A stretch of DNA of 64,000 bases, taken from positions 134,843 through 198,842 of the forward strand of contig NZ_VCNC01000001.1 in the NCBI RefSeq assembly GCF_006210265.1, given 5' to 3'. The notes beneath the pieces were generated by a model. That model saw nothing but the letters and a program-made list of their open reading frames with translations. It was not told the origin of the DNA and did not search any database. Shown piece by piece: positions 1 through 64,000 of this stretch. The position numbers and the translations under genes were made by a program. How positions within the stretch are numbered: the stretch's first letter is position 1; every line of letters begins with the position of its first letter. The stretch comes from Desulfovibrio sp. UCD-KL4C. Lineage in GTDB: Bacteria; Desulfobacterota; Desulfovibrionia; Desulfovibrionales; Desulfovibrionaceae.

Positions 1-200
1 CCTTCTTGTTCTACTTTGGTTATAGGTAATGTTTTGCGTAAGCCAATAAGGGCTGCAGGAGGCTCACCGGATTGCTGTTCGTCAGACCATGCTCCGTTAC
101 CTACAACAATATTTTCAAGATCAAGAATGACTCCCTGATGTGTCATTGTAAGCAGTTGACGACCATTTTTAGTCCATCTCATTTGGCGGAAGTCACTCAT
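1..200 (-). CDS. Phage tail fibre protein, N-terminal part (runs off the window)
   Basis: The open frame starts at the ATG at 200 (MSDFRQMRWT...) and continues past base 1. The opening follows the plan of tail-collar fibre N-termini: a short 'T..G' start, a hydrophobic strand, then 'NIVVGNGAW', like the 'i.xGdG' core of the DUF3751 family. It would form the part of the fibre that attaches to the baseplate. A GGAG ribosome site sits 7 bases before the ATG, and the ATG overlaps the stop of the upstream gene as ATGA. In Mu-like genomes the fibre gene directly follows the last baseplate gene, as here. The family call is by pattern only because just 66 residues are visible. Confidence 0.6.
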   Translation of the reverse strand, partial: MSDFRQMRWTKNGRQLLTMTHQGVILDLENIVVGNGAWSDEQQSGEPPAALIGLRKTLPITKVEQE

Positions 201-740
201 TGTATAACTCCATTTATACTGTTGCCCAGCCGGACAAGACAGGTTGAATATATTAGTTCCGGCTCCGATGAAATTTCGGGGCTTGCCAGTGTTGCTGTAA
301 TACTGATGCCGATTCGTGCTTGTGCGGCTGGTTCCCCATGCAAGCGGTGCAATCTTAATTTTAAATTCTGCCCATCTTGCTACGTCTTCACTTCTGATAT
401 TTAAAATGTCGCTTACTTCATAGCCGAAATGGTCAAGTAGTATAGGCATTCCTGAATTTTTGCCGCCTTGGAGCTGCCACGCAAAAGCCTTGATTACACG
501 TTGCCTGAACTTGGCATCGTCGGCTTCAAGCCGGTGCCGGATGATCCCGCGTGACTCGGCCAGCATGGGAAGGAATTCGTCTTCGCAGGTTGCTGGGTTA
601 AATTGATCACGGAGCCAGTAAATATCTTTGACAACGCCATTAAAGACTCTAGCTATGCCGAGACAAACTGCCGCAACAGGTCCGGGAGTTAGACAGAGCG
701 GCCAGCGCAAGGTTTTAAATATGTAGTCTTTAAAATCCAT
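197..740 (-). CDS. Tail protein I-like baseplate protein with an apparent frameshift
   Basis: The reading starts at the ATG at 740 (MDFKDYIFKT). It contains a segment like the P2 gpI/Tail_P2_I core: 'CEDEFLPMLAESRGI', then a basic stretch and 'GMPILLDHFGYEV'. After about residue 135 (near 'KIKIAPLAWG') the original frame becomes implausible. The +1 frame then gives a convincing tail end (ARIGISITATL... VRLGNSINGVIQ) that stops at 197-199, overlapping the next ATG as ATGA. The shift lies around the four-C run at 334-337. It could be a real indel, a sequencing error or a programmed shift; I cannot tell which. It lies 2 bases downstream of the baseplate J gene, in the usual place for the last baseplate component. 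Confidence 0.55.
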
Positions 741-742
741 AA

Positions 743-1894
743 CTACGCCTCAGCAGCCCAGCTTGTTGTTATGACTAGTTCTGAAAGAACAGCCAGACCG
801 TCGGCAGCTACGGCAGTGTCTTCGGCGGGAGAAGGCCAGTTGATAGATTTAATATTTCCGCCGATTCCGACAGTAGAGATTAGGCGATCAATAGTAAGGT
901 CTTCGCCTATCTGGAGTGGAGAAATTCCGGCAACGGTTGTAGGGTCTGTGAATAATGCGCGGATACGGTTTTCAGCGGTCGCTTTAATTGCTTCAGGAGA
1001 GCCGGACACGAGGACCAACTCCGCGCGGATCACAACGTGGATCGGCTCCGGACCTTTCGCTATCCAGTCGTCATTAATTGGAAATTGGCTGGCGATGGCG
1101 GCGCGTACTTTCTCAAGCAAATCCTCGGTTGGAACTCCGGCAGCCCCTTTAACTACAACGTCAACCGTGCCTTGTCCGCGCGGATGTTGATCAAGAATTG
1201 TGACAGCGATTACTCCGGGAACAGACATGACCCAGCTTGCATAAGCATATTTTGTACAGCCGTTCTTTTCTTGCCAGCGCAGCACGTAGCGCTCTCCTAG
1301 TTGGGCATCTGTTTCGGTGTCTGCGCCTTCGGAAGAAAGCCAATCTGAACCATTGGCCACGCTGGTCACTTTAGGCACTGACGTTGAAATTTCACTGATT
1401 TGTCCGGGGGCGGCATTCGGCCCGCGTCCGTACTCCTCGGCCTCGACGGGTACGTTTATAGTTGTCTGGCCATCGGGTATGATTGCATCCTGTTTGGTAA
1501 TAAAGCGGTATACGGCTCCGGTTCCATCCGGTGCAGTTTTAAGGATACGCCCAGCTGGTATTTTGATGTTGCCAGACTGTTCGCCAGTAAAGATTACAGT
1601 CCCGGTTGCTTTAGTCGCAGATTTGCGGACAAGTTCGACCTGATCGGAATGAAGGTCTGACCATTCACCGGTTGCGGTTTTGGGGAAGGCGTTTTCAAGA
1701 ATGATGGCAAGCAGCTCGTAAAGTTTGAACAAGCTGAAAGCGAAAACTTCTATAAGTCCGCGCACGACTCCTTTATTCAGATTAAGCCGATTTGGAAGCC
1801 ATCCCTTAGCCGCATATTCGTCCTGAACTTCATTTATCCGGGTGAATATTTCTTCGCGTATTTCATCAAGTGTCTTTTTAACGGGGATTGACAT
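743..1894 (-). CDS. Baseplate J-like protein (Mu gp47 type)
   Basis: This 383-aa protein is a baseplate wedge component of a contractile tail. It has the Baseplate_J signature: an N-terminal helical part with 'GVVRGLIEVFAF', then 'GTVIFTGEQSGNIKIPAG' (strand and turn typical of the family), the conserved 'VPVEAEEYGRGPNAAPGQI', and 'ETDAQLGERYVLRWQEKNGCT' (shared 'D..yR.R' type motif), followed by the 'VPGV..V.I.D..P.G.GTV.V' domain. The length fits Mu gp47. It overlaps the upstream gene by 17 bases and ends 2 bases before the tail protein I-like gene, consistent with one late operon. Confidence 0.9.
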   Translation of the reverse strand: MSIPVKKTLDEIREEIFTRINEVQDEYAAKGWLPNRLNLNKGVVRGLIEVFAFSLFKLYELLAIILENAFPKTATGEWSDLHSDQVELVRKSATKATGTVIFTGEQSGNIKIPAGRILKTAPDGTGAVYRFITKQDAIIPDGQTTINVPVEAEEYGRGPNAAPGQISEISTSVPKVTSVANGSDWLSSEGADTETDAQLGERYVLRWQEKNGCTKYAYASWVMSVPGVIAVTILDQHPRGQGTVDVVVKGAAGVPTEDLLEKVRAAIASQFPINDDWIAKGPEPIHVVIRAELVLVSGSPEAIKATAENRIRALFTDPTTVAGISPLQIGEDLTIDRLISTVGIGGNIKSINWPSPAEDTAVAADGLAVLSELVITTSWAAEA

Positions 1895-2309
1895 CAGCCA
1901 TTACCTCTTTGATTTTGCCATCACTACCGACTTCAAAAATAATATTGAACGGGTGTGTTTCGTCTATGAATCGCCAGCTGGTGCTTGCTGTTATTCCGGT
2001 TTCATTCCAGCTTAAAATTTTGCAGTTCGGAGACATGGGCACGACGCGGGGATCAGTGTTGATACAGCGGGTTACTTCGATACAGAATGCGCTGCGTGTC
2101 GTGCTGGTGGATTCTTCTTTGATCCAATCTTGCATTGTGCTGCCGTGGTCCACGTCATAAAATAGCGTTCCTAAGTAAGTGAACAAGGCAAGCTTGATAT
2201 CCTGCACGCCCGTATCAGTTCCGTTTGTCAGCACCAGCTCGCCATTAGCTGCAACCTTGGCTTGAAAATCATCATCAAGGGCTATGTCTTGGCCGTAAAT
2301 TGCGGTCAT
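1878..2309 (-). CDS. Baseplate wedge protein (Mu gp46 / gpW-gp25 type)
   Basis: This 143-aa protein opens 'MTAIYGQDIALDDDFQ', which matches the start of Mu gp46-like baseplate proteins: a 'GxDi.ld..g' strand followed by 'VQDIKLALFTYLGTLFYD' and 'GSTMQDWI'. Its role is in the wedge part of the baseplate. The start at 2309 overlaps the stop of the spike gene by four bases (ATGA), indicating translational coupling. The assignment rests on the opening motif and on its position between gpV-like and gpJ-like genes. Confidence 0.8.
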   Translation of the reverse strand: MTAIYGQDIALDDDFQAKVAANGELVLTNGTDTGVQDIKLALFTYLGTLFYDVDHGSTMQDWIKEESTSTTRSAFCIEVTRCINTDPRVVPMSPNCKILSWNETGITASTSWRFIDETHPFNIIFEVGSDGKIKEVMADVNPR

Positions 2310-3178
2310 AATTTACCGCCAGATCTTGTCCCAGCATCGCTGTTGCCAGTGGTGGTAATGTCGCCTTCGACAGTTAGATTTCCGATAAGTTTTAAACTTC
2401 CCTCGTGCGTCTTATTTGTGCGCTCTTCGGCAGTGCCGATTTCTCCGTTTTCCCCGGTTGATGTCAGGTTTCCACGCAGTTCGATTTCAGGAGCTATGAC
2501 TTCAATTCGTTCATTTGATTCGACGCGAGCCGGGCCGGGAACCTCAATGGTCCAAGTTGCGGCTGTGGTCAGGTCATCGCCGGTGATGTTTGAAACCCTA
2601 TGACCTTCGACATTTTCAGTCTTGTTTTTACTGACAGTGATAGTTTCGTCCTCTCCGACCATGCGGGTGTTGCTTTTTCCAATATTCTCAAGTTGAGTGT
2701 CCCCGACCTTGCTGGTGCGGTCTTTGCCTATTTCGCTGATCCGGTTGGCCGGAGTGAAATGGATAATGTTCGACTCGGCATCTATCTTGATATGCACGCC
2801 CGGCTGTTGCTGAATGATAAAGCCGTCAACTTCACATTTAGGCGCAGCGGAAACATGCCAGCGAAAATTTGAAATACGTGGATAGTCCGGGTCGCCATCG
2901 TAATAAGTCAGATCACAAAAAGTGCCGGGAAGCGGAGGACAGACGACACCACGATTAGGTCCGGCCCAGATAATCGGGATTTCAACTTTTGGAATCACCG
3001 GCTCGGTATCATCCACAGATTCATCATTGCGGAGCGGTTGAATATCAGCCCAGTAAGAACCGTCTGAAGCATAAGTGTCCACAACTTTTGCTTTGCGAGT
3101 TATGCGGTAGTATGTGCGCAAATTAGGCATTGCCAGCTCGACTATGCGCTTAAGGAGCGTAAGCAGATCAGTACCCAT
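2306..3178 (-). CDS. Baseplate assembly/spike protein (Mu gp45, gpV-like)
   Basis: This 290-aa protein has an N-terminal OB-fold-like region ('RKAKVVDTYASDGSYWADI' then 'VEIPIIWAGPNRGVVCPPLPG') as in phage baseplate V proteins. The C-terminal half is polar and repetitive ('TSKVGDTQLENIGKSNTRMVGEDETITVSKN'-like short strands), as in the beta-helical needle of the Mu spike. In contractile phages this protein tips the tail tube and pierces the outer membrane. The last ~50 residues (LIGNLTVEGDITTTG) follow the typical spike ending. The gene overlaps its neighbours on both sides (11 and 4 bases). Confidence 0.85.
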   Translation of the reverse strand: MGTDLLTLLKRIVELAMPNLRTYYRITRKAKVVDTYASDGSYWADIQPLRNDESVDDTEPVIPKVEIPIIWAGPNRGVVCPPLPGTFCDLTYYDGDPDYPRISNFRWHVSAAPKCEVDGFIIQQQPGVHIKIDAESNIIHFTPANRISEIGKDRTSKVGDTQLENIGKSNTRMVGEDETITVSKNKTENVEGHRVSNITGDDLTTAATWTIEVPGPARVESNERIEVIAPEIELRGNLTSTGENGEIGTAEERTNKTHEGSLKLIGNLTVEGDITTTGNSDAGTRSGGKL

Positions 3179-3971
3179 ATTCCACTCCGTAGCTTATGTG
3201 GGTTCTGGCAGATGTGTTCTCAATTAGATGCAGGACTTCCAGAGCGCGGAATTTGTCGTTGATGCCGCGTTTGTTGTCCACCAGTGCAAAAATACGGGAA
3301 TGCCGCATGGCAGGCAGCAGAAAAGTTTCCACCTGTGAAAGTGCCGCCGTATTGCTTGTCGGCAGATGTTTAATCAATCCCTCGCCAGTCATTATGCCGG
3401 GATAGACGATGCTGGGTTGGTCATGATCTCCCCAGTGGATACCGTCAGGGCCGAGCCATAATTTCCATTTAGACATGTTCAGATCAAAACTGTGCTGGCA
3501 AGTCTCGGCGGCTTGTCTTGCAAGCTGCCAGACGGGAACGGTCGAGGATACAAAACGCGGGAACATGACGCCGGGCGAATCAATTTGGGCAGTGGGCAGT
3601 CCGGTCAGAGATGCCGCATAGCGGATGATTGCTTCAGGTGTTTCGTTCTTCCAACTCTGGCAGACGTGTACGGTATTAAGCAGCTCGTCATCTTTGCCGA
3701 CGCCGCTGATAATAATCTGATCCTTGTTGCCCGGTCGCATGGCCTTGACCGCGCCCACCCATAAAATAGGTGTTTTGTCCCGGTAACCGATGGCCATGTT
3801 GGCGGTGTCGCCGAGCTGCACCGCGCGGCGCACATCACCCATAGGGTCGGGCAATGTAATCTCAAAAGACCACATGGGAGCACGGCGACTGGAGCGTATG
3901 GCCAGCCGTGGACAGCGCAATATTTCCATTCCACCGATAATAATATGAGTGCGGATGCCGTTGATATTCAT
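3168..3971 (-). CDS. Baseplate hub protein (Mu gpP / late control D-like)
   Basis: This 267-aa protein sits just upstream of the spike gene, where Mu encodes its hub protein P. Visible features include an opening beta-rich segment ('SFEITLPDPMGDVRRAV..GDTANMAIGY'), 'WVGAVKAMRPGNKDQIIISG' resembling the hub domain 'G.I......g....i.GrD', and 'AIIRYAASLTG', the helix that follows it in gpD/gp44 proteins. It would form the ring linking tail tube and spike. Sequence similarity is weak to the eye, so the name depends largely on gene order. The length is shorter than Mu gp44 (about 380 aa). Confidence 0.6.
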   Translation of the reverse strand: MNINGIRTHIIIGGMEILRCPRLAIRSSRRAPMWSFEITLPDPMGDVRRAVQLGDTANMAIGYRDKTPILWVGAVKAMRPGNKDQIIISGVGKDDELLNTVHVCQSWKNETPEAIIRYAASLTGLPTAQIDSPGVMFPRFVSSTVPVWQLARQAAETCQHSFDLNMSKWKLWLGPDGIHWGDHDQPSIVYPGIMTGEGLIKHLPTSNTAALSQVETFLLPAMRHSRIFALVDNKRGINDKFRALEVLHLIENTSARTHISYGVEYGY

Positions 3972-4462
3972 TAACGAGAACCCCCGACCGGCTTAATACC
4001 GGGAGCGGCTTTGCCACTTGCAACGACTCTTTCTTCCGCTGCCACAACGGCAGGACGGTGTTCTGTGAAAGACAAAGTAGCCCTGATAGCATCATTTTTA
4101 TTTGATTCGCTTGAATCTAAACCGGAGAAAACAACCTGATTAATATGACGCGCTTGGCAGTGGCGGTTTAAAACGTCTAAAACCCGAGGATTTCCACCGT
4201 TATCCTGTCCCTTAAAAAGTCCATCAAGCTCGGCAAGACGGTCATAGCAATCAGCCTTATCGTCAGTTTCAAGTAGTATGGTCAAAGTTATATCTGCGTC
4301 TTCCCAGCCCATCGGGGTTTTAATTTTACCGGAAAGGCCATCCTGAGCAGCTTCATCAAAACGGACAGCTCCGCGAATGTATTGTTGCTGCAACAGTCCA
4401 TCCAGTTCGTTACCGCCAAGGGTTACCTTGCCGTCTTCAAAGGTTAGGTATCCATCAACCAT
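3971..4462 (-). CDS. Conserved phage baseplate/tail protein of unknown role
   Basis: This 163-aa protein has no motif I recognise with certainty. It opens 'MVDGYLTFEDGKVTLGGNELDGLLQQQYIRG' with strand-turn-strand character, then 'DADITLTILLETDD..DCYDRLAELDGLF', and ends in a flexible Gly/Lys tail. Position between the tape measure and the hub matches the Mu gp43 (DNA circularization N-like) slot or the DUF6046-type tube-baseplate adaptors. It overlaps the tape measure stop by 8 bases and the hub ATG by one base. I infer a structural role near the tube-baseplate junction. Confidence 0.5.
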   Translation of the reverse strand: MVDGYLTFEDGKVTLGGNELDGLLQQQYIRGAVRFDEAAQDGLSGKIKTPMGWEDADITLTILLETDDKADCYDRLAELDGLFKGQDNGGNPRVLDVLNRHCQARHINQVVFSGLDSSESNKNDAIRATLSFTEHRPAVVAAEERVVASGKAAPGIKPVGGSR

Positions 4463-6704
4463 CGTAACGCTCCACCAGTTTTTGCAGTTCGCGTGTAAAA
4501 CCTTCAGCGTCGCTTACGTTCGGCAGATTCAAAGTCAGGTTGTTAATTGTGATCCCGCCGGACTTGGACGCGCTGCGCTCTGGATTGGAAGTCTTATCTG
4601 TAGGTTTGGAAGTGTTCAAAGAAACTTCCTGCGCGGGGTCGCCTCCTGCAAGCGCCGGTTCCGGCGGTGGACCGAAAAGAAGTTCCCCGGCAAAGTCCAA
4701 ACCTTTGTCCAGGTATTTAGCCGGTGCTTCGAAAAGATCTTTTAAACCTGACTTGAAAGTTTCGCCCGGCATAGACAGGGCTCCGGATACGGCGTCAACA
4801 AGTGATCCGGCACCTGAATCGACGCCACCGGCCAGAGTTTCCATCATGCGCTGACCGGAAAGTGTGAGTGTTGAAAGTGGTCCCTCTTTGGCGTCACTGA
4901 ATGGGAGCATGTTGCGGATAGACTGCAAGCCGGATTTAACCATTTCAACTGGGGCGGAGATCATAGACTTGAGGCCGTCAGTGAATGTAGACCAAAGTTT
5001 ACGGCCGCACTCGGAGAGATCGATATTAGATAGAAAGTCTATAAAAGATTGTACCGGTTTCCAAAGATAGGAAATGCCGTTTTGTATATCATCCCAATAG
5101 ATAACAACTCCGCTAATCAATCCGGCTATAGCTGCTCCTACAAGGGCAATAGGCCCTAAAAAGATAGCCGTCATAGCAATAATAAGGGAGGTAACTCCGC
5201 CTATAGCGTCCTTAAATCCACTGGAAAATGATCCCCAAAGGTTTGAAAAAGCGTCGCGGATACCGTCCATTTGCCAGATACCCATAAAAAGATGATAGGC
5301 GGCTTCAACCTTATCGACAAAGCTTTGAACCGGTTTCCAGAGGTCTATGAAAAATTGTTTAACATCACCCCAGTAGGTCATGATCAGCACAGCTGCTGCG
5401 ACAAGGGCCGCTCCGACTAAAACAATAGGGTTGGCCAGTATGGCAAGGTTGAGTGCACCTGCCGCAACTGTTGCGGCCCACATGGCGGCGGAGAACACAC
5501 CGACGACGATAACTACGGTGGCAATAGCGGCCGCAAAGGCAATGAAAAATTTACCAATTGGATTACCGGCTAGTGTTGTCAGCCAGCCGACAACAACTGT
5601 GACCCCTTTAACAAGATATGTGAGGATGGGAAGAAATATTTTACCGATGGTTATTTGAAGTGCTTCAAATCCAGAGCCGAGAATGGTTGTGGCTCCGTTG
5701 AAATTTTCTAATTGCTTGGCTGCAACTTCGGCGGCTTTGCCCGGCTGATCAAGACTGGCTGCGTAGTCTTTAATAGTGCCGATACCTTGGGCCATTAAAG
5801 CCTGAATAGGTCCGACGGCTTCGGCCCCGAAAATCTTTTGCAGGTAAGCAGCTTTGTCTGCGCTGCCCATATTTTTCATAGCGCCTTCAAGGTTGCCGAG
5901 AATATCAAAGATAGGCAGCATGTTGCCGGATGCATCTTTTGTCGCAATGCCAAATTTACTCAATGCTTTGGCTGCCTCACTGGAAGGAGCTTGTAAACGC
6001 TGGAACATAATTTTGATTCCGGTACCGGCAACGGATGCGTCAATACCGACATCGCCTAGTTTACCGGCCATCGCCGCAACTTCGGCCAGAGAGGCTCCGG
6101 CAGCGGCGGCGACTGGTCCGGCGTTGGCCATTGTGGACGAAAGAGAAGCAAGCGTGGTGTTGGAGCTGGTGAAAGTGGTGGTCAAAATATCTGCAACTTT
6201 CCCCATCTGTTTTGCTTCCATACCGAATGAAGACAAAATATTGCTGGCAACGTTTGCAGTCTCACCAAGATCAAACTGTGCTGCACTGGCTAGATCAAGC
6301 ACGCCGGGAAGTGCTGCGACATTATTTGCAACAGAGAATCCGGCCATCGCTAGCGACTTTTCAGCACTAGCAACTTCAGATGCGGACCAAGCCGTAGAGG
6401 CTCCGAGGTCAAGAGACGCTTGTTCCAGAGTTTTCATTTCTGAAACAGTTGCACCGGATACCGCGCCAACCCCGGAGATTGCACTTTCAAAATCAGCGGC
6501 AACCCCGATTACCGGGGCAAGCGCGGCAAGAAATAACCCGGCGGCAAGGACAAAGGGCATCATGGATTTTGTCAGCGATCCCATAGAAGATGACAGTCGA
6601 CCTCCGGCGGCTTCGGTTTCGCCCATTCCTGAACGAATTTTACCGAGCGGTCCGCTTATAAAGTCTAACAAGCTGAAGCTTGCGAATACGTCAAAAACAT
6701 CCAT
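4455..6704 (-). CDS. Tail tape measure protein (TP901 type)
   Basis: At 749 aa this is the largest late gene. It sets tail length and occupies the tube lumen before DNA ejection. The first ~330 residues carry the phage tail tape measure core: 'DFESAISGVGAVSGA' , 'SAEKSLAMAGFS', 'ANVASNILSSFGMEA', 'ANAGPVAAAAGASLAEVAAM' and 'GTGIKIMFQRLQ'. Several hydrophobic segments follow (about 360-440 and 500-560), which is usual for membrane-inserting tape measures. The C-terminus (GGITINNLTLNLPNVSDAEGF) is the conserved ending of this family. It starts by TAATG overlap with the frameshifted chaperone product. Confidence 0.92.
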   Translation of the reverse strand: MDVFDVFASFSLLDFISGPLGKIRSGMGETEAAGGRLSSSMGSLTKSMMPFVLAAGLFLAALAPVIGVAADFESAISGVGAVSGATVSEMKTLEQASLDLGASTAWSASEVASAEKSLAMAGFSVANNVAALPGVLDLASAAQFDLGETANVASNILSSFGMEAKQMGKVADILTTTFTSSNTTLASLSSTMANAGPVAAAAGASLAEVAAMAGKLGDVGIDASVAGTGIKIMFQRLQAPSSEAAKALSKFGIATKDASGNMLPIFDILGNLEGAMKNMGSADKAAYLQKIFGAEAVGPIQALMAQGIGTIKDYAASLDQPGKAAEVAAKQLENFNGATTILGSGFEALQITIGKIFLPILTYLVKGVTVVVGWLTTLAGNPIGKFFIAFAAAIATVVIVVGVFSAAMWAATVAAGALNLAILANPIVLVGAALVAAAVLIMTYWGDVKQFFIDLWKPVQSFVDKVEAAYHLFMGIWQMDGIRDAFSNLWGSFSSGFKDAIGGVTSLIIAMTAIFLGPIALVGAAIAGLISGVVIYWDDIQNGISYLWKPVQSFIDFLSNIDLSECGRKLWSTFTDGLKSMISAPVEMVKSGLQSIRNMLPFSDAKEGPLSTLTLSGQRMMETLAGGVDSGAGSLVDAVSGALSMPGETFKSGLKDLFEAPAKYLDKGLDFAGELLFGPPPEPALAGGDPAQEVSLNTSKPTDKTSNPERSASKSGGITINNLTLNLPNVSDAEGFTRELQKLVERYDG

Positions 6705-7239
6705 TACTTTGTCCCTTCGAATATTTTAGCCATTACCGTTGCAAAATGTGCCGCTTGCTGTTTGTGAAATCGTTCTTCCATGTTTAATGCCCGGGCCGCT
6801 TGATCCGTAAATTCTTCCATGTCGTCTGCCGGTTCAGTTTTAAGCCAGTAAACTATTAAATCTGAGGAAATCAGGGCGGCACTTTTGCTATATGCCGCCC
6901 TGATTTCCTCTAGTTTCCCAGTTCTACAGAACCAGCCCCGCAACGCTTCATAATTGCGTCCGCAAAAGCGGCAACCAGCATAGGTTCGGATGTCAGGTCT
7001 TTTTCAAGACTGTTCTTTTCTTTAGGCTCAACGAGCTGGCCCAAAACTTTGCCCATAGTGTCAAACTGTTTGGACTTATCGGCCTTTGAAAGTGCAATAA
7101 GCTGCTTACGTCCCGGCTTGCAGAAATGATGTGTAATTTTTACAGCTTCCCCGTCGAAGTCGTCATATTCACTGGTAAACGGTTTGTATTTGCTTGGGGC
7201 TTCTTTAGTGGTCGGGGTCTCATTTGTTCCATCTGCCAT
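6704..7239 (-). CDS. Tail assembly chaperone, -1 frameshift fusion product (G-T type)
   Basis: This is the predicted long product of the chaperone locus. Translation begins at 7239, follows the short chaperone frame to GGA-AAC, slips back one base at 6913-6919 and continues in the overlapping frame (KLEEIRAAYSKSAAL...) to the stop at 6704, about 178 aa. The extension alone has no good start: its open frame begins only with TTG and lacks a ribosome site. Frameshifted G/GT-type chaperones that load the tape measure protein are the rule in contractile-tail and lambda-like phages, and the tape measure gene follows immediately here. The slippery heptamer and hairpin are seen directly; the product itself is inferred. 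Confidence 0.8.
6864..6919 (-). promoter_or_regulatory. -1 ribosomal frameshift signal: slippery heptamer plus perfect 18-bp hairpin
   Basis: Read on the minus strand, the zero frame is CTG GGA AAC TAG, which contains the canonical heptamer G-GGA-AAC at 6919-6913 directly before the stop. Two bases downstream begins a perfect 18-bp inverted repeat (arms 6893-6910 and 6864-6881) with an 11-base loop at 6882-6892. The -1 frame stays open to 6704, exactly where the tape measure ATG overlaps. Heptamer, stop and stimulatory hairpin together match established -1 frameshift sites. The 2-base spacer is shorter than the common 5-9, so partial melting of the stem base is likely. Confidence 0.88.
6910..7239 (-). 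CDS. Tail assembly chaperone, short product (Mu gp41 type)
   Basis: This 109-aa protein is rich in charged residues (MADGTNETPTTKEAPSKYKP...) and includes 'EAVKITHHFCKPGRKQLIAL' and 'EPMLVAAFADAIMKR', fitting small tail assembly chaperones encoded between the tail tube and tape measure. It is the zero-frame product that ends at TAG directly after the slippery sequence. Its role would be to coat the tape measure protein while the tube polymerises. It starts 3 bases after the tail tube stop. The family assignment comes from position and from the frameshift signal rather than strong sequence motifs. Confidence 0.8.
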   Translation of the reverse strand: MADGTNETPTTKEAPSKYKPFTSEYDDFDGEAVKITHHFCKPGRKQLIALSKADKSKQFDTMGKVLGQLVEPKEKNSLEKDLTSEPMLVAAFADAIMKRCGAGSVELGN

Positions 7240-7242
7240 GTC

Positions 7243-7689
7243 TTATTTCTCCTCATATTCCGGTTTGCCATCGTCGTTGATCATGAGGGCTGTACCGGAA
7301 AGTTTTACTTGCAATTCGCTGTCGCCGGATTTGGCGGATTCATCCTTACTATCAACCATAATGCCTTTCAGTACGACTTCACGCTTATTTTCACCGTCGG
7401 GTTCAAAAACAAGGGCAAGGTCAAATACTGATTTATAAATACCGTTAGACAAGGATTTAACGAGTTCCTGATATTCTAAAACGTCAATTGTAAAATCTAC
7501 GGTGGCCTCGTAATTACTTCTGGTTGCTCCGCGGGAGAGAACTCCTTTGCCATATGTCCTTTTTTTCTTCTGGGAGCTCTTCCAATTAATCTCGCTTATA
7601 CCGATCAGAACGCCTTGAGGCCCTGTCACTGTCAGCGCGTCCCAATCGTATGATCTCCCGTTAACGGAAACTTTTGATTCCTCTGCCAT
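7243..7689 (-). CDS. Tail tube protein (Mu gpM type)
   Basis: This 148-aa protein lies directly downstream of the sheath gene, the invariant position of the tube protein in contractile phages. It includes 'VSVNGRSYDWDALTV', 'GVLIGISEINWKSSQKKKRTYGKG' and 'YEATVDFTIDVLEYQELVKSL', the strand pattern of the Mu/XkdM-type tube family, and ends in an acidic tail. It would polymerise into the inner tube through which DNA passes. A good ribosome site precedes the ATG (GGGGGAAAC), and the gap to the sheath stop is 9 bases. Confidence 0.85.
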   Translation of the reverse strand: MAEESKVSVNGRSYDWDALTVTGPQGVLIGISEINWKSSQKKKRTYGKGVLSRGATRSNYEATVDFTIDVLEYQELVKSLSNGIYKSVFDLALVFEPDGENKREVVLKGIMVDSKDESAKSGDSELQVKLSGTALMINDDGKPEYEEK

Positions 7690-7698
7690 GTTTCCCCC

Positions 7699-9390
7699 TT
7701 ACGCTGACAAGCGCGGATCAAATTTGCTTCCTGCGTATACGTAGTTGGCAAACAGCTTAATTTTTTTGATGATTGGTATGCCTATAAGTTCAGATTCAAC
7801 GGCTACTCCGTTGTTGGCTATATCTTGACCGTCTGGAATAGATATGACGTATCCGGCAAGCTCTTTGGGAACGGCCTTAACCATCGTATCAAGAGCATTT
7901 TCAAGATTGCTGCGCAGATAAGCGAGGCCGGAAGCATCCGCACCTTGAACAGGATCACCGGCTTCATCTTTTAAAGACTTAAGCGCCTGAATCCTGAGCA
8001 AACGGATTGCTTTAAATGTGACTCGTAAAACTTCAAGGAATTGATAATCGGAAGTTGCGTCAGCAAGAGTTCTGGCATCACCCCAATAGGTACCTTCAAG
8101 CCCGGCATATTTTGTGGCTGTCACAAAGCCTGAACTTTCAAGCTCAACCTGTATACTTTCGTTGTATGCGTCTGGAATGCTGAGGGCTGAAATACCCTGA
8201 TCCCGGACACGCCCGATATCCCGTTGCACCGGGACTTCAATAATGCGGCCAGCAAGGAGTCCTCCCGCGTTTCTCAAATCACTTGAGCCTGTACGGTTGG
8301 TAACTTCACCAAAGGCGGCACAGACAGATACAAACCGGTGGGCCACTCCTTCACGCTCAATTTTAAGGGCAGTAATCCAATCGTTTAAATCCTCACCGTC
8401 ACGAGGTCGACGGGCTTCACATGTAAAGAATGTCGGTCTGTGTTTATTCCAGAGGTCGTCGGCTACAGAGCCGAGGGCTACCCAATCAACAGAATCGGAC
8501 GGCCCACAAACATGGACAAATTCAGGGTCGATACGCTCCATAGGCAATTCAAGGGCTTCAATTACGCTTATGATTGTCGGGACTGGAGCCAGCAAGCTGA
8601 AACGGTATTCTGTACCGACGACATATGCTTCAGCAGGACAATTTACAGTTACGGCCGTATCATCAATTTTAATCAGGCCGTCGATGGGAATGGTGCGGTA
8701 AGGGCCGTAGTTATCACCGCCATCAGTAGAAAGGCGATACTGACCTTCATTACGAATGCCGGATTTTACTATTTGAATAATGGCCTCAGCTGCGCGAGCC
8801 GGAGTCCCTGCAATCGTTAGATCAGGGCCGAGACCTACTTTTAAAATAGGGCCAACGGCAGCACGGGCAACGAAGGAATATGAATCACCCTTAACAAGGT
8901 CGCCCTCATCCAGAACAACTGTTACCCCGATTCCGTCAATTGTGATCTGGCGGTTAGCCGGAACAATTGTAGCGACTCCAAAGTTAACGCCTTTATCAAC
9001 CGAGACTTTTACTTTCGCTGTTTCCGGTGCACCTGCATCGGTTACGATAATAACGACATCGGCATTGCTTGCAGCAATTCCGCTCGTTGATGCATCTGGA
9101 CCAGCTCCGGCATGTTTAAGTTCACCAATATACCCGGCAGGAGTTCCGGCAACCGGCACGGCAATGACTGTTGCATCTTGACCGCAGACCGTGAATAAAT
9201 CGTTTAAACGATCAACTAGCGGTCCGGCCCCGAGCAGCCCGGTCAGGTCTGACCGTTTACCCAAGTAATAAATCTTGCCGACTTCGCCAGTTGAGCAAAC
9301 ACCGGCTATTAACGCTTTGCCGGAGACATCACCGGGAACAAGTCCGCTTGTGCCATCAACCAGATATTCAAAAACATCTCTACGAGACAT
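7699..9390 (-). CDS. Tail sheath protein (Mu gpL type)
   Basis: I choose the start at 9390 (MSRRDVFEYLVDGTSG), because GGGAGG lies 6 bases before it, rather than the upstream in-frame start at 9417. The product is about 563 aa. It belongs to the DUF2586-like sheath family: 'GKALIAGVCSTGEVGKIYYLGKRSDL', a central pair of Ig-like insertions (about 100-290) and a C-terminal domain with 'GTYWGDARTLADATSDYQFLEVLRVTFKAIRLLR', the conserved part that packs against the tube. The sheath contracts to drive the tube through the cell envelope. The two domain insertions have similar patterns ('GPILKVGLGPDLTIAGTPARAAEAIIQIVKSG'). Confidence 0.85.
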   Translation of the reverse strand: MSRRDVFEYLVDGTSGLVPGDVSGKALIAGVCSTGEVGKIYYLGKRSDLTGLLGAGPLVDRLNDLFTVCGQDATVIAVPVAGTPAGYIGELKHAGAGPDASTSGIAASNADVVIIVTDAGAPETAKVKVSVDKGVNFGVATIVPANRQITIDGIGVTVVLDEGDLVKGDSYSFVARAAVGPILKVGLGPDLTIAGTPARAAEAIIQIVKSGIRNEGQYRLSTDGGDNYGPYRTIPIDGLIKIDDTAVTVNCPAEAYVVGTEYRFSLLAPVPTIISVIEALELPMERIDPEFVHVCGPSDSVDWVALGSVADDLWNKHRPTFFTCEARRPRDGEDLNDWITALKIEREGVAHRFVSVCAAFGEVTNRTGSSDLRNAGGLLAGRIIEVPVQRDIGRVRDQGISALSIPDAYNESIQVELESSGFVTATKYAGLEGTYWGDARTLADATSDYQFLEVLRVTFKAIRLLRIQALKSLKDEAGDPVQGADASGLAYLRSNLENALDTMVKAVPKELAGYVISIPDGQDIANNGVAVESELIGIPIIKKIKLFANYVYAGSKFDPRLSA

Positions 9391-9574
9391 GCGTGCCTCC
9401 CATAGCTTTACTTTCAAAGCTACTTAAAGCTGTTTTAAATTCCCGTTCACTGACCAGCTTATCCGTGGCCCAGCCGGAGGCACGGCACATGGCCATAACT
9501 TTCCATGTCGGCATTTTGGCCTCTTGCGCCAGATCAGATATAGGCTTTAGTGCCTCAGTTTTTTCCTTAGCCAT
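9380..9574 (-). CDS. Small conserved phage protein upstream of the sheath gene
   Basis: This 64-aa protein opens 'MAKEKTEALKPISDLAQEAKMPTWKVMAMCRASGW'. It looks like a compact helical domain, with a possible helix-turn-helix at 'SDLAQEAKMPTWKVMAM'. Small proteins sit at this place (the Mu gp38 slot) in many Mu-like prophages. Its stop overlaps the sheath start by 11 bases. I do not recognise a defined family and give no function. Confidence 0.6.
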   Translation of the reverse strand: MAKEKTEALKPISDLAQEAKMPTWKVMAMCRASGWATDKLVSEREFKTALSSFESKAMGGTHVS

Positions 9575-9576
9575 GT

Positions 9577-10122
9577 TCAGCCCTCCCTTTTGTAATCAGT
9601 GTTAATGTCGGTATCCTTAATCCAAGGTGTTTCGCTGTCTGTGGTGACGTAGCCGGAAAATCTTATGTGAAAGATTTTTACCAGTTTCGTTTTCAAATCA
9701 ATTTTGACCAGCTTTGTTCCACCGCCGGATGATTTGACGGCTTCCACCTGAATGGACACATTATTGTTATACCTGTCTGCGACTCTACGAGGGAGGCCGC
9801 TGTGCAAACTATGCGCAAAATCTTCAAGCCATTTTTCATCGTTTGCGATGATGGCCATACGGACGGGCTGAACTATTAAATCTTTGGCTGTGCGGATGGT
9901 TCTGTGAGTAGTTTCTTTGTTTGGGCTTGGAAATTTTGACAGCTTACGGCCGGAAGGTTTTACGGCCACGTCCATGATTTGGATTTCAATTCTAGGCTTT
10001 GGGAGCATCTGGTCGGATATTGTTACCGGGGCTTCGTAAACGGTTTCTTTGCCGTTTATTGTTTCCGGAAGTCCGGCGGCTATAGCGGCTGTTGTCAGAG
10101 TTTTAAAAATTAGTTTTCTCAT
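9577..10122 (-). CDS. Tail protein, probable tail terminator (Mu gp37-like)
   Basis: This 181-aa protein lies between gpG and the small pre-sheath gene, the Mu gp37 position. Features include 'RIEIQIMDVAVKPSGRKLSKFPS', 'VQPVRMAIIANDEKWLEDFAHSLHSGLPRRV' and a beta-rich end 'VKIFHIRFSGYVTTDSE'. This alpha/beta pattern resembles the terminator proteins that cap the tube end before joining to the head. No signature is clear enough for certainty. The neighbours leave 2 and 11 bases of spacing. Confidence 0.6.
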   Translation of the reverse strand: MRKLIFKTLTTAAIAAGLPETINGKETVYEAPVTISDQMLPKPRIEIQIMDVAVKPSGRKLSKFPSPNKETTHRTIRTAKDLIVQPVRMAIIANDEKWLEDFAHSLHSGLPRRVADRYNNNVSIQVEAVKSSGGGTKLVKIDLKTKLVKIFHIRFSGYVTTDSETPWIKDTDINTDYKREG

Positions 10123-10133
10123 TTTGGCTGTCC

Positions 10134-10574
10134 TTATGCGCCGAACATAGTTTTAAGCTCTTCCATCATCAGGGCTTTTATTTCTGTTTTGTCCTCATCA
10201 TTGATGCCGAGGTATGACCGCTTTGGAATTGTAACTTTAAGTCCACGACCGGCTTTGCCGCCAAGTTGATGAATACGTGCATAGATTTCATTAGAACCTA
10301 TACAGACCATTTGGGGACTGGCTTCGTAGGTGATTGAATCGCGAAGAATTGCGGAATCAACCAGAGTTTGACCACCTTCTTTATCCGCGCGTTGACTTGT
10401 TTTCCATTTCTTACCGTCAGGATCTACGCCGTCTTGAAAACGTTGCAGCGTGGAACTGACAAGGGTCTCGCCCACGGCGTCCATAAGCTCCTGAGGGCTT
10501 GCGATTTTTGACATTGCCAGATCAAGCCCCTTAGTCATTTTGGTCATATCCATTTTAAAGCTGACGCCGCCCAT
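10134..10574 (-). CDS. Virion morphogenesis protein (Mu gpG type)
   Basis: This 146-aa protein belongs to the phage virion morphogenesis/tail S family. The diagnostic stretch is 'LVSSTLQRFQDGVDPDGKKWKTSQRADKEGGQTLVDSAILRDSI', where 'RF...G.dPdG..W' and 'L..sg.Lr.Si' are family hallmarks, followed by 'YARIHQLGGKAGRGLKVTIPKRSYLGI', the conserved 'YA.iHq.Gg.......ipaR.flG'. In Mu, G contributes to joining heads to tails. The ATG at 10574 shares a base with the stop of gp36. Confidence 0.92.
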   Translation of the reverse strand: MGGVSFKMDMTKMTKGLDLAMSKIASPQELMDAVGETLVSSTLQRFQDGVDPDGKKWKTSQRADKEGGQTLVDSAILRDSITYEASPQMVCIGSNEIYARIHQLGGKAGRGLKVTIPKRSYLGINDEDKTEIKALMMEELKTMFGA

Positions 10575-11002
10575 CAGAATTTTTTCCAGTCTACGAACCG
10601 TGATTCAGGCGTCACAACAACAAAATTATCCGATGGCTGAGATGTGTCCGCCTCGGGCGCAGCGAGCTTAATTTTCCCCTCTCTGATTTGATTCAGCTCT
10701 TTCTCGGCCCGTTCAGATGCCCGTTGAAGTGGCAGGAATTCGTTTTCGTTTCCGGCTTCGCTTGTAATGAGGGAGGTGACGGCAGAAATTGAGCGGTAAG
10801 CAGATAAAACAGCGCAGACTCGTTTGACCGTGGCCGGAATTGAATCAGCAGCAACAGTGTAGCCACCGGAAACTAAAGCCTCGGTCATTTCTGATTCAAC
10901 GTTTGTAATTGTCCGGGCCACTTTTTCAGAGTCAATATTGTCAACGGCTGCAAGGTAGTCGGCTAAAATATAGTCAGTAAGGTCATCTCTTGTGCAGTAC
11001 AT
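10574..11002 (-). CDS. Mu gp36-like head-tail protein (DUF1320)
   Basis: This 142-aa protein starts 'MYCTRDDLTDYILADYLAAVDN', followed by 'KVARTITNVESEMTEALVSGGYTV' and 'VKRVCAVLSAYRSIS'. That is the DUF1320 plan: 'Y.t..dL......e.l..l', 'v...I.dA...id.yl..rY..P', 'l...c.diA.y.L'. These are connector-like proteins below the portal, as in other head-tail joining proteins with the same helical fold. A GAGG-containing stretch precedes the ATG. The gene follows two inverted repeats that separate it from the capsid gene. Confidence 0.85.
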   Translation of the reverse strand: MYCTRDDLTDYILADYLAAVDNIDSEKVARTITNVESEMTEALVSGGYTVAADSIPATVKRVCAVLSAYRSISAVTSLITSEAGNENEFLPLQRASERAEKELNQIREGKIKLAAPEADTSQPSDNFVVVTPESRFVDWKKF

Positions 11003-11020
11003 ATGGGCCTCGTAAGCGTT

Positions 11021-11045
11021 TTGAACTAGTTTTAAACTAGTTCAA
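11021..11045. repeat. Perfect 12-bp inverted repeat in front of gp36
   Basis: The 25-base sequence is a perfect palindrome of two 12-base arms around a single T at 11033, rich in ACTAGTT. It lies between the capsid terminator-like hairpin and the gp36 ribosome site. It could be a protein-binding operator, a secondary terminator stem or an RNA-processing site; nothing in the sequence decides between these. Confidence 0.7.
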
Positions 11046-11055
11046 GCAGTTTAAA

Positions 11056-11084
11056 GCGGGGCATCATATTGTTTGATACCCCGC
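11056..11084 (-). terminator. Hairpin after the major capsid gene (attenuator)
   Basis: The stem GCGGGG-ATCA/TGAT-CCCCGC is 11 bp with one mismatch and a 7-base loop. On the minus strand it is followed by TTTAAA. It lies 15 bases past the capsid stop. This is the usual place for a partial terminator or stabilising stem that lets capsid mRNA exceed downstream tail mRNA. The short T-run suggests leaky termination. Confidence 0.65.
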
Positions 11085-11099
11085 TAGGCTTAGAATTGA

Positions 11100-12110
11100 T
11101 TATTCGGCAGCGGCTGGTTCTGTGACTACGGCCTTGCAAATTGAACCGGGGGCGACCCCCGGCAATGGTTTGGAGTTGCTAACGTTCATGAGCGATCCGG
11201 CGAATTCATCCTTAATAGCTTTTACAAAGAATGGCAGAGCTTGAAGGTTTGCATCCAGATCATCCAGAGCCGCGTAGTAAAGAGCTGTATACTTAGGGGT
11301 GACCATGCGGATTTCATTGTCCGCCAGTTTGGAAACAGTTTCACCTTTACCGTTTTCATAGACTTCGCTCATTTCATAAACATCATAGGAACCGACGCGT
11401 ATACTTCCGTCTTCCTTTATGCGCATAGGCGTGCGGCTGTCGCCTTCCTGATCCACGAGGTCAAGGAGTGCTCCAAAAGCTAGAGTACCAGCATAGACTT
11501 TGCGTTTTCCGGGATAACCGGCGCGGGCAATTTTATTGTCCATCTCACGCAGGAGTTTGAGAACCTTTGTGCGCTTGGCTGTATCTGCATCCCACAGATT
11601 AGAGGCTGTTACTTTGACTTCCTGAATAGTCTCGGCTCCGTAAGAGACTTCATAAAGTCGGCTTTTGCCGGTATCTGTTTGTAACTGATAGCTTATCTTG
11701 CCGTTGAAAATAGCCTGAGAACAAAGGGCCTCAGTTGTCAGATTTGTGGATTCACGCAGGTTCACAATCTGGCGGTTGGCATATGACCGTACTGTTTCAT
11801 CTGTTGCCGTCTTAAGATTGTTAAGCATTACCGGATTGACAGTTGAAAGCAGCTTTACAGGCAGAGCCTCAATATACACGACTTCCATACTGTCCGGAGA
11901 AACATTGATGGGGCGACCATCTCTAGCCACTACAGGCATATTTTTGATCACCTGTTTGAGCTCGGCTAAAGGAATCAGCGGTGTTTCAAGGCATTGCTTA
12001 TTAGTGAAGATGTTGTCCTTGACGGTTTGCTCACCGGCTACAACAGTTTTCAGAACATTACGGATTGCTGCCGCAGTGTAAAAACGTCTGAGTTTAAGTT
12101 CTAATGACAT
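11100..12110 (-). CDS. Major capsid protein (lambda gpE / HK97-fold family)
   Basis: This 336-aa protein opens 'MSLELKLRRFYTAAAIRNVLK' and matches the major capsid protein E family: 'MPVVARDGRPINVSPDSMEVVYIEALPVKLL' early, then 'NLRESTNLTTEALCSQAIFNGKI' (the conserved 'i..r.E....al..G.i' motif), 'LYEVSYG' and 'VKVTASNLWDADTAK'. It forms the head shell. The preceding gene encodes a decoration protein, and the one before that a protease-scaffold, which is the usual head module. Its length is normal for the family. Confidence 0.88.
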   Translation of the reverse strand: MSLELKLRRFYTAAAIRNVLKTVVAGEQTVKDNIFTNKQCLETPLIPLAELKQVIKNMPVVARDGRPINVSPDSMEVVYIEALPVKLLSTVNPVMLNNLKTATDETVRSYANRQIVNLRESTNLTTEALCSQAIFNGKISYQLQTDTGKSRLYEVSYGAETIQEVKVTASNLWDADTAKRTKVLKLLREMDNKIARAGYPGKRKVYAGTLAFGALLDLVDQEGDSRTPMRIKEDGSIRVGSYDVYEMSEVYENGKGETVSKLADNEIRMVTPKYTALYYAALDDLDANLQALPFFVKAIKDEFAGSLMNVSNSKPLPGVAPGSICKAVVTEPAAAE

Positions 12111-12119
12111 ACTTTGCTC

Positions 12120-12707
12120 CTATACGGGGTAGATGTGTTTGGTTTCTAAAAGTCGGAGCTGGGTTGCGCTCGGGAAGGCTTCGCCGACTTTGAGATGCTT
12201 ACGGTTGACCTGACCAAAAGTGATAACGTCACCTTCAGTGTCGCCGACTTCAGCAGTCCTTTTGAGAATTCCGGCTGGAACTGGTTTATGGTCTGCAGTG
12301 ATAGGAACATCCACGGCCGGAGCTGCCTTGAAGGAAATTGCAAAAGCTCCAGTGGAATAGTCCACGTTGCCACTTATCCCGGCAGCATCAGAAACAAGAA
12401 TGCCGCCTCCGTTGTCGGTAAAGGTTTCAATCCTGTCAGTTATAGTCAGTGTCCCGGGCATAACTGCGCCCAGTGTATTGCTAAAATCAGTTGTTGCGTC
12501 GTCTCCATTTCCGATAGTTGTGCCGGAGATAGTTGAGTCGAAAGGCACAAGCTCCATTTCAGGGGTAAGCCCCATCAAGTGACCGGCTTCGAGCTCTTCG
12601 GAAATGGGAAGATGGAAGTCATACGTTCTGGTAACGCAATTATCACCGGCAGCGATTTGAACATCTTTAAGAGATTCTTTTCCTATTGTTGCATTATGGT
12701 TAGCCAT
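12120..12707 (-). CDS. Head decoration protein
   Basis: This 195-aa protein lies directly upstream of the capsid gene. It has 'HLMGLTPEMELVPFDST' and 'VPAGILKRTAEVGDTEGDVITFGQVNRKHL', which resembles the core of phage head decoration D-like proteins ('paGvL......g......v...G.......l'), with an inserted beta-rich segment at about 65-130 ('GTLTITDRIETFTDNGGGIL'). It would bind the outside of the mature head. A GAGG ribosome site precedes the ATG. The insertion makes it longer than lambda gpD (110 aa). Confidence 0.75.
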   Translation of the reverse strand: MANHNATIGKESLKDVQIAAGDNCVTRTYDFHLPISEELEAGHLMGLTPEMELVPFDSTISGTTIGNGDDATTDFSNTLGAVMPGTLTITDRIETFTDNGGGILVSDAAGISGNVDYSTGAFAISFKAAPAVDVPITADHKPVPAGILKRTAEVGDTEGDVITFGQVNRKHLKVGEAFPSATQLRLLETKHIYPV

Positions 12708-12726
12708 TTTTTACCTCTGCTATCAG

Positions 12727-13668
12727 TTACATTTTGTCGGCGGGATTAAAGGCATCGTCACTGCTGCTGTCTCCGGCTCCTTGCCGCGAAAAGTCAGAGT
12801 TGGCGAACTCTTCAAGGATATTGGAAGGCTCAGCCGTTTCCAGATCACGCAGATACGCTTCACGCGGGCTGACCTTTTCTGTTTTTCCATCACCGGCGCT
12901 GAAATCCATTGTTTCACCTTCAGCAGACATGGCCTTGGCAAAATTCAGAGTCTTTTCTTTGTCTCCTGGTAATAGCTTGCCGGAGCTGACCAGTGTATCA
13001 ATTCTAGTGGATAGATCCTTTGTTTCTTGCCCGGACTTGAATTCCGAAAGCTTTTTTTCGGCTGCTTCGGCCTTGTCTTCAGCCGCTTTTAATTTTGCGG
13101 AGTACTCGGCATTTTTCCCTTCACCTTTAAGCTTCTTCAGTTCATCTGTGCTTGTTTTAAGAGCGGTTTCCAGTTCGGTTATTTTTGCCATTGCTGCTGT
13201 TAAATCCACGCTGTCATCCTCCTTGGGCTGTTCGCCCTTATTTGGGGCTAAGCCCGTTGAAAATTCATATGTTTTAAAATCATTAGACGCTGAAAATTCG
13301 ATATCCTTAAGTCCTCCGACTGCCGGAAGTGCTGCTCCGAGAAACGCCACATGCTGGAGCTGCAAATCATTGTTCACGGAGATTGAACGCTTCTTGTAAC
13401 GGCCTTCTTTGAGAGCTGTTTCAAATTCAGGTGCGACTTGTTCAAAGTTCGCTTTTAGAAATTCGCCATCTACCCACACTTTTTTTACCCAGCCATAAGC
13501 CGGCGCGGTTCCTTTCGGGTGTCCGATAACAGCGGGAGCTTCTGACTTTTGCGGATCGTATTGGTTTGCAATTTTCTGCAAATCTCCAGTTGTCCAGGAA
13601 CGTGTTTTATTGCTGCTGTCTGTGTGGGTTCCCGTTTTAAAAAGTTCCACATTGTTTAGTGTGGCCAT
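12727..13668 (-). CDS. Head maturation protease and scaffold (Mu gpI type)
   Basis: I take the start at 13668 (MATLNNVELFKTG), which has GGAG 8 bases upstream; an in-frame ATG lies 12 bases earlier. The N-terminal ~125 residues match Mu I-like proteins: 'IANQYDPQKSEAPAVIGHPKGTAPAYGWVKKVWVDG', 'EFETALKEGRYKKRSISV', 'LQHVAFLGAALPAVGGL'. From about residue 155 the sequence becomes a long charged coiled coil (TELETALKTSTDELKKL...), the scaffold part that is removed during head maturation. A protease domain fused to a scaffold is typical. It immediately precedes the decoration and capsid genes. Confidence 0.85.
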   Translation of the reverse strand: MATLNNVELFKTGTHTDSSNKTRSWTTGDLQKIANQYDPQKSEAPAVIGHPKGTAPAYGWVKKVWVDGEFLKANFEQVAPEFETALKEGRYKKRSISVNNDLQLQHVAFLGAALPAVGGLKDIEFSASNDFKTYEFSTGLAPNKGEQPKEDDSVDLTAAMAKITELETALKTSTDELKKLKGEGKNAEYSAKLKAAEDKAEAAEKKLSEFKSGQETKDLSTRIDTLVSSGKLLPGDKEKTLNFAKAMSAEGETMDFSAGDGKTEKVSPREAYLRDLETAEPSNILEEFANSDFSRQGAGDSSSDDAFNPADKM

Positions 13669-13686
13669 GTATGACTCCATTGATTG

Positions 13687-14358
13687 TTAAGAATTTAAAC
13701 CGGCAAGCCAGTTTTTACCCACGTTGTTACTCCAACCCTTGTCGGGCATAGGGTTGGTATTAACTTCTGATCCGTCAGGCATTTTGACCATTGTCGGCCC
13801 GGGCATTTCAGATTCCACGGTGTAACCTCCGGCCTCTACCTGCCGCTTGGAAAGACTCTGAACAATGCAGCGGCAACCGAAACCATTAAGTGGATAATAT
13901 AAATCCCAGAACGGATGATCCGCAGGATAGATTTTGCCATTAAGCGCCATATGACTTGGGCGGGAATGCCGATCTCCTACGGCCAGATAACGCCAGTATG
14001 GTCTGAGTCTTTTGCTCTTTTGCAACTGCTCATAGCGTCCGGCCGAGTATGCCGATTGCATATTGGTTCTGAAAATATTTTCGACACGGTACGCCTTTTT
14101 GCCCTTCCATCCTTGAGTTTCAATGATGTCTGATATCTGGTCTTTGAAGTCGGCTAGTGTTCCGCCTTCATCCAACATTTTTTGGAGGGCCTGCAGGACC
14201 GCTTTCACCTGATCCTGCTTGGCCATTCCGGTAACTGTGAAAGCCCGGGCCTTGGCATTAGCGCAGAGGGTATTAAATTCTTTTTTGGTTACAGGTACTT
14301 TGCCTGACCAGAATTTAAGAGCCGCAGCAGGTTTCAGGGCTTCAATGCTAATCGCCAT
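13687..14358 (-). CDS. Head morphogenesis protein (Mu gpF / SPP1 gp7 type)
   Basis: The start is placed at 14358 (MAISIEALKPAAAL), with GAGG 6 bases upstream, inside the end of the portal gene by 11 bases. The product is about 223 aa. The family signature is clear: 'YRVENIFRTNMQSAYSAGRYEQLQ', 'RPYWRYLAVGDRHSRPSHMALNGKIYPADHPFWDLYYPLNGFGCRC', the gpF 'RT....aY.aGr' and 'D...R..H..l.g........f........P.h..CrC' motifs. A few copies of this protein are packaged in the head with the portal. The Cys/His residues near residue 180 are the conserved ones. Confidence 0.92.
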   Translation of the reverse strand: MAISIEALKPAAALKFWSGKVPVTKKEFNTLCANAKARAFTVTGMAKQDQVKAVLQALQKMLDEGGTLADFKDQISDIIETQGWKGKKAYRVENIFRTNMQSAYSAGRYEQLQKSKRLRPYWRYLAVGDRHSRPSHMALNGKIYPADHPFWDLYYPLNGFGCRCIVQSLSKRQVEAGGYTVESEMPGPTMVKMPDGSEVNTNPMPDKGWSNNVGKNWLAGLNS

Positions 14359-15883
14359 TGCTTGCCTCATCTTCAACCGCCATACGACCTGCCAAAGCGG
14401 CATTGATCATTGCGTTGCTGATAAGTTCTTCCAGTTCGTTCTGGCCTACATCTTGTCCGAGAAGTTCTGCGAGCTTTGTCTGCAAGTCTTCCATTGAGTC
14501 GGCCTGCTTAACTATTTTCTCAATTCGAGTGACAAAGTTGCCGTTTAATTTTGCAGATTCTTCAAGCAATGAATCTGCGAAATCATCTATGGCCAGTTGA
14601 TAGTCGTCTTGATTTTTGTCAGGGGCCGCGGTCCCGGAAACGGGAGCAGAAAAGGTTGCCGGAACCGTGTCTGGATCGAGAGAAAATTCATCTTCGGAAA
14701 GGCCGTAACGGTTTACAAAATGAACGGGTTTAAACCTTACGCCCATCTCGTGCAGTTTTTTATCAAGCTCGGCTTTTTCTGAATAATCTTCCGGTTCTGA
14801 AAAACCGAACACTGGCGGTAAAATATCAGGACCACCATTCACACGGGCATAAATGCGAGCCAGCTCATTCATGGAGCTTACGAGCATGGCTTCATCAGAT
14901 TCGGCGAGGGAATCAAGCTGCTCAGAATGGGTTGCAGAAGCCGCGCGGGAGCCTTGGCCTTCCTGATCCGTGGAAAGAGTTTGACCAGTCAGCACCTTTG
15001 AAATGGCGCGGTTCCAGAATGAGACATAAGTTTTATGTAAGTCGCCTGATTTGCCGGAGGCTTGTGCGATTTCAACTTCACTTCCGGTTGGCACAACAGC
15101 AACAGCGTCCTGAATCATTGAAACGAGCTGATTGGCAATTATGCTCCTTTCCTGTGCATCCTTCCCGGCCTTCGCAATCAAAAAGGCAGAACCGAATTTT
15201 TCGCAGAATCTGGACCAGAATTCGATACCGCCTCGCTTGAAAGCTACTGGCCATAGGCAACGGGTCAGCAATCGCACTCCGTAAGGATTTGTGTAAGAGG
15301 ACCTATGTCTGGTCATTAAAAATTTATGCTGCGGAAGAAGTTCACCTTCTGCGGATTCGACAGACCTGAATACCGGCTGGCGGTTTCCGTTGAATCCGAA
15401 CCAGTCGCGAGGCTTGGTTATGATTGCTTCAAGCCTGTAATAGCCGTTACTAGGCGACCACATGAGTTCTGAAAAAGTCGGGCCGAAAAAAGGAGTTTCC
15501 AGAATTTCGCCGAACAGATCACGAAGCGGGATTCTTGCCAGATCGTTTTCAAGTTGCTTGCAGATTGCTATGGAAGATTCGGTAGGCTCTTCCCCTTCGG
15601 CATGGCCGGGATTGAAAGTAAAATTGCTTTTGTTCTGAGTGCGTAGAATTCTCTTTTCTAGTGCGGTGGAAACCTCATCATCACCGACCAATTCATCAAG
15701 TATGGTTGCATCGTCTCCGCGTTTACGCAGGATAGGATCTGGATCAGGCATAAGGCCGAACCATGTTGCAGGGTCGAACCCCCATGCGCGTGAGCTGGTA
15801 GCGAACTCGGTGCCGAGCTGAACTGAAGCGCGAGCAGCTTCAAAGCTGATAAAATTACCTTTAGAGTCGAATAATCCGCTCAT
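14348..15883 (-). CDS. Portal protein (Mu gp29, DUF935)
   Basis: This 511-aa protein follows the terminase with a 4-base ATGA overlap. DUF935 landmarks are present: 'MPDPDPILRKRGDDATILDELVGDDEVSTALEKRIL', 'SELMWSPSNGYYRLEAI', 'HKFLMTRHRSSYTNPYGVRLLTRCLWPVAFKRGGIEFWSRFCEKFGSAFLIAK' and 'VLTGQTLSTDQEGQGSRAASATHSE', the conserved 'ilGqtlttd.....gS.a.a.vh'. It forms the dodecameric channel for DNA packaging and ejection and docks the terminase. The length is typical. Confidence 0.95.
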   Translation of the reverse strand: MSGLFDSKGNFISFEAARASVQLGTEFATSSRAWGFDPATWFGLMPDPDPILRKRGDDATILDELVGDDEVSTALEKRILRTQNKSNFTFNPGHAEGEEPTESSIAICKQLENDLARIPLRDLFGEILETPFFGPTFSELMWSPSNGYYRLEAIITKPRDWFGFNGNRQPVFRSVESAEGELLPQHKFLMTRHRSSYTNPYGVRLLTRCLWPVAFKRGGIEFWSRFCEKFGSAFLIAKAGKDAQERSIIANQLVSMIQDAVAVVPTGSEVEIAQASGKSGDLHKTYVSFWNRAISKVLTGQTLSTDQEGQGSRAASATHSEQLDSLAESDEAMLVSSMNELARIYARVNGGPDILPPVFGFSEPEDYSEKAELDKKLHEMGVRFKPVHFVNRYGLSEDEFSLDPDTVPATFSAPVSGTAAPDKNQDDYQLAIDDFADSLLEESAKLNGNFVTRIEKIVKQADSMEDLQTKLAELLGQDVGQNELEELISNAMINAALAGRMAVEDEASNGD

Positions 15884-17346
15884 AATCTAAACCCTCTAGT
15901 CATTGCAGATGTAAGAAGTGTTCCGGCCGTTACGGGGCTTTCCCATTCTTGCGGGGGTTCTATTGTGGCAGCGGCAAACTCCGCAAGCACGTAGGCAACA
16001 AAAGAGTCATAATGACGCTGTCCGGTTGCGGTCTTGATGCTCCTGTCGGGAACGCTGGGAACGCCTTTGACAAGCTTTATACCCCGGAAATCTTCCATGA
16101 TGTTTTCACTCTTCGGAAGAGTGGAAGATCTATCTTCAAGGGAAGCTTTTACGCGAGGTGTGTGTTCCCGATACCAGCCAACTGTTAGCATTACTTCGGC
16201 TACCAGTTCCGGCCCGTATTGCTGCCGTGCATATTCGGCTAGGGCCTGACCGTTACCACGTGCATCAAGGGCGACACCGGACAATCTCGGGAGTCTATCA
16301 AGGATATAAAAAAGAATTTGTTCCTGTGTGCGGAAAGGTGCATTACGCAGTTCCAGAACGAACGGAGTATACAGTGATAAATCCGGCATTCTGGTTAACG
16401 GCCAATCAACAGAAAGGTCACCGGTACGTCCAAAATCTTCGCCGAGATAATGGCGGCAATTTGTAGGTAAATGGTCGAGTATAGGGCGTAAATTGCCTTG
16501 CAGCCAGTCACGAACTTCACGGTGCGCAGTATCAAGCGGCCAGTCCACAAAATTGGCGGCCGGTGGCAGCCATGTCAGAACCGGAATAATCGGGTCCATG
16601 CATGACTCAATCAGGTTACGATTCAGCCAATTGCCGGAGGATTTGGAAGGTATTAAATAAAGTTCTTCGTCAGAACCTTCACCGTAAAAATCAATTAGTT
16701 CCTCGCGCCAGATATCCTCGCCAGCTTGAGTCCATTCAATTCCCTTTACATCACAAATAGTCCTATACAGTCCTTGTTCAAGGGCTTCGTCTAAGTCAGT
16801 ACGATGCAAGGAATAACTTTTTTTACCGGCTCTAATCTCCTCAATCAATTCATTGAACTCAGAATCTTCGCCGTTGTGGGTAGACAAAACACCAATGTTG
16901 CCTCCCCACATAATCAGAGCCAGAGCCGCCTTTAAAACTTCTTTAAGATTATCCACAAATGCGGCTTCATCAATACGAACCCGTCCTTTTTTGGAACGCA
17001 AATTTGACGGATTAGACGAAAGACCTTGCACCTCATGACCTGAAGCAAAACGGACTTGAAAAATAGTTATGTCTTTGTCTTCATCCAGAACAATCTCTTC
17101 TACCTCAGAAGCGACAAGGCCGATTTTCTTTGCCCAGAATGCAGTGTCCTTGACATACTGCTTAGTCATGGCCTTGTTGTAAGATATGTAATAGGTGGAC
17201 ATGCCACCTTCATCTTCATTCTTTGCAGCAACTAAAGCAGAATCACAGGCATCGCAGAATGACGCACCGATACGACGGGATTTCTCCCAAAACTTTACCG
17301 GAGTTTCATCATTGATCCATTTTTTTTGATATCCGAGCAGCGGCAT
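15880..17346 (-). CDS. Terminase large subunit (Mu gp28 type)
   Basis: This 488-aa protein provides the packaging ATPase and the nuclease. The N-terminal ATPase shows 'VKFWEKSRRIGASFCDA', the Mu-family variant of Walker A with arginines, and 'KGRVRIDEAAFVDN', Walker B with the catalytic Glu. The coupling motif follows ('NIGVLSTHNGEDS'). The C-terminal RNase H-like nuclease starts at 'YLGEDFGRTGDLS' and continues with 'GVALDARGNGQALAEYA', carrying the acidic residues. In transposable phages this enzyme cuts host-phage junctions by headful packaging. It is coupled to gp27 upstream and the portal downstream. Confidence 0.95.
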   Translation of the reverse strand: MPLLGYQKKWINDETPVKFWEKSRRIGASFCDACDSALVAAKNEDEGGMSTYYISYNKAMTKQYVKDTAFWAKKIGLVASEVEEIVLDEDKDITIFQVRFASGHEVQGLSSNPSNLRSKKGRVRIDEAAFVDNLKEVLKAALALIMWGGNIGVLSTHNGEDSEFNELIEEIRAGKKSYSLHRTDLDEALEQGLYRTICDVKGIEWTQAGEDIWREELIDFYGEGSDEELYLIPSKSSGNWLNRNLIESCMDPIIPVLTWLPPAANFVDWPLDTAHREVRDWLQGNLRPILDHLPTNCRHYLGEDFGRTGDLSVDWPLTRMPDLSLYTPFVLELRNAPFRTQEQILFYILDRLPRLSGVALDARGNGQALAEYARQQYGPELVAEVMLTVGWYREHTPRVKASLEDRSSTLPKSENIMEDFRGIKLVKGVPSVPDRSIKTATGQRHYDSFVAYVLAEFAAATIEPPQEWESPVTAGTLLTSAMTRGFRL

Positions 17347-17921
17347 TAAATCATCTCTCTTATTTTCGCTTCAAGTTTCGCAGATAAGCCTTTTTTCTGG
17401 TCTTTTTCGTCTTCTTTCGGTGTCATGGAATCGATCAGTGCATTTGTTTCTTTGATCTGCTTAGCAAGGGGCAGAACGTCTGTTCCTTCTGGGTCAAGTA
17501 AAGCCGAGGTTAATTTTCGTTCAACGGCTTCACGTAGCGCGGCAATAGCATCAGCTTTGGACTCAATCTTTCTGACAGGAGCTTCAAGTTGTCCTTTAAG
17601 AATCAGCCCGGCTCGTTCAGCTTCGGCTTGTTTCATTGCTAAAGCTTCAAGACCAGTCACAGCGAAGCCCACTTGCGGGTCTTGTTTTTCGATAAGCTTC
17701 TTAAGCATTCCGCTGCGAGCTAGAATCATATCCGCCCGGATGTCACATTCAGCCTGAGCAAGGTTTGCCCGTTTATCTTTCCATCCGTAGGTTTTGCACC
17801 AGCGCCAAAGCGTAGACGTAGCAACCCCGACTTCTGAGGCCACGGCAGTCATGGAAAAGCGACAGACGCAATAAAGTTCCTGCGCTTTGAAAACTGTTTC
17901 CGGCTGGTGCTCTTTACCCAT
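17346..17921 (-). CDS. Mu gp27-like protein, probable small terminase (DUF1804)
   Basis: The start is set at 17921 (MGKEHQPETVFKAQ), with GGAG 6-7 bases upstream; this makes a 191-aa protein and leaves 2 bases to the previous stop. It carries an N-terminal helix-turn-helix 'TAVASEVGVATSTLWRWCKTYGWKDKR' followed by a long helical region, as in DUF1804 proteins. By position before the large terminase it would recognise the phage end for packaging. The C-terminal ~60 residues are highly charged. Confidence 0.85.
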   Translation of the reverse strand: MGKEHQPETVFKAQELYCVCRFSMTAVASEVGVATSTLWRWCKTYGWKDKRANLAQAECDIRADMILARSGMLKKLIEKQDPQVGFAVTGLEALAMKQAEAERAGLILKGQLEAPVRKIESKADAIAALREAVERKLTSALLDPEGTDVLPLAKQIKETNALIDSMTPKEDEKDQKKGLSAKLEAKIREMI

Positions 17922-17923
17922 GA

Positions 17924-18220
17924 TTATCTCCGTGGTGATGGACGCTTTACGCCCGGCACGGTTACGCGGCATTTGGCGACGTCTTCGCCGCGTCTGGTTA
18001 AAGTCGCAACAATGCAGGATTCACCGGAGCACTCAATAAGTCCCTGTTCTTCGAGCCATGAAAGTTCAGTGTGAATTTTGTCTAGGCTCTGATTAAATCC
18101 ATAGGGTCCGACTAGGTCTGAAATCAGCGAATCATTCAAAGTGCCGTTGTTCTCATCAAGCAAACGGAGGATTGTAATTCTAAGGTGTTCTGAAATTGTT
18201 TTATTATATGACTCGTACAT
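17924..18220 (-). CDS. Phage winged-helix protein (VpaChn25_0724 family)
   Basis: This 98-aa protein follows the family pattern closely: 'HLRITILRLLDENNGTLNDSLISDLVGPYG', 'TELSWLEEQGLIECSG', 'VATLTRRGEDVAKCRVTVPGVKRPSP'. The last phrase, '.LT.rG.dvA.Gr..vpGvkRP.p', is the family hallmark. The fold is a winged helix of the ArsR/PadR kind. In Mu-like genomes it sits between gp25 and gp27; its role is not established. The spacing to neighbours is 4 and 2 bases. Confidence 0.88.
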   Translation of the reverse strand: MYESYNKTISEHLRITILRLLDENNGTLNDSLISDLVGPYGFNQSLDKIHTELSWLEEQGLIECSGESCIVATLTRRGEDVAKCRVTVPGVKRPSPRR

Positions 18221-18224
18221 ATTT

Positions 18225-18557
18225 TCAGCCTCGTTTATTCAGCAGGTAGTCCTCAATTCTGGAGACTTGCTCGTGCAGAGGGTTTATTGCCCCGACCTTC
18301 TCATTCAGGGCCTTTAAATCTCCGCGCAAACCTTCAATAGACAAAGCCAGCTCATGGACGGCGGAGGTATCAGGATATCTTTCGAGGCACAGACGGTTTT
18401 CATTTATTTCTCGCTGTAGCCCTGCATTGACTTTTTCAATTTTTGCCATCCGTGCGCAGAGGGACCGATACTTCCAACCGACCCAGCCAAGTAGCGGAAC
18501 AACCACAAACTGAACGACTTTCAAAGCTAGTTTGATTACTTCCATATATTCGCTCAT
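18225..18557 (-). CDS. DUF2730 membrane protein (Mu gp25 type)
   Basis: This 110-aa protein has one N-terminal membrane segment (about 8-28, 'LALKVVQFVVVPLLGWVGWKY') followed by a coiled coil to the end. That is the architecture of DUF2730 and of phage Rz-like spanins. It overlaps the holin stop by 4 bases and follows lysozyme and holin, so a role in lysis, for example as a spanin-like partner, is plausible but not shown. The family assignment rests on topology and position. Confidence 0.75.
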   Translation of the reverse strand: MSEYMEVIKLALKVVQFVVVPLLGWVGWKYRSLCARMAKIEKVNAGLQREINENRLCLERYPDTSAVHELALSIEGLRGDLKALNEKVGAINPLHEQVSRIEDYLLNKRG

Positions 18558-18946
18558 TTGTTTCTCTTCAAAGTCTCAGCAACTTTTTCAGCACTGCGCC
18601 CAACAACATATCCACCGAGTCCAAGCTTCATCAGCTCCCAGAGCTGGGGAGGCAATTCGAGTTGCGGTGCGTTTGTCCAAAACAGGGAAAGATACGGATA
18701 AAGCAGGTAGTTGTTGGCAACGATGGTTACGATCACGAGCATAAGAATGGGGCGCCATGAACGCTGGAGCCAGTTGCCGTTCATCTCGGCAAGCATGATT
18801 TTTAAGCTGCCTTGCAGTTCGGCAAGTTGCCCTTGAGCTGCAAGCTCAGCAAGACGGGCTTTCGCTTTTTCACGTTCGCCTGCGTCGGGCCATATTTTAT
18901 CGATAATGGTTGAACCAATGTTTAAAATTGAGTCAATGCCGATCAT
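18554..18946 (-). CDS. Holin (3TM GTA-type)
   Basis: This 130-aa protein matches the 3TM holin family: an N-terminal amphipathic part 'ILNIGSTIIDKIWPDAGEREKAKARLAELAAQGQ', a helix 'LAEMNGNWLQRSWRPILMLVIVTIVANNYLLYPYL' and 'LWELMKLGLGGYVVGRSAEKVAETLK'. The phrases 'WRP.....' and 'lm.lglgGYvvGRs.EK' are typical. It would form membrane holes that release the lysozyme encoded just upstream. The C-terminus is basic (LKRNK). Confidence 0.92.
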   Translation of the reverse strand: MIGIDSILNIGSTIIDKIWPDAGEREKAKARLAELAAQGQLAELQGSLKIMLAEMNGNWLQRSWRPILMLVIVTIVANNYLLYPYLSLFWTNAPQLELPPQLWELMKLGLGGYVVGRSAEKVAETLKRNK

Positions 18947-18974
18947 GACGGTCCTCCTTTATTGCCGGGCATAG

Positions 18975-19397
18975 CTAAAGCCATTCCCCAGTTCTCATTT
19001 GCAATGCCAATTCCTCTGCCCGTGATTCGACCTGTCCGGCCCAATCGGAATTGAGCATTTCGGAGGCAGCAAGTTCGTAGTTACCGCCCGCACATGCTGC
19101 GAGCATTTTTTTAAATTTACTGAACCCGTTGAAACCGAGATTGAAACACATGTTGATAAGTACTGCGCGGCGGGGATCACTGAGGTTAGACGTCCAAGGC
19201 ATGGCGGTAGATAATTCGGCTGAACATTCCGATACATCATGGGAGAGCATGGTCATCGCTTCTAGTTCGGTGATTCCGACATCTTCCAGATTGCGGCCGA
19301 CTCCGATGGTAAGTTTTCCGGCTGGGCAGCGATAAGGTTTAAGTTTTAAGCCCTCGTGTTTTAAAAGCTGTTTTTGTAAACGTTCTGCAAAGTCCAT
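18975..19397 (-). CDS. Phage lysozyme (T4-type, GH24)
   Basis: This 140-aa endolysin cleaves peptidoglycan. The catalytic glutamate is E15 in 'KHEGLKLKPYRCPAGKLTIGVGRN'-type sequence, which is the GH24 active-site block. The aspartate of T4 lysozyme is replaced by Cys (RCPAG), a known natural variant in this family. 'AVLINMCFNLGFNGFSKFKKML' is the conserved C-terminal block. There is no signal peptide, so release depends on the adjacent holin. The ATG at 19397 is preceded by GGAGGTC and seven T; the Shine-Dalgarno sequence lies inside an inverted repeat. Confidence 0.95.
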   Translation of the reverse strand: MDFAERLQKQLLKHEGLKLKPYRCPAGKLTIGVGRNLEDVGITELEAMTMLSHDVSECSAELSTAMPWTSNLSDPRRAVLINMCFNLGFNGFSKFKKMLAACAGGNYELAASEMLNSDWAGQVESRAEELALQMRTGEWL

Positions 19398-19404
19398 AAA
19401 AAAA

Positions 19405-19441
19405 GACCTCCATTTGCAATTGTGTTGCGTTAATAGAGGTC
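19405..19441 (-). promoter_or_regulatory. Inverted repeat covering the lysozyme Shine-Dalgarno sequence
   Basis: On the minus strand GACCTC (19441-19436) can pair with GAGGTC (19410-19405), the latter being part of the lysozyme ribosome site. The second arm is followed by seven T and then the ATG. The stem is only 6 bp around a 25-base loop. It could occlude translation of the lysozyme on transcripts reading in from upstream, or act as a weak intrinsic terminator of the pentapeptide genes. Confidence 0.45.
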
Positions 19442-19475
19442 AGTTTATTTGATTAGAACTGATATGTCGGGGAGC

Positions 19476-19494
19476 CCGTGCAAACTATGCACGG
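19476..19494 (-). terminator. Hairpin after the first pentapeptide gene
   Basis: The stem CCGTGCA/TGCACGG (7 bp, 5-base loop) lies 15 bases beyond the stop of the pentapeptide-repeat gene. No clear T-run follows, so termination strength is uncertain; it may instead be an mRNA 3' stabiliser. Confidence 0.4.
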
Positions 19495-19508
19495 TATGGC
19501 TATTTTGT

Positions 19509-21545
19509 TTATCTGCGGAGTTTGTTGCGGAGGGCGAAGGCGAAGAGGGCTGCTTGGATGGTTACAAGAAGGTTGTAGAACACTTTAAAAAAATAGTTCC
19601 AGTCAGAAATATTGGCGCAGGTGAGTTTTATTTTAGTAAGAGGAAGATACCACAGCCAACGGGAAACTAAGTGTGTGTTGTCTTTAAAAATGTCGCCGCA
19701 TAGTGTGAATTCATAGAACGGTCCGAAATAAAAGGCGGTTAGTAAAGGACAGAGAATAAACAAAAATAAGAAAGCAAAAGCTTGAAGAGGTTCTTCTCCA
19801 TATCCACTTATGGCCCAATAAATGTTGTTAATGGCCCTTAAAAAAAGGGTTCGCAGAGAAGTTAACTTGTTTTCATAATGCAGCCTTTTTCTGAGCATTT
19901 CTTTTTCTTTATAGTGCCAAGCAGATGCTAATATTTCATCATTGTTGTCACGGGATATTTTTTTAAGGCGGCGGTAAATTTCTTCTAGCTTTAAGAAGTT
20001 ATTTTCTTTTTTTAAATTCAGTCTTTCATCATAAATTACTTTTCTGCCTTTTAGTTCAGGCCATGTACATTCTATAAATTTGAATGATTCAATATTTGTT
20101 TCAGTGAAAAGGAGTTTTGAAAGTTCGGAATTTTCAATCAAAATTGTTTCTTTTGAAATAGTCCCGGCAAAAGACGTGTTCATGTTAAAAACAACATTTC
20201 TGAAATAAGTCCATTCCTTAAAGAGAGCATGTTTAAAACTTGTTTTCCCGTAAAACTCTGTTCCTTCAAAATTTGAGTATTCGTGGAAAATGGTTTCGGT
20301 AAATGAGGTCTCTTCTAAAAACCATGCCCCAGTAAAAATTGCATATTTTTGAAAGTTCATACTATCAAAATGTACCGTTCCAAAAGTAGAATCGTTAAAA
20401 ATTATTTTTTTTCGAGATTCAGCATTTATAAAATTTGCACCCGCAAAGCATGTTTCCTGAAAAGAAGCCACCCCCCGGAACTGGGTTCTCTGAAAATCAG
20501 TCATCTCCCGGAACTGGGTTCCATTAAAATTAGCCCACCCCCGGAACTGGGTTCTCTGAAAATAAGTCAGCCCCCGGAACTGGGTTCTCTGAAAATCAGC
20601 CAGCCCCCGGAACTGGGTTATCTGAAAATAAGCCCCCCCCCGGAACTGGGAGTCGTAAAAATAAGCCACCCCCCGGAACTGGGAGTCGTAAAAATAAGCC
20701 CCCCCCCGGAACTGGGAGTCGTAAAAATAAGCCACCCCCCGGAACTGGGAGTCGTAAAAATAAGCCACCCCCCGGAACTGGGTTCTCTGAAAATAAGCCA
20801 CCCCCCGGAACTGGGTTCTCTGAAAATTAGCCTCCCCCCGGAACTGGGTTATCTGAAAATTAGCCTCCCCCCGGAACTGGGTGCCCTGAAAATAAGCCAC
20901 CCCCCGGAACTGGGTTCTCTGAAAAGAAGCCACCCCCCGGAACTGGGTTCTCTGAAAATCAGTCATCTCCCGGAACTGGGTTCCATTAAAATTAGCCCAC
21001 CCCCGGAACTGGGTTCTCTGAAAATAAGTCAGCCCCCGGAACTGGGTGCCCTGAAAATTAGCCATCCCCCGGAACTGGGAGTCGTAAAAAACAGCCACCC
21101 CCCGGAACTGGGTTCCATTAAAATTAGCCCACCCCCGGAACTGGGTTCCATGAAAATCAGCCCCCCCCCGGAACTGGGTTTTAAAAAAATTAATTGGAGG
21201 TAAATACGTTCCATTTTCCTCATTAAATTTAGAAAATGAAATATCAGTAAAAAAAATAGTTCCGGCAAGATTACACCGAGGATTCCAATTGGAATATTTG
21301 TATCTATCTCGCTCTTCATCCTCCCCCGCATCTATAACCGCCTGTATCCGAGCAAAAACCAACGCATTAAAATCATCACCAGAAATCAGCTCTGGCCGCG
21401 GACCTTCCCCCTCTACATATCGCTCAGAGTACTTATGCTCAGCAGGAGCATGAAAGATGCAATATTCTTTGCCTTCGTCGTCAACATAAACAATGTCGTA
21501 ATCTTTGCACCAGTTATTATGTTCAGCCCCAACGTAACAAGCCAT
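19509..21545 (-). CDS. Membrane-anchored pentapeptide-repeat protein 1 (hypervariable repeats)
   Basis: This 678-aa protein has three parts. Residues 1-35 hold a Cys/His set (C3, H9, C13, C28, H31: 'MACYVGAEHNNWCKDY...YCIFHAP') that could bind a metal. Residues about 120-500 form 11-residue repeats of two pentapeptides plus one residue ('AYFQR-TQFRG-V'), about 22 of them nearly identical. The C-terminus has a conserved 'LEEIYRRLKK...ASAWHYKEKE' block and two membrane segments (about 587-608 and 653-672), ending 'FAFALRNKLRR'. The repeats should form a quadrilateral beta-helix exposed in the cytoplasm. It is one of three paralogues in tandem, placed as prophage cargo. The function is unknown; an effect on superinfection or the host envelope is a guess. 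Confidence 0.85.
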   Translation of the reverse strand: MACYVGAEHNNWCKDYDIVYVDDEGKEYCIFHAPAEHKYSERYVEGEGPRPELISGDDFNALVFARIQAVIDAGEDEERDRYKYSNWNPRCNLAGTIFFTDISFSKFNEENGTYLPPINFFKTQFRGGADFHGTQFRGWANFNGTQFRGVAVFYDSQFRGMANFQGTQFRGLTYFQRTQFRGWANFNGTQFREMTDFQRTQFRGVASFQRTQFRGVAYFQGTQFRGEANFQITQFRGEANFQRTQFRGVAYFQRTQFRGVAYFYDSQFRGVAYFYDSQFRGGAYFYDSQFRGVAYFYDSQFRGGAYFQITQFRGLADFQRTQFRGLTYFQRTQFRGWANFNGTQFREMTDFQRTQFRGVASFQETCFAGANFINAESRKKIIFNDSTFGTVHFDSMNFQKYAIFTGAWFLEETSFTETIFHEYSNFEGTEFYGKTSFKHALFKEWTYFRNVVFNMNTSFAGTISKETILIENSELSKLLFTETNIESFKFIECTWPELKGRKVIYDERLNLKKENNFLKLEEIYRRLKKISRDNNDEILASAWHYKEKEMLRKRLHYENKLTSLRTLFLRAINNIYWAISGYGEEPLQAFAFLFLFILCPLLTAFYFGPFYEFTLCGDIFKDNTHLVSRWLWYLPLTKIKLTCANISDWNYFFKVFYNLLVTIQAALFAFALRNKLRR
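20460..21186 (-). repeat. 33-bp minisatellite inside pentapeptide gene 1, with nine-base G tracts
   Basis: About 22 tandem 33-bp units (11 codons) are nearly identical, each with the core GGAACTGGG on the plus strand. A block of roughly 120 bp starting at 20458 recurs at 20920, exactly 14 units apart, showing internal duplication. Runs of nine C on the plus strand (G on the coding strand) occur at 20633-20641, 20699-20707 and 21161-21169, within codons for Arg-Gly-Gly. Such tracts and near-identical units favour slippage and unequal recombination, so both unit number and reading frame could vary. Confidence 0.92.
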
Positions 21546-21610
21546 ATGTGAACTCCTGAGATTTATCTGGTAGTATTAAATTTGTAATTAACTTCGGGTT
21601 GTAATTGTTT

Positions 21611-23557
21611 CTATCTTCGTAGTTTGTTGCGGAGGGCGAAGGCGAAGAGGGCTGCTTGGATGGTTATGAATAAACGCCAGAAGCCCTGAACCAGAGTAGC
21701 CAAACTTGGAAGCTCTGAACTTGTTTTTATAATTGGTAAGTAGTTTATGGAATTTTTTAGCCAAATAGGATCATAGCTATTCAAGGATTCGGGAGGAATA
21801 AAAAAAGGAGTAACGATAAAAATGAGTAACCAAATAAAAGCCCGAAGAGGTTTTTCTCCAAAGCCACTGAATAGGTAATAAAGCCCTAGATAAATTAACT
21901 TAAACCAATTGCTTGGTTCCTCTCTTAAGTTGTTAAAGGATGTTTTAAGTAAACACTTTTTTTCCCTGTAATGCCACGATGAGGCTTGGATCTGATCTGA
22001 ATTGTTAACGGCCAATCGTTTGAGCCTTCGGTATATTTCTTCGAGTTTAGCAGGGCTTGTGTCATTTAGTTCATCATATATTGGGCCATATTTATTTTTT
22101 CCCCAATGGCATCCGATAAATTTAAAAGATTCAATATTAATGTTAGTAAACTCCATTCCTGAAAGGTCAACATCATCACCTTCAATTAATATAGTTTTTT
22201 CGCAAATTGTATCTTCAAAGGATATTTTACGACCAAAAGTAACATTTCTGAAATAAGCCCAACTGTCGAATGTGGTGTCTTTTATGGTCAAGTCGCCAGG
22301 GGTTATAAAAGCCGCATGATTAAAATTTGCTGCCATTTTAAAAGAGCAATTATCAATTTTCAAACTTGTATAAAACAGCGTCATATCGTTGAAATATGCT
22401 TGTTTTTCAAAAAAAACACAAAAAAACAACGCTTCATTAAACTTGGACCCAGAAAAATGAACACGGTCGTTAAAATTTATTTTCGTAAATTCAGCTTTTT
22501 TAAATTTAGAATTAAAACATTGTAAAGGCCCATTTATATCAACTTCTTCAAATTTAACATTACAATCAAAATCAACATTAGAAATATCGACTGTATCTTT
22601 GAATACAGTCTTTCTAAATATGCTTTCTGCATTAAAAACTGTTATTCTTTTGTCATATTGAATTTGAGAAAAGTTCACTTCAGCATAAAAAATAGTTTTT
22701 TCAAATGTTGCTTCTTGTTTAAAAAATGAACTTTGAAATGAAGTGTAACCTTTAAATTTAACATTATGGAAATCGATAGGCCCCTTAAAGTCACACTCTT
22801 CAAAGTATGCAACTCCTAAAAAATCAACATTTGAAAAACTGATAGGCATTTGAAAGCTTGCTAAGTCATCATTACAAACCGTTTGATTAAATACCGCAGC
22901 TGAATGGAATTTACTCCCATTAAAAGTTATACGTGCACATAACTTAGACTCTTTAAATTTAGCTACATCATGAAATTCAACACCTAAAAACGAGGTGGTT
23001 GCAAAAAACATAGCATTATTAAAGAATGCCCCTTTAATAAATTGCGTCTGCTCAAAACAAGCACTCTGCGTAAAAGTACAATTCTTAAAATAGCTATCCA
23101 ATTCAAATGTGCATTTAAAATTACATTCACCATTAAATGTAGCCGCGTCAAAAAGCGCCTTCCCTTTAAATGTTGTCCTATTAAAAGATGAGCAACCATT
23201 TAATCTACACCCATTGAAAGATGCTATTCCCTTAAAAAGGCAATCGTTAAAATTTAAAGACTCCAATATTTTGTCGGTGTTACATAGTGAAAAATTAATG
23301 TCATACGGAAAAATGGTCCCAGAAAGGTTGCATTCAATATATTCATTCTGTTGCTGACTTCTATCTGCATACGAATTTGCTATGGAAAAAACTAGATGAT
23401 TAAATTGCTCAGCAGTTACTTTGGGGCCGTTTTTATGTCTATACTTATGATCAGATGGGGCATGAAAAACACAATACTCATTTCCCTCTTTATCTATATA
23501 TACAATATCATGCACCTTACACCAATGATCATGCTTAGCCCCAATACAACAAGCCAT
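21611..23557 (-). CDS. Membrane-anchored pentapeptide-repeat protein 2
   Basis: The start is placed at 23557 (MACCIGAKHDHWCKVH), matching the start of paralogue 1 and with AGGGGTGG just upstream; an in-frame start lies 18 bases earlier. The product is about 648 aa. The N-terminal Cys/His set is conserved (C13, C28, 'VFHAP'). The middle has 11-residue pentapeptide units ('FNGCRLNGCSS', 'FNRTTFKGKAL'), but these are diverged, unlike paralogue 1. The C-terminus keeps 'LEEIYRRLKRL...ASSWHYREKK', two membrane segments and 'FAFALRNKLRR'. Codon use is AT-rich compared with the phage late genes, suggesting separate acquisition. The function is unknown. Confidence 0.85.
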   Translation of the reverse strand: MACCIGAKHDHWCKVHDIVYIDKEGNEYCVFHAPSDHKYRHKNGPKVTAEQFNHLVFSIANSYADRSQQQNEYIECNLSGTIFPYDINFSLCNTDKILESLNFNDCLFKGIASFNGCRLNGCSSFNRTTFKGKALFDAATFNGECNFKCTFELDSYFKNCTFTQSACFEQTQFIKGAFFNNAMFFATTSFLGVEFHDVAKFKESKLCARITFNGSKFHSAAVFNQTVCNDDLASFQMPISFSNVDFLGVAYFEECDFKGPIDFHNVKFKGYTSFQSSFFKQEATFEKTIFYAEVNFSQIQYDKRITVFNAESIFRKTVFKDTVDISNVDFDCNVKFEEVDINGPLQCFNSKFKKAEFTKINFNDRVHFSGSKFNEALFFCVFFEKQAYFNDMTLFYTSLKIDNCSFKMAANFNHAAFITPGDLTIKDTTFDSWAYFRNVTFGRKISFEDTICEKTILIEGDDVDLSGMEFTNINIESFKFIGCHWGKNKYGPIYDELNDTSPAKLEEIYRRLKRLAVNNSDQIQASSWHYREKKCLLKTSFNNLREEPSNWFKLIYLGLYYLFSGFGEKPLRAFIWLLIFIVTPFFIPPESLNSYDPIWLKNSINYLPIIKTSSELPSLATLVQGFWRLFITIQAALFAFALRNKLRR

Positions 23558-23673
23558 ATAACCACCCCTAAACAAAATATTATTTCTAAGATCAAAGGCT
23601 TGTACTATAATTCATTGTAATTAATCTAGAGGTATGGTGGGGATGAATATTTATGAAGCGTTACACGTGAGAA

Positions 23674-23710
23674 TCCCTCTATTAGCAATTGTTTTATGCT
23701 AGTAGAGGGA
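23674..23710 (-). terminator. Terminator-like hairpin after pentapeptide gene 3
   Basis: The arms TCCCTCTATTAGCA (23674-23687) and TGCTAGTAGAGGGA (23697-23710) pair over 14 bp with one G-T wobble and a 9-base loop. It lies 6 bases past the stop of the third pentapeptide gene, in its direction of transcription, and is followed by a modest T-rich stretch. This suggests that the three genes are separate transcription units or are partly attenuated. Confidence 0.7.
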
Positions 23711-23716
23711 CTTTGT

Positions 23717-25459
23717 TTATCTGCGAAGTTTGTTGCGGAGGGCGAAGGCGAATAGGGCTGCTTGGATGGTTATAAGTAAATGAAAAACACCTTTCCAGAA
23801 GTAATTCCAGTCAGTAATACGAGCTCCTTCAATCTGAGAGTTAATGAAAGGCAAATACCATAACCATCGCGAAACTAGTGTAATATGATTGGACTCCCAA
23901 GAAAAATATTTGCTTTGATAAGATGGTCCCCATAAATATGAAATACCAATTGGAAGAACTACTGCTACAAGTAGGACCAATAAAGCTCTAAAAGGCTTTT
24001 CACCGAATCCACTTAAAAAATAGTATAAGAATAAATAAATGGTTTTTATAACATTTGAAAAAGATTTAAATATGTTGATAAAACTATTTTTAAGGGCGAA
24101 TTTTTTTTCTTTGTAGTGCCAGTCTGAAGCTTGTTCTTGGTCTAAATTGGTGAGAGCGCTTTTTTTTAACCTTCTGAAAATTTCTTCTAATTCACTAAAT
24201 GTCGATTTTACCTTTTCATCTTCATCGCATATTAATTTATTACCCCAAAAATCGTAATCCCAATCACATTGAATAAATTGAAATGATTCAATATTCACAT
24301 TTCTTAATGGTAGCGCTTTTAGACTGGCATTTTGTATAATTATTTTGTTGTTTGAAATAGTGTCATTAAAACAAACTTTTTTAATAAAAGTAGCATCTCT
24401 AAATATAGCTGAAGATTTAAAATAATTCCTTTCAATAAAACAATCATCTTCAAATATTGTATTGTTAAATATCGCTTGTAACTCGAAATAATTTTCCAAA
24501 CATGAAAATGTAGATTTAGATATTAATTGTGAAAAATCAGTGTAATTTTCAAAAATATTATTATGTATATCTATCTTATATATTTCAGAATTTCTTATTC
24601 TTACATGTGAGTTAAATTTACATTTACTAATTTTCAAATAAGATTTTACAGAATTTTTATTAGTTATAATATACACATTTTCTTTAAATAAACAGTTCTC
24701 AAATACAAATTGATCACTAAATGAACAACTACAAGAAAATGAACGATTGAATTCAGTATGTCTGAAAACTAGAAGAGCATTAAAATTCTTCTTGCTACAT
24801 TGTCCTTCTAAGATATTAAATTCTTTTAAAAAGGTAGCTCCAGAAAAAATTATTCCCATGGAAAAAGAACAACCACTAATAAATACATTCTCATTAAAAG
24901 TAGCTTCGGAAAAATCAATTAATAATTGGGAATTTTCAGAATTTATTTTTTTTACACAATCTATGGTTGTTGTATGATTAAATAATAGTAGTTGATTAAA
25001 AATAGATCCATTAAAACTTGTATAAGCATTAATTATACAGTCTTCAAAAATTAAATAATTTTTGAATTCAAGATTGCTAAATAATATTTGTGAATTAAAT
25101 TCACAGTTTTCGAATTTTAAAGGAGGAATAAAAAACAAATCGTTTTTATTAAAATTTATTCCTCCTGAGTATACTAGAGATAACGTTTGATCTTGTTGGT
25201 TATTTAAAGAGTCAACATATTTTATATATGCATCTTTAAAAAGATCTATAGAAAAATCAAAATTGAAAATACAGTTACTAAACAAACATTCTTTTGTAGC
25301 TTGTTTTAATAACGCAACAGTATCAATGTCCTTGTAGTATTCTGGATGCTTAAGTATTCCATCACGTAAATCTAATTTACTATATACATTTTGAAGAGTT
25401 TCAATGACTTCATCCCACGTTTTTATATTACGTTTAATATCTCTGAATTCTTCGTTCAT
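23717..25459 (-). CDS. Membrane-anchored pentapeptide-repeat protein 3
   Basis: This 580-aa paralogue lacks the N-terminal Cys/His module and opens 'MNEEFRDIKRNIKTWDEVIETLQ'. The middle (about 60-400) shows spaced 'F...F' units such as 'FENCEFNSQILFSNLEFKNY' that fit degenerate pentapeptide repeats with insertions. The C-terminus is the shared module: 'LEEIFRRLKKS...ASDWHYKEKK', membrane segment around 475-500, 'RWLWYLPF', second membrane segment and 'FAFALRNKLRR'. It is the most AT-rich gene of the trio and lies nearest the early operon, so it would be transcribed first. The function is unknown. Confidence 0.85.
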   Translation of the reverse strand: MNEEFRDIKRNIKTWDEVIETLQNVYSKLDLRDGILKHPEYYKDIDTVALLKQATKECLFSNCIFNFDFSIDLFKDAYIKYVDSLNNQQDQTLSLVYSGGINFNKNDLFFIPPLKFENCEFNSQILFSNLEFKNYLIFEDCIINAYTSFNGSIFNQLLLFNHTTTIDCVKKINSENSQLLIDFSEATFNENVFISGCSFSMGIIFSGATFLKEFNILEGQCSKKNFNALLVFRHTEFNRSFSCSCSFSDQFVFENCLFKENVYIITNKNSVKSYLKISKCKFNSHVRIRNSEIYKIDIHNNIFENYTDFSQLISKSTFSCLENYFELQAIFNNTIFEDDCFIERNYFKSSAIFRDATFIKKVCFNDTISNNKIIIQNASLKALPLRNVNIESFQFIQCDWDYDFWGNKLICDEDEKVKSTFSELEEIFRRLKKSALTNLDQEQASDWHYKEKKFALKNSFINIFKSFSNVIKTIYLFLYYFLSGFGEKPFRALLVLLVAVVLPIGISYLWGPSYQSKYFSWESNHITLVSRWLWYLPFINSQIEGARITDWNYFWKGVFHLLITIQAALFAFALRNKLRR

Positions 25460-25555
25460 ATTTATATTTCCACCGAATTATTTATTGGTATGATTAAACT
25501 TGTGCAGTTATAAACCCTAAACAAGCAATTAATCCAGTGATGCAGAGTAACTTTT

Positions 25556-25987
25556 TTACCCTATCTCAACCTTTTCCATCTGCTCCCTAACACTCTCCGC
25601 AGTAACCCGAAACGGCAATTCAATGTGCCTGTTCAGTTTACCTTCTTCCGCCATCTTATATACAGTTCTAGGCTTAACATTCAGACAAAAAGCCGCCTCA
25701 TCAGCTCTTAACAGGTGCTTGCGACTCACCATTTCATAAGGCGATAAATCATACTTCTTTTCTGATTTTACGGTGGGTAATACAATCTGAAACCCCTCAA
25801 TACTTTTAGGCGTGCAACGCTCATTGCAACCCAAACAATGCAGAATAGGCCAGTTGCAAACCCAGTAAGCACGAGCAGGATTGGAGCACCCGAGGCGTTT
25901 ATAAACATCTTGCTCAATAACTCCGTTGTACTGCTCAAATCCATCAGCCAGCATTTTTCTAAGTGTGCGGCAAAGCGTGCTGTTCAT
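25556..25987 (-). CDS. Phage regulatory protein with a MerR/excisionase-like helix-turn-helix
   Basis: This 143-aa protein has a Cys-rich N-terminal half ('CNWPILHCLGCNERC', possible metal site) and a C-terminal DNA-binding domain, 'LLRADEAAFCLNVKPRTVYKMAEEGKLNRHIELPFRVTAESV', typical of HTH_17 excisionase-like folds. It is the last gene of the early operon, followed only by the cargo and late genes. In Mu the middle and late activators Mor and C occupy this zone, so it may be the late-gene switch; that is inference from position. It overlaps the next gene upstream by four bases. Confidence 0.6.
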   Translation of the reverse strand: MNSTLCRTLRKMLADGFEQYNGVIEQDVYKRLGCSNPARAYWVCNWPILHCLGCNERCTPKSIEGFQIVLPTVKSEKKYDLSPYEMVSRKHLLRADEAAFCLNVKPRTVYKMAEEGKLNRHIELPFRVTAESVREQMEKVEIG

Positions 25988-26397
25988 AATTTATCCTCTT
26001 GTGTATCGCAAAGATAAAACTTTGAAAAACCGTATCCTCGAACCCATACGCGCCATCTTTTATCAGGCCCTAAAATTGGATCACTGCCGATCATGCCCCT
26101 TGTCCAACCGTTTGGCCCTTTGACAGATATATGCTGTCGTGCGCGAAAAGCCGGTTTTGGTTCAGGCTTGGCCGTTTCCAGATTAAGATGGTTTACCATT
26201 AGTTCACCTATTTGCTCAGGGCTCAGAAAGCTGTATTTCTCGCCGTCCTCGCAATGCCAGAGCCTATCTATACGGACTCTGTAGAATCCTTTTTTGCCTC
26301 CGGCTGTTTGCCATTGTTCAGAAGGAAAAATTTCGATCTTTGGCCCTGTATCCTGCTCTGTGTGGCATAAAATATGTGCTATTTTTTTCTGTTCCAT
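25984..26397 (-). CDS. Phage protein of unknown function, early operon
   Basis: The start is placed at 26397 (MEQKKIAHILCHTEQ), 8 bases after the stop of the preceding gene; an in-frame TTG lies 12 bases earlier. The 137-aa product contains 'GFYRVRIDRLWHCEDGEKYSFLSPEQIGELMVNHL' and 'WRVWVRGYGFSKFYLCD'. The second half looks beta-rich. I do not recognise the family. Its place between gp16-like genes and the terminal regulator suggests a role in phage regulation or host takeover. Confidence 0.55.
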   Translation of the reverse strand: MEQKKIAHILCHTEQDTGPKIEIFPSEQWQTAGGKKGFYRVRIDRLWHCEDGEKYSFLSPEQIGELMVNHLNLETAKPEPKPAFRARQHISVKGPNGWTRGMIGSDPILGPDKRWRVWVRGYGFSKFYLCDTQEDKL

Positions 26398-26405
26398 GTG
26401 GACAC

Positions 26406-26720
26406 TCAACTTGAGAAAATTTGTAATACGGCCGAGGCTTGAGCCTTAAACATCTTGTCACATTTATTACAGGGCACGGTTACTGCGCATCGTCTACAGG
26501 CTTCGGTCTTAATTGCCTGAAATACATCTCCGCTTTTGTCCTGATCAGCTAGGGCCTGTTTGATGCGTTTAATCTGTCCGGCCATGTTGCCGGGGTAATT
26601 CCCGTTCAGGACCATGTAGACAGTGGAGCGGTTAAGCTGTGGACTTCTGCGGCAGAAGTGATGAACCGTGCCGTATTTATCAACTATGGCCTGTCTCAGC
26701 CCGTCTAGCTCCTGCCCCAT
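26406..26720 (-). CDS. Small early phage protein with helix-turn-helix-like start and Cys cluster
   Basis: This 104-aa protein opens with a helical region 'LRQAIVDKYGTVHHFCRRSPQLNRSTVYMVLNGNYPG' that resembles an XRE-type DNA-binding domain. The C-terminal half has four cysteines in 'CRRCAVTVPCNKCDKMF', a likely zinc-binding knuckle. It starts 2 bases after the gp16-like gene. The role is unknown; DNA binding is inferred from these two elements. Confidence 0.6.
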   Translation of the reverse strand: MGQELDGLRQAIVDKYGTVHHFCRRSPQLNRSTVYMVLNGNYPGNMAGQIKRIKQALADQDKSGDVFQAIKTEACRRCAVTVPCNKCDKMFKAQASAVLQIFSS

Positions 26721-26722
26721 GT

Positions 26723-27202
26723 TTAAGACTGCGGAGTCGGATCAATGCCGCGCTTCTGGCAGCGGGTAACCATGTCGTTAATGAGCACCTGCATATGGCC
26801 TTGCTTTTTGATCCACTGGAGCCGTTCGACCCCGAACTGAGTTTTGCAACGAGTATCAAGGCCGGACAGTTTCCAGCCGAGCATTTTAGCCAGAGCCAGC
26901 GCATACCGCTTTTGTGGCCCTAGCGGATCACGAACATCCAGCTTGATAAACTCACCCTGATAACCTTTGCCCTTTTGCTGTGTCGGCGTGGGCTTGGCCG
27001 TCTTGGAGGGTGTAGGCTTCCAACCGTATTTTTCGATATAGAGATTGAGCAGGTCTGCAAGCTGGGCAATGTTCAATAGCTTAGAGCTGTTCACACCGTA
27101 CCGGACGGCAAGTAAAGTTCGGTAAGCATCATCGTCTATACCAATCTGCTTGCGAGCTATTGCCGCTTTCTGAATAAGTTGTTTTTTGCGGTCGTATGTC
27201 AT
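26723..27202 (-). CDS. Mu gp16-like protein (DUF1018)
   Basis: This 159-aa protein matches DUF1018: 'KKQLIQKAAIARKQIGIDDDAYRTLLAVRYGVNSSKLLNIAQLADLL' (family 'L..ihia...Lgl.dd.Yr..L....g..Ss..Lt..e...l') and the C-terminal 'LALAKMLGWKLSGLDTRCKTQFGVERLQWIKKQGHMQVLINDM'. It is found in the early to middle region of Mu-like phages and its function is not known. A Pro/Thr/Lys-rich linker at about 60-78 separates the two parts. Confidence 0.88.
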   Translation of the reverse strand: MTYDRKKQLIQKAAIARKQIGIDDDAYRTLLAVRYGVNSSKLLNIAQLADLLNLYIEKYGWKPTPSKTAKPTPTQQKGKGYQGEFIKLDVRDPLGPQKRYALALAKMLGWKLSGLDTRCKTQFGVERLQWIKKQGHMQVLINDMVTRCQKRGIDPTPQS

Positions 27203-27256
27203 TTTGTAATTCCTATTTGGCTGCTCATCAGGCCGAAGCCGCCACGCTCCGGCGAC

Positions 27257-27272
27257 AGCCCCGCGGGGCTGT
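27257..27272 (-). terminator. GC-rich palindrome between early genes
   Basis: CAGCCCCGCGGGGCTG is a perfect 16-base palindrome lying 6 bases past the stop of the 48-aa gene and upstream of the gp16-like gene. As RNA it could fold to a short stem, but it has almost no loop and no T-run, so it may act as a pause or protein site rather than a terminator. Confidence 0.4.
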
Positions 27273-27277
27273 TTCGC

Positions 27278-27424
27278 TTAGTCTTTATCTCTTTTAACGA
27301 GCTGTACGCCCGTATCAGCTTCAAGAGCCTTAAGAGTCTCGCTGACAATTGTTTCTACTTCAGTTTTACGGGTACGGTATAGCCGCTTTGTATAAACCCG
27401 TTCAATTAATTCTTTTTGAGTCAT
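27278..27424 (-). CDS. Short 48-aa protein resembling the N-terminus of HU
   Basis: The frame opens with ATG at 27424, preceded by GCGAGG at good spacing, and encodes 48 residues (MTQKELIERVYTKRLYRTRK... to TAA at 27278). The first 35 residues follow the helical opening of HU/IHF proteins ('.tk.eLie.va.......k.e.e..v...l..l'), but the DNA-binding arm is missing. Mu and its relatives carry small HU-like or host-factor mimics in this zone. A palindrome of CAGCCCCG/CGGGGCTG at 27257-27272 follows the stop. Confidence 0.5.
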   Translation of the reverse strand: MTQKELIERVYTKRLYRTRKTEVETIVSETLKALEADTGVQLVKRDKD

Positions 27425-27447
27425 AGTTACCTCGCTTACGCTTTTAG

Positions 27448-27663
27448 CTAGCCCTTGACGCCTTCAGCTTGATCAATCAAACTGAGGGCCTTCTGTGTCC
27501 ATGCGTCTGGCATTGCCGCTTCTTTGACGCCAATCTTAAGCAGCTTTGCCATTCGCTGGACTAACTTATCCTTTTTAAAGATTTGCGCTTCTACTGCGTG
27601 CAGCTTGTCTATAGGAACAAGCCTTATTTTTGTTTGTTTTTCTCCTGTGCTAATTCCACACAT
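27448..27663 (-). CDS. Small early phage protein, unknown
   Basis: This 71-aa protein (MCGISTGEKQTKIRLVPIDKLHAVEAQIFKKD...) is charged and helical, with no recognised motif. It starts 8 bases after the DUF3164 gene and ends 23 bases before the next, in the run of small early genes. It is supported as a gene by compact spacing and coding-like composition only. Confidence 0.5.
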   Translation of the reverse strand: MCGISTGEKQTKIRLVPIDKLHAVEAQIFKKDKLVQRMAKLLKIGVKEAAMPDAWTQKALSLIDQAEGVKG

Positions 27664-27671
27664 ATGCGCCT

Positions 27672-28289
27672 CTAAACCGCCGCTATATCAAGCGGGATAG
27701 CTTGCCATTTACTTTCAATTCCTGTGCGATGGTAGAAGCGGATGTACTTTTTGCTACACAACACGCTTAAGGAATCTTTGACGGCCTTCATGGCCCGTTG
27801 CCAACGGTCATCATTAATCTCAAGCTTGAGTAGAGACATGACTTTATATGTACTTATGTTACCCTCTTTATCGACATCAAAGGCGGCATTAACAATGGTC
27901 TTAACTTCTGTCCTGCCATCCTTTGTCCAGTCGATTAAACACTCGTCAATGAGTGACTTTGCAACCTGCAACCGCTCGTCAAAAGTGACTGATTCGTTTA
28001 CGGCAATTGCAACTTTCTTTTTGCCATCATACGAAGTGATTTGAGCATTACCTTTCTTGCCACCGACTTTTGCGTCATACTTCTCAAAGGCCATTTCCAT
28101 GAGAGCATAAAAGTCTCCCATTGTTTCCGTCTTAAAATCTTTGATTTCCTGCTGTACCTGAAACGCTCGTTCCAAAATGGTATTCACCGTTTCATCTTTC
28201 AATTTGTCGTATTCAGATACATGTTCAATACGCACAAGACGGCCCATACTGTCTTCCATGTATCCTTCTGGTACTGTTATTTCTTCCAT
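27672..28289 (-). CDS. DUF3164 family phage protein
   Basis: The start is set at 28289 (MEEITVPEGYMEDSMGRLV), adjacent to the stop of the previous gene, giving 205 aa; the upstream in-frame start would overlap that gene. It shows the DUF3164 pattern: 'G.......G.lVp...v...d...d..V' at the start, 'VNTILERAFQVQQEIKDFKTETMGDFYALMEMAFEKYDAKVGGKKGNAQITSYDGKKKVAIAV', then 'KSLIDECLIDWTKDG' and 'ALLKLEI..' equivalents at 160-180. The family is common in early regions of Mu-like phages and has no assigned function. Confidence 0.88.
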   Translation of the reverse strand: MEEITVPEGYMEDSMGRLVRIEHVSEYDKLKDETVNTILERAFQVQQEIKDFKTETMGDFYALMEMAFEKYDAKVGGKKGNAQITSYDGKKKVAIAVNESVTFDERLQVAKSLIDECLIDWTKDGRTEVKTIVNAAFDVDKEGNISTYKVMSLLKLEINDDRWQRAMKAVKDSLSVLCSKKYIRFYHRTGIESKWQAIPLDIAAV

Positions 28290-28290
28290 C

Positions 28291-28548
28291 TTAATTATCC
28301 ATCCTTGCGCCAAGTTCTGCCGCAATCTGGGCCGAGTCTAACGGGCGTATAAATAAACTGACGGGAATAAACTGCTCAATCTCTTCCATGTGCAAAGCGC
28401 AACCTTCCAGCTTGTTTATGACAGCTTTCATTTTGGCAAATTCCTCTTCAGCCAGTCCCTGAGAAAGACACCGCAATTCAAAAATACAATGTCTGACTTT
28501 ACCTCCTACGGGACTTGCTGCTGGTTTTGCTTTTTTCCCTTTTCTCAT
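28291..28548 (-). CDS. Small early phage protein, unknown
   Basis: This 85-aa protein starts with a lysine-rich stretch (MRKGKKAKPAASPVGGK) and continues with a helical segment. It is coupled to the winged-helix gene upstream by a 4-base overlap. No family is recognised. Confidence 0.5.
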   Translation of the reverse strand: MRKGKKAKPAASPVGGKVRHCIFELRCLSQGLAEEEFAKMKAVINKLEGCALHMEEIEQFIPVSLFIRPLDSAQIAAELGARMDN

Positions 28549-29156
28549 GCTTCCTCCTGGTTGGTTTCAAACCGATCCAAAATGGTCCGGCAGTTTTTGA
28601 TTATTTTGTTTTGAGTTGCTGGTGCGTATAGATCTTTCAGCAAGAACAGTTTCACTAGCTCTGATACGCACCCGCGTTCCTCTTCATGTGGATCGGTTAA
28701 GAGGCTGGGCGGGTATGGAGTGTTCCGCTGTTCAGATGATTTGAGTGTCGATCTGTAGAGGGCTGAATTTCCGTTACGACCATGCCTTCTGATATATCCG
28801 TCTTCTTCGAGGTAGCGGCAGTATTTCACTACATGTGACAAGCTTGCGCCTGAGATTTGAGCAATTTCAGCCATGGTCCAGCCCGGCTGTGATGACCTGA
28901 TCGCTCGCCACATTTGATTTGTAAGTTTGCCATCTCGTTTTGGTGCTTTTTCGGGGTGGTACTTATATTTACCCCTTGCAACTCTGGAGAATTCACCCGT
29001 TTCTACAAGCTGGTTAGCTTGGCGGCGTACACGGGCTTTTTCCTTATCTGATTCAGCTCCTAGAGCTTTGTATAAGAGGTGATTGTAAAAGATATCTCCA
29101 TCTTTACCCAACACCTGAGCGGCAGAGCGTAGCAGTGAAATTTTCGTCTTTTCCAT
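28545..29156 (-). CDS. Phage winged-helix regulatory protein, early operon
   Basis: The start is at 29156 (MEKTKISLLRSAAQVLG), where ATG overlaps the MuB-like stop as TAATG; this gives 203 aa. Two helix-turn-helix-like regions are visible: 'DKEKARVRRQANQLVETGEFSRVARGKYKYHP' and 'WTMAEIAQISGASLSHVVKYCRYLEEDGYIRRHGRNGNSALY', the second a classic winged helix. It would bind DNA. The position after the transposition genes is usual for host-interacting regulators in transposable phages, but the exact role is unknown. Confidence 0.65.
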   Translation of the reverse strand: MEKTKISLLRSAAQVLGKDGDIFYNHLLYKALGAESDKEKARVRRQANQLVETGEFSRVARGKYKYHPEKAPKRDGKLTNQMWRAIRSSQPGWTMAEIAQISGASLSHVVKYCRYLEEDGYIRRHGRNGNSALYRSTLKSSEQRNTPYPPSLLTDPHEEERGCVSELVKLFLLKDLYAPATQNKIIKNCRTILDRFETNQEEA

Positions 29157-29857
29157 TACTTGTGTCCCCATTTGCGCTGCTTAAGGACATCACCGACCAT
29201 TGCTGATGTGACTGTTTGTGTTTCTCGGGCTGTTGCAACTTGTTCAAGAGCTTGGATGATGTTGCGGACAAGCCGAAAGTCACCATCTGCTTTCTGTACG
29301 ATCTGGCGGCAAGCTACAGCGTCAATATCCAGATCTGCGGCATCAAGACCGAATAGGGCAACGTCTTCATCAACTACAGGGCCGAATTCAACTTGCTGGG
29401 TGACTCGTGACCAAATGCGGCGGCGTTCACCCAGTAAGCCAAGAATCTCTTCCTCACCGACAATTACAATCGGTGCGCCTGTTTCATCGTGAATGTCTCG
29501 GAGATCTTCAATGCGACCGATATTAAGACGGTCAGCTTCATCTATGAAAATAGTCTGAGGTTCACGGTCTATGGTTTCCATAACTTTTCTTTTGCAAGAA
29601 TTGGCAGAGCGGGGACGCAGGCCGCAAACTTCAAAGCATAGTGCTTGCAGAAATGCGGTTTGTGTCCACCCCTCCCATGCGCGGAGATAAATACCACCAT
29701 GAAGGGCATGATAGTTCTGCGTTGCCATGGTTTTTCCACGTCCTGCACGGCCAGAAGCTACGACCAGACCTGGTTGACCTTTTTCAGTATCTTCAACCGT
29801 GCGTATTGCAGAGCGGAAGGTTGATACATTGGATGTTTCAATAAATACATTTTTCAT
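29156..29857 (-). CDS. MuB-like transposition target-selection ATPase
   Basis: This 233-aa AAA-type ATPase has Walker A 'GRAGRGKT' (about 36-43), Walker B 'TIFIDEAD' (about 102-109) and a sensor-like 'APIVIVGEEEI'. In Mu, B binds target DNA as an ATP-dependent filament and stimulates MuA. Its partner is the transposase gene directly upstream, only 9 bases away. The protein is shorter than Mu B (312 aa) because it lacks the N-terminal helix-turn-helix region, as do many relatives. The C-terminal helices (DFRLVRNIIQALEQVA) match the family. Confidence 0.92.
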   Translation of the reverse strand: MKNVFIETSNVSTFRSAIRTVEDTEKGQPGLVVASGRAGRGKTMATQNYHALHGGIYLRAWEGWTQTAFLQALCFEVCGLRPRSANSCKRKVMETIDREPQTIFIDEADRLNIGRIEDLRDIHDETGAPIVIVGEEEILGLLGERRRIWSRVTQQVEFGPVVDEDVALFGLDAADLDIDAVACRQIVQKADGDFRLVRNIIQALEQVATARETQTVTSAMVGDVLKQRKWGHK

Positions 29858-29866
29858 GAAATCCCC

Positions 29867-31972
29867 TTAATTTACTGCCTGACGGCGTTCGTACAGTTTT
29901 TTCAACTGAGCAAAACGGCCCGTGTGTAATTCTTGAAATTCGTCTGTAGCTTCGAAAGTTTCCATCCACTCGGCATCAGGATCACGAAGCACAACCCCGT
30001 CACGGAATGCAATTGCATGAAGGTATTCGTACTTCTCTAGTTCACTTAAAATATCTGATTTCTCAGCCGGAGGCGTATAGGCCGGAGCGTTCTTTTGGGC
30101 TTCAAGAGCCTTGGCTTTTACGGCTTCAATGGAAGTAACTTTGGCTTGTGTAAGCGGCTTAATCTCGGTGCCAGTGTTGGAAGTTTCTTTTTTAACTTCC
30201 AGCTCTTTCATGCGCTGCGCCTGATCATGCATTGCGGATTCAAGCACACCTTTTGTGATGCTGGATGCATCTTTTTCTTGTTGTTTCCTATAGGTGACTT
30301 GTCTCTTAAATTCGTTCTGGTGGGATTCTTCACCTAAAAGATTAGCGGCTGGATGAATTTTTGCTGTTTTAGATGCGGTGCAAAGATATTCACCGTCACG
30401 ATAGACATAGATACGGCTAAGATCGTGCATGTCGTATCTGACTTGAACCTCGTGAGTGCGGCTGTAGAGTTCCGGTGCGTAGTAACGTTCTCCAAAAAGC
30501 CGAATACCTTCACGTGTGATTTTACGGACTTTTTTAACCATCATCAGGTGACGCAATTCCCGTTCATCAATACCGGGGCCACGCCCTGCAAGCATCAGTT
30601 CGGCTGGGCATTTGCCCTTAAGGTGTCCACGCTGTGGGCGGTTGATATATTCATCAATCCAGCGCGCAACGGCTACGTGTGTTTCTTCCATTGTCAGGGG
30701 ACGTCCGCCTACGGCTTCATATGCTTTACGGTGCATGGCTTCGCCGCGATTCAGGCGCGGGGGTTTGGAATCAATGCAGTTACCAACGTATGAAGGAACC
30801 CACTGCTCAAGATCGTGAAGAGTCCCGAAGAACCGTTCAATGGTCTTACTCTGGCCGTGATATGGCCATGCGAAAATTGTGTTGATTCCTAGTTCTTTAA
30901 ATAGGCCTCCGACTCCGGTTTGACGGAAATCAACGCCGTTGAAGTATTGGCTCCTGAATGCGCGGCCATTGTCGAGGTATGCGATTTTGGGGAACTTGCC
31001 GAGAGTTAAACAGGCACGGCGGAAAGAGGCGGCAATTGATTGTGTGTCTTCTGTGGGCATAATCTCCCAGCCTAACGGGCAATTGCTGGCCATGTCATAC
31101 CACATGACCAGTTCCATACGCTGGCCTTTGCCAGTCCACGGATTCAGAGTTTCAAAGTTCAGAACGTGGCCGTCAGCTATCATAATGTCGCCGACTTCAA
31201 TTAAACTGTAATCGCGTTCAATGAAAAATGCGGCCTTGTCGTTCCATGCTTTCTTGCCTTCTCTGGTGTACACCCAGTCACCGAAATTTGTTTCTTTCCA
31301 TGACTCCAGCTTGCGGCGCATTGTTTTGTCGCAAGGAAGGTCTGTCACGCCTGAGGCTTGCATAATGGCTTTTGCTGTACGCATCGCGCTTGATATGGTG
31401 GGGTTGTTAGGAGAAAGAACAACTCTCAGTAAAATGTCCATGTGCTTATCGCTCATGACAGATCGCTGGCTGTTATGTTCTCCGCGCTGATCTGCCAGCA
31501 CGACGACTGTTTTATTATTACGGAGCTGAACCTTCCAACGTTCAATCGTCTGCCAAGAAATTTTTGATCCTAAAGTCTTTAATAGTCGGGGCCATGCACC
31601 ACCCTTATATGCAAGTATAAAATCAGTTCTGGCTTCGGCTTTTGATCCACGTTTGGCCTGGGATAACCAATCTGTATACAGCTGGAGAAGATCTGCCTTG
31701 GCTAGAGCTTTGGTGCGTTTGTTGTCATTTAGATCAGCAAGGGTTGGCCCCGTGGTGGGGATTGAAGAAACATTACTGGTGTTAGTAGCTTCGTGCCGCA
31801 GAATTGCGGTTTTAACTGAATCAGGGAGGCTATCAAAAGCATACTCTTTACCACCGCCTTTGGCAGAGCGGGCACGAGAGGGCCAACCCTCGCGCTTGGC
31901 TCGCTTAAGCACAGCTCGCGGAGTTATCTCTTGGCTTTGTGCTATTTCGGTAATAGAGTAGAATTTGTTCAT
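29867..31972 (-). CDS. MuA-like DDE transposase
   Basis: This 701-aa enzyme joins phage ends to target DNA. The N-terminus has a helix-turn-helix ('SITEIAQSQEITPRAVLKRAKREGW', 'AYKGGAWPRLLKTLG', 'ISWQTIERWK'), as in the end-binding domains of Mu A. The catalytic triad is visible: D267 in 'IMIADGHVLNFE', D334 in 'AYLDNGRAF' and E379 in 'KTIERFFGT'; the first two spacings almost equal Mu A (D269, D336). The beta-barrel domain follows ('ELYSRTHEVQVRYDMHDLSRIYVYRDGEYLC'). It leads the transposition pair. Confidence 0.96.
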   Translation of the reverse strand: MNKFYSITEIAQSQEITPRAVLKRAKREGWPSRARSAKGGGKEYAFDSLPDSVKTAILRHEATNTSNVSSIPTTGPTLADLNDNKRTKALAKADLLQLYTDWLSQAKRGSKAEARTDFILAYKGGAWPRLLKTLGSKISWQTIERWKVQLRNNKTVVVLADQRGEHNSQRSVMSDKHMDILLRVVLSPNNPTISSAMRTAKAIMQASGVTDLPCDKTMRRKLESWKETNFGDWVYTREGKKAWNDKAAFFIERDYSLIEVGDIMIADGHVLNFETLNPWTGKGQRMELVMWYDMASNCPLGWEIMPTEDTQSIAASFRRACLTLGKFPKIAYLDNGRAFRSQYFNGVDFRQTGVGGLFKELGINTIFAWPYHGQSKTIERFFGTLHDLEQWVPSYVGNCIDSKPPRLNRGEAMHRKAYEAVGGRPLTMEETHVAVARWIDEYINRPQRGHLKGKCPAELMLAGRGPGIDERELRHLMMVKKVRKITREGIRLFGERYYAPELYSRTHEVQVRYDMHDLSRIYVYRDGEYLCTASKTAKIHPAANLLGEESHQNEFKRQVTYRKQQEKDASSITKGVLESAMHDQAQRMKELEVKKETSNTGTEIKPLTQAKVTSIEAVKAKALEAQKNAPAYTPPAEKSDILSELEKYEYLHAIAFRDGVVLRDPDAEWMETFEATDEFQELHTGRFAQLKKLYERRQAVN

Positions 31973-31988
31973 AATGACTTCTTGCTAG

Positions 31989-32252
31989 TTATGATGTTTG
32001 TTCAGTTTTCATTTCTTCAGGTAAACTCAAAATATTATCTGGGCATCCAAGATCTCTTAACGCCCCTAAAACTTTTTTATTATTGGCCCCGCCGTGGATT
32101 GTTCGGCTCACAAGAGAATGCCCTTTGACTCCTGCCTTAATAGCAATGTCTGCTTGTCGTATTCCGTGAAAATCCATCCACTCTTTAATCGGCCAAGGAT
32201 TGCGGTCTCGTCCGGCCCCTACACTGGCGAAGGGGTTCGTAACTACGCTCAT
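31989..32252 (-). CDS. Cro/Ner-like DNA-binding protein
   Basis: This 87-aa protein contains a helix-turn-helix 'IKEWMDFHGIRQADIAIKAGVKGHSLVSRTIHGGANNKKVL' and ends in a polar tail. It is encoded between the first early gene and the transposase, the place of Ner in Mu, which represses the early promoter and the repressor promoter. It overlaps the upstream gene by four bases. The assignment is inferred from the motif and the position. Confidence 0.75.
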   Translation of the reverse strand: MSVVTNPFASVGAGRDRNPWPIKEWMDFHGIRQADIAIKAGVKGHSLVSRTIHGGANNKKVLGALRDLGCPDNILSLPEEMKTEQTS

Positions 32253-32710
32253 AAATCTGCCTCCAATTGCTTTTTCTTTTTCTGTGCTTTCTTCGCCGCG
32301 ATATCGGCCTTGCCGTAATCACGATATTTTTTATCTTCGTCAGTCATAATTTCCACGCCTAGCGCCCGTAATAACGGGCCTAATGGGCTTAGGTCTTTAG
32401 TCGCCATACAGAAAGCTACGAGGGCGTTAAGGCTTGGTGGGTGTTCCCGATCTTCCGGGGCAAGCCATTTTGCAAGTGTATCCGTCTTAACGCTCTTGGT
32501 ATTCCCACGGCTCAACTTAACCCCGGAGGATCGAGAAATTTCGGTCATACGATCAGCAATTAGATCACGGGACAGGTCATGGTTTTCGGCGGTCCTGTTC
32601 ATAGCGGACCGGATCATAGGCATCAGGCTGGCTAAAGTCGCGGCCATTTTCTGGTATTCCATTTCCTGATTCTCCTCATAAAAAAGTGTAAGCTGTTGCA
32701 CTTTTTTCAC
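32249..32710 (-). CDS. First early gene, putative DNA-binding regulator
   Basis: This 153-aa protein, started by GTG at 32710 behind GGGGAG, has a helical core 'MAATLASLMPMIRSAMNRTAENHDLSRDLIADRMTEISRSSGVKLSRGNTKSVKTDTLAKWL', which looks like a helix-turn-helix with a basic linker, and a lysine-rich end (AAKKAQKKKKQLEADL). Similar proteins follow the early promoter in Mu-like prophages of this group. An internal ATG (MEYQKM) is a possible alternative start. The function is not known. Confidence 0.6.
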   Translation of the reverse strand: MKKVQQLTLFYEENQEMEYQKMAATLASLMPMIRSAMNRTAENHDLSRDLIADRMTEISRSSGVKLSRGNTKSVKTDTLAKWLAPEDREHPPSLNALVAFCMATKDLSPLGPLLRALGVEIMTDEDKKYRDYGKADIAAKKAQKKKKQLEADL

Positions 32711-32822
32711 CGTCTCCCCAGCCTCTTTTTACCGTCCAAACAGATTCGTTGACCGCCTGCGTCTAGCGGTGCTAATCTAGTGCCGTATGTGAGTGTTTTT
32801 TGTGACGCCATGAGTAATAAAT

Positions 32823-32885
32823 AAACAAATGTTTCTTTAAAAGCAACATATGTTTTTAGTTCCAACTTAAAATAAACATATGTTT
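32823..32885. promoter_or_regulatory. Three operator sites in the divergent repressor/early promoter region
   Basis: Three related palindromes, AAACAAATGTTT (32823-32834), AACATATGTT (32845-32854) and AAACATATGTTT (32874-32885), lie between the divergent repressor and early genes, with centres 21 and 30 bases apart (near-integral helical turns). On the minus strand a possible early promoter, TTGCTT, 17 bases, TATTTA, spans the second and first sites. The natural reading is a CI/Ner-type operator set governing lysogeny. Confidence 0.75.
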
Positions 32886-32918
32886 TTATTTATTGTTAAA
32901 CAAAACAAATAGATATAC

Positions 32919-33443
32919 ATGAAAAAAAAATTTCCTGAGGGTTCCAACTCTGGTTCTAACTTGAAAAAGATAACTGCGAACTCAGAAGAACTCGAAACTC
33001 TGGGGGATAGAATCCGGTTTATATGGATTTTATCTGGGTTAAAGCGAGAAGCTTTGGCAGAAAAATTAAATGTGACTAGCGCAACGTTAACTAACTACGT
33101 AGGAAACAAACGTTTACCTAATAGTGATTTTTTAATCCGTATTTGCTCTGAATTTGAGGTAAGCCCAGCATGGCTTCTATTGTTTAAAGAGCCTATGTTT
33201 TTAGCGTATAACCCTGACTATCCAGAATTATCTCCACCACCTGAGAATCCCGAAAGCGATACAAAGAATGAAGGGCTAGAAGAAGAGCTTTTGAGCGAAA
33301 GAGGATTAAGCCGAGAGTTACTGATTGAAAACCGCGAACTTTTAAAAGAAAATGGCGACTTGCGAGTAGAACTGGAACGAATGAAGGCAAGGTCCGCCTC
33401 GGACCAAGATAAGCCCAATGAAGCCCATCGAAATGTTGGATAA
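32919..33443 (+). CDS. Prophage CI-type repressor
   Basis: This 174-aa protein is transcribed away from the early operon, as Mu c is. Residues about 27-80 form an XRE helix-turn-helix: 'ETLGDRIRFIWILSGLKREALAEKLNVTSATLTNYVGNKRLPNSDFLIRICSEFEVSPAWLL'. A proline-rich linker is followed by a coiled coil ('ELLSERGLSRELLIENRELLKENGDLRVELERM') suited to oligomerisation. No peptidase (LexA-type) domain is present, so induction by RecA cleavage is unlikely. Its operators are the palindromes just upstream; the leader lacks an obvious ribosome site. Confidence 0.88.
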   Translation: MKKKFPEGSNSGSNLKKITANSEELETLGDRIRFIWILSGLKREALAEKLNVTSATLTNYVGNKRLPNSDFLIRICSEFEVSPAWLLLFKEPMFLAYNPDYPELSPPPENPESDTKNEGLEEELLSERGLSRELLIENRELLKENGDLRVELERMKARSASDQDKPNEAHRNVG

Positions 33444-33453
33444 ATAAAAAGGT

Positions 33454-33487
33454 AACGGGCAAAGGTAAACTTTTACACTTACCCGTT
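33454..33487 (+). terminator. Terminator-like hairpin after the repressor gene
   Basis: AACGGG...GTAAA pairs with TTTAC...CCCGTT over about 17 positions with a few mismatches, and is followed by TTAATTAT. It starts 10 bases past the repressor stop. Confidence 0.6.
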
Positions 33488-33565
33488 TAATTATAGCTAT
33501 TACAATAGATTATACAATACTAATGTGTGTGATTGGAATCTAATTTTAACAATAAACAGGAAAGA

Positions 33566-34066
33566 ATGATGATTTATTTTATGATTCCTGCTTTGATATG
33601 CACTTCATTTTTGTTTCTACTGATATACGGCCTGATCAAACCGACAAAGGTAAAAATGGCAAACCGAAAACAGGCTTTTAAAGTCTACGGTGGAGGAGTT
33701 TTAATTTCTTTAATATTGCTCGTTATAGGTGGTATTTATGGTGCATCTAGTGAGCCTACCAGCACACAAATCACCAAAAAACATACACGAAAAGAGCAAC
33801 ACGCCACACAAAAAAGGCTAACATATTCAAACGATCCGCAAATCCGCAGTCTTCAGGATTGGGTCGCTTCCACTTGCACAGGCGGATCAACGTTTGATTA
33901 TATCAAGATTAGCGATAAGTTAGGACAACCTGAGCTAATAACAGTGACAAGCGGCAATCCTAAAATCATCAAAGCATTTTATTACCCCGATGCCGAGATA
34001 ACCATCACAGCGAACGTTAAAACTCACAAACTACTGACTTGGAAATTTGGCCGCCAGAGCAGCTAG
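33566..34066 (+). CDS. Two-helix membrane protein downstream of the repressor (lysogeny cargo?)
   Basis: The start is ATG 33566 or the adjacent ATG at 33569, with AGGAAA just upstream; the product is about 165 aa. Two membrane segments are clear (about residues 3-23 'IYFMIPALICTSFLFLLIYGL' and 43-60 'GVLISLILLVIGGIYGA'), followed by a basic linker and a soluble domain with 'WVASTCTGGSTFDYIKISDKLGQPEL'. It lies between the repressor and the prophage end, where genes expressed in the lysogen sit, so superinfection exclusion or host conversion is possible. No family is recognised. Confidence 0.6.
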   Translation: MMIYFMIPALICTSFLFLLIYGLIKPTKVKMANRKQAFKVYGGGVLISLILLVIGGIYGASSEPTSTQITKKHTRKEQHATQKRLTYSNDPQIRSLQDWVASTCTGGSTFDYIKISDKLGQPELITVTSGNPKIIKAFYYPDAEITITANVKTHKLLTWKFGRQSS

Positions 34067-34070
34067 AATA

Positions 34071-34240
34071 TTTCTCATTTTGAGTGTCCAAAACAAAGGG
34101 CATTTAGTCAATTTTCTCATTTTGACTAAATGCCCTAAAATTTATTTCGTCTCATCAGAAAACCCGCATTATATCTATATTCGTCCTATATATGTCCTAT
34201 TGAAATCCCGTCTTTCCTAGTTTCTCATCTTGGCTGTCCC
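34071..34240 (-). repeat. Three 20-bp direct repeats, probable transposase binding sites at the prophage left end
   Basis: On the plus strand, TTTCTCATTTTGAGTGTCC (34071), TTTCTCATTTTGACTAAATG (34113) and TTTCTCATCTTGGCTGTCCC (34221) share a core of TTTCTCAT.TTG. They lie beyond the lysogeny genes and just before unrelated DNA. Mu carries three such MuA-binding sites (L1-L3) inside its left end. Read on the minus strand the outermost copy lies about 15 bases inside a TG at 34255-34254, a candidate terminus. The site role is inferred. Confidence 0.6.
34098..34135. terminator. Perfect 14-bp hairpin near the prophage end
   Basis: GGGCATTTAGTCAA (34098-34111) pairs exactly with TTGACTAAATGCCC (34122-34135) around a 10-base loop. 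A-rich and T-rich sequences flank it, so it can terminate transcripts from both sides. It insulates the membrane-protein gene ending at 34066. The middle direct repeat forms part of its loop and second arm. Confidence 0.75.
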
Positions 34241-34291
34241 CCTATAAATACTTCAGGTTAGCAAATATTAATTCTTAACCCCAGATGCGCT

Positions 34292-35461
34292 ATGATAAAA
34301 AATTGTTATGAGAAAATTTCCAGATTTGGCGAAAAAATCGCTGATCTAGGTGTTATTCTGGTCGGATTACCAAATCTGGTTCGTATTGCCATAAAGAGTG
34401 AACCCATGCAGCGGGCTGATTTTGAATATATTGTGATGATAACATTAAAAATTTCGACCGAGTTGAATTCTTGTGAGAGAGCGTATGCACAAGCGAATAA
34501 AGCCCATCTTTTAAAATCGATCGCAAAAATTAATTTTCTTGCTAAGAAAATTCTTCTGGAAAAATATTATCTCTTCCACCTAATTCTTTCTGAGAATAAG
34601 CTCACGGGTATCTATCCAAAATTTGTTACAGATGTAAGGCATGGTTATTGTGGTGTTAAAATTAGATATTTTGACAAAGGCAGACTGTTGCATGGGGATT
34701 TCTCGAAAGATATTTTTGTTTCAAGATCAATTTGTTACGGGCGTAGTTTTTATGAGAAAAGAATAATACTTCTTTTTAGGCCTGTCCTAGAGGTTCTGCT
34801 TTGTTCGCAACGGTTTTTAAATGATTATCGCGAGTCAAAAGAAGTTAATACGGGTATGGTTAATGATCTTTTATATTTAAGAAAAGCTTTGCTTTCTTAT
34901 TCGTATACTGGTTTTCTCGTGCTTGAGGATATTGTCCATTTTCTCAACCATAGACGAGAAATGAATAGAGAGTCTTCAATAATTAATGAAGCTTTTAGCC
35001 GGGGTTTTGTCGAACCTCAGAAGGAAAAGGAAGAGGATGCAAGTCCTGTTGATAATAAAGTAGGTCGCAGTGATGTCGTTATTAATTTTTTGGATGAACT
35101 TAGAAGGGAAAGACCTGATTCTAATTTGATTAATATTTATTTAGCAATTGCTATTCATGATTTGCTTGAAGCAACTCAGAGTACGTTCGGCACATACGAT
35201 GAATTATGGGAGTTAATGGGAGATAAATTTAAAAGTGAAACCCCTTATCAGAATCGAATCCCTTTTGGGTCTGAAGTCAGAATATACATAACAGGTGAAG
35301 TACTAAACCATATAGGTTTGTCAGAAACGACATCAGGAGAGGTTTCAATTAAGAAAAAATCTTTTGAAAAGAATAATGGCCCACATATTAGACATATCTT
35401 GCCTAAAATAAAGGACTTTTGTGAATTAAGAAATATTCGGAATATTCCTATTATTCCTTAA
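34292..35461 (+). CDS. Unknown 389-aa protein at the edge of the mobile element
   Basis: I do not recognise this protein. It is mostly helical, begins 'MIKNCYEKISRFGEKIADLGVILVGLPNLVRIAIKSE' with a mildly hydrophobic first segment, has a central 'GYCGVKIRYFDKGRLLHGDFSKDIF' strand-rich portion, a run of helices at 180-240, and a C-terminal part beginning 'FSRGFVEPQKEKEEDASPVDNKVGRSDVVINF'. There is no clear membrane segment or catalytic motif. It is AT-rich relative to the prophage, follows the presumed prophage end directly and stands upstream of the AlpA-like gene. It could belong to the mobilizable element or to the interrupted chromosome. Confidence 0.6.
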   Translation: MIKNCYEKISRFGEKIADLGVILVGLPNLVRIAIKSEPMQRADFEYIVMITLKISTELNSCERAYAQANKAHLLKSIAKINFLAKKILLEKYYLFHLILSENKLTGIYPKFVTDVRHGYCGVKIRYFDKGRLLHGDFSKDIFVSRSICYGRSFYEKRIILLFRPVLEVLLCSQRFLNDYRESKEVNTGMVNDLLYLRKALLSYSYTGFLVLEDIVHFLNHRREMNRESSIINEAFSRGFVEPQKEKEEDASPVDNKVGRSDVVINFLDELRRERPDSNLINIYLAIAIHDLLEATQSTFGTYDELWELMGDKFKSETPYQNRIPFGSEVRIYITGEVLNHIGLSETTSGEVSIKKKSFEKNNGPHIRHILPKIKDFCELRNIRNIPIIP

Positions 35462-35513
35462 TTTTCCAACTACCATTGCTTTCAGATTAACAAATAAATC
35501 TGGAGGCAACCTC

Positions 35514-35753
35514 ATGGCACGACAAAAATTAAAAGATTACTCCCAACAAACAGTCTTCGATAACCTTCTCGAAACCCTTCCTCCCCTTGTTCCAAGGAAA
35601 GACCTTACTAAGTACTTAGGTTCCCTTATCAGTGTTGGCCATATGGCTAATTTAGATTCTGCCGGACTCGGCCCTGCTTCAATTAAGATTGGTGGCAGAA
35701 TTGTATACACGCGTGAAAGCCTTGTTAAGTGGCTTGAAGCTCGCAGCCAGTAA
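35514..35753 (+). CDS. AlpA-like helix-turn-helix protein (excisionase/regulator)
   Basis: This 79-aa protein has the short winged pattern of AlpA/excisionase-type regulators: 'LVPRKDLTKYLGSLISVGHMANLDSAGLGPASIKIGGRIVYTRESLVKWLEARSQ', where the ending '..grr.Yr.sdl..WL' is diagnostic. A strong GGAGG precedes the ATG. In integrative elements such genes lie beside the primase gene and control excision or primase expression. The primase pseudogene follows after 12 bases. Confidence 0.85.
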   Translation: MARQKLKDYSQQTVFDNLLETLPPLVPRKDLTKYLGSLISVGHMANLDSAGLGPASIKIGGRIVYTRESLVKWLEARSQ

Positions 35754-35765
35754 GGTTGGGTTTAT

Positions 35766-37875
35766 ATGAATCTTACTGATATAAACGAGCTTGATACATT
35801 TAAGGCCGCCTTGGAATATGCTTCTTCAGGCATTCCTGTATTTCCTTGTCGGGAAAAGAGGCCTTTGACCTCTCATGGCTTTAAAGACGCTTCTACAAAT
35901 CTGGATCAGGTTAAAGTTTGATGGCAGCAATTCCCGGATGCAAATATAGGAAGCCCCACCGGACTCAATAGCTTTGTTCTTGATGTTGATTTGCCGGATG
36001 GTCCTGCTTCACTTGCAGGTCTGGAAGAAGCTAATGGTAGTCTCCCTGAAACATTGGAGCAGATTACCGGGAGCGGAGGCAAACATCTATTCTTCAAACT
36101 TCCTCAAGGCATAAAAATCAAAAATACAGCTGGCAAGATTGGTAAGGGCTTGGATATTCGAGGTGCTGGAGGGTATGTGATTCTGCCGCCTTCATTGCAT
36201 CCATCTCAGCAAAAGTATTAATGGCAAGGGAATGCAATTCTTCAGGAAGCTCCTACTTGGCTAGTTAAAAAGATTATTGGGAAGGGTAACAAATACTTGC
36301 CAGACAGTTTTGATAATGCACCGCTTTCAGCACGAAGCCATCTTGAAACAATTGCTTCAGCTAAAGAAGGGCAGCGCAATGACACGCTTAACAAGTCTTG
36401 TTTTTCCATCGGTCAGCTGATTACTCAGGGTTATTTTACTAAGAAAGAGATCATCAAGTATATCTATGCTGCTGCTGAAACAACGGGTTTGCCTACTGCG
36501 GAATATTTCAAGACTATCCAAAATGGAATTCAAGCAGGTAAAGATAGCCCCAAGAGCGGAGCTTCGGCCTTAAATCGGTCACTCAAAGAATTAAATGTGT
36601 TTCCTTGGCCGATTGTCGATAGGGCTATGTTTTACGGTTTTGCTGGTGAATTTGTGGAGTTTGCCACGGAATATTCAGAAGCTGATCCAATCGCAGTTCT
36701 AGCAACCTTTTTATCTCGTTTTGGAGTTGAGGTCGGTCGTAGTCCATTTGTTTTGGCCGGAGAGCAGCAGCATGCCCGCGTTAATGCTGTTCTTGTGGGG
36801 CAGAGTTCGAAGGCTCGAAAAGGAACTTCGTTTATGCCCATTCGAGAATTATTTAAGTTCTCTGAAGACGAATGGAAGCTTTCTCATGTCAGCCACGGAC
36901 CTCTATCAAGTGGAGAAGGGCTGATCTTTGCTGTTAGGGATGAACGCACTGAATATATTGTCGATAGGCAAAAGGGCTCTGGGAAGGATGTTACGGTTGA
37001 TTTAGGCATTAAAGATAAAAGGCTTTTTGTGCTTGATCAGGAATTTGCCGGGGCATTGTCCTGCTCAAAGCGGGATGGAAATACATTGTCTTCCATTATT
37101 CGTGCTCTTTTTGATGGTCATAAAGTGGAGCCACTGACCAAAACAAGTAAGATTACGGCTACAGATCCGCATGTTGCCATTGTTACTCACATCACAACAT
37201 ATGAGCTTAGTAGCAAAATGGATACGGTCGAAGCTTTCAATGGCTTTGCAAATCGTTTCCTTTGGCTCTGTGTGCGCCGCCCGAAGCTTGTCGCGTTTCC
37301 AACTGCTCTGGATGAAAAAAAGCTTCAGAGCTTCAGAATGCGTCTCTTGGATATTCTCAAAAGCAGTGTTGAGTATAACGAGATTTGTTTTGACTCTGAA
37401 GCAAGAACTCTTTGGGCTGATATCTATCCTTCACTTTCTCAAGACCGTCCCGGCTTGCCGGGAGCCAATGAACAGGGCTGAGACAAATACAATTCGGCTT
37501 GCCTTGCTTTATGCTCTTCTTGATTCATCCTCGGAAATAACGATCACACACTTAAAGTCTGCGTTGGCTTTTTGGGATTATTGCGAACAGTCCACCCATT
37601 TCATTTTTGGAGAAGTGGAGTTTGATTCAACAGAGCGGCGAATTATTGAAGCTTTACGTGAAGTTGATGAGATGGATACGCGGGCTTTGTACGATGTTTT
37701 TTCAAGGAATATTACGAAGCGGCGTCTTGAAAATGCTCTTTCATCTTTGATCGCTAGTTCCAGAATTGTAGTTGAAAAGAGGAAAACTGGAATTCGTGGA
37801 CGTCCTAAAAATATATTCTCTCTCTACGAAAAAAACGAATTAAACGAAAATAAAAGCGATGTCCCAAATGAATAA
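35766..37875 (+). pseudogene. Primase-polymerase/helicase-like replication gene, disrupted at three places
   Basis: The intact reading (about 700 aa) would be an N-terminal prim-pol domain ('GIPVFPCREKRPLTSHGFKDA', 'FVLDVDLPDG', 'GSGGKHLFFKLP', 'GLDIRGAGGYVILPPS') followed by a DUF3987-type region. Lesions: TGA at 35919-35921 where the family has Trp ('VKV*WQQFPDANIG'), TAA at 36219-36221 ('QKY*WQG'), and one extra A near 37471 that moves the frame to 'MNRAETNTIRLALLYALLD', the conserved end. It would have primed replication of the element. Three independent lesions make it a pseudogene rather than a recoded gene. The C-terminal frame stays open to 37875. Confidence 0.88.
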
Positions 37876-38134
37876 ATCGTTTTGCTCGTTTAATTCGTAC
37901 ATAAAGCAATAAATCATAAAAGTAGGTGAGATACACAAATATGGAGTCATCAAATAATAAGTGGTGCTCTCGACGCACGACAGAAAAAGGACTTGAGCGG
38001 CGAATATTATCGAATCTTAGCCAGCCTACCCAACGTGACACAGCCCGCTGCGCGATCAGTGTCTTTGTTGGGGCTGGCGAGGGAGGCAAGCCTCCCTTCG
38101 ATCCCACCGATTACGCCAGAGAAATGGAGGGAGT
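37876..38134. other. Intergenic stretch before mobC
   Basis: This 259-base gap holds the candidate nick sequence and inverted repeat described separately. A 70-codon frame ending at the mobC start exists, but its sequence is not protein-like and it overlaps the oriT elements, so I do not call it a gene. Confidence 0.5.
38016..38097 (-). other. Candidate origin of transfer (oriT) with nic-like sequence
   Basis: In the gap upstream of mobC the minus strand reads GGCTGGCTAAG (38026-38016), close to the ColE1 nick sequence CTGG/CTTA as I recall it. An inverted repeat AGGGAGGC-AA-GCCTCCCT lies at 38080-38097. ColE1-type oriT sites sit just upstream of mbeC, as here. The nick site is inferred from similarity and position. 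Confidence 0.5.
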
Positions 38135-38431
38135 ATGAGCGCGAAACGAAGTGAGTGGATTAATCTCAGAGTCACGCCGGAAGAAAAAAAGAACGTAGCA
38201 TCTAAAGCTGAAGCAAGAGGAATGAGCACTTGCGATTTTGTGCGCCAGAAATTGGGAAAGCCGCGTGTTCGTAAAACCAGACGTGAAAGGGAGAAGCTGC
38301 TTCATATTGCTCGTATCGGAAACAATCTTAACCAGCTTGCTCGCTGGGCAAATACTTATAAAAGCAATGCAGATTCAATTTTGATTCTCGCTGAACTTGC
38401 AGCAGTCGAAAAGGAATTGAAATGTATATGA
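38135..38431 (+). CDS. mobC: Mobilization accessory protein MobC (MbeC-like)
   Basis: This 98-aa DNA-binding protein has a ribbon-helix-helix-like N-terminus ('EWINLRVTPEEKKNVASKAEARGMSTCDFVRQKLGKPR') and the MobC hallmark 'LLHIARIGNNLNQLARWANTYK'. MobC proteins bind the oriT and help the relaxase open the strands. It follows the candidate oriT, has GGAGGGAGT before the ATG, and overlaps the relaxase start by 10 bases. Length and order match MbeC upstream of MbeA in ColE1. Confidence 0.92.
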   Translation: MSAKRSEWINLRVTPEEKKNVASKAEARGMSTCDFVRQKLGKPRVRKTRREREKLLHIARIGNNLNQLARWANTYKSNADSILILAELAAVEKELKCI

Positions 38432-39858
38432 AGGTTTTCCCATATGGAAAAGGAAATGGAACTGAGGCCATAAATTATGTCCTTGATCCGAAACGAGATG
38501 GGCGCGAAGAATCCCCTCCCGAAGTTCTGCGCGGAGATCCAGAAATTGTACAACGAGTGATCGGTTCAACTGACCGTGTCTGGAAATACACTTCCGGCGT
38601 TCTTTCTTGGTCGCCAGAAGATGAAATTTCACCACGAACTGAAAAAGAGGTCATGGACGATTTTGAAAGAGTGGCCTTCGCAGGCATGGAACCGGATCAG
38701 TATTCCATCCTTTGGGTTCGGCACAGTCATGCCGGACATCCTGAGTTGCACTTTATTATTCCTCGAACGGAACTCAGGCAGGATAAAGGCATGAATCCAT
38801 GTCCTCCCAACTGGCAGAAACAATACGACGTTTGGCGCGACCTTTGGAATGAACGTAAGGAGTGGGCAAAGCCTGATGATTTGAAGAGGTCTCGGCTTAC
38901 ACAGCCGGGAAAAGATATGCATTCCCCAAAGGGGAAGCAGCTAAATGATTTTCGTAAAACAGTAACTGACTACTTGGTTCAAGGTATAACTGACGGATTG
39001 CTTAGGGATAGGAATGATTTGGTGAAGGCTCTCGAAGAGGTCGGTTACGCCGTACCGAGGCAGGGTAAGAAATATATTACCTTGGAGTTACCAAAAGATA
39101 AAAAGCGTGCTCGACTTAAAGGAGGAATATATGAATCATCTTGGAGATCTGACAGAGAAATTAAAAGAGAAGATGGACTCACGGTCTCAGGAGGCCGAGC
39201 AAGCCGCCAAGAACGTATTGGAAGACTTGAGCGAGAACTTGCTGAAATATGCCGAAAGCGAACTGAATACCATCATCAGCGATATGGACACCCATCTTCA
39301 GAAGCTAAGGAAAAAGCAATCCAAAATCTCAGCGTATCACTGGAAGCAAAACATTTTGGCAAACATTATATCCGCTCTGCTTCTAATCGTAATCTCAGTC
39401 TGCATAACCGGATACTTCGGTTTGCGAATTCAAGACCGCAGCGAGGCGTTGAGTCAACTCACGGCCAAGGTTTCAAGTTTGAAGAAACAAGAAAGCCAGC
39501 TCAAGAATTGGGGAATCACAATGCACCAGCAGAGCAATCAAAGATTTCTGGCCTTCCCAAAGGGAACGAATCTGGAAATAGTAAAAACATCAAACGGCGA
39601 TCCAGCTGTTTTACTACAGAGGTAGATTATGAACGAGTTAAGTCAGAGCTTATCGGAGAGTCTGGAACGGATGGAAAAAGCACAGAAAGAAAGATTGGAA
39701 CAGCAAGACCAGCGGATAGCCGAGCTGGAAAAGGAAGTGCAGGGTTGCCAAGACTTGCAGAGCGAATTGGACGGTGTGTTGAGAGAATTGGAAAATTTGT
39801 TTCCAAAAAATTTACAAAGAACAAGCAAAAAACAATAAGTAAAATGAAACTACGCTAG
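38422..39858 (+). CDS. mobA: Relaxase MobA (ColE1 MbeA-like)
   Basis: This 478-aa relaxase nicks oriT and pilots DNA. The N-terminal domain shows the usual opening ('MYMKVFPYGKGNGTEAINYVLDPKRDG') with Tyr near residue 19 as a possible nucleophile. The metal motif at 100-115 is 'RHSHAGHPELHFIIPR': H101, E108 and H110 have the H-E-N spacing of ColE1 MbeA but with His in place of Asn. 'RTELRQDKGMNPCPPNW' follows, as in the MbeA family. The C-terminal ~230 residues are low in motif content because that DNA also encodes MobB and MobD in another frame. Conjugation machinery is absent, so the element needs a helper. Confidence 0.92.
   Translation: MYMKVFPYGKGNGTEAINYVLDPKRDGREESPPEVLRGDPEIVQRVIGSTDRVWKYTSGVLSWSPEDEISPRTEKEVMDDFERVAFAGMEPDQYSILWVRHSHAGHPELHFIIPRTELRQDKGMNPCPPNWQKQYDVWRDLWNERKEWAKPDDLKRSRLTQPGKDMHSPKGKQLNDFRKTVTDYLVQGITDGLLRDRNDLVKALEEVGYAVPRQGKKYITLELPKDKKRARLKGGIYESSWRSDREIKREDGLTVSGGRASRQERIGRLERELAEICRKRTEYHHQRYGHPSSEAKEKAIQNLSVSLEAKHFGKHYIRSASNRNLSLHNRILRFANSRPQRGVESTHGQGFKFEETRKPAQELGNHNAPAEQSKISGLPKGNESGNSKNIKRRSSCFTTEVDYERVKSELIGESGTDGKSTERKIGTARPADSRAGKGSAGLPRLAERIGRCVERIGKFVSKKFTKNKQKTISKMKLR
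39131..39625 (+). CDS. mobB: Mobilization protein MobB, nested out of frame in mobA
   Basis: This 164-aa frame lies wholly inside mobA and starts at the ATG at 39131 behind a strong AGGAGGA. It has the layout of ColE1 MbeB: a helical, coiled N-terminus ('LTEKLKEKMDSRSQEAEQAAKNVLEDL'), then a clean membrane segment at about 75-98 ('ILANIISALLLIVISVC' type) and a soluble tail. ColE1 MbeB (172 aa as I recall) is also nested in mbeA. It anchors the relaxosome to the membrane. The ribosome site, membrane segment and family match show that it is a real gene and not a shadow. Confidence 0.88.
   Translation: MNHLGDLTEKLKEKMDSRSQEAEQAAKNVLEDLSENLLKYAESELNTIISDMDTHLQKLRKKQSKISAYHWKQNILANIISALLLIVISVCITGYFGLRIQDRSEALSQLTAKVSSLKKQESQLKNWGITMHQQSNQRFLAFPKGTNLEIVKTSNGDPAVLLQR
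39629..39838 (+). CDS. mobD: Mobilization protein MobD, nested out of frame in mobA
   Basis: This 69-aa coiled-coil protein ('SLSESLERMEKAQKERLEQQDQRIAELEKEVQGC') starts 3 bases after the mobB stop, with GAGG before its ATG, and ends 20 bases before the mobA stop. It matches the size, coiled-coil character and nested position of ColE1 MbeD, which is reported to act in entry exclusion. It supports a complete ColE1-type mobCABD block. Confidence 0.8.
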   Translation: MNELSQSLSESLERMEKAQKERLEQQDQRIAELEKEVQGCQDLQSELDGVLRELENLFPKNLQRTSKKQ

Positions 39859-39957
39859 AGTTATTGGGAGGTTATGTGTTTTTGTGTAAAGGGCTGAGGG
39901 GTAGCAATTTTCTGGAAAATTAAATATGAACATGGTATGTTTTTTTAGGAGAAAATA

Positions 39958-40923
39958 ATGGCTACAGCAGAACAAATAAAATCCTTGATTCGATCACATG
40001 TTGATGAAGATAGGGACCGATTTTTAACTATAGCCCTTCAGGTTGCAGCTCATGAAGCCAGGAAGGGGCATTCAGCTATAGCCAACGACATTAAGGGTCT
40101 TGTTGATAAGGCTAAGTCTTCTTCCCCAAAAGTAATTCCTTTTAACCGTGATTTTAATGATCTTGTTTTGGGTTCAACTCCCCACACTAGGCTCGCAGAT
40201 ATTATTCTTGAAAATAGTAAAACCGAGAGAATTAAAAGAGTTATTCTTGAGTATCACAAACAGGATCAACTAAAAAAACATGGTCTGGCAAACCGCCGTA
40301 AAATTCTCTTGGCTGGGCCTCCTGGTACAGGAAAGACTATGACATCCTCAGTTCTTGCTGGAGAATTGAAGCTTCCTTTGTACACCATTTTGATGGACAA
40401 ATTGGTAACGAAGTTTATGGGGGAAACAAGTGCCAAGTTAAGGCAAATTTTCGATATAATTTCATCGCAAAGAGGTGTTTATCTTTTCGATGAATTTGAT
40501 GCCATTGGAGCTGAAAGAGGACGAGAGAACGATGTAGGGGAAATGCGGCGAGTTTTGAATTCTTTTTTACAATTAATTGAACATGATAGTTCCGACAGCT
40601 TGATTGTGGCGGCAACGAATAACGCAAATGTTCTGGATCAAGCATTGTTCAGGCGTTTCGACGATGTACTTTACTATAGCTTGCCAACAAAAGACGAAGC
40701 ATACCATCTGATTAATAATCGGTTGGCTAATTTTAAACCGACTCGAATGGGAAAAGGGCCGATAACCGATGCCGCAAAAGAAATAAGTCATGCCGAAATA
40801 GTTCAGGCTTGCGATGACTCAATAAAAGATGCTATATTATCTGACAAGAACAAAGTGTCCATTAAGGTTCTCAAAAATATGTTGCGAGATCGTCGGTCTG
40901 CATATGGAAATTCTAAATTTTAA
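39958..40923 (+). CDS. ietA: AAA ATPase IetA (defence/addiction partner)
   Basis: This 321-aa AAA protein has Walker A 'GPPGTGKT' (120-127), pore-like 'KLVTKFMGETSAKLRQIF', Walker B 'VYLFDEFDAIG' (D178, E179), sensor 1 'IVAATNNANVLDQAL' and the arginine-finger region 'RRFDD'. The fold is of the FtsH/26S type. It is coupled by a short gap to a subtilisin-like protease. The pair matches IetA/IetS, described as an addiction module on Ti plasmid pTiC58 and reported as an anti-phage module. AGGAG lies 7 bases before the ATG. Confidence 0.85.
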   Translation: MATAEQIKSLIRSHVDEDRDRFLTIALQVAAHEARKGHSAIANDIKGLVDKAKSSSPKVIPFNRDFNDLVLGSTPHTRLADIILENSKTERIKRVILEYHKQDQLKKHGLANRRKILLAGPPGTGKTMTSSVLAGELKLPLYTILMDKLVTKFMGETSAKLRQIFDIISSQRGVYLFDEFDAIGAERGRENDVGEMRRVLNSFLQLIEHDSSDSLIVAATNNANVLDQALFRRFDDVLYYSLPTKDEAYHLINNRLANFKPTRMGKGPITDAAKEISHAEIVQACDDSIKDAILSDKNKVSIKVLKNMLRDRRSAYGNSKF

Positions 40924-40931
40924 GTAGTTTG

Positions 40932-43427
40932 ATGAGTAAAAAACAATTCCCCCACATTTTTCTTCAAGGCAAAGCTGAACGCTCTGGTTACACTCAAAAA
41001 CCTCCCTTTTTTGAAAAGAATATTCCGTTCAAGCCTCGCAGGGAACATGCTAAGTTTTTGAGACGAAAATTTGATCAGGCATGGAGCGAATCAAAAGAAT
41101 TTATGGAGCATCGTTCAGCTGTCGCTCTCCCTACAAGGACAGGGACTTATTTAGAATTTGAAGGGGAGGCAGGTTGTGATTTTCCTGTAAAAAGTCTCGA
41201 AAATATAAAAGCAAATGTTCGCTTACTAAATGTGCATAAAGAAATTCCTCTATTTGAAGATAAACCTGTAGTAAAAGCGACAGTTTACATTCCCGCAGGG
41301 CAAGAGAGAATTTTCATAAGTAAATTAGAAGATTATGAAAATCCAGAAAAGGATGGTAAAAGTCCCAAAAATGCTCCACTTCTAAATTGTATCAATAACA
41401 TCAAGCAAGCTTTCTTAGATTCTTTATGGAGAGACGACTCAGGATTAATGCCACATGATGAACCTGCATGGTGCGAAGTCTGGCTCAAAGGGGATGAGGA
41501 TGGAATTGAACAAGCTTTTAGGGATATTGCGGAGCAGGTCAACCTTCCTGTTCGAGATGGCGTTTTAATATTTCCTGAACGAACCGTTGTAATGGTCAAA
41601 GCCGATTGTAACGGACTTCGTGAGTTAATGGATTCTTCAGATCATCTTGCTGAATTTAGACTAGCTAAAGAGACTGCTGAGTTTTGGACCTCACTAACCA
41701 ACGTTGAACAGCTAGAGTGGGGGCAGAATCTACTTGATCGATTGCGCATAGATTCGGAAGCAAAAGTTGCTGTATGTGTTCTTGATAGTGGCGTTAACAA
41801 TGGGCATCAATTATTAGAACCTCTTTTACATGACGATGATTGCCACAGTGTAAAGCCTAGTTGGGGAACATATGATCATGATCCTCATGGACATGGAACT
41901 CTTATGTGTGGGCTTGCTGGGTACGGCGATTTACAGCGGAAACTAGAAACTGACAATCCTATAGAAATTTTTCATAAGTTGGAGTCTGTTAAAATTCTTC
42001 CTCCTAGCACAGGGCGCCCTACTATCCCTGAGCTGTATGGGCTGATAACGTCTCAAGCGGTGAGCCGAGTTGAAATTCAATCGCCAGATAGAACACATCT
42101 TATGTGCATGGCGGTTGCTTCAACCGATGGTCGCGATAGAGGTAGGCCTTCTTCATGGTCAGCTGCGATTGATGCAATTACATCAGGAGCAGATGACGGA
42201 AATAAGAGGTTATTTATTGTTGCTGCTGGAAATACTGATGAGATGGAAGATTGGAATGCTTTTCCAAATAGTAATATTAAAAATTCGGTTCATGATCCCG
42301 GTCAGTCATGGAACGCACTCACTGTTGGAGCCTATACCGAAAAGGGAAAAATTTATAATGATGACTTGTCAGAATACACAGCCATAGCTCGATGTGGTGA
42401 GATTTCTCCGTATACTACGACCTCCAGAACTTGGGAAGGGACTAAGTGGCCAACAAAGCCAGATGTAGTAATGGAGGGAGGCAACATACTTAAAGATAAG
42501 AAAAATTTTTGTACTATATCAGATGAAACATGCCTGATTTCTTTGAGCCACACACCTCTCGTAAAGCAATTTGATTTATTTTATGCAACAAGTGCAGCGA
42601 CAGCACAAGCTGGTTGGCTCGCAGCTCAGATTCAAACAAAATATCCAGATGCATGGCCAGAAACGGTTAGAGGGTTAATTGTTCATTCTGCAAAGTGGAC
42701 TGAGGCAATGGAGGATAAATTTCTTAAAGGGAACAACAAAGGAAATTATGCTAAGTTGCTACGTACTTGTGGACATGGAGTTCCAAGTTTACAACGCGCC
42801 CTTCGTTGTGCGTCCAACAGGTTAACCCTTATTGCGCAAGAGGCTCTTCAGCCTTTTGGTAAAAAGGATGGCAGGGTTTGTACTAAAGATATGCATGTCT
42901 TTGATCTTCCGTGGCCTAAAGATGTTTTAGCTGATTTGGGTGCGGTAGACGTTACACTTAAAATTACTTTGTCATATTATATTGAGCCGAGTCCTGGCGA
43001 AGTAGGGTGGACAGACCGTTATCGCTACCCTTCTCATACTCTGCGGTTTGCTCTCAATAATCCAGGCGAGTCTAGAGGGGTGTTCGAAAAAAGGTTGACC
43101 ACAGAGGCTTTGGAAGAGGGGGAGAAGCCTGCCACTAAAGAAGATACTGGCCGTTGGACAATAGGTTCAAACCAACGGCATTTAGGATCTGTTCATTCTG
43201 ATATGTTGACAGGAACAGCTGCTGATCTTGCAGATTGTCATCTTATAGGTATTTATCCTGTGATTGGTTGGTGGAGAGGGAGAGCTTGGCTCGGAAAGTT
43301 AGAGAGTAAGGCAAGATATTCGTTGATTGTTTCTCTTTTTACTCCCGCTGAGCATCTTGAGCAGGTCATTGATATTTATACTCCCGTAGCAAATCAGGTT
43401 AGAGTTTCTACAGAAATTCCTATTTAG
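40932..43427 (+). CDS. ietS: Subtilisin-like serine protease IetS
   Basis: This 831-aa S8-family protease starts at 40932, 8 bases after ietA. The catalytic triad is intact: D285 in 'VCVLDSGVNNGH', H321 in 'HDPHGHGTLMCG', S554 in 'YATSAATAQAG', with the oxyanion Asn in 'VAAGNTDEME'. The ~260-residue N-terminal part is not a signal peptide, so it acts in the cytoplasm. The C-terminal 200 residues form a beta-rich domain ('GAVDVTLKITLSYYIEPSP'). In IetAS the ATPase is thought to control the protease, whose targets are unknown. Helices around 30-70 may contact the ATPase. Confidence 0.88.
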   Translation: MSKKQFPHIFLQGKAERSGYTQKPPFFEKNIPFKPRREHAKFLRRKFDQAWSESKEFMEHRSAVALPTRTGTYLEFEGEAGCDFPVKSLENIKANVRLLNVHKEIPLFEDKPVVKATVYIPAGQERIFISKLEDYENPEKDGKSPKNAPLLNCINNIKQAFLDSLWRDDSGLMPHDEPAWCEVWLKGDEDGIEQAFRDIAEQVNLPVRDGVLIFPERTVVMVKADCNGLRELMDSSDHLAEFRLAKETAEFWTSLTNVEQLEWGQNLLDRLRIDSEAKVAVCVLDSGVNNGHQLLEPLLHDDDCHSVKPSWGTYDHDPHGHGTLMCGLAGYGDLQRKLETDNPIEIFHKLESVKILPPSTGRPTIPELYGLITSQAVSRVEIQSPDRTHLMCMAVASTDGRDRGRPSSWSAAIDAITSGADDGNKRLFIVAAGNTDEMEDWNAFPNSNIKNSVHDPGQSWNALTVGAYTEKGKIYNDDLSEYTAIARCGEISPYTTTSRTWEGTKWPTKPDVVMEGGNILKDKKNFCTISDETCLISLSHTPLVKQFDLFYATSAATAQAGWLAAQIQTKYPDAWPETVRGLIVHSAKWTEAMEDKFLKGNNKGNYAKLLRTCGHGVPSLQRALRCASNRLTLIAQEALQPFGKKDGRVCTKDMHVFDLPWPKDVLADLGAVDVTLKITLSYYIEPSPGEVGWTDRYRYPSHTLRFALNNPGESRGVFEKRLTTEALEEGEKPATKEDTGRWTIGSNQRHLGSVHSDMLTGTAADLADCHLIGIYPVIGWWRGRAWLGKLESKARYSLIVSLFTPAEHLEQVIDIYTPVANQVRVSTEIPI

Positions 43428-43429
43428 AT

Positions 43430-43545
43430 CTGCTTTTCGGCAAGGTCAATGTCGTGCCATGTTAGGGCAGCTATTTCTCCGAAATGTAAGCCGCAACGCA
43501 GGGAAATAATACCATGCCATGAGTATGGCCGCGGTGCGGTTTCAA
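43430..43545 (-). pseudogene. Fragment of a tyrosine integrase gene
   Basis: About 110 bases are clearly similar to the integrase at 45937-46050, in the same orientation. Read on the minus strand they encode the remains of the core 'R-FGEIAALTW.DIDLAEK' containing the first catalytic Arg region (here HFGE). Changes and lack of flanking frame make it non-functional. It lies between the ietS stop and the abiEii stop, so the abiE-integrase segment is bracketed by direct repeats. Confidence 0.8.
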
Positions 43546-43546
43546 T

Positions 43547-44479
43547 TCAAACTTCTAAGGATTCCCTCAACTTCCGCACAGCCTCAGCATGCTTAACCGA
43601 ATTCTTCCGTAACTGCTCAATATTATGCAGTTTCCAGCGCACCGCAGGCAGTTGCTCCGCATGGGGAATGCCTAGAAGGCTCCATTTAGGGGAGCCTTGT
43701 TTGACGGACAAGAGAAAGCGTTTGTCCTTTTCGCTTAAGCCGGATTTGATTTCATGAACTAACTGTATGCGAGTTGCTTCAAGTTTTTCTACTGAGACTT
43801 CCGTTCTCGTCATTCCGCGAAATTCTTTTTCATATGGTTCGGCGAGGGGCTGAAAGTTTGGATTCAGTAATTCGGACATGGGGCGATTGTGACCGAGCAG
43901 ATATACAATAAAAGCCTTACGTGTTTTCTCGGAGAGTCCTTCCGTATCAAGAAGCTGTGCAACATCAAATAAGTCGCGTGGGTGCTGGCGATCCAGTGCC
44001 GCACATATCTTGCCTCCGTATAGGTCATGGATGGAAAGGCGGCGTACTTCTACAGCCATTTCAAAACGGCGTTCAACTTCCGGCTGCAATCCTACATACT
44101 CAGTTTCATAAACCGTCCCGCGAATAGTCGCGTTCGGTTCAATTTTCACCATGACTCCATCATAGTTGATGAGGACTTTGGGAGCTGCATTCTTTGGCGC
44201 TGTCAGGTTGACGGAAGCGGTTGGTAAAAGTTCTTCAACTCGTTTCGCCAGTCGTTGCATACTCTCAGATATATCTTGAAGGGCTGTCGACCTATCATTG
44301 ATGGGACAATAGGCAAGATCGATATCAACAGATAGGCGAGGTAAATCCCATAGAAAGAAATTAAGGGCCGTTCCACCCTTTAAAGCAAGGAACGGGGAGC
44401 CGTCTCCGTTTGGATGGTCAAATTCAATCAGGGCTAATACCCTCAGCAGGATACGCACTTGTTTTTCATACTTATTCAA
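43547..44479 (-). CDS. abiEii: AbiEii toxin, nucleotidyltransferase
   Basis: This 310-aa toxin belongs to the AbiEii/AbiGii family of type IV abortive infection modules. It has the nucleotidyltransferase motif 'ALKGGTALNFFLWDLPRLSVDIDLAY' (K34-GG then D52, D54), a further 'VMVKIEPNATIRG' and the conserved 'IHDLYGGKICAALDRQHPRDLFDVAQLL'. It is expected to block translation by nucleotidylating tRNA or a related target. Its antitoxin AbiEi is upstream, overlapping by four bases. All expected motifs are visible, so it should be active. Confidence 0.92.
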   Translation of the reverse strand: MNKYEKQVRILLRVLALIEFDHPNGDGSPFLALKGGTALNFFLWDLPRLSVDIDLAYCPINDRSTALQDISESMQRLAKRVEELLPTASVNLTAPKNAAPKVLINYDGVMVKIEPNATIRGTVYETEYVGLQPEVERRFEMAVEVRRLSIHDLYGGKICAALDRQHPRDLFDVAQLLDTEGLSEKTRKAFIVYLLGHNRPMSELLNPNFQPLAEPYEKEFRGMTRTEVSVEKLEATRIQLVHEIKSGLSEKDKRFLLSVKQGSPKWSLLGIPHAEQLPAVRWKLHNIEQLRKNSVKHAEAVRKLRESLEV

Positions 44480-45252
44480 AATAGTTCCCCGTCATGGTCT
44501 CTGGGTACGGTGATGTTAAATTCTTTATCTAGCATTCCGTTTTTAACGATTTCTCGTTTGCCGGAACCAAGATTTATGTTTTGCCGGCTTAGATGAGTGA
44601 GCCAGCGATGACTGGCATCTTTTGCGAGAAACAGAAAAAGACGTTTAACTTTGATACTGTTGCATTGTTCAAGCAGCGTTTGCATGAGAGCAGGGCGCAG
44701 GGTGCCGAGTCCTTGCATTATTTGCTTGGCTTCATCGAAGCTGATCTTTTGCGGCACATGGTGCAGCAGCTCTAGTATTGCCCGTTCAGGTGCTGATATT
44801 TTTACTTTGAATGTTCCAACGTCATGTTCTGTAAAGCTTGACTCATTAGATTGAGCCAGAAGTGATGTCATGGTGAAGACAATTTTCTGCTTCCAATCAT
44901 AATTTTTGAACCATGCTGGAAGCTTGGTTTTTGGAGTCGCAAACAGAAAGGAGTCTCGCTTCTGTGACGAGATATAGTGAACGTGACCTTGTAATTCCAA
45001 GGCCGTCCGACCTCCCGCATGAATCGGAAGTTGAGAGCTCTGTAGCTGATGCAGCCCGCCAAGCCAGCTAAGCTTATCGTGAGCTTTTGCATAGACTCCG
45101 CGTCCAACAGATACCAGCCAGCCTTGTCTGATGTAATCTCGGGCTAAAGAGCTGTTTACCTGTAACGTGGTAAGTTCGGAAGTATCTTTAATGGTTCCGT
45201 TAGGCCATGTTTGTATAAGGTGGTTTATTTTTGTCCCTCTTGATGTCTGCAT
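44476..45252 (-). CDS. abiEi: AbiEi antitoxin
   Basis: This 258-aa protein has an N-terminal winged helix ('TTLQVNSSLARDYIRQGWLVSVGRGVYAKAHDKLSWLGGL') and a C-terminal antitoxin domain containing 'GRTALELQGHVHYI' and 'VKISAPERAILELLHHVP', both AbiEi family features. AbiEi neutralises AbiEii and represses its own operon by binding inverted repeats upstream of the promoter; a candidate pair of arms lies at 45270-45304. It is translationally coupled to the toxin. Confidence 0.9.
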   Translation of the reverse strand: MQTSRGTKINHLIQTWPNGTIKDTSELTTLQVNSSLARDYIRQGWLVSVGRGVYAKAHDKLSWLGGLHQLQSSQLPIHAGGRTALELQGHVHYISSQKRDSFLFATPKTKLPAWFKNYDWKQKIVFTMTSLLAQSNESSFTEHDVGTFKVKISAPERAILELLHHVPQKISFDEAKQIMQGLGTLRPALMQTLLEQCNSIKVKRLFLFLAKDASHRWLTHLSRQNINLGSGKREIVKNGMLDKEFNITVPRDHDGELF

Positions 45253-45269
45253 AGGTCATTAATTAGCTC

Positions 45270-45304
45270 TTTTTTAAACTAAGATCAATAATTGGTTTAA
45301 AAAA
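45270..45304. promoter_or_regulatory. Inverted repeat upstream of the abiE operon
   Basis: TTTTTTAAAC (45270-45279) and GTTTAAAAAA (45295-45304) form a 10-base inverted repeat 15 bases apart, starting 18 bases upstream of the abiEi ATG. AbiEi proteins repress through such inverted repeats, so this is a reasonable operator candidate; a terminator role is also possible. Confidence 0.5.
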
Positions 45305-45400
45305 AAGCCTGTAAGTGTGTTTTATGGCCATTAACAAGGTGGTAAATTAAACTGCTAGAGGCATGATCAGACCTGTCTGGGTTGTAGTGCGTTTTTAAAT

Positions 45401-45509
45401 TTGTTTGATGGTTGTTTGATAGAAATGCCATTGAAAAGTATTATTTAATTAAAAAGACCATAATATTAGTGTGTTATTGTTCTATAGTTTGTTTGATGGT
45501 TGCTTGATA
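45401..45509. repeat. Two 21-bp direct repeats between integrase and abiE
   Basis: TTGTTTGATGGTTG-TTGATA occurs at 45401-45421 and 45489-45509 with one C/T difference, 88 bases apart, and weaker similarity continues 20 bases further in both copies. They lie directly after the integrase stop, where arm-type binding sites and att sites of tyrosine integrases are often found. No gene is seen in 45253-45546. Confidence 0.65.
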
Positions 45510-45546
45510 AGTGAAGCATTTCAAAGAAAAATAGCATGATATTTTC

Positions 45547-46266
45547 CTATTTTTCCAACACTTCAACCGCCCTTCGCAATCCCTCCGGCGAAAGGTGACT
45601 ATACCGCTGAGTCATCTTGAAATCTTCATGCCCCATTAATTCCTTTACGCTGTAGAGATCTACACTACGCTGAACCAACCATGAGGCGAAGGTATGTCTT
45701 AGGGTGTGAAAGCATACTCGAAGGCGCACGTCTTTGATCCCTTCATTGAACATGGGATCTACTATTTTGCTAAATACATTTGATATACTGGACATTTTTT
45801 CGCCTGTGGTGGACGGGAAAACTAGATCTGAGTTTTGGACATTATGTTTTGCGCGGCGATTTGAAAGCATCACGACTATATCTTCCAGTAAATATGCTTG
45901 GCGGTTAACCTTCCCTTTCGTGTCTCTGATTGAGGTCAGCTTTTCGGCAAGGTCAATGTCATTCCATGTTAGGGCTGCTATTTCTCCGAAACGTAAGCCG
46001 CAACGCAGGGCAAGTAAGGCCATGTCGTGAGTATGGCCGCCGTGTTGTTTAAGTTCAGCAAGTAAGGTTTGAACTTCTTCAGGTGTGAGAAAGCGTTCCC
46101 GGCGGTTGTCTTGCTTGGGAATTGATATTTGCTGAGTAGGACTGTTGCCGTGGACATAGTTATCTCGGCGAGCTTGATTCCAGAGTTGGGAAATAACAGC
46201 GAAGACGTATCTGATGGTTGAGGATGCCCGTTTCTTTTTGAGCAGGGCGTTTGAAATGCTACATAA
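45547..46266 (-). pseudogene. Tyrosine recombinase (integrase), N-terminus lost at the IS junction
   Basis: The frame runs open from the IS boundary (about 46266) to 45547. It includes part of the core-binding domain ('RASSTIRYVFAVISQLWNQARRDN') and the complete catalytic domain: R in 'LRCGLRFGEIAALTW', 'HTLRHTFASW' (H-x-x-R), 'GHEDFKMTQRYSHL' (His and the Tyr nucleophile). The N-terminal arm-binding region and the start codon are missing; sequence beyond the IS does not continue the gene. Internal ATGs would give only the catalytic domain. It was probably the integrase of this element and is now inactive. Confidence 0.85.
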
Positions 46267-46288
46267 AAAACGGACAGCCCATTTTAGA

Positions 46289-47167
46289 TTAGGCAGCTAG
46301 TTTTTGTTTACGGTAATATTCCTGTTCAAATTGTTCCGGTGAAACATAACCGATACCGGCATGTCTCCGTTTCCTGTTGTAGAAAATTTCAAGGTAGATA
46401 AAAATATCCTGCCTTGCTTGTTCTCGAGTTTTGTACGTCGTACGATAAACACGTTCCCTTTTCAGTTTACTGAAAAAATTCTCTGCGACAGCATTATCCC
46501 AACAGTTTCCTCTACGACTCATACTGCTTATACAGCCGAATCTGCGAAGAGCCGATGAAAAAGAAGAGCTAGTGTACTGACTCCCTTGGTCAGTATGAAA
46601 AAGCACATTTCCCGCAGGTCTCCTGTTGCTAATCGCCATATCTAAAGCCTTACAAGCCAACTCTGCATCAACACGGCTGGACATAGCCCATCCCACTATT
46701 TTTCTGGAAAAGATATCCTGCACAACGGCAAGATAGAGCCAGCCTTCTCTTGTCGAGATGTATGTTATATCCGAAACCCATTTCTGGTTTGGCTCGAGAG
46801 CCGTAAAGTTACGAGAAAGAACATTTGGAATGACACTCTTATTTTTAGGTGCTTTCGGGTATCGATGTCTGCGGACCGTTTTAGATTTTAATCCTTCGGC
46901 AGCAAGTAGGCGTCTTATCGTTTCTGCACAGCAATAAAACCCTGTTTTTTCAAGCACATCATGATGAACTTTTCGATGTCCATACACCTTGCCACTATCC
47001 AAATAAGACTGACGTGCTGCCTTAATAATTATTTCTCGTCGTTTCTCCTGCTTGCTAGGAGATCGCTTTTTCCAGTCGTAATAGCCACTTCGACTGACTG
47101 ACAATACTTTGCACAAAGAAACCAAAGGGTAGAGTCCTTCATAAAAGGCTATCCAAGCGTACTTCAA
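46289..47167 (-). CDS. IS3-family transposase OrfB (DDE)
   Basis: This 292-aa integrase-like subunit shows the IS3 helix ('VSRSGYYDWKKRSPSKQ'), 'YGHRKVHHDVLEKTGF' and the catalytic triad: D in 'WVSDITYIST', D in 'FHTDQGSQYTS', E in 'DNAVAENFFSKLKRE'. It begins with TTG and no ribosome site. Expression is expected by -1 frameshift at A-AAA-AAG (47203-47197) in orfA, giving an OrfAB fusion read as '...LKKGSGVLRKRVPLKYAW'. All catalytic residues are present, so it may be active. Confidence 0.93.
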   Translation of the reverse strand: MKYAWIAFYEGLYPLVSLCKVLSVSRSGYYDWKKRSPSKQEKRREIIIKAARQSYLDSGKVYGHRKVHHDVLEKTGFYCCAETIRRLLAAEGLKSKTVRRHRYPKAPKNKSVIPNVLSRNFTALEPNQKWVSDITYISTREGWLYLAVVQDIFSRKIVGWAMSSRVDAELACKALDMAISNRRPAGNVLFHTDQGSQYTSSSFSSALRRFGCISSMSRRGNCWDNAVAENFFSKLKRERVYRTTYKTREQARQDIFIYLEIFYNRKRRHAGIGYVSPEQFEQEYYRKQKLAA

Positions 47168-47448
47168 AGGGACTCTTTTGCGAAGTACGCCGCTGCCTTT
47201 TTTAGGATTTCATTTTCCATGCGAAGACGGGCATTTTCCTCGCGTACTTTTTTCATTTCATCGGCAGCAGAAATGTTTTCAAATTGGGGAGGGAGCCCTT
47301 TCAATTTAGCATATTTTTTAGACCATTGCCGGATTGACCATGAACTACAACCAAGCTGATCCGCTGCTTCATTGAAAGAATATCCTAGATCAGTAACTAA
47401 TTTAACGGCAGACTTCCTAAATTCTTCTGAATACTTTTGATTACTCAT
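47164..47448 (-). CDS. IS3-family transposase OrfA
   Basis: This 94-aa protein has the helix-turn-helix 'SFNEAADQLGCSSWSIRQWSKKYAKLKG' and a leucine-zipper-like end ('KKVREENARLRMENEILKKAAAYF'). It binds the IS ends and regulates transposition. Its last codons contain the slippery A6G run used to make the OrfAB fusion. Confidence 0.93.
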   Translation of the reverse strand: MSNQKYSEEFRKSAVKLVTDLGYSFNEAADQLGCSSWSIRQWSKKYAKLKGLPPQFENISAADEMKKVREENARLRMENEILKKAAAYFAKESL

Positions 47449-47499
47449 GAGCGTTTCTCCTGCATGAGCTGACCTTAACCTCTCGGAGCGTGTCCGTCA

Positions 47500-47771
47500 T
47501 CTATAGAGCAGTTCAATACTGTAGTTAGTAGTTTTTTTTAAACTATGGGCTAGTGTTAGTTTAGAAAAAAGAAATTTAATACAGCTCACATGTATTTATA
47601 TGTGAATATTCGAACTTTTTGATTAGCAATTGATTTTGCAGTGCATGTTTGTATAGATATATCAAATATAAGTGTGCCACGTTGGCGGTTTGTTAGTCTT
47701 CTATCCTGTGTGAAACGGTTAAATGATGGGTCTTTTAACTCGCAGCGAAGGAATATTAGGTTAAGATTGAA
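47500..47771. other. Intergenic stretch after the IS3 element
   Basis: I see no gene, clear repeat or tRNA in these 272 AT-rich bases. The integrase N-terminus is not found here, which implies a deletion at the IS junction. Confidence 0.5.
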
Positions 47772-48013
47772 ATGATAAAGATTCTATTCCGGCTACTTCT
47801 TACCATTAATGTGACCTCACTCTTGGTAATTCTTTTTTGGGTTCAGAAAGGACATACTATGGGGTACTTTTTAGCCTATTCACCCTCCAACTATATGACG
47901 TCCTTAAAACATGCCCAGTAGTTATCCCAAATTTTGTATCCTACTTGATTTATCTGCTAATCCCAATTGTACTGAACATGGTTCAGCATCTTTCTAAGTT
48001 CGCGATTGGGTAA
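47772..48013 (+). pseudogene. Broken two-helix membrane protein
   Basis: The frame from ATG 47772 gives 'MIKILFRLLLTINVTSLLVILFWVQKGHT' (one membrane segment) and stops at 47919. The frame shifted by one continues the same protein: 'VIPNFVSYLIYLLIPIVLNMVQHLSKF', a second membrane segment, to TAA at 48011. The shift is near the AAAA run at about 47906. An ATG directly after that stop (48016, MSSMEEGIW) may start a second lost gene. I cannot name the family; the region looks like the remains of a small operon. Confidence 0.5.
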
Positions 48014-48019
48014 AGATGA

Positions 48020-48262
48020 GTTCAATGGAAGAAGGTATCTGGCATTCTTAATTCCTTAGGACAAGAGAAAATTGACAAGCTGGATATGACTGCACTATTC
48101 AATATACTAATCAAAAATAATATTGGTGCAGATGTTGTTCCAGTTCGTGGGAAATGGGCTGAAGCGGATTCTATGAGTGATGTAGCTGCCTATGAATCTA
48201 AAATCTTACAATTTAAACAACTGAAAACTCGCTGCTCCCATGACTGGCGAGTTAAAAAATAA
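48020..48262 (+). pseudogene. Nucleotidyltransferase, C-terminal remnant
   Basis: The last ~80 codons read 'KIDKLDMTALFNILIKNNIGADVVPVRGKWAEADSMSDVAAYES', the C-terminal part of small sugar or choline-type nucleotidyltransferases (the ending 'g.W.EiDs..Dl..y'). The N-terminal catalytic part is deleted. It ends 11 bases before the methyltransferase gene. In the Campylobacter phosphoramidate cluster a cytidylyltransferase sits beside similar partners; here the remnant cannot function. Confidence 0.75.
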
Positions 48263-48273
48263 AGAGGAATTAT

Positions 48274-49026
48274 ATGAAAACTGAATGGGATTATACAAAA
48301 TTAGCTGATGCATATTTAAAACGTCCTGAATATGCCCCAGAGCTGCTAGATAAACTTTTTGATATCGCAGAAATAAGCAAAAACAGTAAAGTTTGTGATA
48401 TTGGGGCAGGTGCCGCGCATTTAACAATTCCAATGGTTTTGAAAGGCTTTTCCGTTGATGCCGTCGAGCCCAATGATGCGATGAGAGCTAATGGCATCAA
48501 ACGAACTGCTCACTTTGACAATGTTTCATGGTTTGAAGGGACTGGAGAAAATACAGGTCGTCCCTTCGGAGAATATGACTTTGTAAGTTTCGGATCGTCT
48601 TTCAACGTATGTGATAGAAGTCTGGCCATGAAAGAAATTGTCCGGCTATTAAAAAGCAACAAATGGTTTACTTGTATGTGGAACCATCGCCAATTAGATG
48701 ACCCCATTCAGCAAGAAATTGAAAACATTATTAAAAAATACATTCAAGATTATGGTTATGGCACGCGGCGCGAAAATCAAACCAAAGTAATTGAAGAGTC
48801 AGGATTATTCTCAAACATCACAGAAGAAACGGGAATCATAGTTCATACTCAACAGATAGTTGATGTTGTAGAGGCGTGGCGTTCTCATGGAACTCTTCAC
48901 AGACAGGCCGGCGACAGCTTTCATAAGATCATTGAGGACATTGAAAAGTATCTAGTTTCATTGAAAACAGAAAGTATTCAAGTTCCTTACATGACTCGTG
49001 CTTGGATTGCACAAAAAAAAGATTAA
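48274..49026 (+). CDS. Class I SAM-dependent methyltransferase
   Basis: This 250-aa enzyme has motif I 'VCDIGAGAAHLTIPMV' near residue 42, motif II acidic 'VDAVEPNDAM' and the post-motif 'FVSFGSSFNVCDRSLAMKEIVRLLK'. The fold is that of small-molecule or sugar methyltransferases (Methyltransf_11). A GAGGA site precedes the ATG. It lies between a nucleotidyltransferase remnant and a CysC-like kinase remnant, so its substrate could be a phosphorylated or nucleotide-linked group; a sugar is the alternative. Confidence 0.85.
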   Translation: MKTEWDYTKLADAYLKRPEYAPELLDKLFDIAEISKNSKVCDIGAGAAHLTIPMVLKGFSVDAVEPNDAMRANGIKRTAHFDNVSWFEGTGENTGRPFGEYDFVSFGSSFNVCDRSLAMKEIVRLLKSNKWFTCMWNHRQLDDPIQQEIENIIKKYIQDYGYGTRRENQTKVIEESGLFSNITEETGIIVHTQQIVDVVEAWRSHGTLHRQAGDSFHKIIEDIEKYLVSLKTESIQVPYMTRAWIAQKKD

Positions 49027-49027
49027 A

Positions 49028-49301
49028 ATGTAAGGTAAAGTAATTTGGTTAACTGGCTTTTCTGCATCGGGGAAATCAACCATTGCTAACGAAGTGCAAA
49101 GGTTTCTCAAGGAAAGAGGCTTGGTTTCTGTCTTATTGGATGGAGACCAAGTCCGTGAAGCTGTAGGGAATTTTAACTGTGGTCACGATCATGAAAGCAG
49201 AATATTAACTGCCCATAGAATAAGCCTATTTGCAAATATGACTTCGAGACAGGGATTCATCGTGATCGTTGCGACCATGTCTCTTTATCATGAAATACAT
49301 A
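49028..49301 (+). pseudogene. CysC-like kinase, N-terminal fragment cut by an IS
   Basis: The frame gives 'GKVIWLTGFSASGKSTIANEVQRFLKERGLVSVLLDGDQVRE', a P-loop (GFSASGKST) and the 'LLDGDqvR' motif of APS kinases. Codon 2 is TAA after the ATG at 49028, and the gene is cut after about 91 codons by the IS at 49302. The later phrase 'VATMSLYHEIH' replaces 'FISPFR' of true APS kinases, which resembles CysC-like kinases of capsule phosphoramidate synthesis. It is not functional here. Confidence 0.8.
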
Positions 49302-49317
49302 TGTAAACCTCCCCAAG

Positions 49318-50120
49318 TTAGTGCCACCCAAAAGTAGAGTTTTCTTGGGGTGAATGTTTTTGGACATATTCGACAGGAGTCATGTCGCCGAGCGACTCAT
49401 GTGGTCGTTCTTCGTTGTATTCACGAATCCAGTCTTCAGTTATGTCTTTGACCTCGGTTAAGGTTGAAAACAAGTAAAAATCTAATATTTCATCCCGATA
49501 AGTTCTATTGAAACGTTTAACATATGAATTTTGGGTTGGCTTACCTTGCTGAATAAATTCCAGAACAACGCCGTTCTTTTCGGCCCAATCAGCCAAAGTT
49601 ACAGAGATTAACTCCGGCCCATTATCCATCCTCATTTTTTCAGGAAAACCGCGCCAAGCTGAAACTCTGTCCAGTACACGAGTTACCCGTACTGCGGGAA
49701 GACTTGTGTCTATTTCAATCGCAAAGCATTTTCGACTGAAATCATCAAGCACGTTAAAAGTTCTGAATCTCTGCCCACTTGTAAGCGAATCAGGCATAAA
49801 ATCGATCGACCCGCAAACATTGGTTTTCGAAGGAACGGCTAATGTTTGCTTATTTCGGGTTGGAAGCCGTTTCTTACCTTTGCGACGAAAGTTCATTTTT
49901 AACATGCAGTAAACCCGATAAACCCTTTTATGGTTCCAGCGGTGTCCTTGCTTGCGCAATAGAATGAATAACTTTCTGAAGCTGTAACGAGGATAACGGT
50001 CAGCCAGTTTGAGAAGCATTTCAATAATTTCGGAATCGTCTCGCGGGGTTGGCAGCAATACATTGAACGGCTCAAATGTAGTGCCTCACAAGCTCCCCTG
50101 ATGCTGAGACAAAACTCGTC
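49318..50120 (-). pseudogene. IS3 transposase OrfB, frameshifted and with E-to-K change
   Basis: The main frame (to 49318) includes 'GSIDFMPDSLTSGQRFRTFNVLDDF', 'RMDNGPELIS' and 'NSYVKRFNRTYRDE'. The last should read 'YVERF': the catalytic Glu is Lys. The upstream part ('FCLSIRGACEALHLSRSMY') is in another frame that meets the main frame near 50060, so a base has been lost. It is therefore defective in two ways. Confidence 0.85.
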
Positions 50121-50158
50121 GCGTAGATAATCAACAAGTTTACGCTTCTCAGTTGGCT

Positions 50159-50425
50159 TTAAAGCTTTTTTGCTATGACATCCTTCAGAGCTTCATTTTC
50201 AAGGCTTAGATTGTCAAACATATTCTTAAGTTTGCGATTCTCATCCTCAAGCTATTTAAGGCGGCGGATGTCGGAGGCATCCATGCCGCCATGCCTGGTT
50301 TTCCATTTGTAATACGCGGCCTGACTGACTTGGTACTCACGACAAACCTCAACGACCTTGCGACCGCCTTCAACCTCTCGCAGGATCTTAATGATCTGAC
50401 TTTCACTGAACTTAGATTTCCGCAT
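50159..50425 (-). pseudogene. IS3 transposase OrfA with internal stop
   Basis: The frame from ATG 50425 reads 'MRKSKFSESQIIKILREVEGG' and 'CREYQVSQAAYYKWKTRHGGMD', a normal OrfA helix-turn-helix, but codon 58 is TAG (50252-50254) in 'RRLK*LEDENRKLKNM' where Glu or Gln is usual. It continues to TAA at 50159. An A-AAA-AAG slippery run lies at 50171-50165. Confidence 0.85.
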
Positions 50426-50501
50426 TTAAACAACCTCCTTCATGGCTGTTTTATCAGAAATCTCTACTTTGTGCTGGGACTGTTATACGGGAGGTTTACA
50501 T

Positions 50502-50632
50502 AGGGCTTTTATGGTCAAGTGTAAAATCGTTTGGCGTCCGATCTCCTAGTGAGGAGTGTGGACGAAATTCATTATATTCCTTGCGCCATGTTTAAAATTG
50601 GCGAAAGATTTTGCAGGAAGTGTTTGCGTGGC
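50502..50632 (-). mobile_element. Remnant of a second IS3-type transposase
   Basis: Read on the minus strand the stretch encodes 'WRKEYNEFRPHSSLGDRTP', the C-terminal signature of IS3-family OrfB proteins, in pieces. No ends or frame remain. It borders the previous IS directly, showing repeated insertion here. Confidence 0.7.
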
Positions 50633-50638
50633 AAAGTT

Positions 50639-51910
50639 TTAAATCTGTAGATATTCATGGAATGTTATGGGTCTCTTGCCGTATTGCTGGTAAAATCTTT
50701 CTTTTAAATAGTTTTCTTTTTCTTTAGAAATGATCATAAATAAGACAATCTCAGCATCAGGTACCTTTTGAATATCAAATTCTGTTGGGCTAAATATTTT
50801 TAATCCATGTAAGGTTTTTCCTTGTTTAGATACATCATCATCGATGAATCCTAAGACGCGTATGCCTTTCTCTGTAAGTAAATGGTATAATAATTTCGAT
50901 GCCCAACCGGCTCCGTATAAGTATATAGGGTTACTCTTATCCCAACTATCTTCAGCTAAGAATTTTTCCCAATTCTGTTGGATTGTTCCGGGGCACTCCG
51001 GGTCAGGATCGTTATACAAGGCTTCCTTTAAAACCCTGTCTGCATGGAAACCGGTATTTTTGCAGGCTTTGCATATGGAAAGTCTTGCCCTTTTGGCGCG
51101 TATATCCTCTGCATTGTCTTTTAATATATTACCTATCAACAATTCAGGCGCATATCCTGTTACACAGCAGGTATAGATATCTCCATGGTGATCCATAAAA
51201 AGTGTTGATTCCTGCAAAGGACACGGAATATCAGCATGGATTTTCGATGTGGAGGACTTCCAGATGTCTGAGTATATAAGGCGCGGCAGCACCTTTTTAG
51301 ACCTAGCCGGTAAAGTACACTGTTTTGAGTGAATAAAATTTTTTAGATAGTTCCAACCCACCATGTGAATTGCAACAATGGGTGAAATTTGGAAACTAGA
51401 CCTTTTAGCATACTCGCTAAACTGTATAAAATCAGATTTGTTGTCATTATAGCGGTGAAATTTTATGTTTACTTTTGAAGCGTCAGGATGGTTTTCTATT
51501 TTTTCTAAGTTTTTAAATACCTGCTGTATCTTCCCCCCTTCATGTCCCCTAGTGTATATCTCTTGGGTGATTCCTGATAGCGAAACGTGGAACTTTTTTA
51601 ACGCAGGATGAGAGAGAAACCCCGCTATGTTATATGGGATATTTAAATTTGAGCTGATTTCACCCTTTAAGGAATATTTTTGCAGTAGATCTAAGACGCC
51701 CAGTATATTGGGATGAAAAAGTGGTTCACTGTAGCCATAAAGTAGAATTGTCGGGTTAGTTCCATATTGATCAGCAATGCGTGAAAAAATCTTTTCACAA
51801 AATTTTAAAGAAAGACTTTGTGCTTTATTCTTGCCAAGCAATTCTTCCGCAGAACAGGACGGACACCGTAGATTGCAGCGAGAGGAAATAGGAAAACTAA
51901 TTTCTTGCAT
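50639..51910 (-). CDS. Radical SAM/SPASM protein fused to a Rossmann-like domain
   Basis: This 423-aa protein has the radical SAM cluster motif C12-x3-C16-x2-C19 ('RCNLRCPSCS'), the GE-like 'LLYGYSEPLFHP', and a SPASM-type set of cysteines ('CPLQ..IYTCCVTGY', 'SICKACKN'). From about residue 310 a separate domain begins, 'IYLYGAGWASKLLYHLLTEKGIRVLGFIDDD', an oxidoreductase-like nucleotide-binding fold as in PglD N-termini. The same domain type ends the next protein upstream. It may modify a sugar or peptide in the glycan locus; the reaction is unknown. Confidence 0.8.
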   Translation of the reverse strand: MQEISFPISSRCNLRCPSCSAEELLGKNKAQSLSLKFCEKIFSRIADQYGTNPTILLYGYSEPLFHPNILGVLDLLQKYSLKGEISSNLNIPYNIAGFLSHPALKKFHVSLSGITQEIYTRGHEGGKIQQVFKNLEKIENHPDASKVNIKFHRYNDNKSDFIQFSEYAKRSSFQISPIVAIHMVGWNYLKNFIHSKQCTLPARSKKVLPRLIYSDIWKSSTSKIHADIPCPLQESTLFMDHHGDIYTCCVTGYAPELLIGNILKDNAEDIRAKRARLSICKACKNTGFHADRVLKEALYNDPDPECPGTIQQNWEKFLAEDSWDKSNPIYLYGAGWASKLLYHLLTEKGIRVLGFIDDDVSKQGKTLHGLKIFSPTEFDIQKVPDAEIVLFMIISKEKENYLKERFYQQYGKRPITFHEYLQI

Positions 51911-51938
51911 ATTTATTTCTCGTATTTGTTTGATCTTA

Positions 51939-52886
51939 CTATCTAATAAATCTAAGATTCATGTATAAGTCTGGAATAAGATCGCGAACTTCCAAGAAAC
52001 TTGCTGCAACAATAACAACGGTGTTACTTGGGGATTCTTCTAGAATTGAGGGTGGATGCACTTTGTATCCGCAATAATCCATTGCTTGCTTATCTAAGGA
52101 TGAATCAATAAATCCCAAAAAATTAAGATCTTCTTTATTAGCATTGAACCAATCCATATAAAGTTTTGTAAATCGTTCAGATGTCCCCCAGATGTATAAC
52201 GGACTATTCTTTATTTCCCCGGCTAACATATTGGTACTGTAGGTATACGCAGACTGTTGCGGGATTACAGGATTATTATTAGAAATCTTCTGGGCAACGA
52301 AAGCAAGCAGAGTATTAATTTCATAATATTCACTTGGAATCATGTCTCTTGGACCGAAACGCTTAACACCACCGTCTTCCTTGAATAAAAAAAGGCTACA
52401 GTTAGCAAACCCATTTGCCATATAATAATCAAAGAACAGGGTCGGCGAGAACTGGTAAAACCCATGGTTTACCCAATTATTCATTGGGGAATGATGAAAA
52501 ATTATCCCACCTTTTTTAAGCATCGCTACACCGTTAGATAGTGCAGCAGGTATGTTGAAAATATGTTCCAGAGTTCCTCCATCATATATAAAATCAAATT
52601 TATCGTGCATATAATCAGGAACAGTCTCATTGAGGTCGAAAATGTACTCCGCACCTTCGAAGTTCGAAATATCAAGGGCTGATACTTTTGAAAAACCTAA
52701 TTCTTTAAAGAAACCATGTGCATCATAGGAGGAGGAATTGCAAGTGGTGTTTTCCAAGTCAAAATAATTCATGGCTTCTTTGATTGTAAATTCTATATCC
52801 TGAACTCCATACATCAACATTTCTCCACTGTTTGCATGGGAAAGGGCTTTCGCTATAAGCGGTAAAAAGGAAATATTAATACCCAT
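51939..52886 (-). CDS. Methyltransferase-like protein with a C-terminal Rossmann-like domain
   Basis: The start at 52886 (MGINISFLPLIAKAL) has GAGG 6 bases upstream; the product is about 315 aa. The first ~220 residues look like a SAM methyltransferase: 'SALDISNFEGAEYIFDLNETVPDYMHDKFDFIYDGGTLEHIFN', where 'FDfI.d.gtlEHi' is a motif IV-type segment. The C-terminal 90 residues ('PLYIWGTSERFTKLYMDWF', 'FLGFIDSSLDKQ') repeat the domain of the radical SAM protein. The two genes are adjacent, so the shared domain may bind a common intermediate. Confidence 0.7.
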   Translation of the reverse strand: MGINISFLPLIAKALSHANSGEMLMYGVQDIEFTIKEAMNYFDLENTTCNSSSYDAHGFFKELGFSKVSALDISNFEGAEYIFDLNETVPDYMHDKFDFIYDGGTLEHIFNIPAALSNGVAMLKKGGIIFHHSPMNNWVNHGFYQFSPTLFFDYYMANGFANCSLFLFKEDGGVKRFGPRDMIPSEYYEINTLLAFVAQKISNNNPVIPQQSAYTYSTNMLAGEIKNSPLYIWGTSERFTKLYMDWFNANKEDLNFLGFIDSSLDKQAMDYCGYKVHPPSILEESPSNTVVIVAASFLEVRDLIPDLYMNLRFIR

Positions 52887-52918
52887 CTGCATCCTCACAT
52901 TTTAAAATTCCAAACAAT

Positions 52919-54532
52919 CTACCATCCCTTTTCACTCAACATTATTTGAATAAGTTGGAGATGTTTGTAGGTAGGGTTCTCCGTTTTTTCAAAAAATACG
53001 TATTCTATTTCATGGTCTAAAATATGATCAGGAGATACGACATCCCTTCCCGGAACGGTGTAGACGTCACCTATTGCATATATAAAGAAACGACAGTTAG
53101 GGTTTGCCAAGTGGAAATTTAAAACATCAGGGTTTTTGTTTAAGTAATAGGTATTTCCCCATACAGCATACGGGGGAATGCTTTCTGGATTATCTTTTAA
53201 TTTGTCAATTTCATGCGGTTCTAATACCCTGAAATCTTTTTTCTTATAGTTTATTTTCAAAACTTTTCTGGAGCTAGTAAAAGGTAGTTTAAACAGAGTA
53301 TTCGCAGGAAACTTTTTTTGAGCAATTTCATAAAGAACTTCTACTATAGGTAGCCGGATGTCCCATTGGTAGTTCAGAATGGTCTGTGCCCAGAAAGTGG
53401 GGTTGTCCCAATCCCCTTTCATGTATTTTTTATCAAATTCAATCCAATAATCTCTTTGTTCTCCATTGGCATATGCTGAAATAGTGTCCACAATTACATC
53501 TATACTTTTGCCAAAATTTAAAATGGTTTCCTCTCTCTTCCGCCTTACTTTTGAGCAAATTTCGTTAGAATCAAGAGTTCGGGCGATAGTCGTAGCTAAT
53601 TGTTCCTGGGTAAAAGTAGTGAAACCATAACCGTCAAACGAAATATCCTGCCTGGCATACATATCCGGGCGGTACATAATGTATGGGTTATCTGTGGCAA
53701 AACAAAAAGTTATTCTACCATATGAACTATCCGTTATGAAAATTTTACTTCTCGCGAAAGAATCCAAATTGCTTGTGTTGAAATCAAAAATTATCCGCTC
53801 ATCTCCATCGTATTTTTTTTGTAACTTTTGCACTTCGGGATCATTAATCGAGCTAGGGTATGGTCTGAAGATGATGTTATACTCGGGATGAAATTTAAGG
53901 GCTACAGATAGCATCTCTTCATAAAACAGATTCGCTGGAGAAGTGGAGAGTGTAGGAGCTATCAAAATACTGTCTTGCTTGTGGTTAAGCTGTTTAATTT
54001 TTTTTAAAACCAGATCTATTTTTGGGTAACCGCAAGGAATTGTGATGAATTTTTTGTATCTGGGACAAGGAAGCTCCGGCATTTTACCACCCCAGAATTT
54101 TTCATATTCATCGGCATCGGCATTTTGGGAAAACATGTGTGGAAGAAATACCGCATCCCCAAATTCAAAAATACTCGAAAAATAGCCCAGTTGGTCGATA
54201 TTTTGTGCTTCTACAAAAGCATGTGGAACACAAAAAACCTGGCTTGTTGCAGGAAATGAAAAGAAAAATTCTTTGATTCTGTCTGGAGTAATAAAAATTT
54301 TAATACTAGTTAGGTAACTTAAATCTGTATTATCAACTTCAACCTTTTCTATTCCAGTGATATTTTTTTCAAGTTTTGTATTTTTTTTAGTAATAAATAT
54401 AGGTTGAAAGTCTGTTGTCTTTAATATCCTTTCTGCTATTTCCAAAAAAACCGTGTGCTTATTTTGATGAAGAATAACACCAATAATCATTTTTTTATTG
54501 GATAGCCTTCTCACATCACCGTTAGATAACAT
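52919..54532 (-). CDS. CDP-glycerol glycerophosphotransferase-like protein
   Basis: This 537-aa protein contains 'PHAFVEAQNIDQLGYF', 'DSILIAPTLSTSPANLFYEEMLSVALKFHPEYNIIFRPYP' and 'SKIFITDSSYGRITFCFATDNPYIMYRPD', the three conserved blocks of the Glyphos_transf GT-B family (teichoic-acid-type polymerases and relatives). The C-terminal ~190 residues are additional. It presumably transfers a phospho-polyol or sugar onto a glycan. A more natural start may be the ATG at 54490 (MIIGVILHQNKH); an IS end lies directly upstream of 54532 and may have altered the 5' end. Confidence 0.7.
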   Translation of the reverse strand: MLSNGDVRRLSNKKMIIGVILHQNKHTVFLEIAERILKTTDFQPIFITKKNTKLEKNITGIEKVEVDNTDLSYLTSIKIFITPDRIKEFFFSFPATSQVFCVPHAFVEAQNIDQLGYFSSIFEFGDAVFLPHMFSQNADADEYEKFWGGKMPELPCPRYKKFITIPCGYPKIDLVLKKIKQLNHKQDSILIAPTLSTSPANLFYEEMLSVALKFHPEYNIIFRPYPSSINDPEVQKLQKKYDGDERIIFDFNTSNLDSFARSKIFITDSSYGRITFCFATDNPYIMYRPDMYARQDISFDGYGFTTFTQEQLATTIARTLDSNEICSKVRRKREETILNFGKSIDVIVDTISAYANGEQRDYWIEFDKKYMKGDWDNPTFWAQTILNYQWDIRLPIVEVLYEIAQKKFPANTLFKLPFTSSRKVLKINYKKKDFRVLEPHEIDKLKDNPESIPPYAVWGNTYYLNKNPDVLNFHLANPNCRFFIYAIGDVYTVPGRDVVSPDHILDHEIEYVFFEKTENPTYKHLQLIQIMLSEKGW

Positions 54533-54537
54533 TTTTA

Positions 54538-54604
54538 TGTAAACCTCTACAAGTTAGTGTCATTCGTAAGTAACGTTTTCTTGGGGTGAATGTGTTTGAC
54601 GGTT
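54538..54604 (-). mobile_element. Solo end of the IS3 element found at 49302
   Basis: About 65 bases starting TGTAAACCTC at 54538 match the left end region of the IS at 49302 (same orientation, with scattered changes: 'CAAGTTAGTG', 'TTTTCTTGGGGTGAATG'). No transposase or second end remains next to it. It separates the asparagine synthetase gene from the transferase gene, so the two copies bracket the 50.5-54.5 kb segment. Confidence 0.8.
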
Positions 54605-54613
54605 ATTACTTTT

Positions 54614-56491
54614 TCACCCATCAATAAATTCCTTAGCCCATAACTCCAGCATCATTAACGCCCATAACCCATAATGATGTTCAGCTTCGTTTTCAATATG
54701 CTCATCAAGCAATTTTAGAGTCATTTCCGGCGATACCCAGTTTCGATCCTGAAAGGATTTTGATAAAAATAAATCATAGGCAAAATCTTTTAACTCTTCT
54801 CTAAACCACTTAGCAAGAGGAATGCCAAATCCCATCTTCCGGCGATAAATTATATTTTTAGGTAAATATTTTTCTGCTACTTTCTTTAGTAAAACCTTTG
54901 TTTCAAAACCGTTGTTAAAATTGCTGGAACTACTTTTACAAACACGCATTTTTTCAGGAAGAGAGAATGCAAAATCTGCAACACTATTATCAAGAAATGG
55001 CGATCGGACTTCAAGGGAATTACCCATTGAGGCAATATCTACCTTGGTCATCAGTGTTGATGCCAGGTAGTACTCAAACTCGAATTCTTGAATCTTATCT
55101 AGTAACAAACCGGAGCGGTTTTGCTGAAAATGGTCAAGCATTAAACTTAAGGTACTACCTTTTAAAGCTTCATTCTTTAAGGGATCCGAGCATAAATTTA
55201 TTTTCCGGGTTCCACAAAATCTTGCCCAGTGGAAATGGTATTTTATGGTTCCGAAACAGAGGGGATTATTTTTTTGACATGGGGGTAATTCCTGCTTCAA
55301 TTGCCAGGATAACGCATTTAAATGGTTATTTGTATTACATCCCACGGGGTATAAAAATGGGTTTAGATACCGTTCATACCCCCCGAACAAATCGTCTCCG
55401 CCATCACCGGAAAGAGCAACAGTTACATGTTTAGATGTCATTTCTGAAAGTAGCCAAGTGGGGATGGCCGAAGAATCAGCAAACGGTTCACCGTAGTGTT
55501 TGACTAAACGGGGAAGTAAATTCAGTATATTGGGAGAAGCAATTCTTTCAAAATGTTTAGTCCCACAAATGTTTGCAACTTCTCTTGCATACACGCTCTC
55601 ATCATAAGCTTGTTCTGCAAAGCCCATTGAAAAGCTGTGCATTTTGCCATGACGTTTCGTAGCCATTGCCGTAATTAAAGATGAATCCACTCCACCGGAC
55701 AAGAAAAGTCCTAGTGGGACATCGCTAACCAAGTGGGTTTTTATTGCATTTTGCAATCTATAATCAAGTTCCTCTACAGCTTCTTCCGTAGTTCCCTTAA
55801 ACGAAGAAGTAAACTGAGGGGTGTAATACGTCCATTTTTTTAACTGTCCATTTTTTTTGAAAACAACACATTGGGCTGATTTTAATTTTTCAACTCCCTT
55901 AAAAGCGCAAAGCGGGGCGGGAACAGATTGTACTGTTAGGAAATGATAAATGGCATTGAAGTTAGGTTCTTTTCTTATTAATTTGTCTTGAAGTAAAGAG
56001 TTAAGCTCTGAAGAAAAGGTAATTCTGTTTTTGACATGGGCATAAAATAGAGGTTTTTGACCATAACGGTCACGCGTTAAGAATAGCTCTTCTTTTAAGG
56101 AATCCCAAATAGCAAAAGCAAACATCCCCTCCAGACTTGAAACACAATCGTGGCCATATTCCTGATACGTATTTAGCAACACTTCAGTATCGGAATAGGT
56201 TCTAAAATTGTAACCTCTCCCACGCAATTGCTCTCTCAATTTCATGAAATTGTATATCTCACCATTAAAAACGAGCGTGTATCTACCATCGGTGCTGACT
56301 ATGGGTTGGTTAGCATGAGACGAAGTATCGATAACAGAAAGGCGCGTATGGCCGAGTATTGCGGGATTTTTAGTGATAGTGCTTTTAAAATTAGGCCCTC
56401 TGTGGAATAATTGGCTTGTCATCGCTTCGACAAATTGTCTATTTTGGGTATGATTACCTTTAATGTCAACTATTCCACAAATTCCACACAT
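54614..56491 (-). CDS. asnB: Asparagine synthetase B-like amidotransferase
   Basis: This 625-aa enzyme has the Ntn glutaminase with nucleophile C2 ('MCGICGIVDIKG'), 'HRGP', 'GHTRLSVID' and 'VFNGEIYN', then the synthetase domain with the PP-loop 'LSGGVDSSL' near residue 265 and 'SGDGGDDLFGGYERY'. It makes an amide from glutamine and an acid. In glycan loci such enzymes amidate uronic-type sugars or modify peptides. AGGAG precedes the ATG, and it opens the next operon segment with the glycosyltransferases. Confidence 0.93.
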   Translation of the reverse strand: MCGICGIVDIKGNHTQNRQFVEAMTSQLFHRGPNFKSTITKNPAILGHTRLSVIDTSSHANQPIVSTDGRYTLVFNGEIYNFMKLREQLRGRGYNFRTYSDTEVLLNTYQEYGHDCVSSLEGMFAFAIWDSLKEELFLTRDRYGQKPLFYAHVKNRITFSSELNSLLQDKLIRKEPNFNAIYHFLTVQSVPAPLCAFKGVEKLKSAQCVVFKKNGQLKKWTYYTPQFTSSFKGTTEEAVEELDYRLQNAIKTHLVSDVPLGLFLSGGVDSSLITAMATKRHGKMHSFSMGFAEQAYDESVYAREVANICGTKHFERIASPNILNLLPRLVKHYGEPFADSSAIPTWLLSEMTSKHVTVALSGDGGDDLFGGYERYLNPFLYPVGCNTNNHLNALSWQLKQELPPCQKNNPLCFGTIKYHFHWARFCGTRKINLCSDPLKNEALKGSTLSLMLDHFQQNRSGLLLDKIQEFEFEYYLASTLMTKVDIASMGNSLEVRSPFLDNSVADFAFSLPEKMRVCKSSSSNFNNGFETKVLLKKVAEKYLPKNIIYRRKMGFGIPLAKWFREELKDFAYDLFLSKSFQDRNWVSPEMTLKLLDEHIENEAEHHYGLWALMMLELWAKEFIDG

Positions 56492-56494
56492 AAG

Positions 56495-57598
56495 CTAACT
56501 CCTGAATAAGGATTCCCACTTACACATTATCTTTTCCTGCGAAAACCTTTCGTATACTTCTTTTGTTGCTTCGGACATCCCCCGGTGCAGCCGAGGAGAG
56601 CTTAAAATTTTTTCTATCTTTTCCTTAAGCATGGTCAAGTTATCGACCGGAACTAAAAAGCCGTCTTTTCCATCCCTTATAATCTCACTTGGACCTGTCT
56701 CACAATCAAATGCGACAACTGGACAGCCGACGCCCATGACTTCCAAAAGAACATTCGGGAAACCTTCAAATTTAGATGTGAGCACAAAGCAGCTTGCTTT
56801 AGTTGCAACCTGTTGCACATTGCTGATCTTTCCCAGTAATTGTACTTCGTTCTCTAATTTTAAATCGGATATCTGTCGTTCAATTTTAGAGCGTAGTGAT
56901 CCGTCTCCCGCTATTACGAGCTTTAGCCTTTCCTCTCTTTTCAGCATTGAAAACACAGTAATCAATTTATCCACTTGCTTTTGTGGTTCCAACCTTCCTG
57001 CAAAAAGAATAAAACGATCCGGAAAATGAAAATTTTGCTCTTCTGTTTTGTCCTGCGGCAAAATAAAATTATGGATAAATAAGGAATTGGAAAGTGAAAG
57101 TAACTTGTTGGCCCAGAATTTATGAATCAATTCACTTACGCAAACTACTTTTTGAGCCTTATGATATATTCCTTTCCTCAAGCCTTCTTCCTTAGGACTT
57201 AAGGGATAGCGTGAAGGCATAATCCTTTCAGAAACGACAACATTACACGGCAATCCTTCAGCTGCGAGCAGTGTCCTTAAATTCATTCTTGATAAGAAGC
57301 TGATAATCGGCAAAGGTCGTTCTGGTCTTTCATTTAATATCTTTTGAAAAACAGTTCTAAGCCGGCCGATATTGTTTTTTTCTTCAGTCCAAACGGAGGA
57401 TACTTCTTTAGATATGGGGAACTCATCAATATTGTATTTGATAATTGAACGGTCCAGGCAAAAAAAATCATTCTTCGAATTGAAAGTAATTAAATATACC
57501 GTGACACCTTGTCTCGCCCACCAGTTGGCCATTTGCGTAAGAACTTTTTCAGCTCCTCCCATACATAGAACAGGTATGACTAAAACAACTGCCCGCAT
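56495..57598 (-). CDS. Glycosyltransferase family 4 (first copy)
   Basis: This 367-aa GT-B enzyme has the N-terminal 'VIPVLCMGGAEKVLTQMANWWARQG', a hallmark of the WbnE/PimB-like subgroup, and the C-terminal 'FAGRLEPQKQVDKLITVF', 'IAGDGSLRSKIE', 'LLGKISNV' and 'KFEGFPNVLLEVMGVGCPVVAFD', containing the E-x7-E retaining-GT4 motif. It would add a sugar to a lipid- or protein-linked glycan on the cytoplasmic side. It is paralogous to the neighbouring gene at 57606. Confidence 0.92.
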   Translation of the reverse strand: MRAVVLVIPVLCMGGAEKVLTQMANWWARQGVTVYLITFNSKNDFFCLDRSIIKYNIDEFPISKEVSSVWTEEKNNIGRLRTVFQKILNERPERPLPIISFLSRMNLRTLLAAEGLPCNVVVSERIMPSRYPLSPKEEGLRKGIYHKAQKVVCVSELIHKFWANKLLSLSNSLFIHNFILPQDKTEEQNFHFPDRFILFAGRLEPQKQVDKLITVFSMLKREERLKLVIAGDGSLRSKIERQISDLKLENEVQLLGKISNVQQVATKASCFVLTSKFEGFPNVLLEVMGVGCPVVAFDCETGPSEIIRDGKDGFLVPVDNLTMLKEKIEKILSSPRLHRGMSEATKEVYERFSQEKIMCKWESLFRS

Positions 57599-57605
57599 TA
57601 TATTT

Positions 57606-58691
57606 TCACCAACAAAGTTTGTTCCATTTTTCCATAATCATATTTAGCTCGCACTCAGACTGAACCCATATTTTAGCATTTCTGGATAAATTAGCTCTTT
57701 TCTTAGGGGAATCTAAAAGATCCATTATTGCGGATGTTAAAGCTTCATAGTTTTGTTCCGGGATTAACAGCCCGTTCTTTTCATGGTCGATAATTTCACT
57801 GGGACCGGAGGGGCAATCAAAGCTAATCGATGGCACTCCCAGCACCATGGCTTCAATCAAAGCATTTGGAAAACCTTCACAAAGCGAAGGCAAAACAAAA
57901 ACTTCCGCTTTTTTCAAGATACTGTGGGCATTGGAAAGAAACCCCAGTATATGAACTTTTTTCCCCAAATTTAGAGCTGCAACTTGTGCTTCAAGAGCCT
58001 TTTGGTCTTCTCCATCCCCTAAAATGACTAAGTGGTGATCCGGGAATTTTTCAAAGATTTTGGGTAAATTCTCAACTAATCCGGGCAAACCTTTATTCTT
58101 TGTAATCCGGCCCATGCAACAGATAAATTTTTGAGGCGGAGGAAAAGGAGGAGAGATATAAGAATCTTCCAACGTAACCATATTACGGATAACAGAAACC
58201 TTCTCTTCCTCCATAAACTCTTCAGCCCAAGCCTTAACACTTTGTGTCTGAACGACAAGTGCATCAGCAAAGGGGTATAATTTACGGGCCAGATTTTTTT
58301 TGTATTCAGAATATTTGGTCTGGGTGCGCGGATCAATACGTTCAGAAATAATAACTCTTACCGGAAGACCAAGGGTTGCCATAATGGTTGGAATATTACT
58401 TTTTTCCATAAAAGAAATGACCGTATCATTTCTTTCCATCGTAATTGCTTGGCGTAAATGAATTACATCCCAAGGACAGTCATCCAAATTATTGGGAATA
58501 TTTATAGGCGGAATACAGATACTTCTAATTGATGGATGGAGTGCATAAACATGAGTGTCAGCTAACGTATTGGTTATCAAGCTAACAGGACGGCCTTGTT
58601 CTGCCCAGTAGTTAAGCATATTGGTTAATACCCTTTCCGCTCCGCCTCCGCCCATGGAACGTATGACGGCAGTAATACCCTTGGATTTCAT
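57606..58691 (-). CDS. Glycosyltransferase family 4 (second copy)
   Basis: The start at 58691 (MKSKGITAVIRSMGGGGAERV) has GGAAAG just upstream; an earlier in-frame ATG at 58703 lacks a ribosome site. About 361 aa. Motifs: 'SMGGGGAERVLTNMLNYWAEQG', 'CCMGRITKNKGLPGLVENL', 'ILGDGEDQKALEAQV', 'SLCEGFPNALIEAMVLGVPSISFDCPSGPSEII'. It shares about the same layout as the preceding enzyme, consistent with duplication of an ancestor. It works in the same glycan pathway. Confidence 0.92.
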   Translation of the reverse strand: MKSKGITAVIRSMGGGGAERVLTNMLNYWAEQGRPVSLITNTLADTHVYALHPSIRSICIPPINIPNNLDDCPWDVIHLRQAITMERNDTVISFMEKSNIPTIMATLGLPVRVIISERIDPRTQTKYSEYKKNLARKLYPFADALVVQTQSVKAWAEEFMEEEKVSVIRNMVTLEDSYISPPFPPPQKFICCMGRITKNKGLPGLVENLPKIFEKFPDHHLVILGDGEDQKALEAQVAALNLGKKVHILGFLSNAHSILKKAEVFVLPSLCEGFPNALIEAMVLGVPSISFDCPSGPSEIIDHEKNGLLIPEQNYEALTSAIMDLLDSPKKRANLSRNAKIWVQSECELNMIMEKWNKLCW

Positions 58692-58937
58692 TTTACTTTC
58701 CATGTTTAGATTTGTTTGAACTTGGCTTTCAAAGAAAAGCTCTTATTGGAGTTAATATCCTAAATATTTTATCTTTTTTAAAACAATCCATTCAATCTAA
58801 GTATCCTGAGAGACGAGGTAAAAGATACAGTCGAAACATATAATTTTCAAGTGAAAGAAAAGCTTTACCAAAGCAAATCAGATTAATTATTCAAAAAAAT
58901 GAACCACAAAGAGATTACAGAGCTGTAAAATTGTCTT

Positions 58938-60236
58938 TTAAAAAAACAACCCACCACGCTCACAATTTTGAATATATCTTTTATACCAAGTACATTTTTT
59001 TACCATCTTGGTGTATGTGTTAAATATTTTTTTATATTCCATTGTAGTGTTTGTTGCATCGTAATGACGAGTCAAAAACGGCGACCAGTAACTTTTAATT
59101 GCTGTATTAAAACTGTCCGGGGCATCCATTGCTTGAAATATTTCAACGCATGTATTCTTTGGAGAAAGTCTATCAATATATTCAATTGATTTTTGTGCCA
59201 GTTCGCGTCTGCGAGGCAGATCCAGTATGATTTCAGCTAATTTTTGAACAACATTTTCATAATTAACTTTTATTGTGGGAGCATGGAATAAATATTCAAA
59301 GCCACCTTTCTCAAAAAAATTATCAATATTTTCTTGTGTTTCTGTGATTCCAAAAGCCCTTAAGTTGTATTTGAAATCTTTTTTGTTCCTATACTTATAG
59401 CCAACATCCAAAACCACACACCCTGCAGCCATGGCTTCCATGGCTGTTCGACCACTGTATATTAGTGAGTTACAAAATATATCTGCAGTTGAATACTCAC
59501 GTAACATCTGTTCGTGGGGTATTTCTTCTAAAAATTTTAATCCAAACTTAAACCCGTTGGCGCGTAAAGCATCAAAGACCACCAGCCAATCATTCGTCCC
59601 TTTGGTCAATCTTTTAGAGGGTGCATGCATGATAATTGGGATTTCGTTGTGAACAGTTCGTTGCGGAATATCACGTTTGAAAAAGAGTCCGAATCCATTA
59701 GTAAAGCTTGGTCTTAAAGATAGCGTAGAACTTCCTATTACAACGTCAGCAAAAAGTTCTACCATACGGATATAGTTCAGCTTCTTTTTAAAACTATCTA
59801 TGTTCTCACTCAGATTGTTATCCCCGTAGGGTAGTCCGCCCCATTTACAGAATTCCCTTTCAAAAGGAGGATAGCGAACTTCAGATCCTACAAAACGTAC
59901 AATAATCTTCTTTCCCATTTTTTTTAGTAGTGGAAGATCAGAACAATCCTCCATAAAAGAGCTCCACAGAAAGAACACAACGTCCGCCTCCAAGGCTTTT
60001 TGCCATGCCATTTCATTATAAAATTTGGTCCACTTTTCTTGTACTTGCGGAGAAAAGTTGTTCTCCCTTTTCATCTTTCCCTTAACTAAAACCGGGATAT
60101 TTAAATCAACATTGTTACTTGTAAATACATGATCAGTCCTTGTAACAGAAAAAACTTCATGCCCGAGATTTTTAAAGCCTTCTGTATAATCACCAATGAG
60201 CGAAGCTACATTGTTCATCCCAATGAAAATTTTCAT
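58938..60236 (-). CDS. Glycosyltransferase-like protein (GT-B, CgeB-like)
   Basis: This 432-aa protein opens 'MKIFIGMNNVASLIGDYTEGFKNLGHEVFSVTRTD' and has 'DVVFFLWSSFMEDC', 'PIIMHAPSKRLTKGTNDWLVVFDALRANGFKF', 'STADIFCNSLIYSGRTAMEAMAAGCVVLDVGYK', the GT-B donor-site pattern. The AGAGGA site supports the start. The 234 bases between it and the GT4 gene at 58691 contain no gene that I can see and may hold a promoter. The acceptor is unknown. Confidence 0.75.
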   Translation of the reverse strand: MKIFIGMNNVASLIGDYTEGFKNLGHEVFSVTRTDHVFTSNNVDLNIPVLVKGKMKRENNFSPQVQEKWTKFYNEMAWQKALEADVVFFLWSSFMEDCSDLPLLKKMGKKIIVRFVGSEVRYPPFEREFCKWGGLPYGDNNLSENIDSFKKKLNYIRMVELFADVVIGSSTLSLRPSFTNGFGLFFKRDIPQRTVHNEIPIIMHAPSKRLTKGTNDWLVVFDALRANGFKFGLKFLEEIPHEQMLREYSTADIFCNSLIYSGRTAMEAMAAGCVVLDVGYKYRNKKDFKYNLRAFGITETQENIDNFFEKGGFEYLFHAPTIKVNYENVVQKLAEIILDLPRRRELAQKSIEYIDRLSPKNTCVEIFQAMDAPDSFNTAIKSYWSPFLTRHYDATNTTMEYKKIFNTYTKMVKKCTWYKRYIQNCERGGLFF

Positions 60237-60249
60237 CTACTTCCTCTAG

Positions 60250-61029
60250 TTATTTTTTTACAATTACACATGTACCGGAAGCTGGTAAAAAAAGTTCTTC
60301 TGGTTTGTCGTGCATAAATTCATCAATAGCTTTAGTGGCTCCCGGACACGCAGAAAAGCCATAGTCATCACAGATGATTATGCCCCCTGAATTCATTCTC
60401 GGATAAAAAAAGACTATGGAATCAAAAGTAGGCTGATACAGATCTACATCTATGTGGAGAAAAGAAAATTTTTTTTTTGCTACTTTTTCAAAATGGGTTG
60501 GAATCCAACCTTTAAACATTTTGTAACCGCCTTCAAATTCCTTAATATTTTTTACTAACTCTTGCTCAGTTGTTACGAGGTCATTTTTAGACCAGTGATC
60601 ACCGTCGACTTCTTCCGGTTCAGACAACCCTTCAAAGGAATCAAAAATAAAATGTTTTTTAGGATAGGAAGATTGCAAATTTCTTTTTAAAATCAAGAAG
60701 GAAGAAGCTCCTGTATAACTTCCGCATTCTACAGTATCGCCTTCAACAGTTGTTACTTGCTTGAGGTACTGGAGCAAGTTCCAACGTTTAAAGGTATTCA
60801 TACTATGCTCTTCGTTGAAACGAACCAAGTAATCCGTAAATTCTTGATTATACCACCAATCCAATTGAGGCCAATGGAATCTGTATTCCGGGCATACCAC
60901 TTTACCAAAAGCGAGTAGCCACCTGAATTGATGATATGAATTTTCAATTTTATCAGGAAGATAGTGCTTATATATCTCTTTAGGAAGCTTAAGAAATTCT
61001 TTTTTTATTTTAGCTAAAACATCTTTCAT
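60250..61029 (-). CDS. TylF/MycF-type O-methyltransferase
   Basis: This 259-aa enzyme matches the macrocin-O-methyltransferase family: 'GDTVECGSYTGASSFLILKRNL', 'FIFDSFEGLSEPEEVDGDHWSK', 'FLHIDVDLYQPTFDSIVFFYPRMNSGGIIICDDYGFSACPGATKAIDEF'. The 'hiD.D.Y..T...L..fyp.l..GG.ii.DDYg...cpG...Av.ef' signature is complete. It methylates a sugar hydroxyl, probably on the same glycan. It is the first gene of the minus-strand run. Confidence 0.92.
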   Translation of the reverse strand: MKDVLAKIKKEFLKLPKEIYKHYLPDKIENSYHQFRWLLAFGKVVCPEYRFHWPQLDWWYNQEFTDYLVRFNEEHSMNTFKRWNLLQYLKQVTTVEGDTVECGSYTGASSFLILKRNLQSSYPKKHFIFDSFEGLSEPEEVDGDHWSKNDLVTTEQELVKNIKEFEGGYKMFKGWIPTHFEKVAKKKFSFLHIDVDLYQPTFDSIVFFYPRMNSGGIIICDDYGFSACPGATKAIDEFMHDKPEELFLPASGTCVIVKK

Positions 61030-61259
61030 TTGAAATGTTCCATAAAAGTTCTTGGCAGTTTGCTAGATGGCTATGATAATAACATTTATTTCAACAGTTT
61101 TAATTGCAGAACAAATTATATATACTCACAAAAAAATATGTCAATAACAAAGAATTACTTCCAAGACAGATGCATTACAAAAAAATGAATAAGTATATTG
61201 ATCGTATCTACATTACAAGTAATAGTATAAAAAAATAACGAAAAAGGAATAATCACTCA
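61030..61259. promoter_or_regulatory. Divergent promoter region of the glycan locus
   Basis: This AT-rich 230-base gap separates the TylF-type methyltransferase (minus) from the frameshifted transferase (plus) and must hold promoters for both. No clear -35/-10 or sigma-54 motif stands out to me. Confidence 0.4.
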
Positions 61260-62425
61260 ATGCAAAAAATAGCTTTTTTTACAAAAGAAAATACATTTTC
61301 TTTTTATAGTCATATTATCAAACACTTCCATCGAAACTTGTTGATATTATTTGCATCGGTGAATTACCACAAGTACGACAAAAGTTTGAAATGAATGGAT
61401 TTTCATTTTTTCATTATAATGAAAAAAACATTTTTGACTATTCTTTTTGGGTTGTTGATGAATGGGATGTTCTATTTGGATTTATTTCTGAATTAAAAAA
61501 AGAAAAATTACAGGGAAAAATAATTTGCGCACTTAGACATCATCTTGATTATAGCGGACGTGATCTTCCTTCAGCTCATTTCAGTATACGGGCCCATAAG
61601 TGCATAGCAGCTCCAAGTGATGCTTTTGTAAATGTCATCACTAAAGATAATTTGGATTTGTTCAAACAAGCTACGACCTTTCCAGTACACAGCAAAATAG
61701 AATTTGCCTATACTGGTCCATATCACATAGCAGAGTGGACAAAAAAACGAGAACACCAAAAAAAAGAATTTCGTGCAGAACTAGAAGAAACAATTGCTCG
61801 CAAACTCCCGGAAGACAAACCGGTTATCGCTTTTTTCAAAGATGAACTTACATATGAAAAATCTATAATTCATGGATTAAAAAAACTATCTAAGCATGCA
61901 ACGGTTATTTACAAACCATTCGAAGAGAATGATCCATGCATATTAGCTTTGGGCAAGCATGTAACTTTATGGCCCTCCATAAACTATGCCCCAAATTTAC
62001 TTCGCTTTGCTTCAGACTTTATTTTTGCCGGATATTCTTCAGGAACCCTGTCTTCTTCCATTATGCTCGGGCTAAAAGTTCTTCCGTATTATACTGAGCA
62101 GGTATATATAAAAGGGAGAGCTGCAAAAGAACTAGGCTCCTATAAGACTTTTATGCCACGTCCTCCCTACACACACACTAATGCCCGGTGTTTGGCGGGT
62201 TATGGAGAATTTTTCGATCTGGAAAACACAGCAAACATTCTAAAGGCTATCAACAGTGAAAATTTCTGGAATAGCTACTCTAAAAGGTTGCCTGAAATTC
62301 AAAAGATAGCCTTTGGAGATTATACTCTCGAAGATCCTGAAATCAAAACTTCCAAGCTCATTTTACGTGCATTTATAAAGGGATCGTTTGGGATGGACGC
62401 CAGTATTATCAAGATAAAAGAATAG
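61260..62425 (+). pseudogene. CDP-glycerol-transferase-like protein with a frameshift near the start
   Basis: The start at 61260 (MQKIAFFTKENTFSFYSHIIK) is read to about codon 25, then the frame must move by one near 61336 ('CGAAACTTG', one A short) to continue 'LVDIICIGELPQVRQKFEMNG' and the long 344-aa frame to 62425. The body has 'KPVIAFFKDELTYEK', 'YKPFEENDPCILALG' and 'SDFIFAGYSSGTLSSSIMLGLKVLPYY', like the transferase at 52919. A single-base deletion or sequencing error explains the break. Translation from an inner ATG at 61391 would omit the first 45 residues. Confidence 0.7.
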
Positions 62426-62489
62426 CAGCCAGTTAATATATATCCTCAGAAGAGAGAAGAACTCAACTAATAAATGCCTACAAGCATGG

Positions 62490-62505
62490 CGGCATGTAAT
62501 TTGCA
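62490..62505 (+). promoter_or_regulatory. Sigma-54-type promoter upstream of the PEP-synthase-like gene
   Basis: CGGCATGTAATTTGCA fits the -24/-12 consensus TGGCACG-N4-TTGCA, with exactly 10 bases between GG and GC. It lies 41 bases before the ATG at 62546 and is preceded by A/T-rich DNA. Sigma-54 promoters commonly drive flagellar and glycan genes in deltaproteobacteria. Activity is inferred from the match. Confidence 0.6.
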
Positions 62506-62545
62506 TTAAAAGTATCTTTTCCCCATCAATAAATATGGAGTTCTT

Positions 62546-64000
62546 ATGAATGTTGCCCTTGGAACAAAAGCAGAAACTTTAAAAGCCTTACTCAATGCGG
62601 GTTTTAACGTACCGAAGGTTTTTTATTTTAAAACTGAGGAATGGGAAAAGGATTTAGATGCTATTTTAAACAGTATTTATCAAAATTTTGCTGAATACAA
62701 TTTTATTATTGTGCGTAGTAGTGCCATTGCTGAGGATGGTCACACTGCTTCTGCAGCGGGTGCTTTTGAATCAATTCTTAATATTGATATTAACAATCGC
62801 TGCTTTCTAAAAAAAGCTATAACGAAAGTAATTGCCTCTTATGACCGCTCCGAAGGGGATCAGGTTCTAATCCAACCCATGATTTCTGATATTGAAGCCA
62901 GCGGGGTAATTATGACCCGTTGCCTCGAAGATGGATCTCCTTACTATGTAATCAATTATGATGATGAATCAGGAAAAACCGACTCCATTACTGGTGGGAG
63001 CGGCGCAAGTAAAACCATCTACATCTATAAAGGTTTTTCTCTGGAAGATTTTAGCTCCAAGCGTGTCAAAAAAATGATGGAGCTTGTTTATTCTTTGGAA
63101 AAGGTATTTCTAAAAATTCCATTAGATATTGAATTTGCCCTCGACCGTAACTTTAAGATGCACCTTTTTCAGGTTCGTAAAATTTGCACGGTGAAAAACT
63201 GGCACCCAAATGTAGAGAGCATTGTTTCCACCAAAATCCGTTTTGTTGAAAATTTTGTTTCCAACTACTTTAAAAAGCGATTTGGCGTTTTTGGTGAGCG
63301 GACAATTTTGGGAGTTATGCCTGATTGGAACCCCGCGGAAATAATAGGAGTCACACCAAAACCTCTTGCGGCCTCGCTATACCGTGAGATTATAACCCGC
63401 TCAACATGGAGAAAAAGTAGAGAAATGATGGGGTATAAAAAAAATGCTCCGGAAGAGCTCATGGTTTTGGTGGCCGGTCGACCCTACATTGATGTCCGCA
63501 ACAGTTTTAACTCCTTTTTACCCGCAGGTCTAAAGCCTGAAGTCGCAGAAAAAGTTGTGAGCGGTTATATTGAGCGTTTGGACAATAACCCTAAATTTCA
63601 TGATAAAGTTGAATTTGAGATTGCGGCAACTATCTTTGACCCTTGTTTTGATGATAATTTTAAAAGACGTTATCCTAGTCTTTTAACTGAATCCGAATTT
63701 AACCAATACAGAGAAAAACTGCTTGAACTGACGAATTTTAATCTCGACCAGAAAAACACCCTGCTGCCTGCTTATGAAAGTATAGAACTGTTAAAATCCC
63801 GGCAAAAAATGTACCCGAAGCTTAGTTGCGATATAAGTTTTTTTGAACTGACTTCTATCCTCCGTTCTCTTTTGGATGATTGTATTGAGTTTGGAACAAT
63901 TCCATTTTCCATTATTGCACGGCACGGTTTTATTGCAGAATCCCTGCTGAGAAGCCTTATACACAAAAAGGGAATCAGCAAGGAACGGGTGGAAGAGTTC
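62546..64000 (+). CDS. PEP-synthase-like ATP-grasp kinase (possible glutamine kinase), runs off the window
   Basis: The open frame starts at 62546 behind GGAG and continues through 64000 (485 residues seen). The N-terminal part is a PPDK/PEP-synthase ATP-binding domain: 'FIIVRSSAIAEDGHTASAAGAFESIL', 'VLIQPMISDIEASGVIMTRCLEDG.PYYVINYD', with 'IEFALDRNFKMHLFQVRKI' as the end of the grasp. A swivelling domain with 'NPAEIIGVTPKPLAASLYREII' follows. Proteins of this type in glycan loci include Cj1418-like L-glutamine kinases. The nucleotidyltransferase, methyltransferase and CysC-like remnants 13 kb away support that, but true function is not shown. Confidence 0.75.
   Translation, partial: MNVALGTKAETLKALLNAGFNVPKVFYFKTEEWEKDLDAILNSIYQNFAEYNFIIVRSSAIAEDGHTASAAGAFESILNIDINNRCFLKKAITKVIASYDRSEGDQVLIQPMISDIEASGVIMTRCLEDGSPYYVINYDDESGKTDSITGGSGASKTIYIYKGFSLEDFSSKRVKKMMELVYSLEKVFLKIPLDIEFALDRNFKMHLFQVRKICTVKNWHPNVESIVSTKIRFVENFVSNYFKKRFGVFGERTILGVMPDWNPAEIIGVTPKPLAASLYREIITRSTWRKSREMMGYKKNAPEELMVLVAGRPYIDVRNSFNSFLPAGLKPEVAEKVVSGYIERLDNNPKFHDKVEFEIAATIFDPCFDDNFKRRYPSLLTESEFNQYREKLLELTNFNLDQKNTLLPAYESIELLKSRQKMYPKLSCDISFFELTSILRSLLDDCIEFGTIPFSIIARHGFIAESLLRSLIHKKGISKERVEEF

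What the first reader, a model, noticed from the sequence alone, without database searches (positions are those of the whole stretch)
19509..25459. Three tandem membrane-anchored pentapeptide-repeat proteins as prophage cargo
The genes at 19509, 21611 and 23717 share a C-terminal module (LEEI.RRLK, a DWHY/AWHYKEK-like block, two membrane segments, final FAFALRNKLRR) but differ in the repeat domain, and two carry an N-terminal Cys/His set. They lie between the early and late operons of a Mu-like prophage and are far more AT-rich than the phage genes. This looks like a multi-copy variable-domain/constant-anchor system. A role in superinfection exclusion, host conversion or defence is inference. 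I know of no described system with this exact plan.
Basis: partly seen in the sequence, partly recalled or inferred. Interest (0 to 1): 0.8.

Follow-up and report, generated by a model that had tools for sequence, protein, structure and literature searches.

The report
Prophage-carried pentapeptide-repeat channel-like membrane proteins
A Mu-like prophage in a Desulfovibrio-type bacterium carries three related membrane proteins, each a variable beta-helix joined to a constant module that resembles an anti-phage ion channel, in a slot where related prophages carry phage-defence genes; what they do is untested.

Summary
Three full-length genes (19509-21545, 21611-23557, 23717-25459, minus strand) encode pentapeptide-repeat beta-helices with a shared C-terminal membrane module, between the last early gene and the lysozyme of a Mu-like prophage. 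Corrections: gene 1 is not AT-rich (GC3 0.44, like the phage). The genes are not one recently duplicated cassette: gene 1 and genes 2/3 fall in different subclades. The family is not prophage-specific: it occurs in 45 of 199 Desulfovibrionaceae genomes, mostly as single chromosomal genes, but also inside Mu-like prophages at a second site, in a P2-like prophage and beside other phage genes. New here: (1) in related prophages the slot is empty or holds known or predicted defence genes (RmrA, retron VI reverse transcriptase, DndC, Ppl-like); (2) the C-terminal module, modelled alone, is a TM1-short helix-TM2 unit whose best PDB match is HalA, the Hailong anti-phage channel (Foldseek probability 0.99), followed by cation-channel pores; (3) arrays are hypervariable and carry long G tracts, with the own chromosomal copy broken at G11 where its orthologue has G10 in frame. 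Best reading: single-gene, variable-sensor, channel-type phage-defence or exclusion proteins carried as prophage cargo. Anatomy is firm; function is inferred.

The parts
19509..21545 (-). Gene 1: N-terminal C/H motif, 22-unit pentapeptide (11-residue) array, C-terminal 2TM module, 678 aa
21611..23557 (-). Gene 2: same plan with a divergent repeat domain, 648 aa (the listed TTG start is 23575)
   Evidence: model
23717..25459 (-). Gene 3: no N-terminal C/H motif, weakly matching repeats, same C-terminal module, 580 aa
   Evidence: C-terminal model
19512..20093 (-). C-terminal module of gene 1: helical hairpin, TM1, short helix, TM2
21614..22144 (-). C-terminal module of gene 2
23720..24283 (-). 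C-terminal module of gene 3, modelled alone; top PDB match HalA
20457..21180 (-). 33-bp tandem array of gene 1, 22 units in perfect register, with a 129-bp exact internal duplication (20457-20585 and 20919-21047)
21161..21169 (-). G9 tract in the array (further G9 tracts at 20699-20707 and 20633-20641)
21438..21545 (-). N-terminal C/H motif of gene 1 (MACYVGAEHNNWC...YCIFHAP), putative metal site
23450..23557 (-). N-terminal C/H motif of gene 2
23672..23712 (-). Strong hairpin just after gene 3 (-20.9 kcal/mol, z -5.8), no T run
19405..19441 (-). Hairpin plus T7 directly before the lysozyme ATG: conserved edge of the cargo slot
25556..25987 (-). Last early gene (HTH, phrog_33310): upstream edge of the slot
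18975..19397 (-). Phage lysozyme: downstream edge of the slot

Best explanation
The three genes are paralogous accessory (moron) genes in a variable cargo slot of a Mu-like prophage. Each encodes a cytosolic beta-helix (a variable sensing or binding surface, with a small putative zinc knuckle in genes 1 and 2) coupled through a helical hairpin to a two-helix, pore-helix-containing membrane module resembling the HalA ion channel. The most likely job is single-gene phage defence or superinfection exclusion: an infection signal felt by the beta-helix opens, or stops holding shut, a small channel that depolarises the membrane or stops growth. Shown: anatomy, slot, family spread, array variability, G tracts. 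Predicted: beta-helix, 2TM fold, likeness to HalA. Inferred: channel activity, defence role, sensing by the beta-helix, phase variation.
For: Slot: between the HTH gene 25556-25987 and lysozyme; related prophages are empty there (L109/L130, L134) or hold RmrA (1.1e-74, L132), retron type VI RT (5.6e-79, L149), DndC (1e-120, L139) or a Ppl-like protein (2.9e-28, L133); conserved slot edge. Recurrent phage carriage: directly after a gpG homologue in Mu-like L068/L151, L152, L077 and L094; in P2-like L095; near baseplate genes in L063, L086, L093. Fold: model of gene 2 gives a beta-helix, hairpin and two long C-terminal helices; the C-terminal module alone has HalA 9nyi as top PDB hit, probability 0.99, with the next hits at 0.28 or less; VIA-align gives cation-channel pores at Z 6-8 and HalA at Z 6.8 over 155 residues, the longest match. 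HalA is described as the ion channel of the Hailong anti-phage system (PMC13275509). No signal peptide was noted and the C-terminus is RNKLRR, so the beta-helix is probably cytosolic (positive-inside rule; inference). Variability. G tracts of 9 or more are about 27-fold enriched in these genes.
Against: No function has been tested. HalA is not found by sequence, and no HalB-type nucleotidyltransferase lies in the cargo; the only PF01909 hit in the genome is in an 856-aa frame on another contig. The C-terminal model rests on 7 sequences and pLDDT 72; Z under 8 may mean only a common arrangement. Most copies are chromosomal. Enrichment of defence genes next to them is not significant (about 9 of 128 near, 4 of 128 far, p 0.25). 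No PADLOC, PHROG or NCBIfam family matches the three proteins.
Confidence: 0.42

Rival explanations
1. Prophage morons with a channel-like or membrane-anchored stress function unrelated to phage, for instance osmotic or metal-ion response, that help the lysogen as host-conversion genes.
For: Most copies are single chromosomal genes, some at conserved loci such as selB-katA/murA; putative metal-binding N-terminus; channel-like module.
Against: Patchy distribution (45 of 199 genomes), anomalous composition in GC-rich hosts (GC3 0.31-0.45 against 0.84-0.93), hypervariable arrays, and a slot shared with defence genes all fit conflict genes better.
Confidence: 0.25
2. Superinfection-exclusion factors that act only as membrane anchors: the beta-helix binds an incoming phage protein or DNA near the inner membrane, without any channel activity.
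For: Two TM helices and a large probably cytosolic beta-helix; prophage cargo position.
Against: The short helix between TM1 and TM2 and the HalA and cation-channel matches point beyond a plain anchor, but only by prediction.
Confidence: 0.15
3. Topoisomerase-protecting or DNA-mimic pentapeptide proteins (Qnr/MfpA type) that happen to be membrane-anchored.
For: The beta-helix matches HetL, QnrB1, EfsQnr and AlbG.
Against: Those relatives lack a C-terminal membrane module (general knowledge), and the fold match is generic: tailspikes score as high.
Confidence: 0.06
4. Surface antigens or adhesins undergoing phase variation.
For: Hypervariable array and G tracts.
Against: No N-terminal export signal was noted, the N-terminus is Cys-rich, and the positive C-terminus suggests that the repeat domain is inside the cell.
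Confidence: 0.04

Closest known systems
HalA of the Hailong anti-phage system (PDB 9nyi; Tan et al. 2025, doi 10.1038/s41586-025-09058-z, not held; described in PMC13275509)
   Same: The C-terminal module takes a similar predicted fold: Foldseek probability 0.99, 204 columns, 19% identity, TMq 0.46; VIA Z 6.8 over 155 residues.
   Different: No detectable sequence relation, no HalB nucleotidyltransferase next to it, and the sensor part here is a long pentapeptide beta-helix.
Pentapeptide-repeat proteins (Pfam PF13576/PF00805; HetL, AlbG, QnrB1, MfpA)
   Same: Repeat signature over the Pfam cut-off in all three; predicted beta-helix matches HetL at Z 18.5 and QnrB1 at Z 16.7.
   Different: Membrane-anchored with a C-terminal 2TM module and, in genes 1 and 2, an N-terminal C/H motif; 11-residue (33-bp) units in gene 1.
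Prophage cargo slots carrying defence genes (the P2/P4-type hotspot idea; the reference is from memory)
   Same: One conserved site between two phage modules with unrelated accessory genes in related prophages, several matching PADLOC families.
   Different: Here in Mu-like prophages of Desulfovibrionaceae at the early/late boundary, with pentapeptide-repeat membrane proteins as occupants.
Contingency genes with homopolymeric G tracts (Campylobacter or Neisseria type, from memory)
   Same: Long G tracts in the coding strand that differ between orthologues (G9, G10, G11), one copy out of frame.
   Different: Within-population switching not shown; comparison only across species and assemblies.

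Membership tests
Pentapeptide-repeat superfamily | Pfam pentapeptide model above its curated cut-off | tested here: met
   PF13576: 235.8, 121.6 and 31.3 bits against 27
Pentapeptide-repeat superfamily | Beta-helix fold | tested here: met
   Model of gene 2, mostly pLDDT 85-98 over residues 100-480; HetL Z 18.5
Hailong (HalA) | HalA-like ion-channel module | tested here: inconclusive
   Foldseek probability 0.99 but E 0.03; VIA Z 6.8 over 155 residues; model pLDDT 72
Hailong (HalA) | Detectable sequence homology to HalA | tested here: not met
   Profile searches of PDB sequences do not return 9nyi
Hailong (HalA) | Adjacent HalB nucleotidyltransferase | tested here: not met
   Only the three ORFs lie in the slot; the only PF01909 match in the genome is in an 856-aa frame on another contig
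Hailong (HalA) | Gating by oligodeoxyadenylate | not testable with these tools
   Needs biochemistry
Mu-like prophage moron | Located inside an otherwise recognisable prophage and absent from the same site in relatives | tested here: met
Anti-phage defence or superinfection exclusion | Protects cells from phage | not testable with these tools
   Only guilt by position and fold; neighbour test in other genomes not significant
Phase-variable contingency locus | Hypermutable tract whose length changes the reading frame between close relatives | tested here: inconclusive
   Same locus: G10 in frame (L054), G11 out of frame (L008); enrichment p 2e-6, or 0.008 without the window array and L100; reads not available
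Qnr/MfpA gyrase inhibitors | Soluble protein that is beta-helix only | tested here: not met
   Two membrane segments at the C-terminus

The most novel reading that the evidence does not exclude
A previously undescribed single-gene anti-phage family: a pentapeptide-repeat beta-helix sensor with recombining, phase-variable arrays, wired to a HalA-like pore, mobilised by Mu-like and P2-like prophages in defence slots and stacked in tandem so that one lysogen carries several sensor variants on the same effector.
Probability: 0.3. Interest if true: 0.85.

Novelty: new variant of a known kind. Interest (0 to 1): 0.62.

Why it matters
If true, it would give pentapeptide-repeat proteins, a very common bacterial class with few known functions, a role as sensors of channel effectors in phage defence, would extend the HalA type of effector beyond the two-gene Hailong system, and would mark a cargo slot in Mu-like prophages of sulfate reducers as a place to find new defence genes. 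The constant-module and variable-array design makes the sensing question directly testable by array swaps in laboratory strains.

Tried and rejected
PADLOC, PHROGs and NCBIfam scans of the three proteins: nothing. tblastn against 50,697 phage records: no match. PLSDB plasmids: only distant pentapeptide proteins at 20-30% identity. IMG/VR with the first three-row alignment: nothing; it worked only with the 47-row C-terminal profile. Pfam on 47 C-terminal modules: no consistent family. PDB sequence searches: no relevant hit. Systematic test of defence genes near (<2.2 kb) and far (>5.5 kb) from the chromosomal copies: about 9 and 4 of 128, p 0.25, so defence-island clustering is not claimed, though single loci lie beside Cmr, Cas10, type I methylase, retron RT, MkoC or an Avs4-like gene. 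Recent triplication: rejected by the tree. AT-richness as a mark of prophage cargo: rejected. The G093 prophage (90% identical transposase) cannot inform on the slot because its contig ends just after it, in what looks like an insertion sequence. Papers: none found that links pentapeptide-repeat membrane proteins with prophage exclusion; TM-linked pentapeptide repeats are mentioned in a conflict-system survey (PMC12419801).
Full report
Observation. Alignment shows an invariant C-terminal block in all three and a C/H-rich N-terminus in genes 1 and 2 only. Each has two hydrophobic segments at the C-terminus and pentapeptide repeats above the Pfam cut-off. Gene 1 holds a 22-unit, 33-bp array in perfect register with a 129-bp exact internal duplication 14 units apart. 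The element is a Mu-like prophage with a MuA-type transposase, GemA, DUF3164, a phage lysozyme, a GTA-type holin and a terminase.

The slot. The genes lie between the HTH gene 25556-25987 and the lysozyme. In a complete related prophage (G149, L105/L106) gene order is the same, but the site holds one unrelated 301-aa membrane protein on the other strand. In L109/L130 and L134 it is empty; in others it holds RmrA with a partner (L132), a retron type VI reverse transcriptase with an HTH gene (L149), DndC (L139, at a contig end), a Ppl-like PHP-AAA protein (L133) or Ppl fragments (L131). L139 and L149 are more distant prophages (E25556 homologues at 43% and 35%). The 3' edge of the slot is a conserved hairpin followed by TTTTTTTATG of the lysozyme gene in the window, L105, L109, L130 and L132. 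The slot is therefore a cargo site at the early/late boundary, often used by known or predicted defence genes. The pentapeptide genes were found in this slot only in the window.

Family spread. A profile of the three proteins hits 45 of 199 Desulfovibrionaceae genomes; the C-terminal module alone hits 21 of 395 genomes across the phylum, in many families. The own genome has a fourth copy at a chromosomal locus (selB-[gene]-perR-katA-murA-comEC, L008) that is shared with L009/L052, L050, L054 and L062. A second group sits between gatA/dnaK-side and his genes (L057, L058, L060, L065, L066), and L064 lies beside pheT. So the genes are not prophage-specific. They do ride phages repeatedly: in Mu-like late operons directly after a gpG (neck/virion morphogenesis) homologue in L068 (same prophage as IMG/VR contig L151), L152, L077 (two tandem copies) and L094; in a P2-like prophage beside tail gene D in L095; and near baseplate genes in L063, L086 and L093. 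Tandem pairs occur elsewhere only in L077 and L099.

Evolution. In a tree of 47 C-terminal modules, gene 1 groups with L049 (a mobilisable element in G007) and L009 (99/94 and 95/94 support), and genes 2 and 3 with L064 (96/96); the own chromosomal copy groups with L054. The triple was thus assembled from diverged paralogues. Within the gene 1 group the ends are conserved and the array is not (74% / 40% / 87%). Genes of this family are AT-rich relative to their loci in nearly all hosts, with GC3 0.31-0.45 against 0.84-0.93 for housekeeping genes in GC-rich hosts, which suggests frequent transfer.

G tracts. Runs of nine or more G or C occur 7 times in 92 kb of these genes and 3 times in 1,065 kb of flanking DNA (p 2e-6; p 0.008 without gene 1 of the window and L100). 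At the selB locus, orthologues have G9 (L050, in frame), G10 (L054, in frame) and G11 (own copy, L008, out of frame at the tract). This is what a contingency locus looks like, but an assembly error or plain decay in L008 is not excluded.

Structure. AlphaFold of gene 2 (6 sequences, mean pLDDT 79.9) gives a beta-helix over residues ~100-484, a helical hairpin (502-544), and long helices at 570-586 and 619-647. Its PDB matches are pentapeptide proteins (HetL Z 18.5, QnrB1 Z 16.7) and generic beta-helices such as tailspikes; the first Foldseek row is HalA, though without a good global superposition. The C-terminal module of gene 3 alone (pLDDT 72) shows hairpin, TM1 (97-118), a short helix (129-142) and TM2 (158-187). 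Foldseek puts HalA first with probability 0.99 and no other chain above 0.28. VIA-align lists SthK, MthK, NaK, Kir and KcsA pores at Z 6-8 over 75-90 residues, and HalA at Z 6.8 over 155 residues, covering nearly the whole module. The Z values are modest and the tool warns about helical arrangements, so this is a lead rather than proof. HalA is the channel of the Hailong system, blocked by poly-dA made by HalB (PMC13275509). No HalB candidate is adjacent, and sequence searches do not find HalA, so this is not a Hailong system.

Function. Slot company, repeated phage carriage, hypervariable arrays and a HalA-like module together favour a channel-type defence or exclusion protein. The independent test, enrichment of defence genes around the chromosomal copies, was not significant, although striking single neighbours exist. 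I put the defence/channel reading at 0.42, a non-defence host-benefit channel at 0.25, and an anchor-only exclusion protein at 0.15.

Noticed in passing
L008:7889-9680 (own genome, contig C6): A fourth family member at the selB-katA locus is frame-broken at a G11 tract after a 10.7-unit, 33-bp array; the orthologue L054 has G10 in frame.
   Followed up: yes
L132, L133, L139, L149 (slot of related Mu-like prophages): RmrA, Ppl-like, DndC and retron type VI genes sit in the same early/late slot: a defence-gene cargo site in Mu-like prophages of Desulfovibrionaceae.
   Followed up: partly
L105:12066-12971: A 301-aa two-TM protein without Pfam or PADLOC match occupies the slot in G149; distant homologues occur in three places of two to three genomes.
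   Followed up: partly
window 38135-39858: MobC/relaxase-like genes are 75% and 69% identical to those directly beside another family member in G149 (L061:7115-8604), so a mobilisable element seems to lie right of the prophage.
   Followed up: no
window 45547-46023: A short integrase-like ORF has homologues next to family members in L063, L067 and L075, and within 8 kb in L061, L093 and L096.
   Followed up: no
L055, L059, L075: Family members lie beside type III CRISPR genes (Cmr6/Cmr4; Cas10) in three genomes.
   Followed up: partly
L049:11409-15257: A 1282-aa protein with an Avs4-like N-terminus is divergently adjacent to the closest relative of gene 1.
   Followed up: no
window 20349-21203, plus strand: A 284-aa open frame on the opposite strand of the repeat array, probably an artefact of the 33-bp unit.
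   Followed up: no
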